A program made the translations under genes and the position numbers. The notes under the pieces are model-generated. The model made no database searches. It was not told the DNA's origin and saw only the letters and a program-made list of their open reading frames with translations. A stretch of 64,000 nucleotides of DNA from an uncultured bacterium (lineage in GTDB: Bacteria; Planctomycetota; Phycisphaerae; Phycisphaerales; SM1A02), in NCBI GenBank assembly GCA_903831295.1, contig CAIKXA010000013.1, positions 1 through 64,000 on the forward strand, written 5' to 3'. Shown piece after piece: positions 1 to 64,000 of this stretch. Numbering within the stretch: the stretch's first letter is position 1; the number at the start of each line of letters is the position of its first letter.

Positions 1-1804
1 CACCTTCGCTGGTCACGCCGTACACCTTGTGATTAATTCCGGCGTTGGGCTTGCTGCTCATGAACGCGGTTGGCAGCGAATACTTTCGTCGCTTGGCGCG
101 CTCCACAATCCACTCAATGTGGTCAGGCGTAATGTTCTCGTCTGGTCCAAGATAAATAAATTCTTCAATGCCAAGTTTGTCGATCACTTGACTCTTGGTG
201 CCAGGCTCCGGAGTGATGAGATCCAGAATGCAATCCACGAAACTTTTCACGCAGCGTGTTGGGTCCGAAGGCGGCTCCAGTAGCAGGGCGCATTTGGCGC
301 CGCCCTCTGGAATATCCTTGTTTTTCTGCTGTTGCGCGCTGGCGAGCGCGTAGACCTCGTCGTACAAACGGTCGTTCTCGCGGGCGTGTTGCGCGGCGTC
401 GCGCGGACGCACCAAGCGCAAACCGCCGCGTGCGATTTCCTTAAAGCGAACATGGAAACCGTTGAAGCCTCGGCCGCTGACAAAGAACACGCCGAATGGA
501 AGATTGGGCCGCAACTCGTCCTGCAATAATTCTGGTTTCAGACGCAGCGCAAATCCAAATCGATTCTGCAAGTGGTAATTGGTGCGCAGCGTTGCTTGCA
601 CGGCGCGCAACATTCCCATGAGCACGGTGTTCCAACCTGGCGGCCGCAAAAACTCCAACGATGTTTGCAACACTGTCACGCCGGACTCAAAGTCCGCGTC
701 GCTCATTGGATTCTTTGGATCAAAGCGCGCCACAAGCAAATCCACAATGCGCAAAGAAAGCTCCATGGATTCCTCGGCGGCTTCAAGAATGACTTGGCTT
801 TGAAACGCAAGACGATCTTGATGCACCAACATTTGGTGCACCAGATGGCACAAGCCCATCACGGCCTCGGCGCGATTTAGGTCAAGACCGGGATGTCGAT
901 TTGCCAATTCCAAAATGTCGTAGTTGATCCACTTGGCGCGCGCGATGTCGTGTGAGATTTGTTTCCAGATTGCGCTTTTGGGATCAAGTTGTTTGCCGTC
1001 AGCGGTCTGCACAACGAAGGCAAGGAAGGTGACTTGCCCGTGCGGCGTGTCCTTCACTTGATCCAAATATGCCCGCAAAATGGAGATTTTTGCGCGCGCC
1101 AACACCATGGCTGCGCGCTCCAACATGGTGCGCGTGCGCGCATTGGAGAACGCGATGGAGATGCGGCTATGCGCTGGATTTGATTCCTGCTCCAACTCGG
1201 TTCGCGCGCCGTCACTGCCACTGACTTCCTTGAACAACGCCGCATGGCGGCTGAGTCGAAGCGGGGAGAGCGTGAGCACATAGTCGGCGCTGGCGCCGGC
1301 AACAAATCCGCGGATTTCTTTTTCGCTCCAATCAAGTCCATGCTCGGAGGCCCACGCAATCACTGAGTTCACCTTCGCGGCTTGAGCCAAGTCCTTCGGG
1401 TCAAACGGAACGCGCTCGCCAAGTTCAAATGTGTCCACCACCAATGAGCCATCAATTGATGTATGAATAGTGGCTGCGCGCAGTGGTTCGTTCATTGGCA
1501 ACTGCGCCACGATTTCAGACAACACGCCAACGCGATTGCCTGGGCGGATCATGGTCCACTCCTTGCCGTCGTCGCTGCGAATGGTCAAGTCAAGAGGCGC
1601 GCCGCTGGCCTTGGCGGCAATGATTGCGCGCAGGTGATTTTGAATGCGCTCAGGCGAGGTGTCTTGAAAATACATCGGCGGCATTTGCGCCACAAACCAC
1701 GGCACCACGTTTTCCGCGGTGACTTTGAATTGTTGAGACAACTCATTGATGAGCGTGTTGGTGGGCTGGGCAGATTTGGCGGCCGGTTTTTCGGAAGAAC
1801 GCAT
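1..1804 (-). CDS. NAD-specific glutamate dehydrogenase (large, Bac_GDH-type), 3' end truncated by window edge
   Basis: Not in ORF track because it runs off the edge. Manual reverse translation from ATG at 1804 gives MRSSEKPAAKSAQPTNTLINELSQQFKVTAENVVPWF... through ...FKEIARGGLRLVRPR...EVYALASAQQQKNKDIPEGGAKCALLLEP...YLGPDENITPDHIEWIVERAKRRKYSLPTAFMSSKPNAGINHKVYGVTSEG, typical of large NAD-GDH catalytic domains. Confidence 0.85.
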   Translation of the reverse strand, partial: MRSSEKPAAKSAQPTNTLINELSQQFKVTAENVVPWFVAQMPPMYFQDTSPERIQNHLRAIIAAKASGAPLDLTIRSDDGKEWTMIRPGNRVGVLSEIVAQLPMNEPLRAATIHTSIDGSLVVDTFELGERVPFDPKDLAQAAKVNSVIAWASEHGLDWSEKEIRGFVAGASADYVLTLSPLRLSRHAALFKEVSGSDGARTELEQESNPAHSRISIAFSNARTRTMLERAAMVLARAKISILRAYLDQVKDTPHGQVTFLAFVVQTADGKQLDPKSAIWKQISHDIARAKWINYDILELANRHPGLDLNRAEAVMGLCHLVHQMLVHQDRLAFQSQVILEAAEESMELSLRIVDLLVARFDPKNPMSDADFESGVTVLQTSLEFLRPPGWNTVLMGMLRAVQATLRTNYHLQNRFGFALRLKPELLQDELRPNLPFGVFFVSGRGFNGFHVRFKEIARGGLRLVRPRDAAQHARENDRLYDEVYALASAQQQKNKDIPEGGAKCALLLEPPSDPTRCVKSFVDCILDLITPEPGTKSQVIDKLGIEEFIYLGPDENITPDHIEWIVERAKRRKYSLPTAFMSSKPNAGINHKVYGVTSEG

Positions 1805-1895
1805 TGGGGCACTATCCCCGCTTTGGGGTCGCTACTCAAGCGGTTTATGCCTACAAATTGCCTATTTTCTTATCTTCTTTGGATGACGGCGCTAA

Positions 1896-2825
1896 TTGGT
1901 TACGCTGTTGCGCTTGCGTTGCATCACCATTGGCAATTTTGATGGCGTTCATGTGGGTCACCAAGCCTTACTGTCACGCGCCCGCGTTCTTGCGGGCGGC
2001 GGCGGTGCGGTTGTGGCGGTGACATTTGATCCGCATCCAGCCGCGTTGTTAAAGCCAATGTCAGCGCCGCCCACTGTGCAAACATTGCAGGAACGCCAAG
2101 AGTGCTTATTGAAATGTGGCGCGGACCAAGTGCATGTGATCAATACCACCACGGAATTGTTGGCCATGAGCGCCACGGAATTCATAGCGTGGTTGCGCGC
2201 GGAAATTGCATTTGATTGCATTGTTGAAGGCCACGACTTTCATTTTGGAAAAGACCGAACGGGCGATATCAATACGCTGCGTGCGATTGGTTTGAAAAAT
2301 AATTTTCAGGTGGATCAAGTTGAGCCGGTTGAAGTTGGCCTAAGCGACGCGTCGCGCGCGGTGGCCAGCAGTTCTCTGTTGCGTTGGCTGTTGCAAAATG
2401 GTCGCGTGAATGATGTGGCGGCGGTGCTGGGACGGGCGTATCAATTAACGGGCGTGGTGCAGAAGGGCGATCAACGCGGTCGCACGCTTGGTTGGCCCAC
2501 CGCAAATATTTCAACCGGCGCGCGGTTGCTTCCAAGTGACGGTATTTACGCGGGCATTGCCACGCTGCCAACCGGCGCCCGCAAACGCGCCGCGATCAGC
2601 GTTGGCACCAAGCCAACTTTTGGGGCACATGCCCGCACAGTTGAGGCTTTTTTACTGGATCACACAGCGCCCCTGGATGACTACGGTTGGACGCTAAGTC
2701 TTGAATTTTCCCGCTGGTTGCGTGGGCAAACGCGCTTTGACGGCGTGGACGCCTTGCTGGAACAAATGAACCAAGACGCGCAGCGGACAAGGCAGGAAAT
2801 TGCACAAGAGGTAGTTTTGACATGA
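1896..2825 (+). CDS. ribF: Bifunctional riboflavin kinase / FAD synthetase
   Basis: ITIGNFDGVHVGHQALL nucleotidyltransferase motif and C-terminal GVVQKGDQRGRTLGWPTANI flavokinase motif. Confidence 0.93.
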   Translation: MVTLLRLRCITIGNFDGVHVGHQALLSRARVLAGGGGAVVAVTFDPHPAALLKPMSAPPTVQTLQERQECLLKCGADQVHVINTTTELLAMSATEFIAWLRAEIAFDCIVEGHDFHFGKDRTGDINTLRAIGLKNNFQVDQVEPVEVGLSDASRAVASSSLLRWLLQNGRVNDVAAVLGRAYQLTGVVQKGDQRGRTLGWPTANISTGARLLPSDGIYAGIATLPTGARKRAAISVGTKPTFGAHARTVEAFLLDHTAPLDDYGWTLSLEFSRWLRGQTRFDGVDALLEQMNQDAQRTRQEIAQEVVLT

Positions 2826-3874
2826 CACAAATGTCCGCAACGTATTCCACAACCACAACCGCGCGCCACATCGCGGATCGATTTGTAAACGCCAAGCGCG
2901 TGTTGGTCACTTCGCATGACAAACCCGACGGCGACGCGATTGGTTCGGTGTTGGCGCTCGCTCGCGCGCTGCGTCAGCGCGGACGCGTTGTTGATATTTG
3001 GCTTTCGGGCGCGTTTGATCCAGTGCTGCAATGTTTGCTTGCCAATGAGCAGCCTGGCCGCGCGCCTGAGAAGTTGCCCAGCGCCGACTATGACGCGGTG
3101 GCCGTGCTTGACACTGGTTCATGGGGACAACTTGAGCACTTGGGTCCATGGCTCAGGGAGCGGCGAGAAAAAATCATGGGCGTGGATCATCATCGCAGTG
3201 GCGACACTGATTTTACGGATCGCATTGTTGACACTCGCTGCGCTAGTTGCACGCAGGCGTTGGTGCCAATCATCGACGCTCTTGGCGTAAAGTTTGACAT
3301 GCCAGGAACGGGCGGATCTGGATCAATCGCGGAGGCGCTATTCGCCGGTCTTGCCACCGACACGGGTTGGTTTCGTTTCTCAAGCGCGGATGCGGCGGTG
3401 TTCACATTGGCGTCGCGGTTGCTGAGCGCGGGTGTGGAAAAAGATCGTTTATACAGGCAATTAGAGGAGAATTCGCGACCGCCGCGACTTGGCTTGTTGG
3501 GTCGCGCGTTAAGCAATATTCGTTGGCTTGCCAACAATCGAGCCGCCATCATGCAACTGATGCCGGACGATTTTGCCACGGCTTCTGGCAGTCCAGAAGA
3601 TTTGGCCGGCGTGGTGAACGCCCCCATGCAAGTGGGTAGCGCGGAATGCAGCGTGTTGCTTTCACAGACCGAGGTGGGAATTGTGAAATTAAGTTTCCGC
3701 AGCAAGCCAGCGCTTCATGCTGGCGGAGGATTTGTGGATGTCAACCGCATGGCTGGCGAGTTTGGCGGCGGTGGACATGTGCATGCGGCTGGCGCGCGCG
3801 TGAAGGGCGAAATGTCGGTGGTGGCGCAGCAGGTGGCAATAGTCATCGAGCGCTCCATCGCAGAGCTTGGTTAA
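2822..3874 (+). CDS. nrnA: DHH/DHHA1 phosphoesterase, NrnA-like oligoribonuclease/pAp phosphatase
   Basis: SHDKPDGDAIGS, VLDTG, DHHRSGDTDF and C-terminal GGGGHVHAAG motifs; ATGA overlap with ribF. Confidence 0.88.
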   Translation: MTQMSATYSTTTTARHIADRFVNAKRVLVTSHDKPDGDAIGSVLALARALRQRGRVVDIWLSGAFDPVLQCLLANEQPGRAPEKLPSADYDAVAVLDTGSWGQLEHLGPWLRERREKIMGVDHHRSGDTDFTDRIVDTRCASCTQALVPIIDALGVKFDMPGTGGSGSIAEALFAGLATDTGWFRFSSADAAVFTLASRLLSAGVEKDRLYRQLEENSRPPRLGLLGRALSNIRWLANNRAAIMQLMPDDFATASGSPEDLAGVVNAPMQVGSAECSVLLSQTEVGIVKLSFRSKPALHAGGGFVDVNRMAGEFGGGGHVHAAGARVKGEMSVVAQQVAIVIERSIAELG

Positions 3875-3954
3875 TTTTTTACGCCGTGTGACCTGCGACA
3901 CAATTTTTTTCCAATGCGCGCGCTAAAATGATGCGCGTAAATTTATGCGCCGCT

Positions 3955-4338
3955 TTATTTTGGTTGAGCAGGAGCGTTGCTGATGGGGGAATTTGTTATT
4001 GGCGCGGCGGTGCTGGCTGGATTGGGAACCATCGACACGGTGAACCCCAATTTTTCAATGCCACTTTTAACTTGCGGCTCAACTGCGGCGTCGCGCACGG
4101 CAATCGTGGCGGAATTCTCTTTTAGGTTCACACGGCAATCCACCACGCCATCAATGTGCATGGCCTTGTCGGTGATTGCGTCCACGCAGTTTTGGCAATG
4201 CATTCCTTGGATCGCGTATTGATACACAACAGGCGCCGTGTCGCTCACGCGCGGGTCGTTGGCTGGTCCGCAGCCGTTTAGTACTGCAATAAGCGTGATT
4301 GTGGACAAGAGCAACGCATTCAATGTTCGATTTTGCAT
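3955..4338 (-). CDS. Heavy-metal-associated (HMA) domain lipoprotein
   Basis: Lipobox-like VLNGCG and YAIQGMHCQNCVDAITDKAMHIDGVVDCRVNLKENSATI (CxxC HMA fold). Confidence 0.75.
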   Translation of the reverse strand: MQNRTLNALLLSTITLIAVLNGCGPANDPRVSDTAPVVYQYAIQGMHCQNCVDAITDKAMHIDGVVDCRVNLKENSATIAVRDAAVEPQVKSGIEKLGFTVSMVPNPASTAAPITNSPISNAPAQPK

Positions 4339-4347
4339 CGCATGATT

Positions 4348-7005
4348 CTAGTTGCGCGTGATGAACTTGTCGCAGCCAAACAAACGCAGCATGGCTGGCA
4401 GCAACCAGACGGCGGAAACTAGGCAGCACAAACTTGCGATGGTCATCACCTCTCCAAGTCCGCGCAAGCCTCGGTGTTGCGCGAACAAAAGCGTTCCAAA
4501 TCCAATCGTGGTGGTGATGGCCGTCACAATCACCGCGCGTCGCGTGCTGCCAAATCCATGCGTGAGTCCACCTTCAAGAACGCGGTGCGTGATATGAATT
4601 GCGCTGTCAATGCCCAGGCCAATCATGATTGGAATGGCGAAGAAATTTGCCAACGTAAATGGAATGTGAAGCAGCCCCATAATGCCGACAGTCCAGCCCA
4701 GACCCGCAAGCAAACTTAGGAACGCGATGGCAGTGAGTTGAACGCTGCGAAAATCCAGATACAGCAGCGCCAACACGAACGCGCTCGCAATGATTCCTTG
4801 CCACAGAAAACTAGCTCGCATAAGTTGCATGCTTTCATACACGGTAATGGGCGCGCCGGTCACTGATGGATCCACGGTTCGCATGGCGGCAACAAATGGA
4901 GCCATTGCGCCAGGTTCCCAAATGTCATCTTGTGGATGTAGCAAAATGGCGAATTGATTGTTGGCGCTCATGAACGAGTCGCGCACCGCTGGCGGCAGAG
5001 AATCACGCAGGGACAGACCCGCGCCAATTTGCAGTTGCTGCGCGGCGAATCCAGCAAGCGCGATGGATTGATCCGCTTGGGTTTTTGCTGTGATTTCATT
5101 GGTTTCCAGCGCATTTTGCAGCGCGCGCAGGGACAGCGCAAGGTTTCGAATCATGGCAACGTCCTTGGCGGGCGCGCCCGCGGTGCTTGCGCCGTTGGCC
5201 AATGATTCCAATCGGTCACCCGCGCGTTGGGCGAGTTCACCAACATTTATTTTTGCATTTGCATCGGTTGCCGACGCGGTTGGCGTGGAAGCGTTGGTGT
5301 GAGAAGAAATGTTCGCGTTGCTGAGTACGTTTGCACCAGCAATCACCGCGCGCAATTGCGCACGCCGCGGCGAATCGGCTTTCACAAAATCTAGAACGCT
5401 GCGAGAATTGCGGATCAGTGGTTGCAACTTTGCTTTCTCCACCAGTGGCGCGACCGCGTCGAAAGAATCGGTGATCACCGCGCCAAACCAAGTGGAGTTT
5501 CCACCCTCGGTTTGCAGGCGTCGCTGCCACGCCACGCTTGATAAATCCGCGGCTTGAAGTTTGAGCAAGTTGCTTTCAAAGCCAACTCGTTCCCACGCAA
5601 TCACCACGCCGGCAAGCATTGCCAGCATAGAAATTGCGACAAGAAATCGCAGGCGATTCAGTGGTGCGCTTGAATGCGTCTGCGCGATCACATTTCTGCT
5701 TGCAAAAAACGACAGTTGTTTTGAATCATCCGCGCCCCGGCGATCAAAACACAAAAGCAATGCCGGCAAACCGATCGCCATTGTGCCCGCGCATAGAAGC
5801 AGCCCGACGCCAGAAATAATTCCCAGTTGGCGCAGTCCCTGCATGGGCACAAAGATGGCGATCAGAAAAGTTCCCGCGCTCACGGCCGCCCCCGCCAACA
5901 TGCTTGGCGTTGCGGTGCGCATCATGTGGCGCACGCTTGCGGCGCTGTCCATGTGGCGCAACCCCTCCAAATAGCGGGCAATCATGTGGATTCCATAGTC
6001 CAAGCCCACGCCCACCAACACCAACATGAACACCACGCTGAGCAGGTTCAGGCTGCCAATCATCACGGTCGCCGCGGCGTAGGTGAGCGCCGCGCCCGCC
6101 AAGAATGCGGCCACCGCAAAGAGCGGGCGCTTCACTCCACGAAAAACAATCATGAACAATGCCGCGCAAAACACCAGCGCAACGATGGACGCCACATTCA
6201 TGTCCGAGCTGGTGGTTTCCATTTCGTCGGCTTGCAAAACCGGTTTGCCGGTCAAGCCAATCTCAATGGTTGGTTCCTGCGCCTGAATCTCCGCGATCAC
6301 TTTGCGCATTTCCAGCAACGATTCATCCACCACCGCAAGTGACTCGTAATTTTTCTTGGGCATGACCAACACCAAGCGCAACGTGCCGCCTTCATTGCTG
6401 AGCCAATGTGTTTGCAGCGCCCTGGCAAGCGGCAATGTTGCGGCGTTGGGTTGGCCACTTGCCGCGGCGCCCAACAACATGAATGCACTTGCGGCGGTTG
6501 ATCGTTGCGTGGCTTGATCCATGTTCGCGCCTTCGTCCAACAATTTTTTCACCCGCGCGTCGCCCTCTTGCAAAAGTTGCGCAAGGGTTGGGCGCGCCGC
6601 CAAAATAGGAAGCGCGTCCGCGGCATCGGCAAGACCCGCAAGTTCATCGTCGCTCATGGCGCGCGGCGCAAGTCGCAATTGATCCTGCGCGTCAATGCTG
6701 CCGTGCGCTTTGGCAACGCTTGGTAACGTGGTCAAGCGCGTGGTTAATTCACGCACCGCTCGGTCGGCCGCGGGGGCGTCGCCGCGCGGATCAACCACCG
6801 CGATCACATATTCCAAGTCTCCAAAATCATGGATAAATCGGCGCCAATCCTTTAAAAACGGTTGGTCCTCGCCGATCAGCGAATCCGTGTCGGCGTCCAA
6901 CTTTAAATATTTCACGCTCACGCCAGCACATGCCAACGCCGCCACGGCAAGCGCCGCAATGATCCACTTTGGGCGCGCCGCAATTGTGGCGTACAACCAA
7001 TCCAT
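4348..7005 (-). CDS. RND/MMPL family transporter, HpnN-like
   Basis: About 886 aa from MDWLYATIAARPKWIIAALAVAAL; two MMPL-like TM repeats with GVGLDYGIHMIARYLEG and GLGIDSAIHITHRVLEGG. Start trimmed from ORF start 7149 to avoid overlap with pyrC. Confidence 0.8.
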   Translation of the reverse strand: MDWLYATIAARPKWIIAALAVAALACAGVSVKYLKLDADTDSLIGEDQPFLKDWRRFIHDFGDLEYVIAVVDPRGDAPAADRAVRELTTRLTTLPSVAKAHGSIDAQDQLRLAPRAMSDDELAGLADAADALPILAARPTLAQLLQEGDARVKKLLDEGANMDQATQRSTAASAFMLLGAAASGQPNAATLPLARALQTHWLSNEGGTLRLVLVMPKKNYESLAVVDESLLEMRKVIAEIQAQEPTIEIGLTGKPVLQADEMETTSSDMNVASIVALVFCAALFMIVFRGVKRPLFAVAAFLAGAALTYAAATVMIGSLNLLSVVFMLVLVGVGLDYGIHMIARYLEGLRHMDSAASVRHMMRTATPSMLAGAAVSAGTFLIAIFVPMQGLRQLGIISGVGLLLCAGTMAIGLPALLLCFDRRGADDSKQLSFFASRNVIAQTHSSAPLNRLRFLVAISMLAMLAGVVIAWERVGFESNLLKLQAADLSSVAWQRRLQTEGGNSTWFGAVITDSFDAVAPLVEKAKLQPLIRNSRSVLDFVKADSPRRAQLRAVIAGANVLSNANISSHTNASTPTASATDANAKINVGELAQRAGDRLESLANGASTAGAPAKDVAMIRNLALSLRALQNALETNEITAKTQADQSIALAGFAAQQLQIGAGLSLRDSLPPAVRDSFMSANNQFAILLHPQDDIWEPGAMAPFVAAMRTVDPSVTGAPITVYESMQLMRASFLWQGIIASAFVLALLYLDFRSVQLTAIAFLSLLAGLGWTVGIMGLLHIPFTLANFFAIPIMIGLGIDSAIHITHRVLEGGLTHGFGSTRRAVIVTAITTTIGFGTLLFAQHRGLRGLGEVMTIASLCCLVSAVWLLPAMLRLFGCDKFITRN

Positions 7006-7046
7006 CACCCGAACACGTCTGCGATCTTGTTGAGAAGGATCCAAAC

Positions 7047-8372
7047 TTAAGAGACCTCGAACCAATTCGCGCGTGTGAGATCGAAAAGTTTTCCATTCAC
7101 AATCACCGCGCGCGCGCGGCCGGTTCCTTGCATTCCATTGAATGGACAATTGCGGCTCATGCCGCGGAATGTGGTGGCGTCAATAGTGACTTTGGCGCCA
7201 ATATCAATCACGCTCACATCCGCAATGCCGCCCTCATGCAGGCGGCCAAAGCCTTGCTCGAACAAGCCCAACAATTTCGCGGGACCGACCGTCATGCGCT
7301 CGATCACATCGGGCCACTTCATCAAGCCAGTTTCAATGAGCGCCTTGGCGTACATGGGCAGCGCGCTTTCCAAACCAATGCAACCAAACGGCGCCGCGGA
7401 AAAATCTTTCGCCTTCTCGCTTGCGGTGTGCGGCGCGTGGTCGGTGGCAAGCACCTCAATGGTTCCGTCGGCAACCGCGCGGCGCAGCCTTTCAATATCT
7501 TCGGGCCGGCGCAGCGGGGGATTCACTTTCGCCATGGTGTTCCAACCGTCGCACGCGTCGTCGGTCAGCAACAAATGGTGCGGCGAGGCTTCGCCACTCA
7601 CGGGCTGTCCCTCACTTTTGGCGCGGCGAATGATTTCAACGCTGCCGCCAGAAGAAAGATGTTGCGCGTGATAGCGGCAACCAATCGAGCGGTTCAATCG
7701 CACGTCGCGCTCCAACATAATTTCCTCGGCCACTGCGGGCCAACCCGTCAATCCAAGTTTGGAGGCAATTGCCCCGGCGTTCATGGATGCGTCACCAGTG
7801 AGCGCCGCGTCTTGACAGTGTTGCATCCATGCGCGACCCGCGGCTTTGCAAGTGAGCAACACGCGCCGCATCACGGCGGAGTTTGCAATTCCATCGCCGT
7901 CATCGGTGAACGCAACGGCACCGGCCAGCGCCATGGCGCCAATTGGAGACAAACTTTCGCCAGCGCGACCAACTGTTCCAGCCGCGGCAACAAACACGCG
8001 AGCAAGTCCAGCTTCTTTGGCCTTGAGGCGCACAAAATCCACCAGGCTTGGCAGATCTAGCGCGGGCGTGGTGTTGGGCATGCAACACACGCTGCTAAAT
8101 CCGCCGGCAATAGCAGCTTGGGCGCCGGTGCGAATAGTTTCCTTGTGCTCGCCGCCAGGCTCGCGCAAGTGCACGTGCGGGTCGATCAATCCTGGGCACA
8201 CCAAGCAGCCGTCTGCGTCGATCACGGTGGCGCCGCTATGCGCGATGGGTGTGGCGGAAATTTTTTCAATGCGGCCGCCATTGATCAGCACATCGGCGCG
8301 CGCGTCGAACTTGCTCGACGGATCAATCACGCGTGCGCCGCGAATCAAAATAGCAGGGGCATTGCTTTGCAT
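7047..8372 (-). CDS. pyrC: Dihydroorotase
   Basis: DPHVHLREPGGEHKETI and LATDHAPHTASEK motifs; start at MQSNAPAILIRGARVIDP. Confidence 0.92.
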   Translation of the reverse strand: MQSNAPAILIRGARVIDPSSKFDARADVLINGGRIEKISATPIAHSGATVIDADGCLVCPGLIDPHVHLREPGGEHKETIRTGAQAAIAGGFSSVCCMPNTTPALDLPSLVDFVRLKAKEAGLARVFVAAAGTVGRAGESLSPIGAMALAGAVAFTDDGDGIANSAVMRRVLLTCKAAGRAWMQHCQDAALTGDASMNAGAIASKLGLTGWPAVAEEIMLERDVRLNRSIGCRYHAQHLSSGGSVEIIRRAKSEGQPVSGEASPHHLLLTDDACDGWNTMAKVNPPLRRPEDIERLRRAVADGTIEVLATDHAPHTASEKAKDFSAAPFGCIGLESALPMYAKALIETGLMKWPDVIERMTVGPAKLLGLFEQGFGRLHEGGIADVSVIDIGAKVTIDATTFRGMSRNCPFNGMQGTGRARAVIVNGKLFDLTRANWFEVS

Positions 8373-8417
8373 TTGCGCAGTGATGGTAGCCGCTGCGCGG
8401 TCCTGGTAGTTGAAGGC

Positions 8418-8455
8418 AAAAATAAAATGGGCGGCCCACGTGTGTGAGCCGCCCA
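8418..8455 (-). terminator. Rho-independent terminator of the Cys-rich lipoprotein gene
   Basis: On the minus strand TGGGCGGCTCA-cacacg-TGGGCCGCCCA (11 bp, one G-T) followed by TTTTATTTTT. Confidence 0.8.
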
Positions 8456-8524
8456 AAGTCGAATCATCTTTTATGAAAGCGCTTTCAAGTCATTGCGACT
8501 TAGAGGCGCATTCATCTTGTGAAT

Positions 8525-9019
8525 TTAGCCGTTGGTCTTGCCGCTGAATGGGCACGAACCTGCGCCAGTCATTGGGCAGCCAGATGATGTTTTGCAATCG
8601 CTCTTGGTTTCGCTTACAGCGCCTGGGCTTGTGGCCGCGGACTTGCTGGAGCATGGCGTGGAGCAATCGCTCTTGGTTTCGCTCACAGCGCCTGGGCTTG
8701 TGGCCGCGGACTTGTCGGAGCATGAAGTAGCGCAATCGCTCTTCTTGGTTTCGCTTACAGCGCCTGGGCTAGCCGCGGCTGCCTTGTCCATGCAGCAAGA
8801 AGATTTTGTTTCAGACACAGCGCCTGGACTTGCTGCGGCAACCTTGTTCTTGCATGCGGCAGTTGTGCACTTGCTCTTGTCCTTAGCGCATGCGCCATCG
8901 GTGCTGCAAGACTTACCACCACAGCAACCACTGACAGCGCCAGGGGCAGTTGTTGGGGTGCTTTGACAAGCAGCAAGACCAAAGAGAAGACCAGCCGTGA
9001 GTGTTGCGAAAAGTTTCAT
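8525..9019 (-). CDS. Cys-rich repeat lipoprotein of unknown function
   Basis: MKLFATLTAGLLFGLAACQSTPTT (lipobox LAAC) followed by repeats A-x-SPGAVSETKS-x-C-x(2-3)-C. Confidence 0.75.
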   Translation of the reverse strand: MKLFATLTAGLLFGLAACQSTPTTAPGAVSGCCGGKSCSTDGACAKDKSKCTTAACKNKVAAASPGAVSETKSSCCMDKAAAASPGAVSETKKSDCATSCSDKSAATSPGAVSETKSDCSTPCSSKSAATSPGAVSETKSDCKTSSGCPMTGAGSCPFSGKTNG

Positions 9020-9091
9020 GTGAGATCCTTTGTAAAGATGACTCGAAGATATTTGTGCCAGGCGAACTTCGCCTTTGAAAGCACTTTGTCA

Positions 9092-9119
9092 ATAGTAGCA
9101 CACAGTTGGATGGGTTCAA
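9092..9119 (-). promoter_or_regulatory. Putative sigma70-type promoter of the Cys-rich lipoprotein gene
   Basis: Minus strand TTGAAC-N16-TACTAT. The predicted leader contains the perfect inverted repeat AGGCGAA-c/g-TTCGCCT (9060-9074). Confidence 0.45.
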
Positions 9120-9162
9120 ATCAATTATTTATATAGTTGAAAGTATTTCCTAGACTCTGTGT

Positions 9163-10710
9163 GTGGAAGCATTTCCGAACACCCCCGATGCGCCAGAGCC
9201 CAAGGGTCATTCCAACGAGCCCATCGCCGCGCGCCTGGCCCGATTATTAGCCAAAGCCAAGGGATTTCCAGAGGTTGCGGGTGTGTATCTCATGAAAGAT
9301 TCTGGCGGAAAAGTTCTCTATGTTGGCAAGGCCAATTGCCTGCCCGAGCGGGTGTCAAGTTACTTTTTGGGCAGCACCGATTTGGGTTTGAAGAAGCAGC
9401 CCATGTTGGAGTTGATCACTGACATTGAAGTGATTCCGTGCGAGGGTTCGTGGGAGGCGTTGCTGATGGAGGCGCGCCTGGTGAAAGATTTGAAGCCGTA
9501 CTTCAACACGCGCTTGCTTGATGACAAAACATTTCCGTATCTCGCCATCACCACGCGCGACGAATTTCCCGGCGTGTTTGTCACACGCGATCCGTCTGCG
9601 GAGCGATTTCGCAACGCGCGTTTGTATGGGCCGTTTATCAGTGGCGCCAGCCTGCGCCACGCGGTGCAATTGTTGCAACGCGTTTTTCAATATCGCACAT
9701 GTGAGCTTGACATTGATTCCACCGATCCACGCAATCGTTTGGTGCGGCCATGCTTGTTGCACAGCATGGCGCAGTGCACGGCGCCTTGCGCCAACCGAAT
9801 TTCGCCGCAGCGTTACCGCGAGGACATCAATCGTTTTTGCCGCTTTTTAGAGGGCAAACGCAGCGTCATGTTGAAGGAGTTGCGCGCGGAAATGCGCAAG
9901 GCCAGCGATGAAAAGCGATTTGAGGAGGCGGCCATTTTGCGCGACCAAGTGCAGGCCATTGAGCGGCTTGATGAACGCGAGCGTCGCGGCGACGACGCGC
10001 AGTACGACTGGCAACCGGAAGTCACGATTTCAATTCAAGACCCAAAGTTGGGTTGCAAAAGTTTGCAGCGCACGCTTGGCTTGTCGCAAGAGATTCAGTG
10101 CGTGGAGGCGATTGACATTGCGCACTTGGGTGGCGGCGAGACGGTTGGAAGTCTTGTGTGTTTTGTGAATGGCCGTCCCTTCAAGCAGCGCTATCGGCGC
10201 TTCAAAATTCAAACCGTCGGCAACGATGACTACGCCGCGATTCGCGAAGTGGTCAGTCGCCGCTACCGTGAAGAAGGCAAGGGCAGCGAGTTGTATCCCG
10301 ATGTGATCTTGATCGACGGAGGCGTTGGGCAGTTGAACGCCGCGCTTGACGCCTTCTCGGAGTTTGAAACGCGTCCGCCATTTGTGGTGAGCCTGGCCAA
10401 AAAAGAAGAGTTGATTTATGTGCAGCGCGAGAGCGAGCCCATCAAATTGGGCCGTGAAAATCTCGGGTTGAAAATGTGCCAGGCAATCCGCGATGAGGCG
10501 CATCGATTCGCGCAGCATTACCACCATCTGTTGGTGCGCAAACGTTTGATGCCCGGAGACGCCTCGGCGCGCAAGAAAGTTGTGGATCGGCCCGCCAATA
10601 CAAGTCAGGGCAAAGGCAAGAAGTTGGACAAATCGAAGCCGCAATCGTCGGTCACGCCTGCCCGCAAGTCGGCAAAAAAAACCACACCCAAACGCAAACC
10701 AAATTCATGA
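9163..10710 (+). CDS. uvrC: Excinuclease ABC subunit C, lacking the usual C-terminal HhH region
   Basis: GIY-YIG (VAGVYLMKDSGGKVLYVGKA), UVR motif and RNase H-like domain (AIDIAHLGGGETVGS, LIDGGVGQLNAA, IRDEAHRFAQHYH); GTG start. Confidence 0.9.
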   Translation: MEAFPNTPDAPEPKGHSNEPIAARLARLLAKAKGFPEVAGVYLMKDSGGKVLYVGKANCLPERVSSYFLGSTDLGLKKQPMLELITDIEVIPCEGSWEALLMEARLVKDLKPYFNTRLLDDKTFPYLAITTRDEFPGVFVTRDPSAERFRNARLYGPFISGASLRHAVQLLQRVFQYRTCELDIDSTDPRNRLVRPCLLHSMAQCTAPCANRISPQRYREDINRFCRFLEGKRSVMLKELRAEMRKASDEKRFEEAAILRDQVQAIERLDERERRGDDAQYDWQPEVTISIQDPKLGCKSLQRTLGLSQEIQCVEAIDIAHLGGGETVGSLVCFVNGRPFKQRYRRFKIQTVGNDDYAAIREVVSRRYREEGKGSELYPDVILIDGGVGQLNAALDAFSEFETRPPFVVSLAKKEELIYVQRESEPIKLGRENLGLKMCQAIRDEAHRFAQHYHHLLVRKRLMPGDASARKKVVDRPANTSQGKGKKLDKSKPQSSVTPARKSAKKTTPKRKPNS

Positions 10711-10761
10711 TGCGCCTTCGCACACTTCGCTACTCTTGTGACATAGAAGGAGTCGCTGTTC

Positions 10762-12069
10762 GTGTCGCATCACCGATCTAAAAGAGCCCAACATCACGCC
10801 AACGCCGAGCGCGACCAAGAGCAACACTCGGACGCGCCTTCATTGGATCACCCACTGGTGCCCAAGGGAACTTACGAACTTCTTGAAAGCGCAGCCGCCG
10901 TGGAGGAGTTTGTGCGCCATGTCCGTGATGTTGGCGTGATCGCCTTTGACACGGAATTTATTGGCGAAGAAACATTTCGTCCCAAGATTTGTCTGGTGCA
11001 AATCGCCACGGAGGAGCGCGTTGCGCTGCTTGATCCGCTTTCGGGCGTTGATCCAATGCCGATCTATCAACTCGTGGCGGACACGTCGGTGCTGACATTG
11101 GTGCACGCTGGCGAGCAGGATTTAATGGCCGTCAAGCAAGCCATCAATGGCAATGCGAATCATTTGGTGGACACGCAAATCGCCGCCAGCCTGATTGGCT
11201 TGCCGTGGCCAAGCAGTTTGGGAAACACCATCGAGCATCTCACTGGCTTTCATATTGACAAGGCGCACACGTTCACCGAGTGGGACCGTCGGCCACTTTC
11301 CAAAAGTCAGTTGCGCTACGCCGCGGATGACGTGCGATATTTGCCGCTGGTGTGGAGTCGCATGAAAGAGCAATTGGAGCGCGAAAACCGCTTGCATTGG
11401 GCCATGCAGGAAAGCGCCACGCAACTCGCGGGTGAGCCCGCGTTTGATCCCGATCGTCAAATGCGCAGGGCTTCGCGAGGCGAACCTTTGAAGCCCGCGG
11501 TGATGACCATACTTCGCGAGTTGGTGTTGCTGCGCCGTGAACTTGCGGAGGCGGAGGATCAACCGCAACGAACATTGTTGTCTGACGGAGCGCTGATGGA
11601 GTTGGTCAGGCGCAAACCTGACAACGTCAGCGCGCTGCGTGAAGTTAGATTTGTTCCCCAGCAAGTTGCCGAGCGTCATGGCCAGCGCATTGTGCAATGC
11701 ATTCGTGACGCCAAAACCATGCCGCCCATTCGCCAAGAATTCGCGGGGTTGCTGGAGGACACCGCGGTGCGCGCGCGCATTGACGCCATGTGGTTGGCGT
11801 TTCAAACGCGTTGCATGGCCACAAATATCGCGCCAAATTTGGTGTCCAGCCGCGCTGAGTTCACCAGTTGGTTGGCGGCGCGTATTGATCGAGAGCATAA
11901 ATTGGCGCGAGGAGTCGCGGTTGAATCCGCGCCGTTGCCGTTTCCAATCCAAGACTGGCGCGCCGAAAGTATCGGCCGTTGGCTGAGCGAATTTATTGAT
12001 GGCCGTTGCGAACTGGCTCTGCGATGGGACGCGGCAAGTGGGGCGCTTCGTTTGGGCGCGACTCCATAA
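10762..12069 (+). CDS. rnd: Ribonuclease D (DEDDy exonuclease with HRDC-like C-terminus)
   Basis: VIAFDTEFIGEETFRPKICLVQIAT, LVHAGEQDLMAV, YAADDVRYLPLVW. GTG or ATG start. Confidence 0.88.
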   Translation: MSHHRSKRAQHHANAERDQEQHSDAPSLDHPLVPKGTYELLESAAAVEEFVRHVRDVGVIAFDTEFIGEETFRPKICLVQIATEERVALLDPLSGVDPMPIYQLVADTSVLTLVHAGEQDLMAVKQAINGNANHLVDTQIAASLIGLPWPSSLGNTIEHLTGFHIDKAHTFTEWDRRPLSKSQLRYAADDVRYLPLVWSRMKEQLERENRLHWAMQESATQLAGEPAFDPDRQMRRASRGEPLKPAVMTILRELVLLRRELAEAEDQPQRTLLSDGALMELVRRKPDNVSALREVRFVPQQVAERHGQRIVQCIRDAKTMPPIRQEFAGLLEDTAVRARIDAMWLAFQTRCMATNIAPNLVSSRAEFTSWLAARIDREHKLARGVAVESAPLPFPIQDWRAESIGRWLSEFIDGRCELALRWDAASGALRLGATP

Positions 12070-12153
12070 ATCATGCCAACAAAATCCTTATGAAACGCCA
12101 ACCCGGTTGCGCATACACATGTTTTATTACAAAATGAAATGAGGAATCAAATT

Positions 12154-13143
12154 ATGAAACCCACAGACCAACTCCGCCGCAATCTTCTCGCCACGCTTCC
12201 AGGATTTCTGTTGGCGCCCGCCGCGCTCGCCGCGCAAGCCGTCAAGAAACCAGCCGGGCCGCCACCTAAGAAGGCGCCACCGGTCAAGCGTGATATTCCA
12301 ATACTTCCATTCGCCATCGCCGGCGCTTGGTGCGATGACTTTGGCGCCAAAAGCGCGTTGAAACTTGCTCCTGAATTTTCTGGCGTCATCACGTTCTCCG
12401 GGCAAGATTCCGTGTACCAAGACGACGCGCTTCGCATCTTGCACATTCAAATTGGCGCGGCGTCCGAGTGCGTGAACACGCTCGCCATGGCCAGCTGTTG
12501 CGCCCTGCAAAATAGCTATCCGCAAAGTGACGAAAACTGGATTTTAAAGACGTTCGTTCGACTTGCGCCAGAGGGAAATTCGATTACCGCCCGAGGCATT
12601 GCCAGTGCGAATGCAATTTGGTCAAGGCCAAATTCCAACAGTCCATTTGATCCGGCGTGGCAGGACACAAAGGTCACCGACACGATCGTGCGGCTCATGC
12701 AGGAATACGGAATTGTCGCCAAGGCGCTCGTGAATAATGACGCGCTGGAATTTACAAACGCGTTGCAAGTGATCGCCAAAGCGTCCCCGGTTATGGCGCA
12801 GAAGATTGGACCCATGTCGCATTGGGGTGAAGGTTGCACGCCAGTTCTTGTGGGAATTGCTTCGCAGGATGCCGCGCAAAATCTCATTTCCGCTGGTCGA
12901 TGCATGCAGCGCGGAGCAATTCAGGCCGTCATCGAGGGAGCCAATTGCGATTCCTTTGTTCTGCCGCCAAAATTGCTCGAAGCTATCGCGCTGACAAGCA
13001 AAGAAGCGAGCATGGCGATACAAACCATCGCGAAGTTTTTTGGCGACGATCCAAGCGAACCGATCGGCGTGTGTCGCATTGGAAAAGTTCTCAAGCCAAC
13101 GTTCAATCCCGTGACAATGTGCGTGCCTTTGATTGCTATCTGA
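12154..13143 (+). CDS. Hypothetical exported protein (Tat-like signal)
   Basis: Long ORF with RRNLLATLPGFLLAPAALAAQA N-terminus. No family recognised. Confidence 0.55.
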   Translation: MKPTDQLRRNLLATLPGFLLAPAALAAQAVKKPAGPPPKKAPPVKRDIPILPFAIAGAWCDDFGAKSALKLAPEFSGVITFSGQDSVYQDDALRILHIQIGAASECVNTLAMASCCALQNSYPQSDENWILKTFVRLAPEGNSITARGIASANAIWSRPNSNSPFDPAWQDTKVTDTIVRLMQEYGIVAKALVNNDALEFTNALQVIAKASPVMAQKIGPMSHWGEGCTPVLVGIASQDAAQNLISAGRCMQRGAIQAVIEGANCDSFVLPPKLLEAIALTSKEASMAIQTIAKFFGDDPSEPIGVCRIGKVLKPTFNPVTMCVPLIAI

Positions 13144-13198
13144 TTCAATCCCGGCGCCATTGGTTGCGGACACGCCAAACTTCGAGGATGCTTGTGGC

Positions 13199-13900
13199 AT
13201 GAAAGAAACACGAATTTACAACGGCGATGGTGATCGACTGATTGAAGTTCCCAGCGGCGGCCCGCGCGTCACGCTGGTTCCACGCGGCGATCCCCGAACG
13301 CTGACCAGTTCACACTCCATTCGCATCATGTGGGGGCAACATCTTCTCAATGATCTTGTGGAGGGACGATATCGAACTGTGATCTGTGGCATCAATGAAG
13401 TGGACAACGCGCATGGTGTGTTAGGCGAATTGTTGAAACTTATTCCAACGAGTCAATGGACATTGTCCAGCGCCACTAGCTTCGCCAAAATGTTTCGCAG
13501 CGCCATCAGCATGCACGGCAAGGACGATCGCGAGCCTTACATTTTAAAATTCGACTTGGATCAATTGCTCATACTCGCACTGTTGCGACCAGCGGGCCGC
13601 GAGCACTTCACGTTGGAGGATATTTTCCGCGGCTTCCGCACCATCAGTCGCATGGTTGAGGGTCGCCGCGACCGGCTTCCAATTGCCAGCGTGAGTTTTT
13701 TAGGAGCCAAAAGCAATCGATTGCTTGACCATCAAATGCAGGAGCCCGCGTTTGAAGCCGTGTTGCAGGCTATGAATCAAGGCGGTTTCTGCGGCGATAT
13801 CTATCCACCCGTGGCGCTGTGGGATGTGCCTAAAACCGCTGTCTTTGCCCAGTATCCGTTTCCCGAGGGCATTTCCCGCATGCGCGAAGGCAGCAGTTGA
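13199..13900 (+). CDS. Conserved-looking hypothetical protein
   Basis: ORF with balanced composition (MKETRIYNGDGDRLIEVPSGGPRVTLVPRGDPRTL...). No family recognised. Confidence 0.6.
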   Translation: MKETRIYNGDGDRLIEVPSGGPRVTLVPRGDPRTLTSSHSIRIMWGQHLLNDLVEGRYRTVICGINEVDNAHGVLGELLKLIPTSQWTLSSATSFAKMFRSAISMHGKDDREPYILKFDLDQLLILALLRPAGREHFTLEDIFRGFRTISRMVEGRRDRLPIASVSFLGAKSNRLLDHQMQEPAFEAVLQAMNQGGFCGDIYPPVALWDVPKTAVFAQYPFPEGISRMREGSS

Positions 13901-14000
13901 TCCACTGCGGCGCTGCATCTTGTTTGGAGCGCGCTGATCTTCAATCGTGTCGCAACCGTGCGGTGTTGTGCGACATGAATTGACTTGAACGAATGCGCGT

Positions 14001-15068
14001 TCAACCCTGATTGGTCGCGCCACTTTGCAGTTGAACAAACTTGCGCCCGCGAATTGCCTCGCTACCAAGTTGGCCGCACGCCGCCATGGCGGAGCGCCCT
14101 TTTGTTCCACGTCGCTTGCAAAATTGTTTGTTCGCGATGGCGCGCGCGATAAATGCGGCAACGCTCTCCTCGCTTGGAGCCGACCATGGACTATTGCGCC
14201 GCGGGTTGTAGGGAATAATGTTCAGCGAGCAACGCACATCCTTGATCAGCGCGCACACTTGGTCGCAGTGTTCCAATGAATCGTTCACGCCCGGAATCAA
14301 TACATACTCAATGCAAGTTGGGCCCGCAGTTTCTGGATAAGCGCGAACTGCCGCCAAAATATCCGCGATTGGCTCCGACTTGTTGATGGGCATGATCTGC
14401 GAGCGGATCGCGTCGCTGGGAGCGTTCAAACTGAGCGCCAAATGCAAACGGTGAAAGCCAGTTTGTCCCGCGAATTCCGCTATTTTTTGTATGCCCGCCA
14501 CGCGGCCAACGGTGCTGATGGTGATGTTGCTTGAGGCGATGGACGGGCCATAGTGGTCGGTCAAAATTCGCACCGATTGCAGAACCGCGTCAAGATTTTC
14601 CGTGGGCTCGCCCATGCCCATGAACACAATGTTCTTGATGAGAAAGCCACGGCCGCCGTCAAAAGTATTTTCAATTCGGTGGCGCGCCGCGAACCACTGC
14701 GCAACAATTTCACCGGCCGTGAGATTGCGCAGCAAACCCATTTGCGCGGTCTCGCAAAATCCGCAACCCATGGCGCAGCCCACTTGACTGCTCACGCACA
14801 AGGTGCGGCTAAATCCTCCGCCAGTGTGGGGCATGGGAATAATCACGCTCTCGGTTTCAAGTCCGCCTCCAACTTTCAAAGTGAACTTCACGGTTTCACC
14901 ATCCACCACCGTCTTGGATATCTCCGGAAGTTCGGCGCACGCACTATCGCCGTCCGCTTCATCACGGCGATAAACGGCGGCGTACTTCAATAGCACTTCA
15001 CGCCGTGGACGGCGGCTTTGCAGGCGCGTGGCAAATTCATCGCTTGTGATTCCAAGAACATCCATCAC
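14001..15068 (-). CDS. rlmN: RlmN/Cfr-family 23S rRNA (adenine-C2) methyltransferase
   Basis: Radical SAM CxxxCxxC (SSQVGCAMGCGFCETAQMGLLRNLTAGEIVAQ), GMGEP, C-terminal AMAACGQLG. Confidence 0.88.
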   Translation of the reverse strand: MMDVLGITSDEFATRLQSRRPRREVLLKYAAVYRRDEADGDSACAELPEISKTVVDGETVKFTLKVGGGLETESVIIPMPHTGGGFSRTLCVSSQVGCAMGCGFCETAQMGLLRNLTAGEIVAQWFAARHRIENTFDGGRGFLIKNIVFMGMGEPTENLDAVLQSVRILTDHYGPSIASSNITISTVGRVAGIQKIAEFAGQTGFHRLHLALSLNAPSDAIRSQIMPINKSEPIADILAAVRAYPETAGPTCIEYVLIPGVNDSLEHCDQVCALIKDVRCSLNIIPYNPRRNSPWSAPSEESVAAFIARAIANKQFCKRRGTKGRSAMAACGQLGSEAIRGRKFVQLQSGATNQG

Positions 15069-15135
15069 GCAAGCCTAACGCCATAACCCGCCAAAACCTA
15101 TGCAAGAAAAATTCTCCCACGTTTCATACCATGCA

Positions 15136-15537
15136 TTTATGCATATGAAACGATCCGATCACGAGCACGGCCCGCCAATTGTCCCCGTGGTATTTCATCT
15201 TGAGGATCCCGCGGGCTTAACCAGCACCAAACAGGAAAAATGGGACCTCATGGGTGGCGTGGGCGAGCATGTGTTGGAGGTCGCCATGGACCACGGCATC
15301 AATATCGAGCATGCCTGCGGCGGTGTTTGCGCTTGCAGCACATGCCATATTTATGTTGTCAAAGGAATGGAACATCTCAGTCCGGCAACCGAGGCCGAGG
15401 AGGATCGCGTTGAGGAGGCTCCTGGCTTGCAACGCAACAGTCGATTGTCTTGCCAGTGCGAAATCATCAGCAACGGCTTGATTGAAATCCGCGTGCCCTC
15501 GTGGAATCGCAACGCCGTGAAGGAAATTCCCCACTGA
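15136..15537 (+). CDS. fdx: Adrenodoxin-type [2Fe-2S] ferredoxin
   Basis: CGGVCACSTCHIYV...RLSCQC cysteine pattern; residues MHMKRSDHE as likely start. Confidence 0.88.
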   Translation, partial: FMHMKRSDHEHGPPIVPVVFHLEDPAGLTSTKQEKWDLMGGVGEHVLEVAMDHGINIEHACGGVCACSTCHIYVVKGMEHLSPATEAEEDRVEEAPGLQRNSRLSCQCEIISNGLIEIRVPSWNRNAVKEIPH

Positions 15538-15597
15538 CCACCGCGTGATTTGTTCACGCGGCATCCACTGAAACATCTCCATTCATCGAATCGCAAC

Positions 15598-15807
15598 ATG
15601 AAGAAGCAAATGCACTGGCTTGATGTGGTTGAAATTGGAGAGGCTCTGGTGGACGCGCATCCAGACATGGATCCGATCACGATTGCATTTCCAAAATTAA
15701 AAATGCTGGTTCAAACGCTCGATGGATTTCAAGAGCAGCCAGGTCATCCCAGCAATGAAAAAATTCTTGAAGCCATTCAGCAAGCCTGGATCGATGAATT
15801 GAATTAA
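15598..15807 (+). CDS. iscX: IscX-like Fe-S assembly protein
   Basis: MHWLDVVEIGEALVDAHPDMDPITIAFPKL...HPSNEKILEAIQQAWIDE matches the IscX pattern. Confidence 0.85.
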   Translation: MKKQMHWLDVVEIGEALVDAHPDMDPITIAFPKLKMLVQTLDGFQEQPGHPSNEKILEAIQQAWIDELN

Positions 15808-15853
15808 ATTTTTCTTGGCGAGAATGCGCGGATGCCATTTGGCATAAACATAT

Positions 15854-17299
15854 TTATAGAAGCGGACTGAGCAAACCGCCTGCGTTGTCAATAAGGCGTT
15901 CAAACCAACGTCGCTGCGCCCATTTGTCCACCAAAATTTCCGTACTCTGCTCAATGTATTTACTTTGCAAATAGCGTAATTGCCCCGCGAAATCGGCGTT
16001 ATACACAATAATGCCGGCCTCAAAATTCAACTCAAAACTTCGCCTGTCCAAATTGGCGCTGGTCACAATAGCCGTGGAGCGGTCCACCACGATGGTCTTG
16101 GCATGCAATAAGCCATTTTGAAATTCATGAATGCGCACGCCGCACTCCAGCAAATTTCGAAACAGGCTGCGGCTTGCCAAGCGCACCCACATACTGTCAT
16201 TGCGCGCCGGCACTATCAAATGCACGCGCACACCACGCCGCGCCGCAACGGCCAATGCTGAAAGAGTGGCGTAGTCGGGAACAAAGTAGGGGGTGGTCAG
16301 AACAATTTCCTCATTTGCAATTTGCACTGCGGATTGAATCAGTTGCGTAACGGTGTCATTTTGAAAATTGGGTCCAGTGGCGAATGATTGGGCGATCACG
16401 CCATCACTTTCGTAGACGGGTTCGATTTTTAAAAGCGCGTCTATGTCCTCTTGCGATTCCATGTACCAATCTTCAATGAAGATCATTTGCAGTTCCTTGA
16501 CCAGTGGACCTGCGATGCGAACGGTGCAATCCACCCACGGCGCAAATTTTGCCTTGGGCGCAAATCCGGCCTCCGCAATGTTCTGACTACCAGTCCAGCC
16601 CACCGCGCCGTCCACCACCAGAAATTTTCTGTGATTGCGCATGTCCAACCTGCTGATAATCAAGCGCAACATGTTTACGGGCAGCGCCTCGCACACAGTC
16701 ACGCCGCCTTGCTTCAGTTTTTTGCGCAGCGCGCTCTTGAGAAAATCTTTGCTCCCAACTCCGTCCACCAGAAGTCGGCACGAAACACCACGACTGGCCG
16801 CGCGTATCAGCGCCTGCGCCACTTGTTGACCAGCTTTGTCGGCTAAATAGATGTAGGTCAGCAAATGCACATGCAAGTTCGCGTGATCAATGTCGTCGCA
16901 CATGCGATTGATCACTTCTTGCGAATCCCCGCTCAACCAAAGTTTGTTGCCCGCCAGCGGAACGCAATGGCTGGCCAATTGGGCCACGCTGGCAATTTGA
17001 TGTTGCGGTGGCTCCAGTTGAAAGTGTCGAGTGCGGGAATCGTGATGCAGATGGTTGGCGGGACAATCCACTTCAGAAATTATTTTTGCGTGGCGACGAA
17101 TTCGAAACGCGCCGAAGCGAGTTTCCCCAACCAAGAGATACGCGATTAATCCGCCAATGGGCACCGCAAGCACAACCACCATCCACGCCATGGCAACTTG
17201 TGGACGATTTCCTTTTCGCAGCAGCACGATCGCGGCCATGAAAATTTGCAGCGCGAATTCTCCAACAACAAATATTGGATTGACTATTGCCAGTTGCAA
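15854..17299 (-). CDS. cls: Cardiolipin synthase (PLD family)
   Basis: Two HxK motifs: NHRKFLVVDGAVGWTGSQNIAE and LHAKTIVVDRSTAIVTSANLD; N-terminal TM helices. Confidence 0.88.
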   Translation of the reverse strand: MQLAIVNPIFVVGEFALQIFMAAIVLLRKGNRPQVAMAWMVVVLAVPIGGLIAYLLVGETRFGAFRIRRHAKIISEVDCPANHLHHDSRTRHFQLEPPQHQIASVAQLASHCVPLAGNKLWLSGDSQEVINRMCDDIDHANLHVHLLTYIYLADKAGQQVAQALIRAASRGVSCRLLVDGVGSKDFLKSALRKKLKQGGVTVCEALPVNMLRLIISRLDMRNHRKFLVVDGAVGWTGSQNIAEAGFAPKAKFAPWVDCTVRIAGPLVKELQMIFIEDWYMESQEDIDALLKIEPVYESDGVIAQSFATGPNFQNDTVTQLIQSAVQIANEEIVLTTPYFVPDYATLSALAVAARRGVRVHLIVPARNDSMWVRLASRSLFRNLLECGVRIHEFQNGLLHAKTIVVDRSTAIVTSANLDRRSFELNFEAGIIVYNADFAGQLRYLQSKYIEQSTEILVDKWAQRRWFERLIDNAGGLLSPLL

Positions 17300-17308
17300 G
17301 CTGGGCTT

Positions 17309-17776
17309 TCAACCATCAATTTTAACGATTAGGAATCGACGTTCGCCTTTGGGCAAATCAACTCGAACCGTTTCGCCAATGCGCGCCTTCATAAGCGCCA
17401 CGCCGATGGGACTTGATCCGGTGACTTCAATGTAGTCATCGCTTGAATCATCCGTGAGTTGCCCCACAAGTCGATATTTCTCGGTGCGCGATGTCTTGAC
17501 ATCTTGCAGCACCACAATCGCTCCCAAAAAAACCATGTCCAGTGGAACATCGATTTCGCCAGCCACTTGAACGCGCGACAATTTGGCTTCTAGATCGCGC
17601 ACCTTGGCTTCGTTCATAGCCTGATCCTCGCGCGCGGCGTGATAGTCGGCGTTCTCCTTCAAGTCGCCCTGGGCTCGAGCCTCCGCGATGCGGCCCGCGA
17701 TGACGGGGCGAAATTTTAGGCAATCAGAAAGTTGCGCTTCGAGCCGCGCTTTGTCGGTTTGGGAGATCATTTCCAT
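17309..17776 (-). CDS. greA: Transcription elongation factor GreA
   Basis: GRIAEARAQGDLKENADYHAAREDQAMNEAKVRDLEAKL; C-terminal GSSPIGVALMKARIGETVRVDLPKGE. Confidence 0.9.
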   Translation of the reverse strand: MEMISQTDKARLEAQLSDCLKFRPVIAGRIAEARAQGDLKENADYHAAREDQAMNEAKVRDLEAKLSRVQVAGEIDVPLDMVFLGAIVVLQDVKTSRTEKYRLVGQLTDDSSDDYIEVTGSSPIGVALMKARIGETVRVDLPKGERRFLIVKIDG

Positions 17777-17829
17777 GGTGAGCCTTTGGCTTTCGGACTT
17801 GTGATCCGTATGCAATAAAGAGTACAAAC

Positions 17830-18519
17830 TTAGCTTGGATTTGGCGAGGGTGTTTTGAACATTCTGCCTGCGCTGAGATGCAATAAAATTATCGCCATCC
17901 ATGCTGTGGACGCTGCTAGGGTGATACCGGTGGTAGTCCGCCATGCGATTGCATCAGGATTTGAGCCGCCTCCTAAAGTTTCCCGAAGCACTCCCATAAT
18001 TGGACCGTCAAGCCAAATGGGTGGGGACGGCCAATCCATTCGCGCGCAGACAAAATGCGCGATTGGTCCCAGCAATGAGATCACCACAATAGTGATCATG
18101 CAGAAAATTCGTTCAAGCGATGATCGACTTCCAATGGATTTGGCCAAAATCGCCGCGATGATCGCGCCCCACGAAAAGAGAAAGAGGTCGATCAATCCCA
18201 TGCGTTGCGGCGGCAAATTGGTCGCCAATCTCAAGGGCCAGATCACCATATGCAGCAGCGCAACAATGGTTATAAAATCAATCAAGACTTGTCGAATTGG
18301 CGCGGGCGCAGGTCGCTCGCTTAATCGAAGCATTGGCCACGCGACGCAAAGTCCAATTGCGATGGCGGCGAAAAAAAGTCGGATGCCTGGAAGATAGCTC
18401 GCAATGGTTGGCTGAACCGGCGGTCGAATTCCAATGCAAATCCACCACGCGGTGAAGATCCAAATGGTGACAATAAATACCAAGCCGCGGGGCAGAATCA
18501 TAAAAGAAGAATAGCTCAC
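17830..18519 (-). CDS. Hypothetical multi-pass membrane protein
   Basis: ORF with about 6 hydrophobic segments, downstream of ftsQ-like gene. Confidence 0.6.
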   Translation of the reverse strand: MSYSSFMILPRGLVFIVTIWIFTAWWICIGIRPPVQPTIASYLPGIRLFFAAIAIGLCVAWPMLRLSERPAPAPIRQVLIDFITIVALLHMVIWPLRLATNLPPQRMGLIDLFLFSWGAIIAAILAKSIGSRSSLERIFCMITIVVISLLGPIAHFVCARMDWPSPPIWLDGPIMGVLRETLGGGSNPDAIAWRTTTGITLAASTAWMAIILLHLSAGRMFKTPSPNPS

Positions 18520-18553
18520 TTCGCGGCGCTAGCAAATACCGGCGCCAAGCAAC

Positions 18554-19432
18554 TCAGCGAATGCCGACGTAATCGGATAGCAAATTCATTTCATCATCAC
18601 AGCCCGCGTCAATGCGTCCGTAATGATCAAAGAGCCATTGCAAGTATTCAATCTTTTGACGGGATGGAACTTCGGCGGCGCTTTCGCTGCCAGGAGCGCG
18701 ACCCCATTTAATTGTGCAGCCACGATTGGTTTTTATGCGCAAGCATGCGTCTTCCTTGGTGCGATCAAGATCAATGCACGCAATTTGCGCGCGCCATGGG
18801 TGATCGTCTATCAGTCGTGCCAATGCGACTGCGCCTCGCATGTCTTTGCCCGCCCACGCATCGCCAAAGGAGGCAGGTCGTCCGAATGATGCATGTTCAA
18901 TTCGAATCATGCTGGTTGGTGCCGTTCCGGCTCGGTAGCAACGGGGCAGTATTTTTCCATCGATATCGATCAGATGGTCGTAGCCACCTTCGCGAACAAC
19001 GGCAAATGGAATGGTCCACACGGCATCAACGGACACCTCGCTCATTCCACTGCGCTTCACTTGCTTGATTTCACTGAACCAACCAGTTTGCATCAAAACA
19101 TCGCGCGCCTCGGCTAGACCGGCGCGGTCCATTGGAGAGCCATTCAATCGTTCAGCGACAACATCGGCCAATGGAGTCAGGTCCGCCTCGCTCATCCATG
19201 CGGGACGCGAAGAAAATTCAACTTGAAATGGAACGTCACTTTTTCGCGCCGCGGCTTCGCGTTGCAGAATTGGAACGCCCATTCCTAGCGCCAACGCCAT
19301 TACTGCGAAAGAGATGGTCCATCCCACGGCCACAAGCAGTGGCTTGGATTTCAGCCAGTGAAGATTGAAAGAGAATTTTAAACCTGAGGCGACGGTGCGG
19401 CGCGAGGGGGACGATCTTTTACGGGAGGCCAT
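18554..19432 (-). CDS. ftsQ: FtsQ-like cell division protein (POTRA)
   Basis: N-terminal basic plus single TM; TGWFSEIKQVKR...VWTIPFAVVREGGYDHLIDIDGKIL resembles POTRA/FtsQ; SD GAAGGAG; downstream of ddl. Confidence 0.7.
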   Translation of the reverse strand: MASRKRSSPSRRTVASGLKFSFNLHWLKSKPLLVAVGWTISFAVMALALGMGVPILQREAAARKSDVPFQVEFSSRPAWMSEADLTPLADVVAERLNGSPMDRAGLAEARDVLMQTGWFSEIKQVKRSGMSEVSVDAVWTIPFAVVREGGYDHLIDIDGKILPRCYRAGTAPTSMIRIEHASFGRPASFGDAWAGKDMRGAVALARLIDDHPWRAQIACIDLDRTKEDACLRIKTNRGCTIKWGRAPGSESAAEVPSRQKIEYLQWLFDHYGRIDAGCDDEMNLLSDYVGIR

Positions 19433-19556
19433 TGCTCCTTCTCAATCGGTCAAAGGCCCCCGCGAAGTAAAGAAATCACGCGGATGAATTGGAGCCGTGA
19501 AGTTGAACCATCCAAGGGGCTTGATTACAAGACTGCAACACGCCAAGGAGGCGCGC

Positions 19557-20459
19557 TTAAACGCTCGATTTCGCCGCGCGATTCATGGCGGTGCGGGCCA
19601 GTTCCAGCACGAGCATTTCCATGGATATTCCCGCATGTTTTGCGGCTTTTGGCACCAATGAATGATCAGTGAAACCTGGCATGGTGTTCACCTCCAGAAA
19701 CCATGGACCGCGCTCGTCAGCCATGAAGTCCACGCGGGCCACATCGCGTAGCCCAAGTTCATGCCAACACTTCAGAGCGTGGCGGTTCATGGCGTCTTTC
19801 AGTTGTTCCGGTACATCGGGATCCAAAATATATCGAGTGTCGTTGCGCAGGTATTTCGCTTGATAGTCGTACACGCCACCTTGCGCCTTAATTTCGATGA
19901 GTGGAAGAACTTTTCCGTTGAGAATTCCAACGGTGAATTCGCGACCAGTTATAAATTCCTCTGCCAAGAGGCGGGGTCGATGGCTTTCAAGTTGTTGACG
20001 CGCGGCGGCAAGTTCTTCGGGCGTGCGGCAAATTTTTAAATCCACGCTTGAGCCATCGTTGGAAGGTTTGATCACGCATGGAAGCTTGATCGTGATTGGA
20101 CGGTCGATTTGTAATTCACATGAATCCGGAGTTGGCACGCCGGAGCGGGCGACAACTTTTTTAGTCTCGGTCTTGTCCATCGCTAGTCGCGCGGCCACGG
20201 GACCGCAACCAACATAGGGCCGTCCATCCTGTTCCAAAATATCCTGAAGTGGTCCACCCTCGCCCCATGGTCCATGCAGCACTGGAAAAATCACATCGCC
20301 TGCAAGCGCGCGTAAATCCTCAATCTGCAGCCGATCAATTGTGATTTCTTGCACTTCCACATTGGCGCGCGTGAGTGCTGCGGCCACTTGCGCGCCGCTC
20401 TTTATGCTGACTTCACGCTCCGCATCGGGACCACCTTTAAGCACAATCGCGCGCATCAC
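19557..20459 (-). CDS. ddl: D-alanine-D-alanine ligase
   Basis: VLHGPWGEGGPLQDILEQ, ATP-grasp GREFTVGIL, FLEVNTMPGFTDHSLVPKAA. Confidence 0.92.
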   Translation of the reverse strand: MMRAIVLKGGPDAEREVSIKSGAQVAAALTRANVEVQEITIDRLQIEDLRALAGDVIFPVLHGPWGEGGPLQDILEQDGRPYVGCGPVAARLAMDKTETKKVVARSGVPTPDSCELQIDRPITIKLPCVIKPSNDGSSVDLKICRTPEELAAARQQLESHRPRLLAEEFITGREFTVGILNGKVLPLIEIKAQGGVYDYQAKYLRNDTRYILDPDVPEQLKDAMNRHALKCWHELGLRDVARVDFMADERGPWFLEVNTMPGFTDHSLVPKAAKHAGISMEMLVLELARTAMNRAAKSSV

Positions 20460-21409
20460 ATTTTCTCCTTGGGTTCAAACGAGCGACCCCACACGGCCAC
20501 TTCCATCTCAATTTGCACGCCTTGGCTATCGCGCACTCGATCTTGAATGATGCGCGCCAGTTCAAGCACGTCATTGGCGCGGCCATTTTTGTGCACGCAA
20601 ACAAAATTGGCGTGTTCAGCACTTACAAACGCGCTGCCATGTGTGAAGCCTTTCAGGCCCGCGAGATCAATCAGGCGACCAGCGCTGGCGCGCGTTCCAT
20701 CTTGCGCGATGGGATTTCTGAACAAGCAGCCCGCGGAATTTTCGGCCAGAGGCTGAGAATTTTTTTTGTATTTGTAAATCTCCAACATCTTCGTGCGCAA
20801 CGTGTCGGGGTTGTCCGGCGTGAATTGCAACAGCGTCCAAAGAATCAATTCTTGTGGCAGCGAAGAATGTCGATAGGAAAATTGGATCGCGTTTCTGGGA
20901 TGCACCGTGATTGCTCCGCGATTGTTCATTGTTGCGACGGCTTGGATGGCGTCTCCGATGCAGCCATATTTTCCGCCAGCGTTCATTCGCGTCGCTCCGC
21001 CCATGCTCGCGGGAATACCGGCCATTTGGCATATTCCATCCAGTCCTTCGCGCACACAGGTGTTTAAAAGTTTCAGCACATCAACGCCAGCGGGGGCGAG
21101 CACGGAGTTCGCATCTCCATCGGGGCGCAATGTCCATTGCGTGAAGGCGGGTTGATCCAATTTCACAACAACGCCAGGCACTCCTTCTTCTAAAACTAAA
21201 AGATTCGCGCCCGAACCCAGCACGCGCACGGGCAAGTTCTCCATGAAGCAGCGTCGTACAAGTTCACGCAATGCATCCTCTGATTTGGGTTGCACCAACA
21301 TGTCGGCGCTTCCACCAACTCCAAACCAAGTATGCGCCGCCAAAGGCGCGTTGGTTTGCACAATGGCGTCCAATCCTTGCGCCAGTGTTGTTGGAATCGT
21401 CGCGTTCAT
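20456..21409 (-). CDS. murB: UDP-N-acetylenolpyruvoylglucosamine reductase
   Basis: LAAHTWFGVGGSADMLVQP, GIPASMGGATRMNAGGKYG, SAGCLFRNP. Confidence 0.92.
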   Translation of the reverse strand: MNATIPTTLAQGLDAIVQTNAPLAAHTWFGVGGSADMLVQPKSEDALRELVRRCFMENLPVRVLGSGANLLVLEEGVPGVVVKLDQPAFTQWTLRPDGDANSVLAPAGVDVLKLLNTCVREGLDGICQMAGIPASMGGATRMNAGGKYGCIGDAIQAVATMNNRGAITVHPRNAIQFSYRHSSLPQELILWTLLQFTPDNPDTLRTKMLEIYKYKKNSQPLAENSAGCLFRNPIAQDGTRASAGRLIDLAGLKGFTHGSAFVSAEHANFVCVHKNGRANDVLELARIIQDRVRDSQGVQIEMEVAVWGRSFEPKEKM

Positions 21410-22923
21410 ATCATTTTTGATTTCAGAAAAATATTCGCAGCTCGGTAGATTGGTCCGGCTCCCATGGTCACCACAACATCGCCACCTTGGGCAAGTTCAT
21501 TCAAGCGGGCCGCTCCCGACTCAATGGTGCCAACGCATTCCACGGTGCCGCCATGCGCGCGAATTCTCTGCGCCACGTCTTGGCTTGAGACCAGTGTTCG
21601 CTCGATCTGCGCGTCGCGGACAAAATGAATGTCCGTCAATAGCACGTGGTCCGCGGCGCCAAAGCACGCGCCAAAATCTTCAAGCAAAAGTCGCGTTCTG
21701 CTGTGCTGGTGCGGTTGGAACAAGCAGATCAAACGTCGCGGATTCGTGGCATTTTTCAGGGCTTCCAATGTGACGCGCACTTCGGTTGGATGATGTCCAT
21801 AGTCGTCATACACACGCACGTTCTGCTCGCCACACTTTCGCTCACCCAGAAATTCAAGTCGGCGATCGACACCAGCGAATGAAGTCAACGCCTCCTCAAC
21901 GCTCAAGCGATCCGCACCTAATTTCAGAGCCATAATTCCGGCGGCTCCACCGTTGAGCACATTGTGCGCGCCGAACAGGCGCGGGTGCCAGCGCATGATT
22001 TCTTTCTTTTTGTGATGCACGCGCGCCAAACCATTGGCGGCCATATCCACCACATAATCCGCGGATGGATGCCAGCCAAAAGTTTCAATCTCCGCCTTGA
22101 CATCTCTGGTCACGCGCTCGCGATGCGCGCCCTCATGCGCGATCAACAAATATCCACGGGCCGTCGCCGCGGGCAAAAGTTTGGCGAACGTGTTGAATGA
22201 TTCAACAATCTCGTCCAGCGACTTGTAGCAATCCAAATGATCACTTTCCACATTGTTGATGATGGCGGTGGTGGGGTGCAGTTTGTGAAATGAGCGGTCA
22301 AACTCGCATGATTCAGTCACCAGAAATCCTGGCGCGTGCGAATAGGGACCCTTGGACAATGTCGCCGATCCAGCGCGTGCGCTTCCACCAAGCGATGCGC
22401 ATGTGGCGCCAGCGATAAAGCCAGGATCAAATCCAGCGTGCAATAAGCACCAAGTCAGCAAGCAAGTTGTGGTGCTCTTGCCGTGGGTTCCAGCCACGCA
22501 CACGGCGGTGTGCCCCATTTGCAACAAGCCAAGAGCCTGCGCGTAGTTGCGAAGTGGAATATTTTTATTCGCCGCCTCGACAAGTTGCGGGTGATCCGAT
22601 TTGGCGGCGGCCGTTGCGATCACCAATTCAATTCCCTCTGGAATCTGCGACGCATCACCAACGGAAATATCAAAGCCCTCGGATTGCAATAATTTCACGG
22701 CGGGGCTGGCTTCGCTATCGGCTCCACTTACCAAAGCGCCGCGCTTGCGCAGTAACCGAGCCAGTCCGCTTACACCAGTTCCTCCAGCGCCAACAAGCCA
22801 AATCCGACGCCCTTGCAGGCCGCGCGCATTTGAAAACCACTCGCTCAGTTGATCGTTCTTCACGCTGATCATCGTAGGAACTTTCCCGGATATTTCGTGC
22901 TTCAGTTGTGTGATTTGCGCCAT
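21406..22923 (-). CDS. murC: UDP-N-acetylmuramate-L-alanine ligase
   Basis: VGAGGTGVSGLARLL, VAGTHGKSTTTCLLTW, YDDYGHHPTEVRVTL. Confidence 0.93.
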   Translation of the reverse strand: MAQITQLKHEISGKVPTMISVKNDQLSEWFSNARGLQGRRIWLVGAGGTGVSGLARLLRKRGALVSGADSEASPAVKLLQSEGFDISVGDASQIPEGIELVIATAAAKSDHPQLVEAANKNIPLRNYAQALGLLQMGHTAVCVAGTHGKSTTTCLLTWCLLHAGFDPGFIAGATCASLGGSARAGSATLSKGPYSHAPGFLVTESCEFDRSFHKLHPTTAIINNVESDHLDCYKSLDEIVESFNTFAKLLPAATARGYLLIAHEGAHRERVTRDVKAEIETFGWHPSADYVVDMAANGLARVHHKKKEIMRWHPRLFGAHNVLNGGAAGIMALKLGADRLSVEEALTSFAGVDRRLEFLGERKCGEQNVRVYDDYGHHPTEVRVTLEALKNATNPRRLICLFQPHQHSRTRLLLEDFGACFGAADHVLLTDIHFVRDAQIERTLVSSQDVAQRIRAHGGTVECVGTIESGAARLNELAQGGDVVVTMGAGPIYRAANIFLKSKMI

Positions 22924-23024
22924 GCTCTCACCATCGGCAGAGCAGGGCTTGCGGGTTGAAAACACAATGTTTTTATTGCGCTTGCTCGCGCCGCCTCAGG
23001 GCGCATTGTCCGTACAATCTTCGT

Positions 23025-24398
23025 ATGACGGAATCGGCTGCTCCATTGCGGGCTCAAGTTTTACTTATTGACGACGAGGTGGAGCACGCCCAAACCATGG
23101 CGGACTCCTTGAAGCGACCGGGTCATATTTGCACCATCGTGCACAATGTGGCCCAAGCGGAAAATGAGCTGCGCAACGGCAATTTCGATGTGATTGTCAC
23201 CGATCTCGTTATGGACACGCCCACAAGCGGCTTGGATGTTTTGAAACTTGCCAAGACACATCAGCCAGACGCTGAAACCATTTTAGTCACCGCGCATGGA
23301 GATGTTCCCACCGCCAAAGCCGCATTACAGGGTGGCGCCTACGACTTCATTGAAAAACCCTTGGACGTAATCGTGTTTCGCAACATCGTCCAGCGCGCCG
23401 CCGAGACCGTGTTGCTGCGCCATCAAAATTCCAACCTGCGCGGGCAAGTGGACGCCGCATACGGTTTTGAAGGAATCATCGGAGAGTCCGCGGCCATTCG
23501 CCAAGTCATCGCAACTATTCGGCAAATCGCGCCAAGCACTATTCCGGTGTTGATCACTGGCGAAAGTGGAACCGGCAAGGAGCTTGTGGCCAGCGCTATA
23601 CACAAACATTCAAAGCGCAAGGATCGCCGCTTCGCAACATTCAACGCGGCGGGTCAAAGCGAAACACTTTTGGAAGATCAGTTGTTCGGGCACGTGCGCG
23701 GCGCATTCACCGGAGCCGACCGTGACCGCGAGGGCGTGTTTGAATACGCCGACAAGGGCACGCTATTTTTGGATGAGATTGGCGACATGCCTTTGTCGAT
23801 GCAGCCCAAATTACTGCGCGTGTTGGAAACGGGCGAGTTGATTCGCCTGGGCGCAAATGATCCGCGCAAGGCCGATGTGCGCTTTATCAGCGCCACCAAT
23901 CAAGATTTAAAAACACGCTCAAACGATGGGCGATTTCGCCAAGATTTGTATTTCCGCCTCAAGGGAGTGGAGATCCATATTCCATCGCTGCGAGAGCGCC
24001 GTGAAGATGTTCCGAGGTTGGTCACACACGCCGTGGGCAAGTGGTGCGCTGAACTCGGCCGTCCAAGGCTTGGCGTTTCGCAGCCCGCCATGATGCGGCT
24101 CACGGCTTACGACTGGCCGGGCAATGTCCGTGAGTTGATCAATCTCATGCATCGAATCGTGGTCACATGCAACAAAACTGAAATCGATCTCGTGGATATT
24201 CCGGATGACATTCGCTCCAACGACAATGATGGTGGCGGCGTTGGAAGTTTCGCTGGCGTCGGTCTTGACAAACTTGAGAAAGAAGCCATCCGTCAAACGC
24301 TGGCGCTCACCCAAGGCAACCGCGAGCAAACCGCGCAAATGTTGGGTATTGGCGAACGGACCTTGTACCGAAAATTAAAGGAGTACGGACTCCGGTAG
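23025..24398 (+). CDS. Sigma54-dependent NtrC-type response regulator
   Basis: Receiver LLIDDEVEHAQ / VIVTDLVMD, AAA+ GESGTGKE, GAFTGAD, and Fis-type HTH C-terminus. Confidence 0.93.
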   Translation: MTESAAPLRAQVLLIDDEVEHAQTMADSLKRPGHICTIVHNVAQAENELRNGNFDVIVTDLVMDTPTSGLDVLKLAKTHQPDAETILVTAHGDVPTAKAALQGGAYDFIEKPLDVIVFRNIVQRAAETVLLRHQNSNLRGQVDAAYGFEGIIGESAAIRQVIATIRQIAPSTIPVLITGESGTGKELVASAIHKHSKRKDRRFATFNAAGQSETLLEDQLFGHVRGAFTGADRDREGVFEYADKGTLFLDEIGDMPLSMQPKLLRVLETGELIRLGANDPRKADVRFISATNQDLKTRSNDGRFRQDLYFRLKGVEIHIPSLRERREDVPRLVTHAVGKWCAELGRPRLGVSQPAMMRLTAYDWPGNVRELINLMHRIVVTCNKTEIDLVDIPDDIRSNDNDGGGVGSFAGVGLDKLEKEAIRQTLALTQGNREQTAQMLGIGERTLYRKLKEYGLR

Positions 24399-24428
24399 CG
24401 CCAAGCGCAACTTGAGTTTTATTTCATC

Positions 24429-26069
24429 ATGCCATGGATTCTTTGGAGGCACATGACGGCGGAACTTTTGCGGGTTCTGTTGTTCACCACCACAGTCATC
24501 GTGGTGGTGATCGCATTTGGAGCCGCCATAAAACCTCTGGCGGATAGTTCACTAGGTTCCGGCAGCGTGGTGAAGTATGTGGCGCTAGCGATGATTCCCA
24601 TGCTGCAATTCGCATTGCCATTTTCAGCGGGATTTGCCGCCACTTTAGTGCTGCATCGATTCGCGGCTGACAATGAGTTGGTTGCCATGTCCACAAACGG
24701 AATTCGCTATCGCACGATATTCGCGCCGGTGATCGCGGTTGGTTTCACGCTTCTTATTGTCATGTTTATTTTGTTGCACACCATTGTGCCACGTTTCTGG
24801 GGACGCATGCAGAACATGTTGGCGCAAGATGCAACCAGTATTTTTCTTGCCGCTGTATCACGCGGCGAGGCGCTTGAAGTTGGACAGGTCAGCATTTACG
24901 CCGACACCGCCACGGTGGATCCCACGCCCCCAGACAACGGCGCGGAGCAACGATTGCTCTTGCAAGGCGTTGCGGCCATTCAAAAGAATCGCGCGGGCGA
25001 GCAGGTGAGTGAATTCACCAGTGAGTTTGCCACCGTGGATGTGCACCGCGGTCGCGAAGGTGTGATTATGAAACTAGCCATGACCAATGGCTCTGGTTTC
25101 AACGCCTCTGAAGGCACGGTTATTTTTGTTCCCACAGCGCAACCTCAAGCCGTTCAGTTGGGGCGCGCGCTTGATGCCGACGCCAAGAGTATGACCTATT
25201 TCGAGTTGCAGGATGTCCGCAATGATTTGCCCAACCACATCGAAGTTCAGCCCGCGCGTCAAGCTGTGCTTTTGTCCCTAACTCGCGCGCAAGTGTGGCA
25301 ATGCATCGCGCGTGAACTTGAAACTTCCGGCAAGGTTGAATTGGTGGAGGAGGGCGGCCGCCGTTCGTATCGAATTGAGGGCGGAACTTTGGTCAACGAC
25401 ATCATTATGCCCAAGATTCCTGGCACGACAGTTCGTATTGTTGAACTCGATCGCGCCAAGCCTATTCGCGAGGCGGTTTGCTCCCAAGTGCTCATGCCTT
25501 TTGATAGCGAGGATTCCAGCGCGGGTCGTGTTGATTTGATCGCCACAGCTCCACGCGCCAAAGATTTGCTCCGCTCCGAGGGGCTCTCGTCACGTTGGCC
25601 CGCTCGAATTAACGGTCTCAGCGCCGCTCCATGTTCCACCAGCAATATTTCCAAGATTGAATTTGTTGATCTCGCTCCACGAGTCAAGGAACTTTCTCAA
25701 CCGGAGTCGGGCGTTCCGAAGTCGCAGCAAGCAGCGGGCGCTTCGTCGCTCGCGAGATTCTTCAAGCAAATGAACCAAGTTGATGTCGACGCGTTCTCGC
25801 ATCTGTGTCAGCGCGCGGCGTTGGCATGGTCGGCGCCATTGATTATTTTGTTGGGAGCGTCGCTCGCCGCATGGAAGCGAAATAGTCTTCCACTCACCAT
25901 GTATCTCATCGCGTTCATTCCTGGCATTCTCAATATTGTCATGATCGCCGGAGGCCAGCAGGTGATCCGCGCTGACAATGTGTTGTGGGGCGTCATTGTG
26001 TCCTGGTCGGGCAACGCCATTCTTTTGTTGTGCTCCATCTATGCGATGCGGCAGTTGGCAAGGAACTAG
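24429..26069 (+). CDS. lptF: LptF/LptG (YjgP/YjgQ) family LPS export permease
   Basis: N-terminal TM pattern, FALPFSAGFAATLVLHRFAADNELVAMSTNGI; C-terminal TM helices; paired with second permease. Confidence 0.82.
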   Translation: MPWILWRHMTAELLRVLLFTTTVIVVVIAFGAAIKPLADSSLGSGSVVKYVALAMIPMLQFALPFSAGFAATLVLHRFAADNELVAMSTNGIRYRTIFAPVIAVGFTLLIVMFILLHTIVPRFWGRMQNMLAQDATSIFLAAVSRGEALEVGQVSIYADTATVDPTPPDNGAEQRLLLQGVAAIQKNRAGEQVSEFTSEFATVDVHRGREGVIMKLAMTNGSGFNASEGTVIFVPTAQPQAVQLGRALDADAKSMTYFELQDVRNDLPNHIEVQPARQAVLLSLTRAQVWQCIARELETSGKVELVEEGGRRSYRIEGGTLVNDIIMPKIPGTTVRIVELDRAKPIREAVCSQVLMPFDSEDSSAGRVDLIATAPRAKDLLRSEGLSSRWPARINGLSAAPCSTSNISKIEFVDLAPRVKELSQPESGVPKSQQAAGASSLARFFKQMNQVDVDAFSHLCQRAALAWSAPLIILLGASLAAWKRNSLPLTMYLIAFIPGILNIVMIAGGQQVIRADNVLWGVIVSWSGNAILLLCSIYAMRQLARN

Positions 26070-26072
26070 CGC

Positions 26073-27194
26073 ATGAAGATCATCGATCGATATGTCGCCG
26101 CGCGCTTCTTGGTGAACTTCGTTCTTTTGGGCGCGGCGCTGTATGTTTTTGGCGTAAGCGTTGACGTGGTTATTCAAGCGTCGCGCTTTCTTGACGCTGC
26201 GGACGCCGCGGTGGCGGCGGGACGTTACGGGTCCAGGAGTTTTGCATTCATGATGATGGTGCTGGATTTTCACGGTCCGCGCATCTTTCAGTTTTTCCAG
26301 TTCATGCTTGGGTTTGTCTCCATCGGCGCCATGGGATTCGCCGTGTCACAAATGCACCGTAACCGCGAACTCACCGCGCTCATGGCTTCCGGAGTCAAAC
26401 TGCGGCGCTTGGCTTTTGTGTTGTTGATCAGCGCCTTCTTTCTGCAATGCCTGCAATTTGTCAATCAAGAATTCATCCTTCCAAATCTGGCTGCACGCTT
26501 GGTGCGCGATCACAGCGGACTGAAGTACGACACCGTGAGTCAATTTCCAATTCCGTTAACCCGCGATGGACAGGGAACCTTGATTCAAGCGAGAAGTTTT
26601 GATCCCGCGCTCAACACAGCCACAGGACTGGTGGCCATTGAGCGGGATGAAAAAGGAAACGCGCTTCGCCGCATCAGCGCCGCCAGCGCAACTTGGAACG
26701 CACAGGATAAAAAGTGGATTCTGAAGGACGGTTCCTACATTGAGCCTTTGAAGCCTGGCGATGCAACACAACAGAAATCCGCGTTCTCAACCCAAGTGGA
26801 TGAACTGGATTCCGATCTGAGCCCCGAACTTATTTTAAGTCGCCGCTATCGTCTTTATGGACCGATGCTGTCCACACGGCAAGTGTTTGAGCTCATGAGC
26901 CGCGGCGGCGACAATCAAAATCAAGGAGTTCGACTTCTTACGGCACGCTTCATTGGCCCGATGGCAAATCTTCTTGTTCTTGCGGCAACCATTCCATTTT
27001 TCCTGCGGCGCGAGCCTTGCAATATGTTGATTCAAAGCGTGCGCGCCGCGGCTTTTTCCATACCCGCCATGATCGGCGCAGCAATTATGTTGTTGGTTCC
27101 GACCGAGGGGTTGAGCATTCCAGTCACCGCCGCAATTCCATTCGCATTGCTTTTGCCATTCGCGGCGTACAGGCTCACCGAGCTGCGTTCTTAA
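26073..27194 (+). CDS. lptG: LptF/LptG family LPS export permease (second copy)
   Basis: MKIIDRYVAARFLVNFVLLGAAL; MHRNRELTALMASGVKLRRLAFVLL. Confidence 0.82.
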   Translation: MKIIDRYVAARFLVNFVLLGAALYVFGVSVDVVIQASRFLDAADAAVAAGRYGSRSFAFMMMVLDFHGPRIFQFFQFMLGFVSIGAMGFAVSQMHRNRELTALMASGVKLRRLAFVLLISAFFLQCLQFVNQEFILPNLAARLVRDHSGLKYDTVSQFPIPLTRDGQGTLIQARSFDPALNTATGLVAIERDEKGNALRRISAASATWNAQDKKWILKDGSYIEPLKPGDATQQKSAFSTQVDELDSDLSPELILSRRYRLYGPMLSTRQVFELMSRGGDNQNQGVRLLTARFIGPMANLLVLAATIPFFLRREPCNMLIQSVRAAAFSIPAMIGAAIMLLVPTEGLSIPVTAAIPFALLLPFAAYRLTELRS

Positions 27195-28245
27195 CTCTCG
27201 TCCATCCGTCAAGAAGCGCGTCGTCAAAAATTGTCACGTTGCGCTGTGCTTGGCGAAGTTGCTTGGCAAGGTTCTCCATATAAATGCGCTCTTGCCCTCT
27301 GCGAACCGCGCGTTCAGCGAAGGCGCGCGCTTCAGGGGAGTTCGTCGCGTCACCTGGTATTTCATTTTCAAATCGAATGAACACATAGCCATTGTCGATC
27401 AGAACTGGTGCGCTAACTCCGTCTTTTTGCAGAGACCAAAGTGTTTGACGAAATGAACTCGGCCAGGTTGGATCAAGCCTGCTCACAGGCAATACAAGTC
27501 CGCCACGCGACGCGGATCGATCAGTGCTCAAGTCAGCGGCGACTTCACCAAATGGTTCGCCGGCGGCAAGTCGCGCGCGGGCTTCGGCGCATTTTTTAAG
27601 ATTTGGCAGAGCCATCACGCGGCATTGACGCTTTGCGCCATGCTCCGCATCCATGACCGCTTCAACAGCATCGGGCGTAACTTTGACATCGCTTTGCACC
27701 AGCAAGCGCATGGCGGCGTTGCGTTTAAGCAATGATTTCCAACGTTTTTCGCCAAGTCCCTGCGCCGCGCGCAATTCGCTCAGCAGAACAACCGCGCGCG
27801 CTGGATCATCCGACAACGACGCCACAAGTTCACGCTCCTCGGTTTGCAGAAGTTCCTCCGTCACATTTAATTTGCGCGCTTTGATCATTTGATCAAGTTG
27901 TCGCTCAAGAAATAGTTCCTCCAAAATGGACGCGCCTGCCCGCTCTGCAAGTAACGGCCGCAACTCATCCCAAGTCACCGCTGATCCATCCCACAATGCC
28001 GGCGGGCGCACAACAGGTGGCGCCACATCGGTCACCGCGGAGTTGCGTGTGGTGGCTGTTGACGATTCCGTTGCGCCAGGCGCGGCGGTGGCTGGGTTGG
28101 CAGTTGCTAGCGGCGCAGGCGCTTGGCTCACGGTTACGCATGCCAGCAAACAATTCGAGGCGCACATGCAAAAAATCCAACGCCATCGAGTTGGAAGTCG
28201 TTCGCCCGATTTTTTTGTCGCATGCATCATCAATCTTTCTCGCAT
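27175..28245 (-). CDS. Peptidyl-prolyl isomerase (PpiC/SurA-like) lipoprotein
   Basis: Lipobox NCLLAC; parvulin-like block ARARLAAGEPFGEVAADLSTDRSASRGGLVLPVSRLDPTW...FVIRFENE. Confidence 0.7.
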   Translation of the reverse strand: MRERLMMHATKKSGERLPTRWRWIFCMCASNCLLACVTVSQAPAPLATANPATAAPGATESSTATTRNSAVTDVAPPVVRPPALWDGSAVTWDELRPLLAERAGASILEELFLERQLDQMIKARKLNVTEELLQTEERELVASLSDDPARAVVLLSELRAAQGLGEKRWKSLLKRNAAMRLLVQSDVKVTPDAVEAVMDAEHGAKRQCRVMALPNLKKCAEARARLAAGEPFGEVAADLSTDRSASRGGLVLPVSRLDPTWPSSFRQTLWSLQKDGVSAPVLIDNGYVFIRFENEIPGDATNSPEARAFAERAVRRGQERIYMENLAKQLRQAQRNVTIFDDALLDGWTRVKNAAR

Positions 28246-28265
28246 AGGTGTTACCCTGATGCTTA

Positions 28266-28805
28266 ATGTATAGCCTGCGTACATTTGTGTTGATTGGATA
28301 TTTCAGCATCTCCATCGGCGCGCACAGCGCCGCGGCAAGTTGCCTGATCATTGCCAGTGTGAACACGAATGCAACTCTTGCAAACTTGTGGCAAAATGAT
28401 AATTCCACATCAAGCGGTTTTGCTAGTAAACCTGCTGGTTCCACCCAAACATCAAACGTAACAACCCCGCCTCAATCGCAAGCGGATTCGGTCAATTCAG
28501 GATTTCAAACCAAGCCGGGTGGGCAGATTGCCACGAGCAATGCCGCTACGCCACAAACGACTGTTCCTGCGCCACCCATGTCGCCCATTCTTAAATTCCT
28601 AGTGATGGCGCGCGATTCAAAAATGTCTATCACGCAGCGCGAGGCGGCGTTGCTCAGCGCGCAAAGCGAATTAGGTCAATTGTCATTGACCGATCAAGCG
28701 ACGTACGCGCAATTCATTGCCACCACTCGGCGGCGTCTTGTAGTCGACATTTTCTTAGCGGGACAAGGGCAAGTTCAAGTCGACGTGCCCGCGCAGACCA
28801 AGTAA
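28266..28805 (+). CDS. Hypothetical secreted protein with internal repeat
   Basis: Signal-like N-terminus; duplicated SGF-x-x-KP-x-G-x-x-x-TSN-x-x-TP units. Confidence 0.5.
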   Translation: MYSLRTFVLIGYFSISIGAHSAAASCLIIASVNTNATLANLWQNDNSTSSGFASKPAGSTQTSNVTTPPQSQADSVNSGFQTKPGGQIATSNAATPQTTVPAPPMSPILKFLVMARDSKMSITQREAALLSAQSELGQLSLTDQATYAQFIATTRRRLVVDIFLAGQGQVQVDVPAQTK

Positions 28806-30863
28806 AATTTTCCCCCCATTCAAAGTAGCCAAGCGTGGCAGCGACTTTGACAATTGCATCAATTGATCCATGTTGATCCTTGGTGAAAGCCATCCACTCC
28901 ATTTCCAGCGCTCCAACATTGGAACATCGATTAGGATCGCGTCATAATCTTTTGAAAGTAAAGCGGTTGTTTCTGCGACTGTCAGCCCATCGCATTTTTC
29001 TATTGGATTGATGTCCCACACGCTCGACCAAGTCAAAGATGCGCCAGACTTGATCCACAACGGCGTGCTCCAACCAACGCTGAGCACGCGCCACTCTGGG
29101 TGCAAGTGGTTCATCACCAATTCCGCAGTGATATTTTTGGAGGCATCTTGGCGCAGGCTTGCGTCGCTTGAACGTAAATCGCGCCAATCATCTTCCCCCT
29201 GAAAATATGCATTTTGCCCTATAAAATAGACAGATCTTGGCGTGTCCGTGGCTAAATTCCAGGCTGGCAAACAAGCCCAAGTAGCCAAGAGCAGCAACAA
29301 AAGCAGCGGGGTGGGTTGATGCGTTGCGGAGGTCTTGGACTTGGCCGCTGCGCCTCCAAATACCAGTGCGCTCGCTAGTCCACACATCAACGCAAATGGA
29401 ATGACCAACGGAATTAAAAATCGACTCTGTAAATGTGTCGCAAACATCCAACCAAGAACAATGAGCGCGACGCTCAACGCCAAAGCCATAGACATAGATC
29501 GAGTTGCTCGACGCAATGTCAAGACAACAAACGAGCATGCGGCGATCCAAGGCAGTGGTCCCCAAAACCATTTCCACGGCTCGCCTCTGGTTGGATTTTC
29601 TCCCATGCCAAAAATAAAAAGTTGAGTCCATAACGCATGTGCTCGCTGCATCATGGACGCGTCGCTGGCATGCGCCTGATTCCAACGCATGGACTGCTCG
29701 GCGCTCCACCATCCCAATCCCAATAAATTGCTTGCCAATGGAAAGAATGGCGCTCCGGCGTAGTACCAATTGCGCGCCAGCCACGGCGCCAATCCAATTG
29801 CTAGCGCCAGCGCGCTCCACGCGATTGATTTCCAATGCATCAAATCACGATCATTCCCCAAAGCCCACCACGCCAGCACGGCGGGCACAACAAGAATGAT
29901 TGAACTTGCTTTGCTCCCCACTAAAACGGCCATAAGCGCGCCAAGCATCAAGCCGCCCCAAAGCCGCGAAACTGATTTGCGCGCTAGAACATTTAAAATC
30001 GCGGCAAATGCAAGCAAAATCCCTGATTCGCTGTACGCCAGTGATCCAACCACAATCACCCATGGTGTGGCAAGCATGGCGCACAACGCGCTCACCCGCG
30101 CGATGCGCTCATTTATTTCCAACCTGCGCGCAAGGAGCACCGCGGTGTCCGCAAGAACAAATGCCGCAACCAGCAGCATGCCGGCATGCAACAACTGGCA
30201 AGCCACCACGCCATCGCGCGCGTCACTTGACGCGCTCATCAAGTGAAGAAATCCACCTTCCACAAAATTTGGCATACCTGAATACGCTAGAAATTCCAGT
30301 GGGCGAATCGCACCAATAGCCAGCCATTCTTTGGGGGCTTGCAAGTGATATTCCAGAGCGTCGTAACCGCCAAATTCCGTGCTCCAAATAATTCCTGGTG
30401 AAACACTCGCGGCAATGAACAACGTAGCGATCGAGGGAATCGACGCCCACCACCAAGAAAATTTGGCGGTCATTTCTTGCGCCGGTGATTCACGCGCGCC
30501 AAAAATAAATCGGAGCGCAAAGATCCATCCTGGAATAAGAATTCCAACCGCAATCAAACCGCGCATCAATCCCAGCGATCCAAGCCATTGATCGACAATC
30601 AATTGAATCGCAATTCCAAACGCGCTCGCAAGCGCATAGGCATGTACCCCACGGCCCAAAACTTTTTTGTTGACCATCACTCCCAACCCAAATGCGCTCA
30701 GCATCCAAGCGCCGCATTTCCAACCGCTGAATATCCACACTTGAAATAATTCAAATCCACAATTCAAACCCCCAAGCGTGATTGCAAACACAGCCGCGGA
30801 TACTCCCGTCAATGCCGCGCCAATCGCCAAAGAAGTCCATCGCAGGGGTTGCATTGGCGGCAT
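28755..30863 (-). CDS. Large multi-pass membrane protein, glycosyltransferase (PMT/ArnT-like) candidate
   Basis: 702 aa with many TM helices and a C-terminal soluble tail; family assignment is inference from architecture. Confidence 0.6.
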   Translation of the reverse strand: MPPMQPLRWTSLAIGAALTGVSAAVFAITLGGLNCGFELFQVWIFSGWKCGAWMLSAFGLGVMVNKKVLGRGVHAYALASAFGIAIQLIVDQWLGSLGLMRGLIAVGILIPGWIFALRFIFGARESPAQEMTAKFSWWWASIPSIATLFIAASVSPGIIWSTEFGGYDALEYHLQAPKEWLAIGAIRPLEFLAYSGMPNFVEGGFLHLMSASSDARDGVVACQLLHAGMLLVAAFVLADTAVLLARRLEINERIARVSALCAMLATPWVIVVGSLAYSESGILLAFAAILNVLARKSVSRLWGGLMLGALMAVLVGSKASSIILVVPAVLAWWALGNDRDLMHWKSIAWSALALAIGLAPWLARNWYYAGAPFFPLASNLLGLGWWSAEQSMRWNQAHASDASMMQRAHALWTQLFIFGMGENPTRGEPWKWFWGPLPWIAACSFVVLTLRRATRSMSMALALSVALIVLGWMFATHLQSRFLIPLVIPFALMCGLASALVFGGAAAKSKTSATHQPTPLLLLLLLATWACLPAWNLATDTPRSVYFIGQNAYFQGEDDWRDLRSSDASLRQDASKNITAELVMNHLHPEWRVLSVGWSTPLWIKSGASLTWSSVWDINPIEKCDGLTVAETTALLSKDYDAILIDVPMLERWKWSGWLSPRINMDQLMQLSKSLPRLATLNGGKILLGLRGHVDLNLPLSR

Positions 30864-30999
30864 TATCCCTAAATATCGACCAAATGTTTAGTTCTCTCAT
30901 GCTTTGAAGCCTCTCTAGCCGATTGCAATCAGCGGTCACGGATGACCGATGATGCCCGTAAGGGCGAATGCGTCAAGGATGGTGGCGACAGGAGGTCGT

Positions 31000-31446
31000 A
31001 TGCAAGTAGAAACAACACGATTTGGAAGCGTTGAGGTGGATGATTCCCGCCTCCTTCAATTTCCCGCTGGACTTCTAGGCTTTGGGCGAGTGCATCAATT
31101 CGCGCTGTTGCAGCCTGATGATCGTGGCGTGTTCTTTTGGCTTCAAAGTATTGAAAGTCCGGACGTTGCATTTGTGGTCACCGATCCACGGCTTTGGTCC
31201 GCCGATTACACGGTCTCCATGCGCCGTGAGCAGAGCGAGGAGATTGGTTTGCGCGGCAACACCACGCCAGAAATTCTTGTGATAGTAAATCGCCGTGAGA
31301 GCGGCATCACCGCCAACATGCAGGGGCCATTGGTGATCAATCCAGAAAATAGAACTGGAATTCAAATCGTGCTCACCGATCGCCGCTGGACTACCCGTCA
31401 CGAACTTGTGTCTGTGTCGCCAGTTGCGCGAAGTGTATCCGCGTAA
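31000..31446 (+). CDS. fliW: Flagellar assembly factor FliW
   Basis: [28 protein letters not shown]...FVVTDP...[28 protein letters not shown] at 30990. Confidence 0.92.
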
Positions 31447-31492
31447 ATTTCAACATCGCACTCATTCATTTTCTCCTCCAACACATCATTTC

Positions 31493-31798
31493 ATGCTTGT
31501 CCTTTCCCGCCAAATTGATGAACGCATTGTGATCGGTGATGACATTGAAATTGTCATCGTTGATATTCGTGGCGACAAAGTCAGGCTTGGAATTGTTGCG
31601 CCAACCACCATTTCGGTTCATCGCAAAGAGGTGTATGAAGCCATCCGCAAGGAGAATGAGCATGCGGCGACATTGCGCGGCGATGTGCCCATGATTCACG
31701 CTCCAAGTCATTCACCGAACCACGCGCCAGACGGCTTGAAGCGCTTGGCCAGTGGACCCACTCCCGACATGAAGCAATTTCGCCGCGAAAGCGCGTGA
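31493..31798 (+). CDS. csrA: Carbon storage regulator CsrA with C-terminal extension
   Basis: [51 protein letters not shown]. Confidence 0.95.
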
Positions 31799-31854
31799 AA
31801 TTTCTCCGCAGCGCGGCCAATCTTTTCACTGATCTTTTCACATGATCAAATAAA

Positions 31855-31881
31855 AACCGCCGAGCGAAATGCTCGGCGGTT
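31855..31881 (-). terminator. Rho-independent terminator of rpmI-rplT
   Basis: Perfect 11-bp stem aaccgccgagc-gaaat-gctcggcggtt, followed by TTTTTA on the minus strand. Confidence 0.8.
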
Positions 31882-31901
31882 GTATTTACAAAATCGTTTT
31901 T

Positions 31902-32276
31902 TTAGGCCGCGCGCGCTTTGGCCGCCAAGTGCTTCTTGGCCATGTCAACCAATACATCGAATGTGGTTGGATCTTGAATTGCAAGTTCGCTGAGCATCTT
32001 GCGATTCAGCAACACGCCAGCGCGTTGCAAGCCACCAACAAACAAACTGTATCGATAGTCGCGCATTCGGCACGCCGCGGTCAAGCGGGCGATCCAAAGT
32101 GAGCGCATGTCACGTCGACGAAGTCGGCGATGCGTCCAAGCGTTTCGACCAGCGCGCATGAGAGCGACTTTGGCTTGTTGCTTGTGGCGACTTTTTGTTC
32201 CGTAATAACCTCGTGCTTGGCGTAGAACGCGGCGACGAGCTTGTGTGCGGGCTGCTCCTTTACGTGCGCGTGGCAT
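31902..32276 (-). CDS. rplT: 50S ribosomal protein L20
   Basis: MPRARKGAARTQARRRVLRQARGYYGTKSRHKQQAKVALMRAGRNAWTHRRLRRRDMR. Confidence 0.97.
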   Translation of the reverse strand: MPRARKGAARTQARRRVLRQARGYYGTKSRHKQQAKVALMRAGRNAWTHRRLRRRDMRSLWIARLTAACRMRDYRYSLFVGGLQRAGVLLNRKMLSELAIQDPTTFDVLVDMAKKHLAAKARAA

Positions 32277-32279
32277 GGA

Positions 32280-32513
32280 TCAATCCTTCCCGCCGGTTGC
32301 GGCTGGTCGTTTTGCGGTCCGCAAAGAGCGTCCCAACATTTTTGATAAAGCAATAAGGTCAGTCGCGCCAAGATATCGCGACTTGCGATAACTCTGCACG
32401 GTTGTGCCTTTTTTGTTGCTCTTGAGATGGCGTGAATTTGGAGAATGAAAGCGCACCTTGCCTGTGCCGGTCACTTTGATTCGCTTGAGTAGTCCTTTAT
32501 GGCCTTTTTGCAT
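32280..32513 (-). CDS. rpmI: 50S ribosomal protein L35
   Basis: MQKGHKGLLKRIKVTGTGKVRFHSPNSRHLKSNK. Confidence 0.93.
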   Translation of the reverse strand: MQKGHKGLLKRIKVTGTGKVRFHSPNSRHLKSNKKGTTVQSYRKSRYLGATDLIALSKMLGRSLRTAKRPAATGGKD

Positions 32514-32544
32514 TGTGTTCGCCGCTTTCCTTGAGGGGTCGAAG

Positions 32545-32572
32545 AGTGTAACGAAATCGTCAGTTTGGTCAA
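32545..32572 (-). promoter_or_regulatory. Putative promoter of rpmI-rplT
   Basis: Minus strand TTGACC-N16-TACACT about 30 nt upstream of rpmI. Confidence 0.5.
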
Positions 32573-32633
32573 GCGATCCATGGGGCAAACATGAAAAAAC
32601 CTATAAATAAAGGCTTTTGGTCGTGTTTGAAAT

Positions 32634-33590
32634 TTATTGCGCCAAGAAAATGTCGTTGTTCAGAGTGGCTTGGGGTGCCAATGGGATCGACTCGGAATCC
32701 TTCACCCCGTTGGGCAAATAAATATTGTCGCCGTTGATATGTGGACTAGGCAACCAAACAATGGACAGATCCGTGAACAAAACATTCTGCCCACGCTGTT
32801 GATGGTTCATTGAGCATGGCGAAGTGGACGGCGGAATATTCGCCTTGTGTCCCATGCGAATTCTAAGAATCACGGGGTTCGCATCCGCGGCCAATGGAGT
32901 TCGACCCATTGCGTTCAATTTAAATGGAGTGTTGGCGACTGGCATCCGAAATGCGAATGTTCCGCAACCAGGTCGAGTCGCGCAAGCGGGGCAATGAATT
33001 GAATCATGTTTGGCGTATCCATTGCGTTCGAGCAACAACAAGTGACCGCTGTGGTCATAATTATTCCAGTCCATTTTTGAAGTGTCGGGTGATTCAAACA
33101 GTCCACCCAAACTTGCGGTCGCTGGAAGATTGCCGCGATGATCTCCAGAGTACGCGGCAATGCTGGCACCCAAGGTGCGAAGATTGTTGGCGCAATTTTG
33201 TTCAAGCGCGGCGCTGCGCATTCGCTGCGCGATTGGCCAACCCACGCCAGTGGCGATTAGAGCCACCGCGGCCACGGCTCCAAAGTCAGCCCACTGAGTT
33301 CGCTTGGTCCAACTCGGCGTGTGAATCTCCATTCGTGCCCGAATGGCTCTTTCTTCGCGAGCAATTCGCGCCAATGTTAAATCCACAAGAAGCGTGTCGG
33401 GTTGCTCAACAGGGTACGACTCCAATTTTTTCAAGAGTCGAAGCGCGGCTGATTTACGCTTGGATTCCGCGGATTCATTGGTGTTTTCATTCGTATCAAT
33501 TTGATCCACCAAGCCCGCTTCAAGCAGTGCGTCCACGGCTCGTTGATCCTCGGCGGACAGGGTTGCATGGGGTTCGTTGTGCGGAATCAT
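32634..33590 (-). CDS. Putative anti-sigma factor fused to a DUF1559/pseudopilin-like extracytoplasmic domain
   Basis: Cytoplasmic N-terminus, one TM (VAAVALIATGVGWPIAQ), then NCANNLRTLGASIAAYSGDHRGNLPA and HQQRGQNVLFTDLS, resembling prepilin-like H-x9-DG proteins; overlaps the sigma gene stop. Confidence 0.55.
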   Translation of the reverse strand: MIPHNEPHATLSAEDQRAVDALLEAGLVDQIDTNENTNESAESKRKSAALRLLKKLESYPVEQPDTLLVDLTLARIAREERAIRARMEIHTPSWTKRTQWADFGAVAAVALIATGVGWPIAQRMRSAALEQNCANNLRTLGASIAAYSGDHRGNLPATASLGGLFESPDTSKMDWNNYDHSGHLLLLERNGYAKHDSIHCPACATRPGCGTFAFRMPVANTPFKLNAMGRTPLAADANPVILRIRMGHKANIPPSTSPCSMNHQQRGQNVLFTDLSIVWLPSPHINGDNIYLPNGVKDSESIPLAPQATLNNDIFLAQ

Positions 33591-34288
33591 GAGTGATCCT
33601 TGAGAGTCTCATGGGTGGTTTGAGCCCAGCCATCCGCAAATAGAGCGACCGCGGAATGCAATCTGCTTTTCACGGTACCAAGTGGAATACCAAGCATATC
33701 AGAGATGTGTTGGTAACTGAAACGTTGGAAGTACGCCATCAATAAAATCTCCCGATGCAATTCTGGAAGGGCGTCGACAACTTTTTTAACGCGCGTTGAT
33801 TCTTCAAGCGAGGACATTGCATCACCGGGTTGCGAGTCCGTGGAAGCCACAACATCAAGCAGCGTAAATTCAGTTTCGCCGTGACCCATTGGCTTGTCCA
33901 AACTTAAAGTGGCGCGTCGCTTGTGGTGGCGATACCAATCACGAGCCTTATTGGAAGCGATGGTGTACAGCCATGGGCGAAGTTTGCGCGTGACATCAAA
34001 TGATGCTGCTGAAAGATGGATTTGCAAAAATGTTTCTTGGAACACATCGTCAGCCGCGGAGGCTGATCCCAAAAATCGTTGCAAGTAGCGATGCAGATCC
34101 GATCGATACCGCTCCAACAACATAGGGAAGGCGCGCTCGTCGCCCGCTTGATGCGCGATCATGAGGTTCTCATCGGAGATTTCATCGCCCTCAAGCTCCA
34201 CAATGGAGATCGTAGTGTCATTGCTCACAGGTTTGACTCCGTGAAGGGCGGCAAATGGATGCAACGAATCATGTGGAAACGCAGTCAT
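33587..34288 (-). CDS. ECF RNA polymerase sigma factor
   Basis: Region 2 FPMLLERYRSDLHRYLQRFLGSASAADDVFQETFLQIH, WLYTIASNKARDWYRHHKR; region 4 FSYQHISDMLGIPLGTVKSRLH. Confidence 0.92.
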   Translation of the reverse strand: MTAFPHDSLHPFAALHGVKPVSNDTTISIVELEGDEISDENLMIAHQAGDERAFPMLLERYRSDLHRYLQRFLGSASAADDVFQETFLQIHLSAASFDVTRKLRPWLYTIASNKARDWYRHHKRRATLSLDKPMGHGETEFTLLDVVASTDSQPGDAMSSLEESTRVKKVVDALPELHREILLMAYFQRFSYQHISDMLGIPLGTVKSRLHSAVALFADGWAQTTHETLKDHS

Positions 34289-34359
34289 AACTCTTGCTAC
34301 GATGCTTTCTGTTTCTCTGTTTGACAGGATCGGTTAATTTTTAGGAGTCTTGAAGATTT

Positions 34360-35493
34360 ATGGGTGTGCCAATAAGCCAAATGTGGACGGTTGCGAGTTA
34401 TGTTCTCAAGCAAAGAATTTCTGGACGTAAGAGATATCCGCTTGTTTTAATGCTTGAACCACTCTTTCGTTGCAATCTTGCGTGCGCGGGTTGTGGCAAA
34501 ATTCAGTACCCGGCCCACGTCCTAAAACGCCAACTCACGGTCAAGGAATGCGTTGACGCCGTTGAAGAGTGCGGAACTCCAATGGTCAGCATTCCAGGCG
34601 GCGAGCCACTTTTACACCCGGACATCAAGGAGATTGTGGAGGCGCTTGTGGTGCGCAAGAAGTACATCTATCTCTGCACCAACGCGTTGCTGTTAAAGGA
34701 AAAACTTGAGGCTGGCACATTCAAGCCCAGCAAATATTTAACTTTTAGCGTGCACATGGACGGTCAAGAAGAGAACCACGACTTCGCGGTGTGCCGCGAG
34801 GGCACTTACAAAAAAGCCGTGGACGGAATTCGCTTGGCGGTGAAGATGGGTTTCCGTGTCACCACCAATACCACGCTCTTTGAAGGCGCCGATCCAAATT
34901 CAGTGCGCGCATTCTTTGATGAGATGATGGCCCTTGGCGTTGAAGGCATGATGATCAGTCCGGGCTACGCCTACGACAAGGCGCCCGATCAATCTGGTTT
35001 CTTGAAGCGCAAGGAGACCAACGAACTCTTTGAGATGATTCTTTCCAATCGCAAGAAGGGTTGGAAGTTCAATCAAAGTCCGCTGTTCCTTGAGTTTCTC
35101 ATGGGCAAGCGCACGTATGAATGCACGCCTTGGGGCATGCCCGCATACAACGTTTTTGGTTGGCAGAAGCCTTGCTATTTGTTGCAAGAGGGTTACGCCG
35201 ACACATTCCAAGAATTAATTGACGAGACCGATTGGGCCAATTACGGCCACGAAAGCGGCAACGCAAAGTGCGCTAATTGCATGGTGCACAGCGGTTATGA
35301 AGCCACGGCGGTCGATCACACTTTCTCTGGATTTCAGGGCATTTGGGGCAATATCAAGGCGATCGTGTTTAACCGTTACGCCAATCCTGGCGCGAGCAAA
35401 ATGTTGAAAGCCGAAAGCGCAAAGCCACACGGACCCATGAAGCATTTGGTTCAACTTGGTTTGGCGCAGGATATTCATCGCCCCGCGGCGTGA
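34360..35493 (+). CDS. hpnH: Hopanoid biosynthesis radical SAM protein HpnH
   Basis: MLEPLFRCNLACAGCGKIQYPAHVLKRQLTVKECVDAVEECGTPMVSIPGGEPLLHPDI...PWGMPAYNVFGWQKPCYLLQEGY. Confidence 0.92.
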   Translation: MGVPISQMWTVASYVLKQRISGRKRYPLVLMLEPLFRCNLACAGCGKIQYPAHVLKRQLTVKECVDAVEECGTPMVSIPGGEPLLHPDIKEIVEALVVRKKYIYLCTNALLLKEKLEAGTFKPSKYLTFSVHMDGQEENHDFAVCREGTYKKAVDGIRLAVKMGFRVTTNTTLFEGADPNSVRAFFDEMMALGVEGMMISPGYAYDKAPDQSGFLKRKETNELFEMILSNRKKGWKFNQSPLFLEFLMGKRTYECTPWGMPAYNVFGWQKPCYLLQEGYADTFQELIDETDWANYGHESGNAKCANCMVHSGYEATAVDHTFSGFQGIWGNIKAIVFNRYANPGASKMLKAESAKPHGPMKHLVQLGLAQDIHRPAA

Positions 35494-35497
35494 GTGT

Positions 35498-36160
35498 TTA
35501 AAGTTGATTGAATAAAATTGTTGACGCGTTCTTTGCGGACGCGTCAATATTTTTTTGCGCGCCTTGCGTGTTGTCTATAAAGTCCTTCACCTTTTTAAAG
35601 TCTTTCACGCCGCGAGAACTTTCAACACCGCTGCTCACATCCACCGCACATGGACACGCTTGTGAAATTGCGGTCGCAACATTTTCCGGCGATAGACCAC
35701 CAGCCAGTATCAATGGAAGTTGAGATGTCCAAGGCGGTTTCGGGCGTTGCCAATTCCAGCCTTCGCCCGCGCCAGCGTTGGGGGCATCAACAAGCAATGC
35801 GCTGATTTGTGCATTTGGGCATTGTTGCAATTGGTTGAGTTGATCAATGGAGCAACCCAATATCCGTTTTCGATCCGGCCCGCCAACGAATTCGTACACC
35901 TGGACTGGACCAGGCCAAAGGCGCAATTCTTGGGGGGGCACATCCGACCAATGTCGCAGTACCAAGACGGGGGTTACGCGGGCAAGCACGTGTTGCGCTA
36001 TGGCAAGCGAATCTTGGAAGGAAATGTGCCTTGGCGACGCCGGCGCGACCACAAAGCCAACCGCGTCCGCACCAAGTTCAGCGGCCCGCATGGCGTCATC
36101 AATGGATCGAAGGCCACAAATTTTCACCAATGTTTTCAATTTAGCGCTTCGATTTGGCAT
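35498..36160 (-). CDS. trpF: Phosphoribosylanthranilate isomerase
   Basis: LVKICGLRSIDDAMRAAELGADAVGFV...LILAGGLSPENVATAI...AVDVSSGVESSRGVKDFKKVKDFI. Confidence 0.9.
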   Translation of the reverse strand: MPNRSAKLKTLVKICGLRSIDDAMRAAELGADAVGFVVAPASPRHISFQDSLAIAQHVLARVTPVLVLRHWSDVPPQELRLWPGPVQVYEFVGGPDRKRILGCSIDQLNQLQQCPNAQISALLVDAPNAGAGEGWNWQRPKPPWTSQLPLILAGGLSPENVATAISQACPCAVDVSSGVESSRGVKDFKKVKDFIDNTQGAQKNIDASAKNASTILFNQL

Positions 36161-36202
36161 GCAAATAGACTACGATGATTCATCAATCTTGAGAGACCCA
36201 AT

Positions 36203-37288
36203 ATGAGTATCGCAACACCAGTAGCACCCACATTTGACAAAGGCCTTGGAAACACCGTCGCAGCGGAAACGCAGATGTCGTTTATTGACGGCGGGCGAGG
36301 CGTTCTTGAATATGTTGGAATTGAAATTGACGCACTCGCGCGCAACAGCACATTTGAAGAGACTGTGTTCTTGTTGTGGAACCGTCGCTTGCCAACCCAA
36401 TCGGAGTTGAATGCGTTCAGCGGGCAGCTTCGCGCCGAGTACGCGCTAACTCCATCACTTGTGAATCTTATCCGTGAAATGCCGCGCGATGCGGGACCAA
36501 TGCATGTGTTGCGCACGCTTGTCAGCGCGCTCTCTTTGTTTGACACCGAAGTCGAAGATGACAGTATTGAAGCCAACAACCGAAAGGCCATTCGACTGCT
36601 CGCCAAAACGCCTGCGCTTATCGCGGGCTTTGATCGACATCGAAAGGGCAAGCCAATTGTGGACGCCGATGCGACGCTCACTATGGCGCAAAATTTCTTG
36701 TACATGCTCAATGGGGCCAAGCCCACCGAGTCAATGGCAAAGGCGCTTGATGTGTGCTTGATTTTGCACGCGGATCACGGCTTAAATGCCAGCACATTCG
36801 CCGCTCGCGTGACTATTTCAACTCTCAGCGACATGTATTCGGCCATGGTCACCGCAATCGGAACGCTCAAAGGTCCGCTTCACGGCGGAGCCAATGAGGA
36901 AGTGATGATCATGTTGAATGAAATTGGAACCATTGAGAATGTGGACGCCTACATCGCAGAAAAACTGCGCAAGCGTGACCGCATCATGGGTTTCGGTCAC
37001 CGCGTGTACAAGGCGATTGATCCTCGCGCCACTTATTTAAAAACATTCTCCAAACAAGTTGCCGCGGACACTGGCAATTTGAATTTATTCGAGATGAGCC
37101 GACGCATAGAGGAGATCATGGACAAGGAAGTTGCCGCCAAAGGCATCTATCCCAACGTGGACTTTTATTCCGCCACCACATACCACTCCATTGGAATTGA
37201 CTTGGATTTGTTCACATGCATGTTTGCCATGAGCCGCATCGCTGGTTGGGCGGGGCATTGCATGAGCAACTCGATGGCAACCGGTTGA
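36203..37288 (+). CDS. gltA: Citrate synthase
   Basis: LHADHGLNASTFAARV, LKGPLHGGANEEVM, RDRIMGFGHRVYKAIDPRA. Confidence 0.94.
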   Translation: MSIATPVAPTFDKGLGNTVAAETQMSFIDGGRGVLEYVGIEIDALARNSTFEETVFLLWNRRLPTQSELNAFSGQLRAEYALTPSLVNLIREMPRDAGPMHVLRTLVSALSLFDTEVEDDSIEANNRKAIRLLAKTPALIAGFDRHRKGKPIVDADATLTMAQNFLYMLNGAKPTESMAKALDVCLILHADHGLNASTFAARVTISTLSDMYSAMVTAIGTLKGPLHGGANEEVMIMLNEIGTIENVDAYIAEKLRKRDRIMGFGHRVYKAIDPRATYLKTFSKQVAADTGNLNLFEMSRRIEEIMDKEVAAKGIYPNVDFYSATTYHSIGIDLDLFTCMFAMSRIAGWAGHCMSNSMATG

Positions 37289-37476
37289 TCCGCCCTAATG
37301 CGGCGTATATCGGTCCGCATCAGCAGGCGTATGTTGCCATTGATCAGCGTTGATGTTCATGGAGTTCGGCTTCTGAATTGCATTTCAAGCGTGGCTTGAT
37401 CCTTGCAGCATTTTCCGTTGCTCTTTCGATATCTCTAAAAACTATCTGTCTGGGTTTGGGCAGTGATAGACAGCGA

Positions 37477-38208
37477 TTAGATCGCAATCACTTCGCCTTC
37501 TTCCAAGCAAGAAATAGTGGTGGACTTGCGGTCAAACGCATCGGTCATGTGCATCAAGCGCATCTTTGCGCGGATATTTTCTGGAAGTGAATTCAGCGAC
37601 TAAACGGGCGTGTGCGTGGGTGGCGGACTTGTTTCGTGAATGATCAGATCCGCGTCTTTGGACAGCCAATCAATCAGCGCAAGATCAAATGGGGTGTCCG
37701 AACTCCATGCAATCACTTTCCCATTGGCCTGGAACTTCAGCGCGCTGGTTGGAATTGGATGCTGAGTGCCGCGGCAAGAAACTTTCATGCCGCCGATCAG
37801 GGTTTCGCGATCTGGATTGAGAAGGTGAATTTCAAAATAGTCGGCAAGTTTGGCGGCGCCGGATTGATCCATGGCTGGCGCAAGTCGTTCCCAAAGTCGA
37901 TCCGCCACAGGCTTCCATACGTGAAGTCGGGGAAGTGGAGCGCCAGTTTCGCGGCGTTGCAGCCAGCGTAAAAAACCGAAGCTTTCAAGACCATTGCAAT
38001 GGTCGCCATGCAGGTGGGTCACGATCAAATCCGTGATCGCGAGTTGATCAATCTTCCATCCACTTTTCTTTTCAGCGTTACGCAGCGCCATGGGCAGAGA
38101 ATCCGGACAATCAATCATGACTTTGCCAATGGGGCCTTCGATGATCGCGGAGCAACCAAATCGTTGCGCGGAAAATGCGTTGCCAGTGCCGATCATGAGC
38201 AATTGCAT
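37477..38208 (-). pseudogene. MBL-fold hydrolase (RNase Z-like) interrupted by an in-frame UAG at 37600-37602 (pseudogene or recoded)
   Basis: Upstream ORF (37600-38208) has VTHLHGDHCNG and ends HETSPPPTHTPV*. The same frame continues SLNSLPENIRAKMRLMHMTDAFDRKSTTISCLEEGEVIAI* to 37477. Confidence 0.65.
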
Positions 38209-38261
38209 ATTGAAATACTAACAAGCGCACGACGATTATTTGCCCCGCTCGTTAGAGTCGA

Positions 38262-39560
38262 TTAGCGCAAGGATGATCCGCCAAATTGCGCGTGTGTTCC
38301 AAGTTCTTCCGCGATGCGAAGCAGGCGGTTGTATTTGGCGGTTCGATCGCTGCGGCACGGCGCGCCAGTTTTAATTTGCCCGCAATTTGTGGCCACGGCC
38401 AAGTCTGCAATGGTGTGGTCTTCAGTTTCGCCGGAGCGATGGCTGAGAATCACATTGAAAGAAGCTTTTTGCGCCATGGCCACGGCTTCAAGTGTTTCAG
38501 TGAGCGTGCCAATTTGATTCACCTTGACCAAGATCGCGTTGGCGCAATGCTCAGTGATGCCGCGCGAGAGGAACTTGGGATTGGTCACAAACAAATCATC
38601 GCCCACAAGTTGCGTCGTTTTCCCCAGGCGCGTGGTCAAAGATTTCCAGCCGCTCCAGTCCTCCTCACCAAGACCGTCTTCAATGGATCGAATGGGCCAA
38701 CGCTTGCGCCACTCGCTCCACATGTCAATCATCTCGTCGCTAGTTGCGACGCGGTTTGGATCGCTCTTGAAAAACTTATAACCGTTCTTGTTTACTTTCT
38801 TGGCCTCGTTCACCAATTCACTGGTGGCCGGGTCAAGGCAAATCATGATGTGCCGACCAAGTTCGTAGCCGGATTTTTCAACAGCGATGGCGATCAAATC
38901 GCAAGCGTCCTCGTTGCGCTTCAGGTTTGGCGCGAAGCCGCCCTCGTCGCCCACCGCGGTTGAAAGATGTTTCTCATGCAGCACATCTTTCAAGCAATGA
39001 TAAATTTCCACTCCCGCGCGCAGGGCATCTTGAAACGTGTCAAAGCCAATCGGCTGGATCATAAATTCCTGAAAATCAACGGTGTTATCCGCATGTTTTC
39101 CGCCGTTGAGAATGTTCAGCATGGGCGCGGGCAAGGTGTTTGCGCCATCGCCACCAAGATATTTGTATAGCGGTTGATGGGTGTGAGCGGCGGACGCTTG
39201 GGCGTTGGCCAAACTGACAGCCAACATCGCGTTGGCTCCAAGGGCGGCCTTGTTGTGCGTTCCATCAAGATCAATCATGAGACGGTCGATGGTGGATTGA
39301 TCAAGCGCGTTGAGGCCCTTGAGTGCGGTCGCGATTTTTGTATTGACATGATCCACAGCTTTTGTCACGCCCTTGCCGCGGTAGTATTTTTTGTCGCCAT
39401 CGCGAAGTTCAACCGCTTCATTTTCTCCCGTGCTTGCGCCCGAGGGAACCGCTGCGCTGCCCACGGTTCCATCAGCGAGAGTCACTTGGCATTCCACCGT
39501 GGGGAATCCGCGTGAATCAAGAATTTGACGGGCGTGAATATGTTGAATGGCTGACTTCAT
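38262..39560 (-). CDS. eno: Enolase
   Basis: [72 protein letters not shown]. Confidence 0.97.
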
Positions 39561-39671
39561 GTTATTTACACCGTGGTTTTGAGAATGTAAGAATTGAACC
39601 TTCGCGCGGTGTTCAATGCGTGATTTCATGTTGCGTTGCGACGAAGCAGTGAGCGGACAATATAAGATGAT

Positions 39672-40634
39672 TCAAGAATTTGTATCGGCGAGTAATTTAA
39701 ATTCATGACACGCTTCGCGCCCTTGCAATATGGCGACCAGGTCACGAACCACCCAGCTCATGTTTCGCACGGCTGTTTCCGTGCGACTGGCTAAATGCGG
39801 TGCAAGATGCGCGTTGGCCATGCCAATCAATGGAGAATCAGCAAGAAATGGCTCTGGATCGTGCACGTCAAGTAGGGCTTGAGCGCCGGGATTGGCAGCC
39901 AAAAACTGCGCCAACGCGTCGTGATTCACAACGCGCCCGCGACTTGTGTTGATGAATGTGACATTGGGTTTCATGCGTTGAATCAGCGAGGAGTTGATGA
40001 ACGCGTGATTGCTCTCGCGCCCATCGATGTGGATGGAAAGGATGTCGCTGCGCGCGAACAATTCCTCAACTGAAGTTTTTTGGGCGCCATGACGCACGGC
40101 GTTGTCGATCTCCATCAGATCATGGAACAGAACATCGCAGCCAAGCGCACCTAGAACTTGAGCAATTCTTTTTCCAATACGACCTAGGCCAAGAATTCCA
40201 AAAGTCATTTCGTTTAGCTGGCGTGTTGCGGTGAGTTCGTCACGCGTCTGCTCCCATTCAAGCGCGTCCACGGGTGAAGAAAGAAACACGCGCGGACGAA
40301 TCGCATCCATGACAAGCGCCAGCACATACTCAACCACGGCTTGCGTGTTGGCGTCCGGCGTATGCACAACTCGCACGCCGCGGGCTTTGCATTGAGCAAG
40401 ATCGATGTGGTCCAAGCCAACCCCGGCGCGAGCGATCACTTTCAGTTGCGGTAGTTGATTTAAAAGTTGGGCGTCAACACGAGTCGCCGTTCGAATGGCA
40501 AGCCCCTGAGCATGTGGCGCTGCTGTTATGAAATTCGCATGTCCTGGCGCCGCTTGAATCACTTGGCATTCTTGGGCAAGCCATTGCGCGGGCTCGCTTG
40601 CCAAAGGCTCGGTGACAAGAACAATGGGTTTCAT
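39672..40634 (-). CDS. D-isomer-specific 2-hydroxyacid dehydrogenase (SerA-like phosphoglycerate dehydrogenase)
   Basis: IARAGVGLDHIDLAQCKARGVRVVHTPDANTQAVVEY, GILGLGRIGKRIAQVL, APHLASRTETA. Confidence 0.85.
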   Translation of the reverse strand: MKPIVLVTEPLASEPAQWLAQECQVIQAAPGHANFITAAPHAQGLAIRTATRVDAQLLNQLPQLKVIARAGVGLDHIDLAQCKARGVRVVHTPDANTQAVVEYVLALVMDAIRPRVFLSSPVDALEWEQTRDELTATRQLNEMTFGILGLGRIGKRIAQVLGALGCDVLFHDLMEIDNAVRHGAQKTSVEELFARSDILSIHIDGRESNHAFINSSLIQRMKPNVTFINTSRGRVVNHDALAQFLAANPGAQALLDVHDPEPFLADSPLIGMANAHLAPHLASRTETAVRNMSWVVRDLVAILQGREACHEFKLLADTNS

Positions 40635-40761
40635 AGTTATTTTAGGGTAGTCACTGCGCTAAAAACTTTCATTTCTTCCAAAATTAATTTGCAGAGCCCC
40701 TTACTAAAGCCATATTAATGGCATATGTAGTGGTGTCCGCCACGGCGGCAAAGGAATCAAT

Positions 40762-42315
40762 TTGAAGATATGTGTCGCAATTTCTAGCCTTGTAGTTTCC
40801 ACAATCTTTGTGGCGGGCAACGCCTTTGCCGATGCATCGGGCTATGACGAGCTTGTGGCGCGGTTGGGATTGACAACGCCAACTGGTGCCGGCATTGGAA
40901 TGGTTCAAGTGGAATCACCCGTGACGCCTGGTGGAACTGACTACGCCCCTGATGTGACGTTGGCCGAATTCGCGGGAAAAACTTTAACGCGTGTTAACAC
41001 ATATTCCACAAGTTCGCACGCCAACTATGTTTCAACGTGGTTGTACGGCGCCAACAGCAGCATGGCAAAGGGCGTCACAAACGCTTGGGTTTACAACGTC
41101 AACAATTGGATCAATGAAAATCTAAAAATTAATTCCACGCTTCCGATCGCGCAACCAAATTCATCCGTGCGCGTGCAAAATAATTCGTGGCTGGGCTCGT
41201 TTGGAGTAGGCAACGAAGTGTACGACCGCGAAGCGGTTCGCCGAATGGATTACATCATGTACCGCGACGGTGTGTTGGCGGTCAATGGTGAGAACAACGG
41301 CGCTGGCAGCGCGCGTTATCCAATGATGGGGGATTGTTTCAACGGACTATCGGTTGGGCGTCTGGATTTGCAGCATTCCGCTGGGGTTACCGCGGCGGCA
41401 AGCGACACGCCTGGAAGAATGAAGCCGGACATCATCGCATCTGGACAGGCCACGAGCTACAGCACTCCTGTTGTTGGATCTGCGGCTGCGTTGTTATTTC
41501 AACAGGCTCAATCAAGCGGCTCGCTGGCCGCCAGTCTTACCGCCATGGCGCGGGCGCAGTTGGTAAAGACGGCGTTGCTTGCGGGCGCGACACGTGACGC
41601 AAGCTGGAGCAATCAGGCCCCGCAAAGCGGCGCGCAACGAGGCATCACGGCCAAGCCACTTGATACTTTGCGTGGCGCGGGTGCGTTGAACATTGACAAC
41701 GCGCACAAAATTATTTCCTTGGAGCGAAACAACGGAGCTAGTTCAGCCACCGCGGCCACGCGTTGCGGCGCGAACGGATTTGGAAGTTTCACCATGAGCG
41801 CTTCGCAGAATTTATATTGGAGATTTCGCGTGAATCAAACCACGCCATCTCTTGATTTTGTTGTGAGTTGGCCGCGCGTGGTGACCACTTCGTTAACGTA
41901 CACGTTGGCCAATATGGATCTGAAGGTGTACCGCGGACTTGTGGACGCAACCACATTGATTTCATTGCAAGGCGACGCGGGTCGTGCCTTTGTTGGATCA
42001 GGCAATGTTTGGAGTCAATCCACCGTGGACAATGTTGAGATCATTCACATGAACAATGTTGTGCCAGGTGAATATGTTGTGGAACTGGCGCGCGTGGATG
42101 CGGCCGGCGCAACTGTGCAAGTTTCAGCGGGTTGGCAGGTTGATCCCGCAGGCTTTGGTCGTTTGGGGGATTTTGACAATAGCGGATTTGTAGACAGCGC
42201 CGATCTTGGACGTCTTTTGGGGGCAATTGGAACCGATGATCCAACTTGCGATGTCAATCTTGATGGCAAAGTTGACAGCGCCGACATAGGAACGGTATTG
42301 GGAAATTTCGGTTGA
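40762..42315 (+). CDS. Secreted subtilase-like (S8) protein with C-terminal dockerin-type repeats
   Basis: Signal peptide; GRMKPDIIASGQATSYSTPVVGSAAALL (S8 Ser region); GDFDNSGFVDSADLGRLLGAIG and CDVNLDGKVDSADIGTVLGNFG. Confidence 0.75.
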   Translation: MKICVAISSLVVSTIFVAGNAFADASGYDELVARLGLTTPTGAGIGMVQVESPVTPGGTDYAPDVTLAEFAGKTLTRVNTYSTSSHANYVSTWLYGANSSMAKGVTNAWVYNVNNWINENLKINSTLPIAQPNSSVRVQNNSWLGSFGVGNEVYDREAVRRMDYIMYRDGVLAVNGENNGAGSARYPMMGDCFNGLSVGRLDLQHSAGVTAAASDTPGRMKPDIIASGQATSYSTPVVGSAAALLFQQAQSSGSLAASLTAMARAQLVKTALLAGATRDASWSNQAPQSGAQRGITAKPLDTLRGAGALNIDNAHKIISLERNNGASSATAATRCGANGFGSFTMSASQNLYWRFRVNQTTPSLDFVVSWPRVVTTSLTYTLANMDLKVYRGLVDATTLISLQGDAGRAFVGSGNVWSQSTVDNVEIIHMNNVVPGEYVVELARVDAAGATVQVSAGWQVDPAGFGRLGDFDNSGFVDSADLGRLLGAIGTDDPTCDVNLDGKVDSADIGTVLGNFG

Positions 42316-42340
42316 CCAACTCTTTTCGTACACTGCCATA

Positions 42341-44134
42341 GTGAGTTCCCAAGGCTGGCAACGCGCTCAACTTTTATTCTTGATCATCATTTTGGCGGGA
42401 TGCCTTGTGTGGCCGTTATGGTTGGTGTTGCGCGGCGCGTTTCTCACGCTCGATGGATCGTCTTGGACATGGTGGCATGTGTTGGAAGTGTTGCGCGACC
42501 CAGTCACGCGCGCCGGATTGTTCAACGCGTTGTCGATCGCATGTTGCGTGACAGTGGGCACGTTGCTTTTGGCCACGCCTCTGGCGCTGGTTGCCGCTCG
42601 GTTGAACTTCGCGGGCAAAGGGTTGCTCACAGGATTGTTGCTGTTGCCTTTGATTCTGCCGCCATTTGTGGGCGCGATTGGCTTGCGCCATTTGTTGGGG
42701 CGCGAGGGATCGTTCAACGCAATCTTGCGCGGGCTTGGTTTGATCAATGATGGAATTGATTTCACCGGCCGTGGCGGATTTTGGGCCGTGGTGTTGCTGG
42801 AAATATTGTCGCTGTACCCAATCGTGTATTTAAATTTAACCGCGGCCTTGGCGAACTTGGATCCCGCACTGGAGGAGGCCGCGTGCAATCTTGGCGCGGG
42901 CGCGTGGAGGCGGTTTCGTCGCATCACCTTGCCGTTGGTCGCGCCGGGTGCATTTTCTGGAGCGGTGATTGTGTTCATTTGGAGTTTTACGGAACTGGGA
43001 ACGCCATTGATGTTTGAATATCGCAACGTCACAAGCGTTCAAATTTTTGACGGCTTGAAAGACATGCAAGCCAGTCGCAGGCCATTCGCTTTGGTGGCGG
43101 TGATGTTGGTGGTGGCGATCACCATTTACGTGATTGGAAAAATAACCGTGGGTGGCAACGCACACGCGATGCAGGCGAAAGCCAGTGTTGGCCGCGCGCA
43201 AAAAAATGCTGGATGGTTCGCAACAATGATGTGTTGGATTTTTCTGGGCGCAGTGGTGTGTGTGGCGGGATTGCCGCACATCAGCACAATTTTGGCAAGC
43301 ATTTCGTTGCCGGGACAGTGGTACGCAAGCGTGTTTCCTGCATCTTTCACGCTCGAAGGTTGGTCGGCGGCAATGTCGCATCCCTTGGCTGTTTCAAGTA
43401 TTCGTAACAGTTTGTTCTTGTCGTTGTGCGCCACCGCGGTTGCGATTGTGATTGGTCTGATCGCTGCGCGTTTCATTGTGCGCGGAACAATTCGTGGCCG
43501 CGCCTTGGTTGACGCGTTGATCATGTTGCCTTTGGCGGTGCCGGGTTTGGTGATGGCGTTTGGATTTATCGCGATGAGCCTTGAATGGCCATTTGGCGGA
43601 GTCATGCCGCCAATGTTTGAATGTGTTGCGGGTTGGCTGCCGCAAGCATGGGGCGATTGGATTCGTGGCGCGCCACTGCGGCCGGTGGCGGATATTTTGG
43701 GCGCCAATCCAAATCCATTTCCGTTGCTGGTGGTTGCGTACGCTATTCGGCGCATGCCCTACGTGGCGCGCAGCGCGGTGGCCGGCATGCAGCAAACCAG
43801 CGTGTTTCTTGAAGAGGCTGCGCAAGGCTTGGGCGCGGGACGATTGCGCACCTTGCGCACAATTGTGGCGCCCTTGATCGCGGCCAATTTGGTGGCCGGC
43901 GCTTTGCTTGCGTTTAGTTTTTCCATGCTTGAAGTGAGCGACAGTTTGTTGCTGGCTCAGCGCGAGCGCGACTATCCAATCACCAAGGCGATTTACACCT
44001 TGTATGACCGCTTGGGCGATGGCGAACTGATCGCGAGCGCCTTGGGCGTGTGGGCCATGGCCTTGTTGGCCCTGACATTGCTTGGGGCCAACAGCATCAT
44101 TGGGAAAAAAATGGGCGCGTTGTTTCGAGCCTGA
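42341..44134 (+). CDS. Iron(III)/thiamine-type ABC transporter permease (duplicated permease domain)
   Basis: Two BPD_transp-like EAA regions (LEEAACNLGAGAWRRFRRITLPLV and LEEAAQGLGAGRLRTLRTIVAPLI) with about 12 TM helices. Confidence 0.88.
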   Translation: MSSQGWQRAQLLFLIIILAGCLVWPLWLVLRGAFLTLDGSSWTWWHVLEVLRDPVTRAGLFNALSIACCVTVGTLLLATPLALVAARLNFAGKGLLTGLLLLPLILPPFVGAIGLRHLLGREGSFNAILRGLGLINDGIDFTGRGGFWAVVLLEILSLYPIVYLNLTAALANLDPALEEAACNLGAGAWRRFRRITLPLVAPGAFSGAVIVFIWSFTELGTPLMFEYRNVTSVQIFDGLKDMQASRRPFALVAVMLVVAITIYVIGKITVGGNAHAMQAKASVGRAQKNAGWFATMMCWIFLGAVVCVAGLPHISTILASISLPGQWYASVFPASFTLEGWSAAMSHPLAVSSIRNSLFLSLCATAVAIVIGLIAARFIVRGTIRGRALVDALIMLPLAVPGLVMAFGFIAMSLEWPFGGVMPPMFECVAGWLPQAWGDWIRGAPLRPVADILGANPNPFPLLVVAYAIRRMPYVARSAVAGMQQTSVFLEEAAQGLGAGRLRTLRTIVAPLIAANLVAGALLAFSFSMLEVSDSLLLAQRERDYPITKAIYTLYDRLGDGELIASALGVWAMALLALTLLGANSIIGKKMGALFRA

Positions 44135-44292
44135 TTTACTTTCAAAATCATGATTGGGTTGCCGCTCGGGCAGGGGCGGCGTGGCCATTGGCCAGCGACA
44201 AAAGGGGCGTGGCGCGCGCATCAACTTTGCCATGTTTTTCCCAAAAATCATAGGGCGACTCATTGCACATTCCTGTCTATACTCGCCGTTCC

Positions 44293-45582
44293 ATGCCTTA
44301 CACACTGTCGCCCGACGAGACCTACGGCCTTGATGTCGAAAATACGGATTACCTGAAGGACCATGTCCAGTCGCCTGATCGATGGATTCTCAATTTTGGT
44401 CCAGCGCATCCCGCCACGCACACCACACTGCGAGTGGTGTTGGAATTGGATGGCGAGCGCATCGCGCGCGTGACCCCGCACATTGGATATTTGCATTCAG
44501 GATTTGAGAAATTGGGTGAGCACCATGATTGGAATCAATATGTCTGCACCGTGAGCCGAATGGATTACTCAAGTCCAATTGTGAATGACATCGCTTGGCA
44601 TAATTCCGTTGAGAAGTTGTTGGGCATTGATGTGAATCCGCGCTGCAAAGTGATTCGCACCATCATGGCGGAAATTGGCAGATTGCAAAGCCATTTGCTC
44701 TGCGCCGGCGCGGCGGCGCTTGATTTGGGAGCGTTCACCGGTTTCTTGTATGGCTTCAACGAGCGCGAATTTATTTACGACATTGTGGAATATGTCAGCG
44801 GCCAGCGTTACCACCCGGATTGGACACGCGTGGGCGGCGCGTGGCGCGACTTGCCCGATGATGAGGTGTTTAAACGCATGGTGAAAAATTTTATCCATGT
44901 GCGCATGGCGAAGTCGCTCACTGATTTGGAATCGCTGCTGAATCGCAACCGTATTTTCCGCGATCGACTTGAAGGCGTTGGCGCTATTTCAATGGAGGAC
45001 GCAATCGCGTGGAGTTTGACCGGTCCAGTTGCGCGCGCCAGTGGCGTGCGCCGCGATGTGCGCAAGAATGACCCGTACTTGTGCTTTGAAAATAATTGGG
45101 ATGGCCAAGGCGCCGAGGCGGTGAAGTTCAATGTTGCCGTTGCCAGCGCCGGCGATTGCTTCTCGCGCTACTTGATCCGCATGGAGGAGATGAAGCAAAG
45201 CATCGCCATCATTGATCAACTCATCGACAAGATTCCTGGCGGCTCGATCAATGTTGGCGCGGATTCCAAGACCGTGATTCCAGAAAAGTCCGATGTGTAC
45301 GGCAGCATTGAAGGCACGATTCAGTTGTTTGAGTTGGTCATGCACAACCGCGGTTGGGATGTGCCACTTGGCGAGAGTTATTCATGCGTTGAAAGCCCCA
45401 ACGGCGAACTTGGTTTCTTTGTGGTTGGTGGCGGCGGAAAATATCCGTGGCGCGCCCGTTGCCGTCCACCGTGTTTCGTCAATTACCAAAGTATCGCGAA
45501 GTTGCTGGAGGGTCATCAACTTGCCGACGCGGTGGCCGTGATTGGAAGTTTGAACATCATCGCCGCCGAACTTGATCGTTAA
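44293..45582 (+). CDS. nuoD: NADH-quinone oxidoreductase subunit D
   Basis: NFGPAHPATHTTLRVVLELDGERIARVTPHIGYLHSGFEKLGEHHDWNQ; C-terminal RPPCFVNYQSIAKLLEGHQLADAVAVIGSLNIIAAELDR. Confidence 0.96.
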   Translation: MPYTLSPDETYGLDVENTDYLKDHVQSPDRWILNFGPAHPATHTTLRVVLELDGERIARVTPHIGYLHSGFEKLGEHHDWNQYVCTVSRMDYSSPIVNDIAWHNSVEKLLGIDVNPRCKVIRTIMAEIGRLQSHLLCAGAAALDLGAFTGFLYGFNEREFIYDIVEYVSGQRYHPDWTRVGGAWRDLPDDEVFKRMVKNFIHVRMAKSLTDLESLLNRNRIFRDRLEGVGAISMEDAIAWSLTGPVARASGVRRDVRKNDPYLCFENNWDGQGAEAVKFNVAVASAGDCFSRYLIRMEEMKQSIAIIDQLIDKIPGGSINVGADSKTVIPEKSDVYGSIEGTIQLFELVMHNRGWDVPLGESYSCVESPNGELGFFVVGGGGKYPWRARCRPPCFVNYQSIAKLLEGHQLADAVAVIGSLNIIAAELDR

Positions 45583-45602
45583 TTTATTTCAGGAGCAGAA
45601 TC

Positions 45603-46154
45603 ATGGCATGGATTGCCAAAGCATCATCGACAGAAAAAATAGAGCGACGCGCCGAGCCATACGTGACCGCGCAAATGAAGGCCGCGTGGGAAAAAGAAAT
45701 CCTTCCGCGTTACGCCACCAAGCACGGCGCCCTCATGCCCATTTTGCATGAGGTGCAACACGCGTACCGACATGTGCCGTACCAGGCCATGATTGAGATT
45801 GCGCAGTTTTTGTCGCTGAAACCCGCGGATGTGCTGGACACAGTGACGTTCTATGAGGAATTCACCACGGAAAAGATGGGCGAGTGCGTGATTGGTATTT
45901 GTCAAAGCATTGCCTGCGAAATTTGCGGACACAGCGCCATCTTGAACCATGTGCGCAAGCGCCTAAATTTGGAGCCGCATGAAACCAGCGACGACGGCAA
46001 GTTCACATTGCTGGCCATGGAATGTCTTGGCAGTTGCGACACCGCGCCCGTGGCATTGTTCAACGACAAGTTGTACGAGAATTTGACCATCGAAGGCGTG
46101 GATCGTTTGATCGACGCCGCGCAGAAATCCTCCGGCGAAAGCGCGCACTCATGA
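45603..46154 (+). CDS. nuoE: NADH-quinone oxidoreductase subunit E
   Basis: CQSIAC and ECLGSCDTAPVALFND Fe-S ligand pattern; SD AGGAG. Confidence 0.93.
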   Translation: MAWIAKASSTEKIERRAEPYVTAQMKAAWEKEILPRYATKHGALMPILHEVQHAYRHVPYQAMIEIAQFLSLKPADVLDTVTFYEEFTTEKMGECVIGICQSIACEICGHSAILNHVRKRLNLEPHETSDDGKFTLLAMECLGSCDTAPVALFNDKLYENLTIEGVDRLIDAAQKSSGESAHS

Positions 46155-46384
46155 GCTCAAATATTGGAGTGATGCGAAGTTTGGGCCAGGCGGTTGGAAT
46201 TGTGCTCAACGCAATTCGCACGCCTGTGAAGCGCGAAAAAGTTGTTGAAGTTTCTCGCGTCTTTCAAAGCCAAAATCATGATGATGTCACGCTGCGGCGC
46301 ACAGTTGTGGAAGAAATTATTTGGAAAGAACCATCGCACTCAGCCACGGGCTCGAGCGATTCGCATTCAAGTCAAACTGCTTAA
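46151..46384 (+). CDS. Small hypothetical protein intercalated between nuoE and nuoF (77 aa)
   Basis: ATGA overlap with nuoE stop; MSSNIGVMRSLGQAVGIVLNAIRTPVKREKVVEVSRVFQSQNHDDVTLRRTVVEEIIWKEPSHSATGSSDSHSSQTA. Confidence 0.5.
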   Translation: MSSNIGVMRSLGQAVGIVLNAIRTPVKREKVVEVSRVFQSQNHDDVTLRRTVVEEIIWKEPSHSATGSSDSHSSQTA

Positions 46385-46413
46385 CGATTCAGCAACCATC
46401 AGGCAAAATAAAT

Positions 46414-47766
46414 ATGTCCCTTAAAGAACCCATTCTCACCAAGCGAATTCCAACAGCTCCATGGGCCGACCCCAAGACTCGAAGCACCATTTCGTGGGAG
46501 CAATCCATAGCCACGGGCGGTTACAAAGCGCTTGAAAAAGCCTTGGATATGCAGCCAACCGATGTGATCAATGTGGTCAAGGACGCGGTGATCCGCGGGC
46601 GCGGCGGCGCTGGATTTCCCGCGGGTTTGAAGTGGAGTTTCTTGGCTCCCATCGATGGCGGTCGACGCTACTTGGCTGTGAATTGCGACGAGGCCGAGCC
46701 TGGAACTTTCAAAGATCGTTTGCTGGTTGATTTCGATCCACACCTTGTGCTTGAGGGAATCGCCATCGCGTGTTGGGCATGCCAACTTGATACCGCGTAC
46801 TTCTTTATCCGTGGCGAGTACCACCATCAAGCGCGCGTTATGGAGCGCGCGATTCAAGAGGCGTATGCAGGTGGAATTTTTGGCAAGCAAGGACTCATGC
46901 GCGGCAAGCAAAAGTTTGCCGTTGATTGTTTCTTGCATCGCAGCGCTGGCGCATATATTTGCGGCGAGGAAACTGGTTTACTCGAGGCCATTGAAGGCAA
47001 GCGCGGATGGCCGCGCATTAAGCCGCCGTTTCCTGCGGTGAAGGGTCTCTTTGGTCGACCAACAATTGTGAACAATGTTGAAACACTCGCCGCGGCTGTT
47101 CCTGTTATGGAGCACGGCGCAGCCTGGTGGAAGGGGATTGGCGTTGAAAGCAAGCACCCCGGATCAATGCCAAGTTACGGCTCCAAGTTGATGGGCGTGA
47201 GCGGCCATGTGAATCGTCCAGGCGTCTATGAAATGCCGCTGGGTATTTCTCTGCGCACATTGGTTGATCAATATTGCGGTGGAATGCGCGGCGGCAAGAA
47301 ATTTAAGGGCGCAATTCCTGGCGGCGTGAGCATGGGCGTTCTTGGCACCGATCAATTTGACGCCACGCTTGACTTTGATATTGGCCGTAATTGTGATGTG
47401 CTTGGCCTAGGCACCGCATGTCCAACTATTTTCGACGAGGACACCGACATGGTGGCAGTGGCGCGCAATATCGCGCGCTTCTTTAAGAATGAATCCTGTG
47501 GTCAGTGCACGCCGTGCCGCGAAGGCAGTGGCTGGATGTTGAAAAGCCTGGAGCGCATTGAACGCGGCGACGCAACAAGTGGCGACTTGGATTTGCTGCT
47601 TGAAGTGGCCGGCAGCATGGGCTTGACGCCTGGCACCACCATTTGTGGTTTGGCGGATGGAAACAATTGGGCGGTGCGAACCATTGTGAACAAGTTCCGC
47701 GGCGAATTTGAAGCCCGCGTCAAGCCGCAATATGTGCCCGTGTATGTGACCGCAGGCGGACATTAA
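46414..47766 (+). CDS. nuoF: NADH-quinone oxidoreductase subunit F
   Basis: RGRGGAGFPAGLKWSF, VNCDEAEPGTFKDR, AGAYICGEETGLLEAIEGKRGWPRIKPPFPA, SCGQCTPCREGSGWM. Confidence 0.96.
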   Translation: MSLKEPILTKRIPTAPWADPKTRSTISWEQSIATGGYKALEKALDMQPTDVINVVKDAVIRGRGGAGFPAGLKWSFLAPIDGGRRYLAVNCDEAEPGTFKDRLLVDFDPHLVLEGIAIACWACQLDTAYFFIRGEYHHQARVMERAIQEAYAGGIFGKQGLMRGKQKFAVDCFLHRSAGAYICGEETGLLEAIEGKRGWPRIKPPFPAVKGLFGRPTIVNNVETLAAAVPVMEHGAAWWKGIGVESKHPGSMPSYGSKLMGVSGHVNRPGVYEMPLGISLRTLVDQYCGGMRGGKKFKGAIPGGVSMGVLGTDQFDATLDFDIGRNCDVLGLGTACPTIFDEDTDMVAVARNIARFFKNESCGQCTPCREGSGWMLKSLERIERGDATSGDLDLLLEVAGSMGLTPGTTICGLADGNNWAVRTIVNKFRGEFEARVKPQYVPVYVTAGGH

Positions 47767-48266
47767 TGGCGGCGTTGATGGCGTACGATGCGCTTTCAAT
47801 GAGCGGTCATCCCACTGATTTTTCACAGAGCGATCAAGAAATCACCGTGCTGCATGGAGATTTGATTTCAGCTGAAGTGGCGCATTGGCTCCAGGAAAAA
47901 TTGCAGGCCTTGCAAAACGCTGGCGCACCAAAGTTGCGCAGGTTCACGGTGCAATGCGTGAATGATCAAGCCATGGGCGAGTTGCATATGCGCCACATGA
48001 ATGATCCGCGCACTACGGATGTGTTGACATTCACCGACGGCCTTGAAGCCGATGTTGCCGTTTGCGTTGACGAAGCCGGACGGCGAGCTCTGGAATTGAA
48101 ACACGAACTGCGCGATGAATTGTTGCTGTATTGCCTGCATGGATTGCTGCACGCAGGGGGCATGGATGATCGAACGCCCGCGGATTTCGCAGCCATGCAT
48201 GGCGAGGAAAATCGTTTGTTGCGCGCTATTGGCTTGGGAGAAATTTTTGGAGCTATCAATCAATGA
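47766..48266 (+). CDS. ybeY: Endoribonuclease YbeY-like protein
   Basis: MRHMNDPRTTDVLTFTDG and LLLYCLHGLLHAGGMDD; TAATG overlap with nuoF; corC-type gene downstream. Confidence 0.82.
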   Translation: MAALMAYDALSMSGHPTDFSQSDQEITVLHGDLISAEVAHWLQEKLQALQNAGAPKLRRFTVQCVNDQAMGELHMRHMNDPRTTDVLTFTDGLEADVAVCVDEAGRRALELKHELRDELLLYCLHGLLHAGGMDDRTPADFAAMHGEENRLLRAIGLGEIFGAINQ

Positions 48267-49537
48267 CATGGGTAGTGCTTGCCACAGCAGCGGATCTTCT
48301 GCTGACCATGTTGCTTTCCGCGATCAACTTGGCAATCGTGCAAGTGAGCGACAGCGCGTTGCAGCGGCGCCTTGAGCGTGGCGGGCGTTCGGCCGAGGAT
48401 CACTGGATCTTCAAGCGTAAAACACAGGTGGATCACGCGGTGGCATTTTTGCGCGCCATTGGTCGCGTTGGTTTCTTCGCATTGCTTTTGATCGCCATTG
48501 TTGGTTTGGGTGACAATGAGGGACGCCTAACGTGGCAAACCTTGGGCACGGCGTTTGTGATCGCGGCCAGTTGCATTTGGCTTTTCACAAGCGTCATCAG
48601 CGCGGCGTTCGCGCGCTACGCGGCGGTTGGTTTGATCGTGGCCACTTTGCCGCTGTTGCGCGTGATTGATTTTATTTTGCGCCCCCTTGTGACTGTCGCG
48701 GAAATTATGGACGAGGGAGTGCGCAGACTTGTTGGAGCAAAAACTCCAGCCAACGAATCAGGCGCTGACTTGCTTGAGAGCATTCAAGACACCCAGCGCC
48801 AAGGTGGAATTGATTCTGCCAGCGCGGCGATCATGGAGAATGTTGTGGAGCTGAGCGAGACCATGGTGGGCAGCATCATGACTCCGCGCACCGCCGTGGA
48901 AGGCATTGAATACACCGATGATTTGGCTCAAATTCGCTTGGTCATTCATGAGGACGGCCACAGCCGCATTCCAATTTACGAGGGAAGTCTGGACCATGTT
49001 GTGGGCGTGTTGTATGTGAAAGATTTGGTGCGTTGGCTTGGCGCCGCCGCGCCCGACTTTTGTCTGCGCCCTTTGTTGCGCCAACCCATTCGTGTTCCAG
49101 AAACCAAAAGGGTGCGCGACTTGCTCAAAGACTTTCAGCGTGGCAAGGTGCATATGGCCCTAGTGGTTGATGAGTATGGTGGCACCGCGGGATTGGTCAC
49201 TATCGAGGATGTGCTTGAGGAGATCGTTGGCGAAATTCGCGATGAGCACGAGCCGCAAAGCGATCAGGACCCGACCATCCGCGAACTGGCGCCGGGTCGC
49301 ATTGAGGCCGATGGACGCTGCTCTATTGCGCAAGTGAATGCCAAAGTGAATTTGAATATTTCACAAGATGAGAGCTTTGACACAATCGCTGGATTTGTAT
49401 TGAGCGTGCTTGGCCGTGTTCCTGAAAGTGGGGCGGTGTTTGAAAGTCACGGCGCGCGCTTTCGTGTGCTTGAAGCCACGCCAACGTTGGTTTCAAAGGT
49501 GGCGATCGAATTGATCGCCAAGCCAATTCGCCTCTAA
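48263..49537 (+). CDS. CNNM/CorC-type hemolysin-family CBS domain protein
   Basis: N-terminal TM domain; IMTPRTAVEGIEYTDDLAQIRLVIHEDGHSRIPIYEGSLDHVVGVLYVKDLV; C-terminal CorC_HlyC region. Confidence 0.9.
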   Translation: MTWVVLATAADLLLTMLLSAINLAIVQVSDSALQRRLERGGRSAEDHWIFKRKTQVDHAVAFLRAIGRVGFFALLLIAIVGLGDNEGRLTWQTLGTAFVIAASCIWLFTSVISAAFARYAAVGLIVATLPLLRVIDFILRPLVTVAEIMDEGVRRLVGAKTPANESGADLLESIQDTQRQGGIDSASAAIMENVVELSETMVGSIMTPRTAVEGIEYTDDLAQIRLVIHEDGHSRIPIYEGSLDHVVGVLYVKDLVRWLGAAAPDFCLRPLLRQPIRVPETKRVRDLLKDFQRGKVHMALVVDEYGGTAGLVTIEDVLEEIVGEIRDEHEPQSDQDPTIRELAPGRIEADGRCSIAQVNAKVNLNISQDESFDTIAGFVLSVLGRVPESGAVFESHGARFRVLEATPTLVSKVAIELIAKPIRL

Positions 49538-49622
49538 ATTACTGTAAAACTGTTGATATAACATGATCTCAACGAGTTGGTCGTTTGCGCGATGGACTTT
49601 GATTTCATGTGTGGTTTGCGCG

Positions 49623-50360
49623 TCAGTCAAATTCATTGCCGCGGAACGTGCCGGCAAGATACGCGTCGCGCACCATTGGATCATTGATGATGCTCTTGGG
49701 ATCGCCTTCGCGAAGATTCTTGCCTTCGTGAATGATGTAGGCGCGGTCGCAAATGCGCAGCGTCTGTTGCACATTGTGATCCGTCACCAAAATAGCAATG
49801 CCGGTCTTGGCGAGTTTGCGAACTTCCGTTTGCAACTCCTCAACGGTGTGTGGATCGACGGCGGCGAATGGCTCATCAAGTAGAATGAGCGCGGGTTGCG
49901 TCACCAATGCGCGAGCGATTTCCAAACGTCTTCGCTCGCCACCAGAACAGGTCCGCGCTTGCTCCTTGCGTTTAATCTGCAAGCCAAATTGTGAAAGCAA
50001 CCCGTCGCATCGTTCCAAGCGTTGCTTGGATGAAAGCCCAGAAATAGTTTCCAGTATTGCGAGTAAATTTTCCTCCACGCTGAGGCGTTGAAAAACACTT
50101 GGCTCTTGGCTGAGGTAGCCCATTCCCAATTTGGCATGGCGCCACATGGGCAGGTAGGTGACATCCTGGCCTCGCAAAGAAACTCGACCACTCTCTGGCG
50201 TGATCATGCCCATGGCCATGCGAAAACTGGTGGTTTTTCCAGCGCCGTTTCGCCCAAGAAGCCCCACGATTTCGCCCTCGTCAACATGAAATGAAACTTG
50301 ATCCACCACGCGGCGGTGACCATAGGTTTTCTGCAAAGCGTTGGCTTCAAGAAGCGGCAT
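49623..50360 (-). CDS. lptB: LPS export ABC transporter ATP-binding protein
   Basis: MPLLEANALQKTYGHRRVVDQVSFHVDEGEIVGLLGRNGAGKTTSFRMAMG; CSGGERRRLEIARALVTQPALILLDEPFAAVDP; GILVTDHNVQQTLRICDRAYI. Confidence 0.93.
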   Translation of the reverse strand: MPLLEANALQKTYGHRRVVDQVSFHVDEGEIVGLLGRNGAGKTTSFRMAMGMITPESGRVSLRGQDVTYLPMWRHAKLGMGYLSQEPSVFQRLSVEENLLAILETISGLSSKQRLERCDGLLSQFGLQIKRKEQARTCSGGERRRLEIARALVTQPALILLDEPFAAVDPHTVEELQTEVRKLAKTGIAILVTDHNVQQTLRICDRAYIIHEGKNLREGDPKSIINDPMVRDAYLAGTFRGNEFD

Positions 50361-50399
50361 GCCGCAGATCGTAGCGACAGAATTCGCTACAGTGTGCCC

Positions 50400-50915
50400 A
50401 TGAGATTGCTGCATTGCATTCTTGTGATTGGTGCCATCACCGCCATGGGTGGTTGCGTTCGTCGCACGATAGAAATCACCAGCGAACCCGAAGGCGCGCT
50501 GGTGTGGCTGAATGATCGTGAAGTTGGTCGCACGCCGTGCTCGATTGATTTCACTTATTACGGCCGCTACGACGTCCGGCTTCGACGCGACGGCTTTGAA
50601 CCCATTTCTGGATTTGGTGATGCCGACGAGCCCGCGTGGGATTTTATTGGCGCCGATCTTGTGGCCGAAATTATTCCCGCCAAGTTCAACAGTCGCGTGA
50701 AGTGGCATTTCACCATGATTCCCACTGAAAGTGATGAAGCGGCCGTATTGGAACGCGCGAAGCAAATGCGCACGCGGATTGTTCAATCGCCTGAAAATGA
50801 AATCGCAGAAGTTGAGGCTGTGAAAATGCAGGATGTGCCGGTTGCGCCAGTTTCTAAAGCCGTGTTACCAGTTCCTAGTTCCGTGCTGCCCGCAAGTGAA
50901 CGGCCGCAAGACTAA
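50400..50915 (+). CDS. PEGA-domain lipoprotein
   Basis: Lipobox AMGGC; RRTIEITSEPEGALVWLNDREVGRTPCSIDFTYYGRYDVRLRRDGFEP. Confidence 0.8.
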   Translation: MRLLHCILVIGAITAMGGCVRRTIEITSEPEGALVWLNDREVGRTPCSIDFTYYGRYDVRLRRDGFEPISGFGDADEPAWDFIGADLVAEIIPAKFNSRVKWHFTMIPTESDEAAVLERAKQMRTRIVQSPENEIAEVEAVKMQDVPVAPVSKAVLPVPSSVLPASERPQD

Positions 50916-51368
50916 TTTGGTTCATGTCTTGGGCATGCGGCACGCGTGGATTGTTTGCCCATGCGCAACGCGAATGCGCCGAGGGGCGTCTTGTGGATAC
51001 GCCGCTTTCGTTTCAATGTGAGAGGTGGCGTAATTTGGGCACAGGCATTGGGCTTGTGGTTTGAAATACACCCGCATTCTTTAGGTAGCCATGAACTGGA
51101 TTTTCGATTTCGACGATTTCCTAAGCCTCAGGGCTGAAATTTTTCAGATTCAGGCGAGTTAAATCCGAGAAAAAAAGGGGGGGCTGGCCAATGGAATTGC
51201 TCTAAAAAAGCGCCTTGGTGGCGTTATGGCGCAACCGCGGGGTCTTGCCGCTTGACATAGCGTGAAATTTGGGTTTTTATCAATCCGTATTTGCAAACCC
51301 ATGTCCACAAAGGGCTTGCAGTTCATAAATATATTTACAAAGAAAGCGTGGAAGTTTGGCTTCTGCCA

Positions 51369-51396
51369 TTGATTATGGCCAATTTGGATAGATAAT
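51369..51396 (+). promoter_or_regulatory. Putative promoter of an intergenic small RNA
   Basis: TTGATT-N16-GATAAT. Confidence 0.4.
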
Positions 51397-51402
51397 GTGC
51401 CA

Positions 51403-51491
51403 TTCGGGAATTCAACATCAGCGCAATCCAATAGGGTTGCGGGAGCCGCCGTCTGTGCGTGTCGGAGCGACCAGACGGCGGTGTTTTTTTT
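51403..51491 (+). ncRNA. Candidate small RNA (about 88 nt) ending at an intrinsic terminator
   Basis: Lies between the predicted promoter and a strong terminator in a region with no convincing ORF. Confidence 0.35.
51446..51491 (+). terminator. Rho-independent terminator
   Basis: Perfect 10-bp stem ccgccgtctg / cagacggcgg followed by tgtttttttt. Confidence 0.8.
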
Positions 51492-51643
51492 GCGCTTGGC
51501 TTGCGAGTATCGAAGCGAAGGTGTTGGAACAACTGACTTGTTGAATCGCATAAATTAAATGTGAGTTGAATATGTCGCGGCAAATTTCTACACGGCCGAG
51601 TCTGACCACGGAACGTTGCGCGCAAGAGTGTTAGCATTCAAAT

Positions 51644-52324
51644 GTGCCAATTTCATCCGCAGTGACCGCGCTTGCCGCAATCGCAAACATATCCAACATT
51701 GCGCCAACCGCGCCGATGGAATCAGCCACATTTGTGAATTCAAATTTAAGCGATAGTGCGCCAATGATTTGCATGATTTCTCCAAGCGCGCAGGACACGC
51801 CGACGCCAGTTCAAAGCTCCGCGAAAACGGTGGTGCCCAAGGAAAATGCAGCGGCGCGATTTGGCGCCAAGGGTTCTTGGCGATGGGAACTTGAAGGCAG
51901 TTGGATGTATGACTTTGATAGCGACAATCAACTGCAAGGCGCGTGGTATGCGAGTTGCTTTCTGATTGATAATTTCAGTTTTGATTTTGGTCCTGAAGTG
52001 GCGTGGTTTTCGCAAGGCGGCGGCAACACTTGGGGAGCGGGTCCCGCCTTTATGTTTCGCTGGCACTTTTTGGCGCGCGAAACTTGGAGTATCTACGCCG
52101 ACGCGGGAGTGGGCCTGATGTTCACGGGATCCAACGTGCCTTCGGCTGGTTCTTCGGTCAATCTCACGCCGCGAATTGGAGTGGGTGCGTCATTTGAAGT
52201 GGCCCCAAACGCCCGCATTCTTACTGGATTTCGCTGGGCGCATATTTCCAATGCCAACGTGGCCGACAATAATGACGGACGCAACAGCGTTCAGTTGTAC
52301 GCCGGCCTTTCGCTTCCGTTTTAG
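51644..52324 (+). CDS. PagL-like lipid A 3-O-deacylase (acyloxyacyl hydrolase) family outer-membrane protein
   Basis: C-terminal FRWAHISNANVADNNDGRNSVQLYAGLSLPF resembles the PagL H-x-SNA signature; beta-barrel-like alternation. GTG start; signal peptide not obvious. Confidence 0.65.
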   Translation: MPISSAVTALAAIANISNIAPTAPMESATFVNSNLSDSAPMICMISPSAQDTPTPVQSSAKTVVPKENAAARFGAKGSWRWELEGSWMYDFDSDNQLQGAWYASCFLIDNFSFDFGPEVAWFSQGGGNTWGAGPAFMFRWHFLARETWSIYADAGVGLMFTGSNVPSAGSSVNLTPRIGVGASFEVAPNARILTGFRWAHISNANVADNNDGRNSVQLYAGLSLPF

Positions 52325-52335
52325 CGCTGCCCAAT

Positions 52336-53358
52336 TCATGTTGATTTTTTTTCCTTGGCAAACCAACGCCAAGCGCTTTGCGTGATTGATTCAAGCGATG
52401 AACGCGCGGGCCGCCAATTGGTCAATCGAAAAATTTTCTCTGGATTTGAAACAAGCCGCGGTGGATCACCATCTCGGCGCGGACCAAATGCAAATGGAAC
52501 CGGTCGTCCCGCCGCCGCGGAGCACGCGTGTAGAACTTCAAGCACGCTCGCGCCATTGCCCGTGCCAACATTCATGGCCAATGTTTCGCGCCGCGGAATC
52601 ACCTTGATCGCCTCTATGTGCGCGGCGACCAAATCCTCAACGTGAACGTAGTCGCGGATGCATGTTCCATCTGGCGTCGGATAATCATTTCCATATACAA
52701 CCAACTCTGGGTGTCGACCCGTGGCGGCTCGCAAACATATTGGCACGAGATGAGTTTCAGGATCATGATCCTCGCCAATGCGGTCCAAGTAATCTCCACC
52801 CGCGACATTGAAGTAGCGAAGAAACACAACCCCGCGATCTCGATCCGCGAGAGCGTGTGATTGCACCCACGCTTTCATCATGTGCTCGCATGCGAGTTTG
52901 CTTTCACCGTACGCGTGCGTTGGCCGCTGCGGGCAATCTTCTCCAATTGGAATGCGCGCCGCATTGGGCTCGCCGTAAGTCGCGCAGGTGCTGGAAAAAA
53001 TTATTTTTCGAGCATCCACTGCGTCCATGGCGTGGAGTAAAGAAACCGTGGCGCCCACGTTGTTGTGCCAATAGATCAGCGGAAATTTCACGCTTTCTGG
53101 CACCACGGCAAAAGCCGCGAAGTGCATCACAATTTCGGGTGGATGCAATTGCAACGCGGCCGCGGTGGCGGCCTGATCGGTTAACTGAACTTGGGTGAAA
53201 TGAAAGCGATCTCCGCCCGCTCTTTGCAGCGCATCAACTGTGCGCGGAAAGCTCCTGGAGAAATTGTCCAAGCCATGCACTTGGTGGCCATCATCGAGCA
53301 GCCTTAAACATGCGTGTGAGCCGATGTATCCAGCGGCGCCGGTGACAGTGATCTTCAT
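52336..53358 (-). CDS. galE: UDP-glucose 4-epimerase
   Basis: MKITVTGAAGYIGSHACLRLLDDGHQV, FSSTCATYGEP, YGESKLACE, RDYVHVEDLVAAH. Confidence 0.93.
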   Translation of the reverse strand: MKITVTGAAGYIGSHACLRLLDDGHQVHGLDNFSRSFPRTVDALQRAGGDRFHFTQVQLTDQAATAAALQLHPPEIVMHFAAFAVVPESVKFPLIYWHNNVGATVSLLHAMDAVDARKIIFSSTCATYGEPNAARIPIGEDCPQRPTHAYGESKLACEHMMKAWVQSHALADRDRGVVFLRYFNVAGGDYLDRIGEDHDPETHLVPICLRAATGRHPELVVYGNDYPTPDGTCIRDYVHVEDLVAAHIEAIKVIPRRETLAMNVGTGNGASVLEVLHACSAAAGRPVPFAFGPRRDGDPPRLVSNPEKIFRLTNWRPARSSLESITQSAWRWFAKEKKST

Positions 53359-53456
53359 GAAAGTTGCTCCAAGTGAATGAAAGAAGGGCTCAGACCCGCG
53401 ATTTGAGGGAAATACGGCACTTGCCGAATCCGACTCAACTTGAGAGGATACTCTTT

Positions 53457-53819
53457 ATGGATGGAATCCTATTTGGGAAGCCTTTAGTGGCGACCCGCAT
53501 TACAGAAGTGAAGAGATCGGCGGAGCCGAAACCTTCCTTTAAAATTTCGCAAACCACCGCCCTGAGAGGGGTTGGGGAAAATGATCCAAGGCTGAACGCC
53601 TTGCGAGAAGCTTGTGCTTTGGCAGAGGCTTTGAATGATGATTCCCAGGCGTTGATTGCTCGCGCCCATGTCAAGGGAAATCAAGATCCGATGACTTTGG
53701 CGCAAGGTTGCAATTCCCTTGAGAAAGCCGTGGCGGAAGTGGAAGCGCTTATTCGTAAACTTGATGATGCTTTGGTGATGGAATCTTCGAACACAGTTCA
53801 GGAGCAGGTTCAGGCATGA
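53457..53819 (+). CDS. Hypothetical protein
   Basis: ORF from MDGILFGKPLVATRITEVKRS; ATGA overlap with next gene. Confidence 0.5.
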   Translation: MDGILFGKPLVATRITEVKRSAEPKPSFKISQTTALRGVGENDPRLNALREACALAEALNDDSQALIARAHVKGNQDPMTLAQGCNSLEKAVAEVEALIRKLDDALVMESSNTVQEQVQA

Positions 53820-54181
53820 TGAACGCCCAAAACGAATTGGAATCCACAAGCGTGCATTGCGACAATACTGACGAATTTCAGGCGGCGCTTGAGGCGGCGT
53901 GCGGGTATCGCGGAGATGTCACGTTGCATTTCAAGGATGGTTCTTCCATCGAGGGTTATGTCTTTGATCTCAAGCGAGCGGACTCGGCCCACCACGCTGT
54001 GCGCATTCTTCCAAAGGATGGACGGTCGCGCATGACGGTTGCCGAATCCACAATTCAGTCGCTGAGCTTTACTGGCAAGGACGCGGCCGCCGGCAAGACT
54101 TGGGAAAATTGGATGCGTCGCTACGCGGAAAAGAAGTTGAAGGGTGAAGCGGCCGGCATTGAGAGCGAACCTCTGGACTAA
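53816..54181 (+). CDS. Conserved-looking hypothetical protein, small beta-barrel-like core
   Basis: GYRGDVTLHFKDGSSIEGYVFDLKRAD...RILPKDGRSRMTVAESTIQSLSFTGKDAAAGKTWENWMRRYAEKKLKGE. Confidence 0.6.
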   Translation: MMNAQNELESTSVHCDNTDEFQAALEAACGYRGDVTLHFKDGSSIEGYVFDLKRADSAHHAVRILPKDGRSRMTVAESTIQSLSFTGKDAAAGKTWENWMRRYAEKKLKGEAAGIESEPLD

Positions 54182-54203
54182 TTTCGGCGGCGCAAATTAT
54201 ATT

Positions 54204-54512
54204 TTATGGCGAGAGTTCTCGACCCGAAGCGGGGTCGAAAATTTTCCATTGCAAATCTTTGGCCAACTTCATAATCACCACCCATGCGATGTCATCGTCT
54301 GAGATGGTCAAGAGCATTTGTGAAACTGGATCCTCATTTTGCGGAAGTTCAATTTCAATGCCAGGTCCGTACAACATGTCTCCGCCTTCCACTTCGGCCG
54401 CGGTGTTGCGAAGCGAAAGTGATTTGACAATATCCGCGCGGCTTCCGATGGGCGCGGGGGCGCCATCTTTTTTGTTGGCGCGCGACAAGATGACGTATAG
54501 ATCTTTGGACAT
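54204..54512 (-). CDS. Hypothetical protein
   Basis: 102-aa ORF MSKDLYVILSRANKKDGAPAPIGSRADIVKSL..., balanced composition. Confidence 0.5.
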   Translation of the reverse strand: MSKDLYVILSRANKKDGAPAPIGSRADIVKSLSLRNTAAEVEGGDMLYGPGIEIELPQNEDPVSQMLLTISDDDIAWVVIMKLAKDLQWKIFDPASGRELSP

Positions 54513-54580
54513 AATGGATTGGAAATCCTAACCGCAGGAAAGTAAATACGCTTCAATGCGAGTGGCGGGAAGGACGCTGA

Positions 54581-55612
54581 TTACGCCGCGGGCGATTTTT
54601 CCAGCTTTGGTGGTTGGATCAAACGGTCCAACTCCTTGGGAGAAAGCCACGGCAGGGCGCTGAGTTTCTTCACAATCCGCTCGGGCATGGGCTTGCCATC
54701 GCGCTCCCATTGCGGACGGCTTTTCCAGCGTCTATGCACCCATAAATATTGTTCCGGCGCCATGCGAATGGAGTCCTCTATTCCGCGGTTGAATCTGGCG
54801 GTGATGTAGAACAGCGGGTCTTCAAATGCCTCCCAATCCTCCGGATTAATTCGATCCACAATTTCAAGGCGATACTTCAGGCGGTCGGTTTCGCGAACCG
54901 CGGTGCCCACAAAAATCGGAATGCGGTAGCGCATGGCCAGAAGTCCGATGCTTTTGTAACTGCTGGCCATCTGTCCAAAGAATGGAACAAAGAGCCCGTC
55001 ATCGCCGGCATTTTGATCCGCGATAAATCCAATGCGTCCGCCTTCAAGAATTATATTTTGCAATTCTTGAGTGGCGTTCCATTTTGAAAGCACGCTCAGT
55101 CCGCGGCGACGCCGCATGCCCAACAACCACTCGTCAAAGTATGGATTGTCTAGCGGTCGCGCCAACGCCGTGAGATGAAAATCAAGAACCGCCAGCGCGA
55201 ATCCCAGCAATTCCCAATTGCCGCAGTGCCCAGTCACAAAAATCGCGGGCTGATTGGAAAGTAAAAAATCCATGTGTGGTCCAACCGTGCCTAGCTTGAT
55301 GCTCTTTGTCCAATTCAGCGCATGCAAGCGTTGCGGCGTGAGCATGCTTTCCACCATGAAAAGTTGAAACATGCTGGCGATGCTGCGCTCGGCAAGTTGG
55401 TTTGCATCCGCTTGCGACATTTCCGGAAACGCGCGCTTGACATTCACGCCGGCCCGCAAAAGTCTTTCCGCGCCAAAGCGGGCGAACATGGTTCCCAACG
55501 CTCCCGCGGTGCGCATATTTTGCTCCGCTTCAAAAAGATGAAACAACGCAGCAAATCCGCGGCCAAGCGCGTACTGCGATAAGTGGATCAGCCGCTTGGT
55601 TGCGGCGCTCAT
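54581..55612 (-). CDS. LpxL/HtrB-family lipid A acyltransferase
   Basis: VTGHCGNWELLGFALA (HX4E), RIGFIADQNAGDDGLFVPFFGQMAS, PEQYLWVHRRWKSRP. Confidence 0.88.
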   Translation of the reverse strand: MSAATKRLIHLSQYALGRGFAALFHLFEAEQNMRTAGALGTMFARFGAERLLRAGVNVKRAFPEMSQADANQLAERSIASMFQLFMVESMLTPQRLHALNWTKSIKLGTVGPHMDFLLSNQPAIFVTGHCGNWELLGFALAVLDFHLTALARPLDNPYFDEWLLGMRRRRGLSVLSKWNATQELQNIILEGGRIGFIADQNAGDDGLFVPFFGQMASSYKSIGLLAMRYRIPIFVGTAVRETDRLKYRLEIVDRINPEDWEAFEDPLFYITARFNRGIEDSIRMAPEQYLWVHRRWKSRPQWERDGKPMPERIVKKLSALPWLSPKELDRLIQPPKLEKSPAA

Positions 55613-55615
55613 GAG

Positions 55616-56851
55616 TTAATTGCCTTGACCAGTCAAAACTTGGAAACGATTCCAATTTAAAACCGGAATCTTGGCCTCGGTGGCTTCTTTCATGATGCGG
55701 TTGTAGGTGTCGTAGTCGTTCTTGGCTTGTGTGTACGCCTGAACCTCTATGTCGCCAGCGCTGGATGAAAGTGGAAGCGGTTCGGGTGGAGGATTTCCAA
55801 TCACGACAAAGTCAAGATCGCCCGTGACTTTTTCACTGTCGATCACTTTGCCGCCCCATTCTTGAATTCGATTGCGAATCACTGAAGCCTCGCCGGTGGA
55901 TGTCTTGCCATCATTGTTCACGTCGAATTTTCCGTACACCATCATTCGATATGTGTACGTGGGACTGTAGACGGCGTTGATCAGAACATCGTTTCGGTTG
56001 ATTGGCTGATTGGCGGAACTACGTGTCACGCGGGCGGTGGATGTGTCCTCCGTCACGCGCAATACTTGCACGCTGGCCTTGCCGCGCAGCTTTCCTTCTT
56101 TGTTGTTTTGAACTTGATCCGCGGTGGTGAAAACTTCAAAGGTCATTCCTGGAACAACGCGGTGCTTGCGGCCAATATCCAAATACACCGTGGCGTCTGG
56201 ACCGCCAATTTCAATCACATGTCCATCCACCAGGCTCGAGGGATCCTCTGGCTTCACTTCAAACTCGGAGAGTTTTTTCTCCGCTTGCTCCAAACGACTT
56301 CGCAATGTGTCGCGTTCTTTTCCAAGACCATCTATGTTCAGTTGCATTTCATCAATGCGGGCTCGATAGTTGCGCTCGACATCATCCTTGGAATCGTGCG
56401 TGATTTTTTGCACTTCCTCAATGCTCTTGCTGTAGTCGGTGGTCGCGCTTGTGAGAGGAGCGATATCTTTTTTGGCGGCTTCAATCGCGGCTTGACGCTC
56501 GGTGGTTGCATCGGCGAGAGACTTTCGAACGCCAGCCAATTGCGCATTGAGCTCGTCGATTGTCTTGGCGGTTCCTTGAATGGCGCTTTCTTGTTGCGAT
56601 ACTGTCAACTTCAAAGCATCGCGCTCCGAAGCAGTTTGCTTGTGCAAGGCAAGCGCTTCATCATTTGGCTTCTTGGCAGCTTCAAGTTCTGTTCTTAAAT
56701 TCTTGATGTCAGTTTTGGATTTGATTGACATTTCCGTTGCGGACATCATTTGTGAATAGAACACAACCGCCAGCACTAAAAATGCTACGGTTGCAAGAAC
56801 AAATGTGACGAGCGTTACAAGTACGCCAGATCCGGCGGGTCGAGTGGCCAT
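55616..56851 (-). CDS. Membrane-anchored coiled-coil protein of unknown function
   Basis: MATRPAGSGVLVTLVTFVLATVAFLVLAVVFYSQ TM, then a long Lys/Glu/Ala coiled coil and a C-terminal beta-rich region. Confidence 0.65.
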   Translation of the reverse strand: MATRPAGSGVLVTLVTFVLATVAFLVLAVVFYSQMMSATEMSIKSKTDIKNLRTELEAAKKPNDEALALHKQTASERDALKLTVSQQESAIQGTAKTIDELNAQLAGVRKSLADATTERQAAIEAAKKDIAPLTSATTDYSKSIEEVQKITHDSKDDVERNYRARIDEMQLNIDGLGKERDTLRSRLEQAEKKLSEFEVKPEDPSSLVDGHVIEIGGPDATVYLDIGRKHRVVPGMTFEVFTTADQVQNNKEGKLRGKASVQVLRVTEDTSTARVTRSSANQPINRNDVLINAVYSPTYTYRMMVYGKFDVNNDGKTSTGEASVIRNRIQEWGGKVIDSEKVTGDLDFVVIGNPPPEPLPLSSSAGDIEVQAYTQAKNDYDTYNRIMKEATEAKIPVLNWNRFQVLTGQGN

Positions 56852-56988
56852 TCGAAGGGGTCTCCGGGGCGAAAGTGCCCTAAATGGCAGTGTGATGCTT
56901 CCGCCGCATCTCGTCAAGGGGAAAGTGGAATTGCCACTTGCCTTTCTTGGAGAAAAAGGCGATACTTTCCGACCCATCGGAGAATCAA

Positions 56989-57312
56989 TTGCCAAATAGT
57001 AAATCAGCTGAAAAAAGAGTCCGTCAAAATAAGAAGCAAAACGCCGTCAACAATCACCGCAAGCGGTTGATCAAGGAAAGCACGCGCCAGTTCATGGCCG
57101 CGGTGCAAGCTGGCGATCTTGCCAAGGCCGAACAAGAATTGCGCGGTGCGACCGCGATCTTGGATCGAGTGGCCGGCAAACGAACCATCCATCCAAACAC
57201 GGCAGCACGGCGCAAGAGCCTGCTCGCTCGTCGTTTGAATGCGTTGCGTTCGCCGAAAGCCGCCGCGCCAACGACCAAGCAAAGCAAGTCTAAAGCCAGC
57301 AAATCCGCTTGA
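56989..57312 (+). CDS. rpsT: 30S ribosomal protein S20
   Basis: PNSKSAEKRVRQNKKQNAVNNHRKRLIKESTRQFMAAVQAGD...GKRTIHPNTAARRKSLLARRLNAL; TTG start inferred. Confidence 0.9.
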   Translation: MPNSKSAEKRVRQNKKQNAVNNHRKRLIKESTRQFMAAVQAGDLAKAEQELRGATAILDRVAGKRTIHPNTAARRKSLLARRLNALRSPKAAAPTTKQSKSKASKSA

Positions 57313-58094
57313 GACGAAAATCGGTTCGCGCCGTCGCCACCGCTTCGCGGGTGAATTATGCGCAGGACTCAAATCGTCCTTTGGAGATGCTCGCATTTTT
57401 GGCGCCGCTTGTTGCCTTTTATGAACTTGGTCTTGTGTTTTGGTTGCGAAGCGACCAACTTGTTTTGGACAACAAAGCGCACAGTGGCTTGGTGAATTTT
57501 TTTCGGCTTTTTGGAGTGCGCGCTGAAAATCTTCATGTTTCGGCAATGTCGTTGCCATCCATAGCGCTGATTTTAACTTTATTGATTTGGCAGATCGTGG
57601 CCCGGTTTCCATGGAGAATTCGTTGGCGCACGATTCCGTTGATGTGGTTGGAAAGTTTCGCGCTGTCGGCGCCATTGCTTGTGGTGGCGATGGTGATTGG
57701 TCGAACTCATTTTTTATTCGCGGACAATCAAGTGGGCGACGCGTCCATTCGATCGCTTGATGTTGTGGCCAAGGCCTCCATGGCCGTGGGCGCGGGGATT
57801 TATGAGGAATTACTTTTTCGTATGGCGGTTTTGGGCGGCTTGCACATGCTGCTCTTTGACGTGGCAAAAATGAAGGATCAGCACGCTTGGGTGATCGGGT
57901 TGCTGGTGAGTTCGATTTTATTCACGGTGTACCACCCCATTCGCGACACGACTGGAGCGCTGCAGTGGGGCCATGTGATATTTTTAATGTTGGCTGGGAT
58001 TTGGTTTGGAGTTGTTTTTCAACTACGTGGATTTGGCGTTGTCGCGGGTACGCACGCCGCATACGACGCCACCGCTTTGCTATTTGTGGGTTGA
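57309..58094 (+). CDS. CPBP (CAAX/Abi) family intramembrane metalloprotease
   Basis: IYEELLFRMAVLGG, ILFTVYHP, GTHAAYDATALLF motifs. Confidence 0.85.
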   Translation: MRRKSVRAVATASRVNYAQDSNRPLEMLAFLAPLVAFYELGLVFWLRSDQLVLDNKAHSGLVNFFRLFGVRAENLHVSAMSLPSIALILTLLIWQIVARFPWRIRWRTIPLMWLESFALSAPLLVVAMVIGRTHFLFADNQVGDASIRSLDVVAKASMAVGAGIYEELLFRMAVLGGLHMLLFDVAKMKDQHAWVIGLLVSSILFTVYHPIRDTTGALQWGHVIFLMLAGIWFGVVFQLRGFGVVAGTHAAYDATALLFVG

Positions 58095-58236
58095 TAAAGA
58101 ACTGATTTTATGTCGGGCTTACTCAGACGCGTTCATTCAGGCTTATTTCAAATCAATTTTCAAGTTGGTTGGCGGCGTTTACGGCAAGGGTGAGAGCTGT
58201 TTCCAATTCCATCTCTGATTGCGTTACTCTTGCCGC

Positions 58237-58755
58237 ATGGTTGAGCAAACTCCTGCATTGAACATTCAACTTTTAATTCTGGACGCCGACGGCGTGCTCA
58301 CTGACGGCGGAATTTTTGTCGACGATCAGGGAAACGAAACGAAGCGTTTCAATGTGCGGGATGGATTCGCAATTCGCGCGTGGCTTGCGGCGCGCAAAGA
58401 AATCGCCGTGATCACCGGCCGTGGAGGACTAGCGTTGCGCCATCGATTGAATGGACTGGGCGTGAAAAATTTAATTTCCGCCAGTGGGCCCAAGAAAAAA
58501 GTTCTTGAGGATCTTCTGCAACAGCTTGGAATTGCGGCGCAAAATACGGCGGTGATGGGTGATGATCTGCCCGATCTGCCAATGTTGAAGATGGTTGGAT
58601 TTCCAATGGCGGTTGCCGATGCGACGCCGGAAATTAAGGCGGCGGCCAAGTGGCACTCCACCAAAAATGGTGGGAACGGGGCAGTGCGGGAAGCCGTGGA
58701 ATTTTTGCTGAAATCATCGGGAGAATGGGACAAAGCCGTGGAGGGTTGGGGCTGA
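58237..58755 (+). CDS. kdsC: 3-deoxy-D-manno-octulosonate 8-phosphate phosphatase (HAD)
   Basis: LLILDADGVLTDGGIFVDDQGNETKRFNVRDGFAIR, VITGRGGLALRHRLNGLGV, MGDDLPDLPMLKMVGFPMAVADA. Confidence 0.9.
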   Translation: MVEQTPALNIQLLILDADGVLTDGGIFVDDQGNETKRFNVRDGFAIRAWLAARKEIAVITGRGGLALRHRLNGLGVKNLISASGPKKKVLEDLLQQLGIAAQNTAVMGDDLPDLPMLKMVGFPMAVADATPEIKAAAKWHSTKNGGNGAVREAVEFLLKSSGEWDKAVEGWG

Positions 58756-61700
58756 TGTCCAAGCGGCGAAACCGGTTGCTGCCTTGGATTGCGGCGGCGG
58801 TTGGATTGTTGATTGGCTTGATCCTGATCGTGGTCGCTTCGCAAGTGAGCGATGCTCCATCCTCCGCCAAACGAACGCCGCGCATTGTGGACGCCAAAGA
58901 TATTCCCAAGCCCGAAGCGCTCACCAGCGATGAATCGCAAAGCACGACGAAAGTTTTACAAGCAGATCAAATTTCTTTGCAGTCAGGCGCGTGGGTGCAA
59001 GTGGCGGATGACAAGGGGCGCTTGGAGCAGCAATATCACGCCACTCGAATTGATCCAGAGCCTGACAAGTGGTTGCGCATGCAATCACCACAAGCCGTCA
59101 TGTTTCCTTCGGGCGGTCGCATTGTCACCATGAGCGCCGATCGCGGGCGCATGCGGGTTCCCAAGCGCGCTTTGGAAAGCGGTCAGCTTGAAGGGCATGT
59201 TGTGATTCAAGTTTTCAAGCCAGTCGATGGCCGCGAGATTGATCTTGCAAAAGATCAACCCACAATAAAAATTATCGCGCCCGAGGCCAGCTTTGACAGC
59301 GTGCTTGGTGAAGTTCGTTGCGACAAGTCGGTGAAAGTAGTCACCGAAGCGCTCCGTTTTGAGGGCGAGGGGCTGACCATGTTGTTGACCGAGGATGGAA
59401 AGGGAATTGAGCGCCTCACGGTGGAGCGGCCGCTTTCTCCGATTGAAATTGAGCGGGTTGTGGCTGCCGCGCCCGCCAAATCAACAGACTTACAACCTGC
59501 ATCAACACCAATGCAATCTTCTTCCGCAACTACGGCAACCCAGTCAACCACCACGCCAAAATCTACGGCGCAGCCAGCCCAGCCAATCTCCGCTTCAACG
59601 CCTACCGCAATCGCAAACGCGGCCGCCAATAAAACTTCCGATAAAGTTGCCCAGATCGATTCCGCGTCCAAGGTTGATCCCGCGGCGGCCAAGCGTTTTT
59701 ATAAATTAATTTTGGAGAACGATGTGCGCGTGTTGCGGACCTCAACCGAGGGCAATGCCCGCATTGATGGAGATCGACTTGCGATCATTTTCAGCATGGA
59801 AAGCGACGCCGTGGGGCAGAATCTCACGCGCGCATTTCCAATGCCATCAGGGCAGGCCCCGGACGAGTTCATGACATCAAGCGTTGACTGGCGCGTGTCG
59901 CCTTTGATATTCGCCATGTCCGCGGCGGAGGTTCAGCCTGATCACATTCAAATTCAGTATCGCGGACGGTTGGTCATGACGGTGGTGACGGATGCGGCCG
60001 ACAAGTTGCCCAATTCCGACGATGTCAGACTTGACATAGAGGGAATGCCGGCGAAGTTGTACGACGAAAAGAGCCTGGCTCGAATTGATTGCGGGAGCAT
60101 GCGCTATCAATCGGGAACTGAGATGGTGTCGTTGCGCGGCTACGCCAACAAGCCATTTTTACTTGTGAGCCCGCGCCTGGATCTTGAGGGCCAAGCGTTT
60201 GATCTTGCCCGCAAGTCTGGGCAAGGACATTTGCAAGGCGCTGGGCGAATGCGTATTGGAAGCGGTGACGCGGCGGTTGCAGCTATGGCCGCGGCTCCAA
60301 ACGTGGCGCAACAAGCGATACAAAGTGGCGATCCATCAAACGCAATTATGGGGCCGCCGGATTCAGGCGCGAGCGCGCGCACGGTTCGCATTCAATGGAC
60401 CAAGTCGGTTGATTTGGAATTTGAGCCGGGAGAAAATTCCAACAAACTGTACAAAGCGGATTTTAATGGCGACGTGAACGCCGACGCCGAAGAGGTTCGC
60501 ATGGTGGCCCAAAGACTGTTGGTGAATTGTTTCAAAACCGGCAAGGGATCGGCCGTGGAACGCATTTTTGCCGACGGCGGCGCGATGGCTATTCGCCAGC
60601 CGGAAGGTTCCAGCTTGTCGGCCAAGACAATCGATCTATCCATGGAGCAAACTGAAAATGGAAGTTCCAAGGCCAAGCGATTGCTGGCCACTGGTGGAGT
60701 GGAGGCGCAAGACAAGGGGCAGCGATTATGGACCGACTCGCTGGATTGCTCTTTCCGTCCCGTGGTTGGAAAAGATTCCGCAACTGAAAATATGGAGTTG
60801 TCGGTTGTGCAATCCAAGGGTGCGGTGCAAGCGTTGCTGGCCGAGGACGCGCGTTTGTGGGCCGCCACAATGGACGCGGATATTCCCGCCAAGCGTGTCG
60901 CGTTGCGCGGACCAGATTTATTGTTGGTGCGAGGAAATGTTGTCGCCGATGTGATGAATGAACTCACGGTGGACGAGGATTCCGGCGCTGCGATCGCGCC
61001 TGGCGCTGGCCGTTTTCGATATTGGCCCAAGGCCATCTCGGATTCCGCGGCGCATCCGGTTGCTCGTCCTGTGATTCCAGAGAAGCCGCAAATGGAGGCG
61101 TTATGGAATGAGGGATTCAAGTATGAGAAAGATAAAGTTGGCCGCGCCACGCTTGATGTGCGCGGCAATGTTCGCGCAACCGCGGATCGCACCGTGCGTG
61201 AACTGGATCAATTCACGGCAAATCAAGCCATTTTAACTTTGGGCCGCGACACCAATGCTTTGGAGCAAGCGGGAGACGCAGCCAAACGAAGTGGATTGAG
61301 TTCCGAAACTTCTTCGTTGCAAGAAATTCATGGACTTGGCGAAGTTCGAATTGAAAGCCGCGGTTGGGGCCGCGACGATCGCACCGATGAGCCGCGCTTG
61401 TTTCGCTTGATGTCCAGTGAGGTGATTCATAATGTGATCACTGGCGAGTCGAATGTTCCAACTGGCGGCACCATGTTGATCTTTGACCGCGACGATGATG
61501 GAGCCAAAGCCGCTGCGCCATCATTGTTTGACGCGCGCGGTTCGACGCGATTTCTTTGGGAAACTTCATTGGTGATGAAGCGGGAAGGCAACTCGCGCTA
61601 CCGCATCACGCTTGATGGAGGTGTTGAATTGATACACGCTGGATTGCGCGCGCAAGACACATTGACATTAACGGCGGATCAATTGGAAAATACTGTGGAG

Positions 61701-62012
61701 CGTGCGGAGGCCGCGCCAGTGAAGGCGGACGCCACCGAGGCGACGCCGGTTGATTTTGGGGCGCCGGTGAAATTGTTGCGCATTCGCGCGCTTGGAAGGG
61801 TATTTGTAAGGACGCCTGATGTGGATGTGGAGTGCGACGCGTTTGATTACGACTTGCGAACCAAAGTGGCGACGCTTTCGGCGCGGGCGGGTCGAACCAT
61901 CACCATCATGCAAAAGGGAAAGGGTTCTCCCATCAAAGCGGAGGCCGCGGTGTGGGATTTAGACAATGGCCGCGTGCGCGTGACCAACGCCGCCGGAAGT
62001 TCATTCCGTTAA
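58755..62012 (+). CDS. Very large LptC/OstA(LptA)-like LPS transport protein
   Basis: About 1085 aa; N-terminal TM anchor; repeated OstA-like blocks (LQADQISLQSGAWVQV..., IDCGSMRYQSGTEMVSLRGYA, VECDAFDYDLRTKVATLSARAG); ATGA-coupled to kdsC. Confidence 0.65.
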   Translation: MSKRRNRLLPWIAAAVGLLIGLILIVVASQVSDAPSSAKRTPRIVDAKDIPKPEALTSDESQSTTKVLQADQISLQSGAWVQVADDKGRLEQQYHATRIDPEPDKWLRMQSPQAVMFPSGGRIVTMSADRGRMRVPKRALESGQLEGHVVIQVFKPVDGREIDLAKDQPTIKIIAPEASFDSVLGEVRCDKSVKVVTEALRFEGEGLTMLLTEDGKGIERLTVERPLSPIEIERVVAAAPAKSTDLQPASTPMQSSSATTATQSTTTPKSTAQPAQPISASTPTAIANAAANKTSDKVAQIDSASKVDPAAAKRFYKLILENDVRVLRTSTEGNARIDGDRLAIIFSMESDAVGQNLTRAFPMPSGQAPDEFMTSSVDWRVSPLIFAMSAAEVQPDHIQIQYRGRLVMTVVTDAADKLPNSDDVRLDIEGMPAKLYDEKSLARIDCGSMRYQSGTEMVSLRGYANKPFLLVSPRLDLEGQAFDLARKSGQGHLQGAGRMRIGSGDAAVAAMAAAPNVAQQAIQSGDPSNAIMGPPDSGASARTVRIQWTKSVDLEFEPGENSNKLYKADFNGDVNADAEEVRMVAQRLLVNCFKTGKGSAVERIFADGGAMAIRQPEGSSLSAKTIDLSMEQTENGSSKAKRLLATGGVEAQDKGQRLWTDSLDCSFRPVVGKDSATENMELSVVQSKGAVQALLAEDARLWAATMDADIPAKRVALRGPDLLLVRGNVVADVMNELTVDEDSGAAIAPGAGRFRYWPKAISDSAAHPVARPVIPEKPQMEALWNEGFKYEKDKVGRATLDVRGNVRATADRTVRELDQFTANQAILTLGRDTNALEQAGDAAKRSGLSSETSSLQEIHGLGEVRIESRGWGRDDRTDEPRLFRLMSSEVIHNVITGESNVPTGGTMLIFDRDDDGAKAAAPSLFDARGSTRFLWETSLVMKREGNSRYRITLDGGVELIHAGLRAQDTLTLTADQLENTVERAEAAPVKADATEATPVDFGAPVKLLRIRALGRVFVRTPDVDVECDAFDYDLRTKVATLSARAGRTITIMQKGKGSPIKAEAAVWDLDNGRVRVTNAAGSSFR

Positions 62013-62791
62013 AGTTGCGAGCGAATTTCCCAAAGGTCGGGAAAGCTTGGCTGAAATAGAGTCGCGCGTAAATAGGCCACGCCTGAAGATCCGCCCGTTC
62101 CAGTTTTTGTGCCAATGGTTCGCTCAACCATCTTCACATGTCGATAGCGCCACTCTTGAATTCCCTCGTCAAAGTCAACCAACATTTCGCACATTCCACG
62201 AAGCGGACCGGGCTTGTGGTACACGCGCAGCAGCAGTTCTTGCAGTTCTGGATCTGAAATTGTCGCCGCGGTTGCCTCGCGTTGCAGCGCGGAAGTAGGC
62301 ACATTTTCACCCATTTTTGCAAGACATTGAATGAAACCAGACCACAGTGTTGGAAGTTTGGCGTGTTCTTCCAGCGCCAGGCGCTCGGCGCTTGCCGCGG
62401 GGTAGCGCTCAATTACTTTCAGATTTCTTTTGCCCAGAAAAAATTCAAACGCACGAAATTGCCAACTTTGAAATCCACTGGCGTTGGTGAGAAAATTTCG
62501 AAACGCCAAAAACGAAACTGGCGTCATGGTTTCAAGCACATCGATTTGCGCCACCATGGTCTTGAGAATTTTCAACATGCGCGCCAATGTGGACGCGGCC
62601 TCCTCCAAGCGACCTTGCGCCAGAAGTTCGCGCAGGTGTTGGCCTTCATGGAGTTGCTGCTTGAACCACAATTCATACACTTGGTGAATGATGATGAATA
62701 AAGTTTCATCATGCTCCACCGGAGTGCCGACTGGTTGTTGCAGGGAAAGTAATTCTTGAACTTTTAGATATTGACCGTAGGTGATGTCCAC
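62009..62791 (-). CDS. kynA: Tryptophan 2,3-dioxygenase
   Basis: YGQYLKVQELLSLQQPVGTPVEHDETLFIIIHQVYELWFKQQLHE; FRNFLTNASGFQSWQFRAFEFFLGKRN; C-terminal GTKTGTGGSSGVAYLRATLFQPSFPDLWEIRS. GTG start inferred. Confidence 0.93.
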   Translation of the reverse strand: MDITYGQYLKVQELLSLQQPVGTPVEHDETLFIIIHQVYELWFKQQLHEGQHLRELLAQGRLEEAASTLARMLKILKTMVAQIDVLETMTPVSFLAFRNFLTNASGFQSWQFRAFEFFLGKRNLKVIERYPAASAERLALEEHAKLPTLWSGFIQCLAKMGENVPTSALQREATAATISDPELQELLLRVYHKPGPLRGMCEMLVDFDEGIQEWRYRHVKMVERTIGTKTGTGGSSGVAYLRATLFQPSFPDLWEIRSQL

Positions 62792-64000
62792 GGTCGAAGC
62801 ATACCGCTGTGGCGAGTTGATGGAGTGTCCAACGCGCAATTCAGGCCAAGCTCCGCGCACAGAAGCCGCGCGGTGATTTGGGATGAGAGAAAAATGACTG
62901 GCAACCCTGAGCCTGGATGCGTTCCGCCTCCGACAAACCACGTGGATTCAACGCCGCGCATTTTGTGTTGCGGTCGCTTGTGCAGCATTTGTCCCAGCGT
63001 GTGCGCCAAATTGAACGTGGCGCCAAATTGAATTCCTTCGGCGGCCCAATCATTGGGGGTGATATGTTTCTCGGCGCGGATGCGGCCGCGGATATCGCCA
63101 ACTCCAAACACAGTCTCAAGTTGGTCCAGCGTTCTCTCGCGCAAGATTGCGCTACTCGGATTCCAGTCCACGTGATTCACGCCTGGTTGCGTGTTGGGAG
63201 TGGGCACCAAAATGTACAGCGCGCTGTGTCCGCTAGGCGCCATCGAAGCGTCAAGGCGCGATGGATTGCAGACATACATCGACGGATCCTCGCTCAACAC
63301 GCCATTGGTGGAAATGTCGCGCAAATTTTGCTCATACTGTCGGCTGGCGTAAATGGTGTGGTGGGGAAGTTCAATCTCGCCGTCCACTCCCAGATACATC
63401 ATGAAGGTGGAGCAGGAATATTTTTTGCGGTCGATATTTTGGTCGCTCCAAGCGCCGCGCAACGGTTCAGGAATCATGCGTTTCATAGCGGAGGCGGCGT
63501 CTGCGTTGATGACCACGTGCTTGTGTCGATGCAGGTCGCCATTCACGCGCACGCCCACGGCTTGACGGCCTTCAAATTCTAATGTGTCCACGGGTGAATT
63601 GAAATGAAATCGCACACCAAGTTCCTGCGCCATCTCGCGCATGGCGTTCATAATGGCGTTGCATCCGCCGCGTGGATGCCAAATTCCATATTCATATTCA
63701 ATGAAGGGGAGAATGCTGAACAGTTCAGGGCACTCGAATGGGCTCATGCCCAAATATTTGCTTTGAAATGAAAGCGCCAGGCGAATGTGCGGATTATGGA
63801 AATAGCCGCGCAAGTGGTCGTACAAACTTTGCCAGGGTCGAAGTTGCGTTCCAGCGCGCATGTTGTCCACGGTGCACAAATCCAACACACTGCGAATGGG
63901 ATTGCGCAGCAATGGAGTCATGGCTTGGAGTTTGCGGCGGTTGTCACTGATAAACTTTAGAAACGCGGGTCCATCATGAGGTTCAATGGCGCTCAGGCGT
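62764..64000 (-). CDS. Phytoene desaturase (CrtI/CrtN-like) FAD-dependent amine oxidase, 5' end truncated by window edge
   Basis: Frame stays open to 64000 (RLSAIEPHDGPAFLKFISDNRRKLQAMTPLLRN...); YEYGIWHPRGGCNAIMNAMREMAQELG and GGGTHPGSGLPVIFLSSQITARLL are desaturase signatures. Confidence 0.87.
   Translation of the reverse strand, partial: RLSAIEPHDGPAFLKFISDNRRKLQAMTPLLRNPIRSVLDLCTVDNMRAGTQLRPWQSLYDHLRGYFHNPHIRLALSFQSKYLGMSPFECPELFSILPFIEYEYGIWHPRGGCNAIMNAMREMAQELGVRFHFNSPVDTLEFEGRQAVGVRVNGDLHRHKHVVINADAASAMKRMIPEPLRGAWSDQNIDRKKYSCSTFMMYLGVDGEIELPHHTIYASRQYEQNLRDISTNGVLSEDPSMYVCNPSRLDASMAPSGHSALYILVPTPNTQPGVNHVDWNPSSAILRERTLDQLETVFGVGDIRGRIRAEKHITPNDWAAEGIQFGATFNLAHTLGQMLHKRPQHKMRGVESTWFVGGGTHPGSGLPVIFLSSQITARLLCAELGLNCALDTPSTRHSGMLRPWTSPTVNI

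Follow-up and report, generated by a model that had tools for sequence, protein, structure and literature searches.

Apyc1-like class II cyclic-nucleotide phosphodiesterases include bacterial members, and SBSphiJ Apyc1 has a zinc motif at H64/H66/H69 and a catalytic Glu at E74 (PMC9117128). In tRNase Z (RNase Z), zinc is bound by the histidine of motif V (PMC2942849). The mark of stop-codon recoding (UAG suppression, pyrrolysine-type decoding and code variants) is a UAG within a frame whose coding sequence is conserved beyond it. The locus described here lies in a window of 64,000 nucleotides (contig CAIKXA010000013.1, positions 1 to 64,000) from the draft assembly of an uncultured bacterium of the Phycisphaerales order, and carries an MBL-fold hydrolase gene interrupted by an in-frame TAG.

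The ancestral extent of this gene is 37477-38208 on the minus strand, comprising 243 codons and a TAA stop, with the TAG at codon 203. The ORF as it stands (38208-37600) has 202 codons, encodes 202 amino acids and is closed by this TAG (37600-37602). Past the TAG, the same frame is open for 40 codons (37480-37599, minus strand) up to the TAA at 37479-37477, and the translation of 38208-37477 ends with ...IIHETSPPPTHTPV*SLNSLPENIRAKMRLMHMTDAFDRKSTTISCLEEGEVIAI*, where asterisks denote stops. The peptide MRLMHMTDAFDR is among those encoded downstream of the TAG. The split described in the original prediction was reproduced by translation, with the same coordinates and sequence.

The joined 243-aa protein matched the Pfam family PF23023 (Apyc1) with 54.8 bits over residues 1-226, above the curated cut-off of 50 bits, and the truncated 202-aa form scored 42.4 bits, below this cut-off. 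Apyc1 and Apyc1-like MBL phosphodiesterases (PF23023; structures 7u2r, 7u2s and 7t28) were the best match and covered almost the whole joined protein. The alignment to 7u2r and 7u2s continues past the stop (HTTLQELLSLPTEIQSQILLKHYSDDME versus HTPV*SLNSLPENIRAKMRLMHMTDAFD), with the C-terminal pattern HT..L..LP......H..D common to the hydrolase and Apyc1. The zinc motif HxHxDH and the subsequent Glu are present (THLHGDHCNGLE, H65/H67/D69/H70/E75), E75 corresponding to the catalytic E74 in SBSphiJ Apyc1. By its sequence, the hydrolase belongs with the Apyc1-like cyclic-nucleotide phosphodiesterases, and it putatively works like the class II enzymes of this group, whose hallmark is cleavage of cNMPs, cCMP and cUMP among them. 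However, it differs from Apyc1 in being chromosomal, beside citrate synthase and enolase genes, and not phage-borne, and this copy lacks the final 41 codons owing to the TAG; identity to Apyc1 is weak. No phage DNA match pointed to a phage origin of the hydrolase locus, and no PADLOC family was found that would suggest a defense-system origin. The hydrolase had previously been called RNase Z-like. The MBL fold stands, and HxHxDH and a motif-V-like C-terminal histidine are shared with tRNase Z, but the scores against the RNase Z profiles (TIGR02651, PRK00055) were far under the curated NCBIfam cut-offs, at 37.3 bits versus 292.95 and 39.1 bits versus 252. Membership in RNase Z was thus rejected, the Apyc1-like phosphodiesterases being closer. 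A structure prediction of the joined protein, based on a three-sequence alignment, had a mean pLDDT of 43 and was not used.

Codon 203 was compared among 23 relatives of the same genus, family and order whose sequences cover it; a further fragment (G015) ends at residue 62 and hence falls outside this set. The frame is open at the TAG position and the tail is present in all 23 relatives, none of which has a TAG at this codon. Residue 203 is Glu in 16 of them (GAG in 15, GAA in one); the remaining seven have W, A, S, S, G, R and D. With GAG at this site in the sister genome (G007) and in most relatives, the TAG is a single change from a sense codon, as had been proposed. Because the 40 codons after the TAG align with solved Apyc1 structures and with the 23 relatives, this open stretch is no product of chance but the true C-terminus of the family, and the earlier description of an intact C-terminus held. 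The stretch carries H220 (MRLMH), which is invariant in 24/24 copies and is located solely past the TAG in this copy. By analogy with tRNase Z, H220 is the likely motif-V zinc ligand; we infer that a 202-aa product without this histidine would have no activity, provided that the TAG is real.

The window and the sister genome share about 95% DNA identity. In the hydrolase gene, 17 codons differ between the two genomes: 14 differences are synonymous, two change an amino acid (residue 27, I here and T in G007; residue 204, S here and L in G007) and one is the TAG. The final 39 codons, after codon 204, show zero differences. The predominance of synonymous differences (14/17) indicates that the gene was intact and under purifying selection until very recently, and the comparison points to a stop that arose very recently, if it is real at all. 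In two congeners, G005 (95% complete) and G002, another gene adjoins the citrate synthase gene and a hydrolase homolog was not found. This absence from the locus indicates that the genus can do without the hydrolase.

The hydrolase gene is flanked by an intact enolase gene (38262-39629, minus strand) and is convergent with a citrate synthase gene (36203-37288, plus strand). Most members of the genus retain the convergent pair, as do two further genera of the same family. A frameshift in this convergent neighbor was overlooked in the original prediction: one base is missing at 37262/37263 (CATTGCAT-GAG, versus CATTGCATTGAG in relatives), which garbles the C-terminus of the citrate synthase, and the intact frame of the relatives would end near 37353. 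In a DNA search evaluated by match lengths, the deletion was absent from 13/13 congeners whose DNA covers this stretch, and the relatives examined have an unbroken citrate synthase gene. Two conserved, unrelated genes are thus broken 337 bases apart, in this genome only among the relatives checked. A second citrate synthase of 384 aa, intact, is encoded on another contig (G000:C7:7935-9005; L140), and this paralog is also kept in the relatives examined. Since the hydrolase is dispensable and an intact second citrate synthase is present, loss of the hydrolase and of one citrate synthase could be tolerated.

We also searched for broken genes by a wider comparison to G007, in which stretches of 733 kb were compared and 322 kb, with 246 genes, were aligned. 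The TAG of the hydrolase was the only clear mid-gene stop among the 246 genes. Likewise, within the 322 kb, no clear uncompensated frameshift other than the citrate synthase deletion was seen where both genomes have an open frame. Given the TAG, chance would place this single frameshift no farther than 337 bases from it with a probability of about 0.002 (about 0.2%). This clustering of the only two clear lesions makes a common local cause likely. Other flagged stops among the 246 genes were set aside, being near gene ends or in apparent shadow ORFs, several of which contain multiple stops; other apparent stops in the window corresponded to over-extended ORF starts or to a near-end stop also present in G004. 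The remaining non-triplet gaps were compensated close by or lay near over-extended ORF starts, with one ambiguous case in L088 near 4724.

The best explanation of both the TAG and the citrate synthase deletion is probably a local consensus or assembly error. An ordinary 243-codon gene for an Apyc1-like MBL-fold phosphodiesterase, intact in relatives, would have acquired the TAG through a local sequencing or assembly error in the draft assembly, and the same error would have removed one base from the convergent citrate synthase gene, at a distance of 337 bases. Both lesions would be covered by a faulty stretch of consensus sequence at about 37262-37603, due to low depth, a mixture of strains or a bad join. 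Sequencing error and a fresh nonsense mutation had both been listed among the original alternatives, and the break in an unrelated neighboring gene at a distance of 337 bases is the reason why error is now favored, with the fresh mutation second; the shared cause is inferred to be technical, not biological. Long homopolymers are the usual site of long-read errors, yet neither lesion lies in one, which is a point against error. The other reading of some weight, doubtful on balance although a real possibility, is a very recent GAG to TAG nonsense mutation in a dispensable gene, now a pseudogene or a strain-level polymorphism, in which case the citrate synthase frameshift would be real too, or an unrelated error. 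The absence of the hydrolase from the locus in the two congeners fits such an event, as does the match of the 39 codons past codon 204 with G007, which a fresh event predicts; without the invariant H220 in the truncated product, the lesion would be null. However, a real mutation demands two independent breaks in unrelated conserved genes no more than 337 bases apart, in an otherwise nearly break-free genome, and the neighboring citrate synthase is unbroken in every relative checked. If the stop is real, it would represent the fresh loss of a dispensable phosphodiesterase, an ordinary event. That the 202-aa protein would be a natural, functional short form is hardly credible: the MBL core with HxHxDH does precede the stop, but the tail, with its invariant H220, is found in 23/23 relatives, and the truncated form scores under the family cut-off.

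Decoding of the UAG as an amino acid by readthrough or recoding, with production of the full 243-aa enzyme, had been offered as another alternative. The intact and conserved C-terminus past the TAG is what such decoding would leave, but a fresh lesion would leave it equally. The genome gave 44 tRNA matches. ARAGORN assigned a type to 43 of them, the remaining one being a fragment at the end of a contig; no tRNA with the anticodon CUA, as expected of a UAG suppressor, was present among the 43 typed in this 84% complete genome. TAG is used as a normal stop, terminating 19 of the 248 genes that have a homolog in G007, and the earlier statement that TAG closes the genes ending at 24398 and 26069 is correct. 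Together with a single clear mid-gene TAG in 246 genes, this usage agrees with the earlier argument against genome-wide UAG reassignment. Codon 203 is TAG in no relative, and its residue is variable among them (E, W, A, S, G, R, D). Unlike known recoding systems, the present case concerns one gene in one genome, with no CUA tRNA found and TAG as a normal stop; nothing supports recoding, which we consider very unlikely. A real UAG that is usefully read through, so that one gene would yield an inactive 202-aa protein and an active 243-aa phosphodiesterase, is more improbable still. A single in-frame stop seen in only one draft assembly calls for caution, and nearby breaks should be checked before recoding is proposed.

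The immediate surroundings of the two lesions show some further features. Between them, at 37301-37597, the sequence has one difference from G007 in about 300 bases, intergenic part included. We considered whether this interval might derive from a G007-like strain as a chimeric patch, but positions 36701-37000 are equally similar to G007, so such a patch is not shown. At the TAG itself, three substitutions fall within 37598-37603, of which two are derived and alter residues common to G007 and G004, a point in favor of an error. One of these affects codon 204 (TCG, Ser; 37597-37599, minus strand), a derived change adjoining the TAG, where the two closest relatives have Leu. Adjacent derived amino-acid changes are found elsewhere in the window, so the pair formed by L204S and the TAG is not unusual by itself. 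The two derived changes bring the surroundings of the TAG closer to those of the natural stop, which may be coincidence: TCGCTG directly follows the premature stop (within 37594-37608) as well as the natural one (within 37471-37485).
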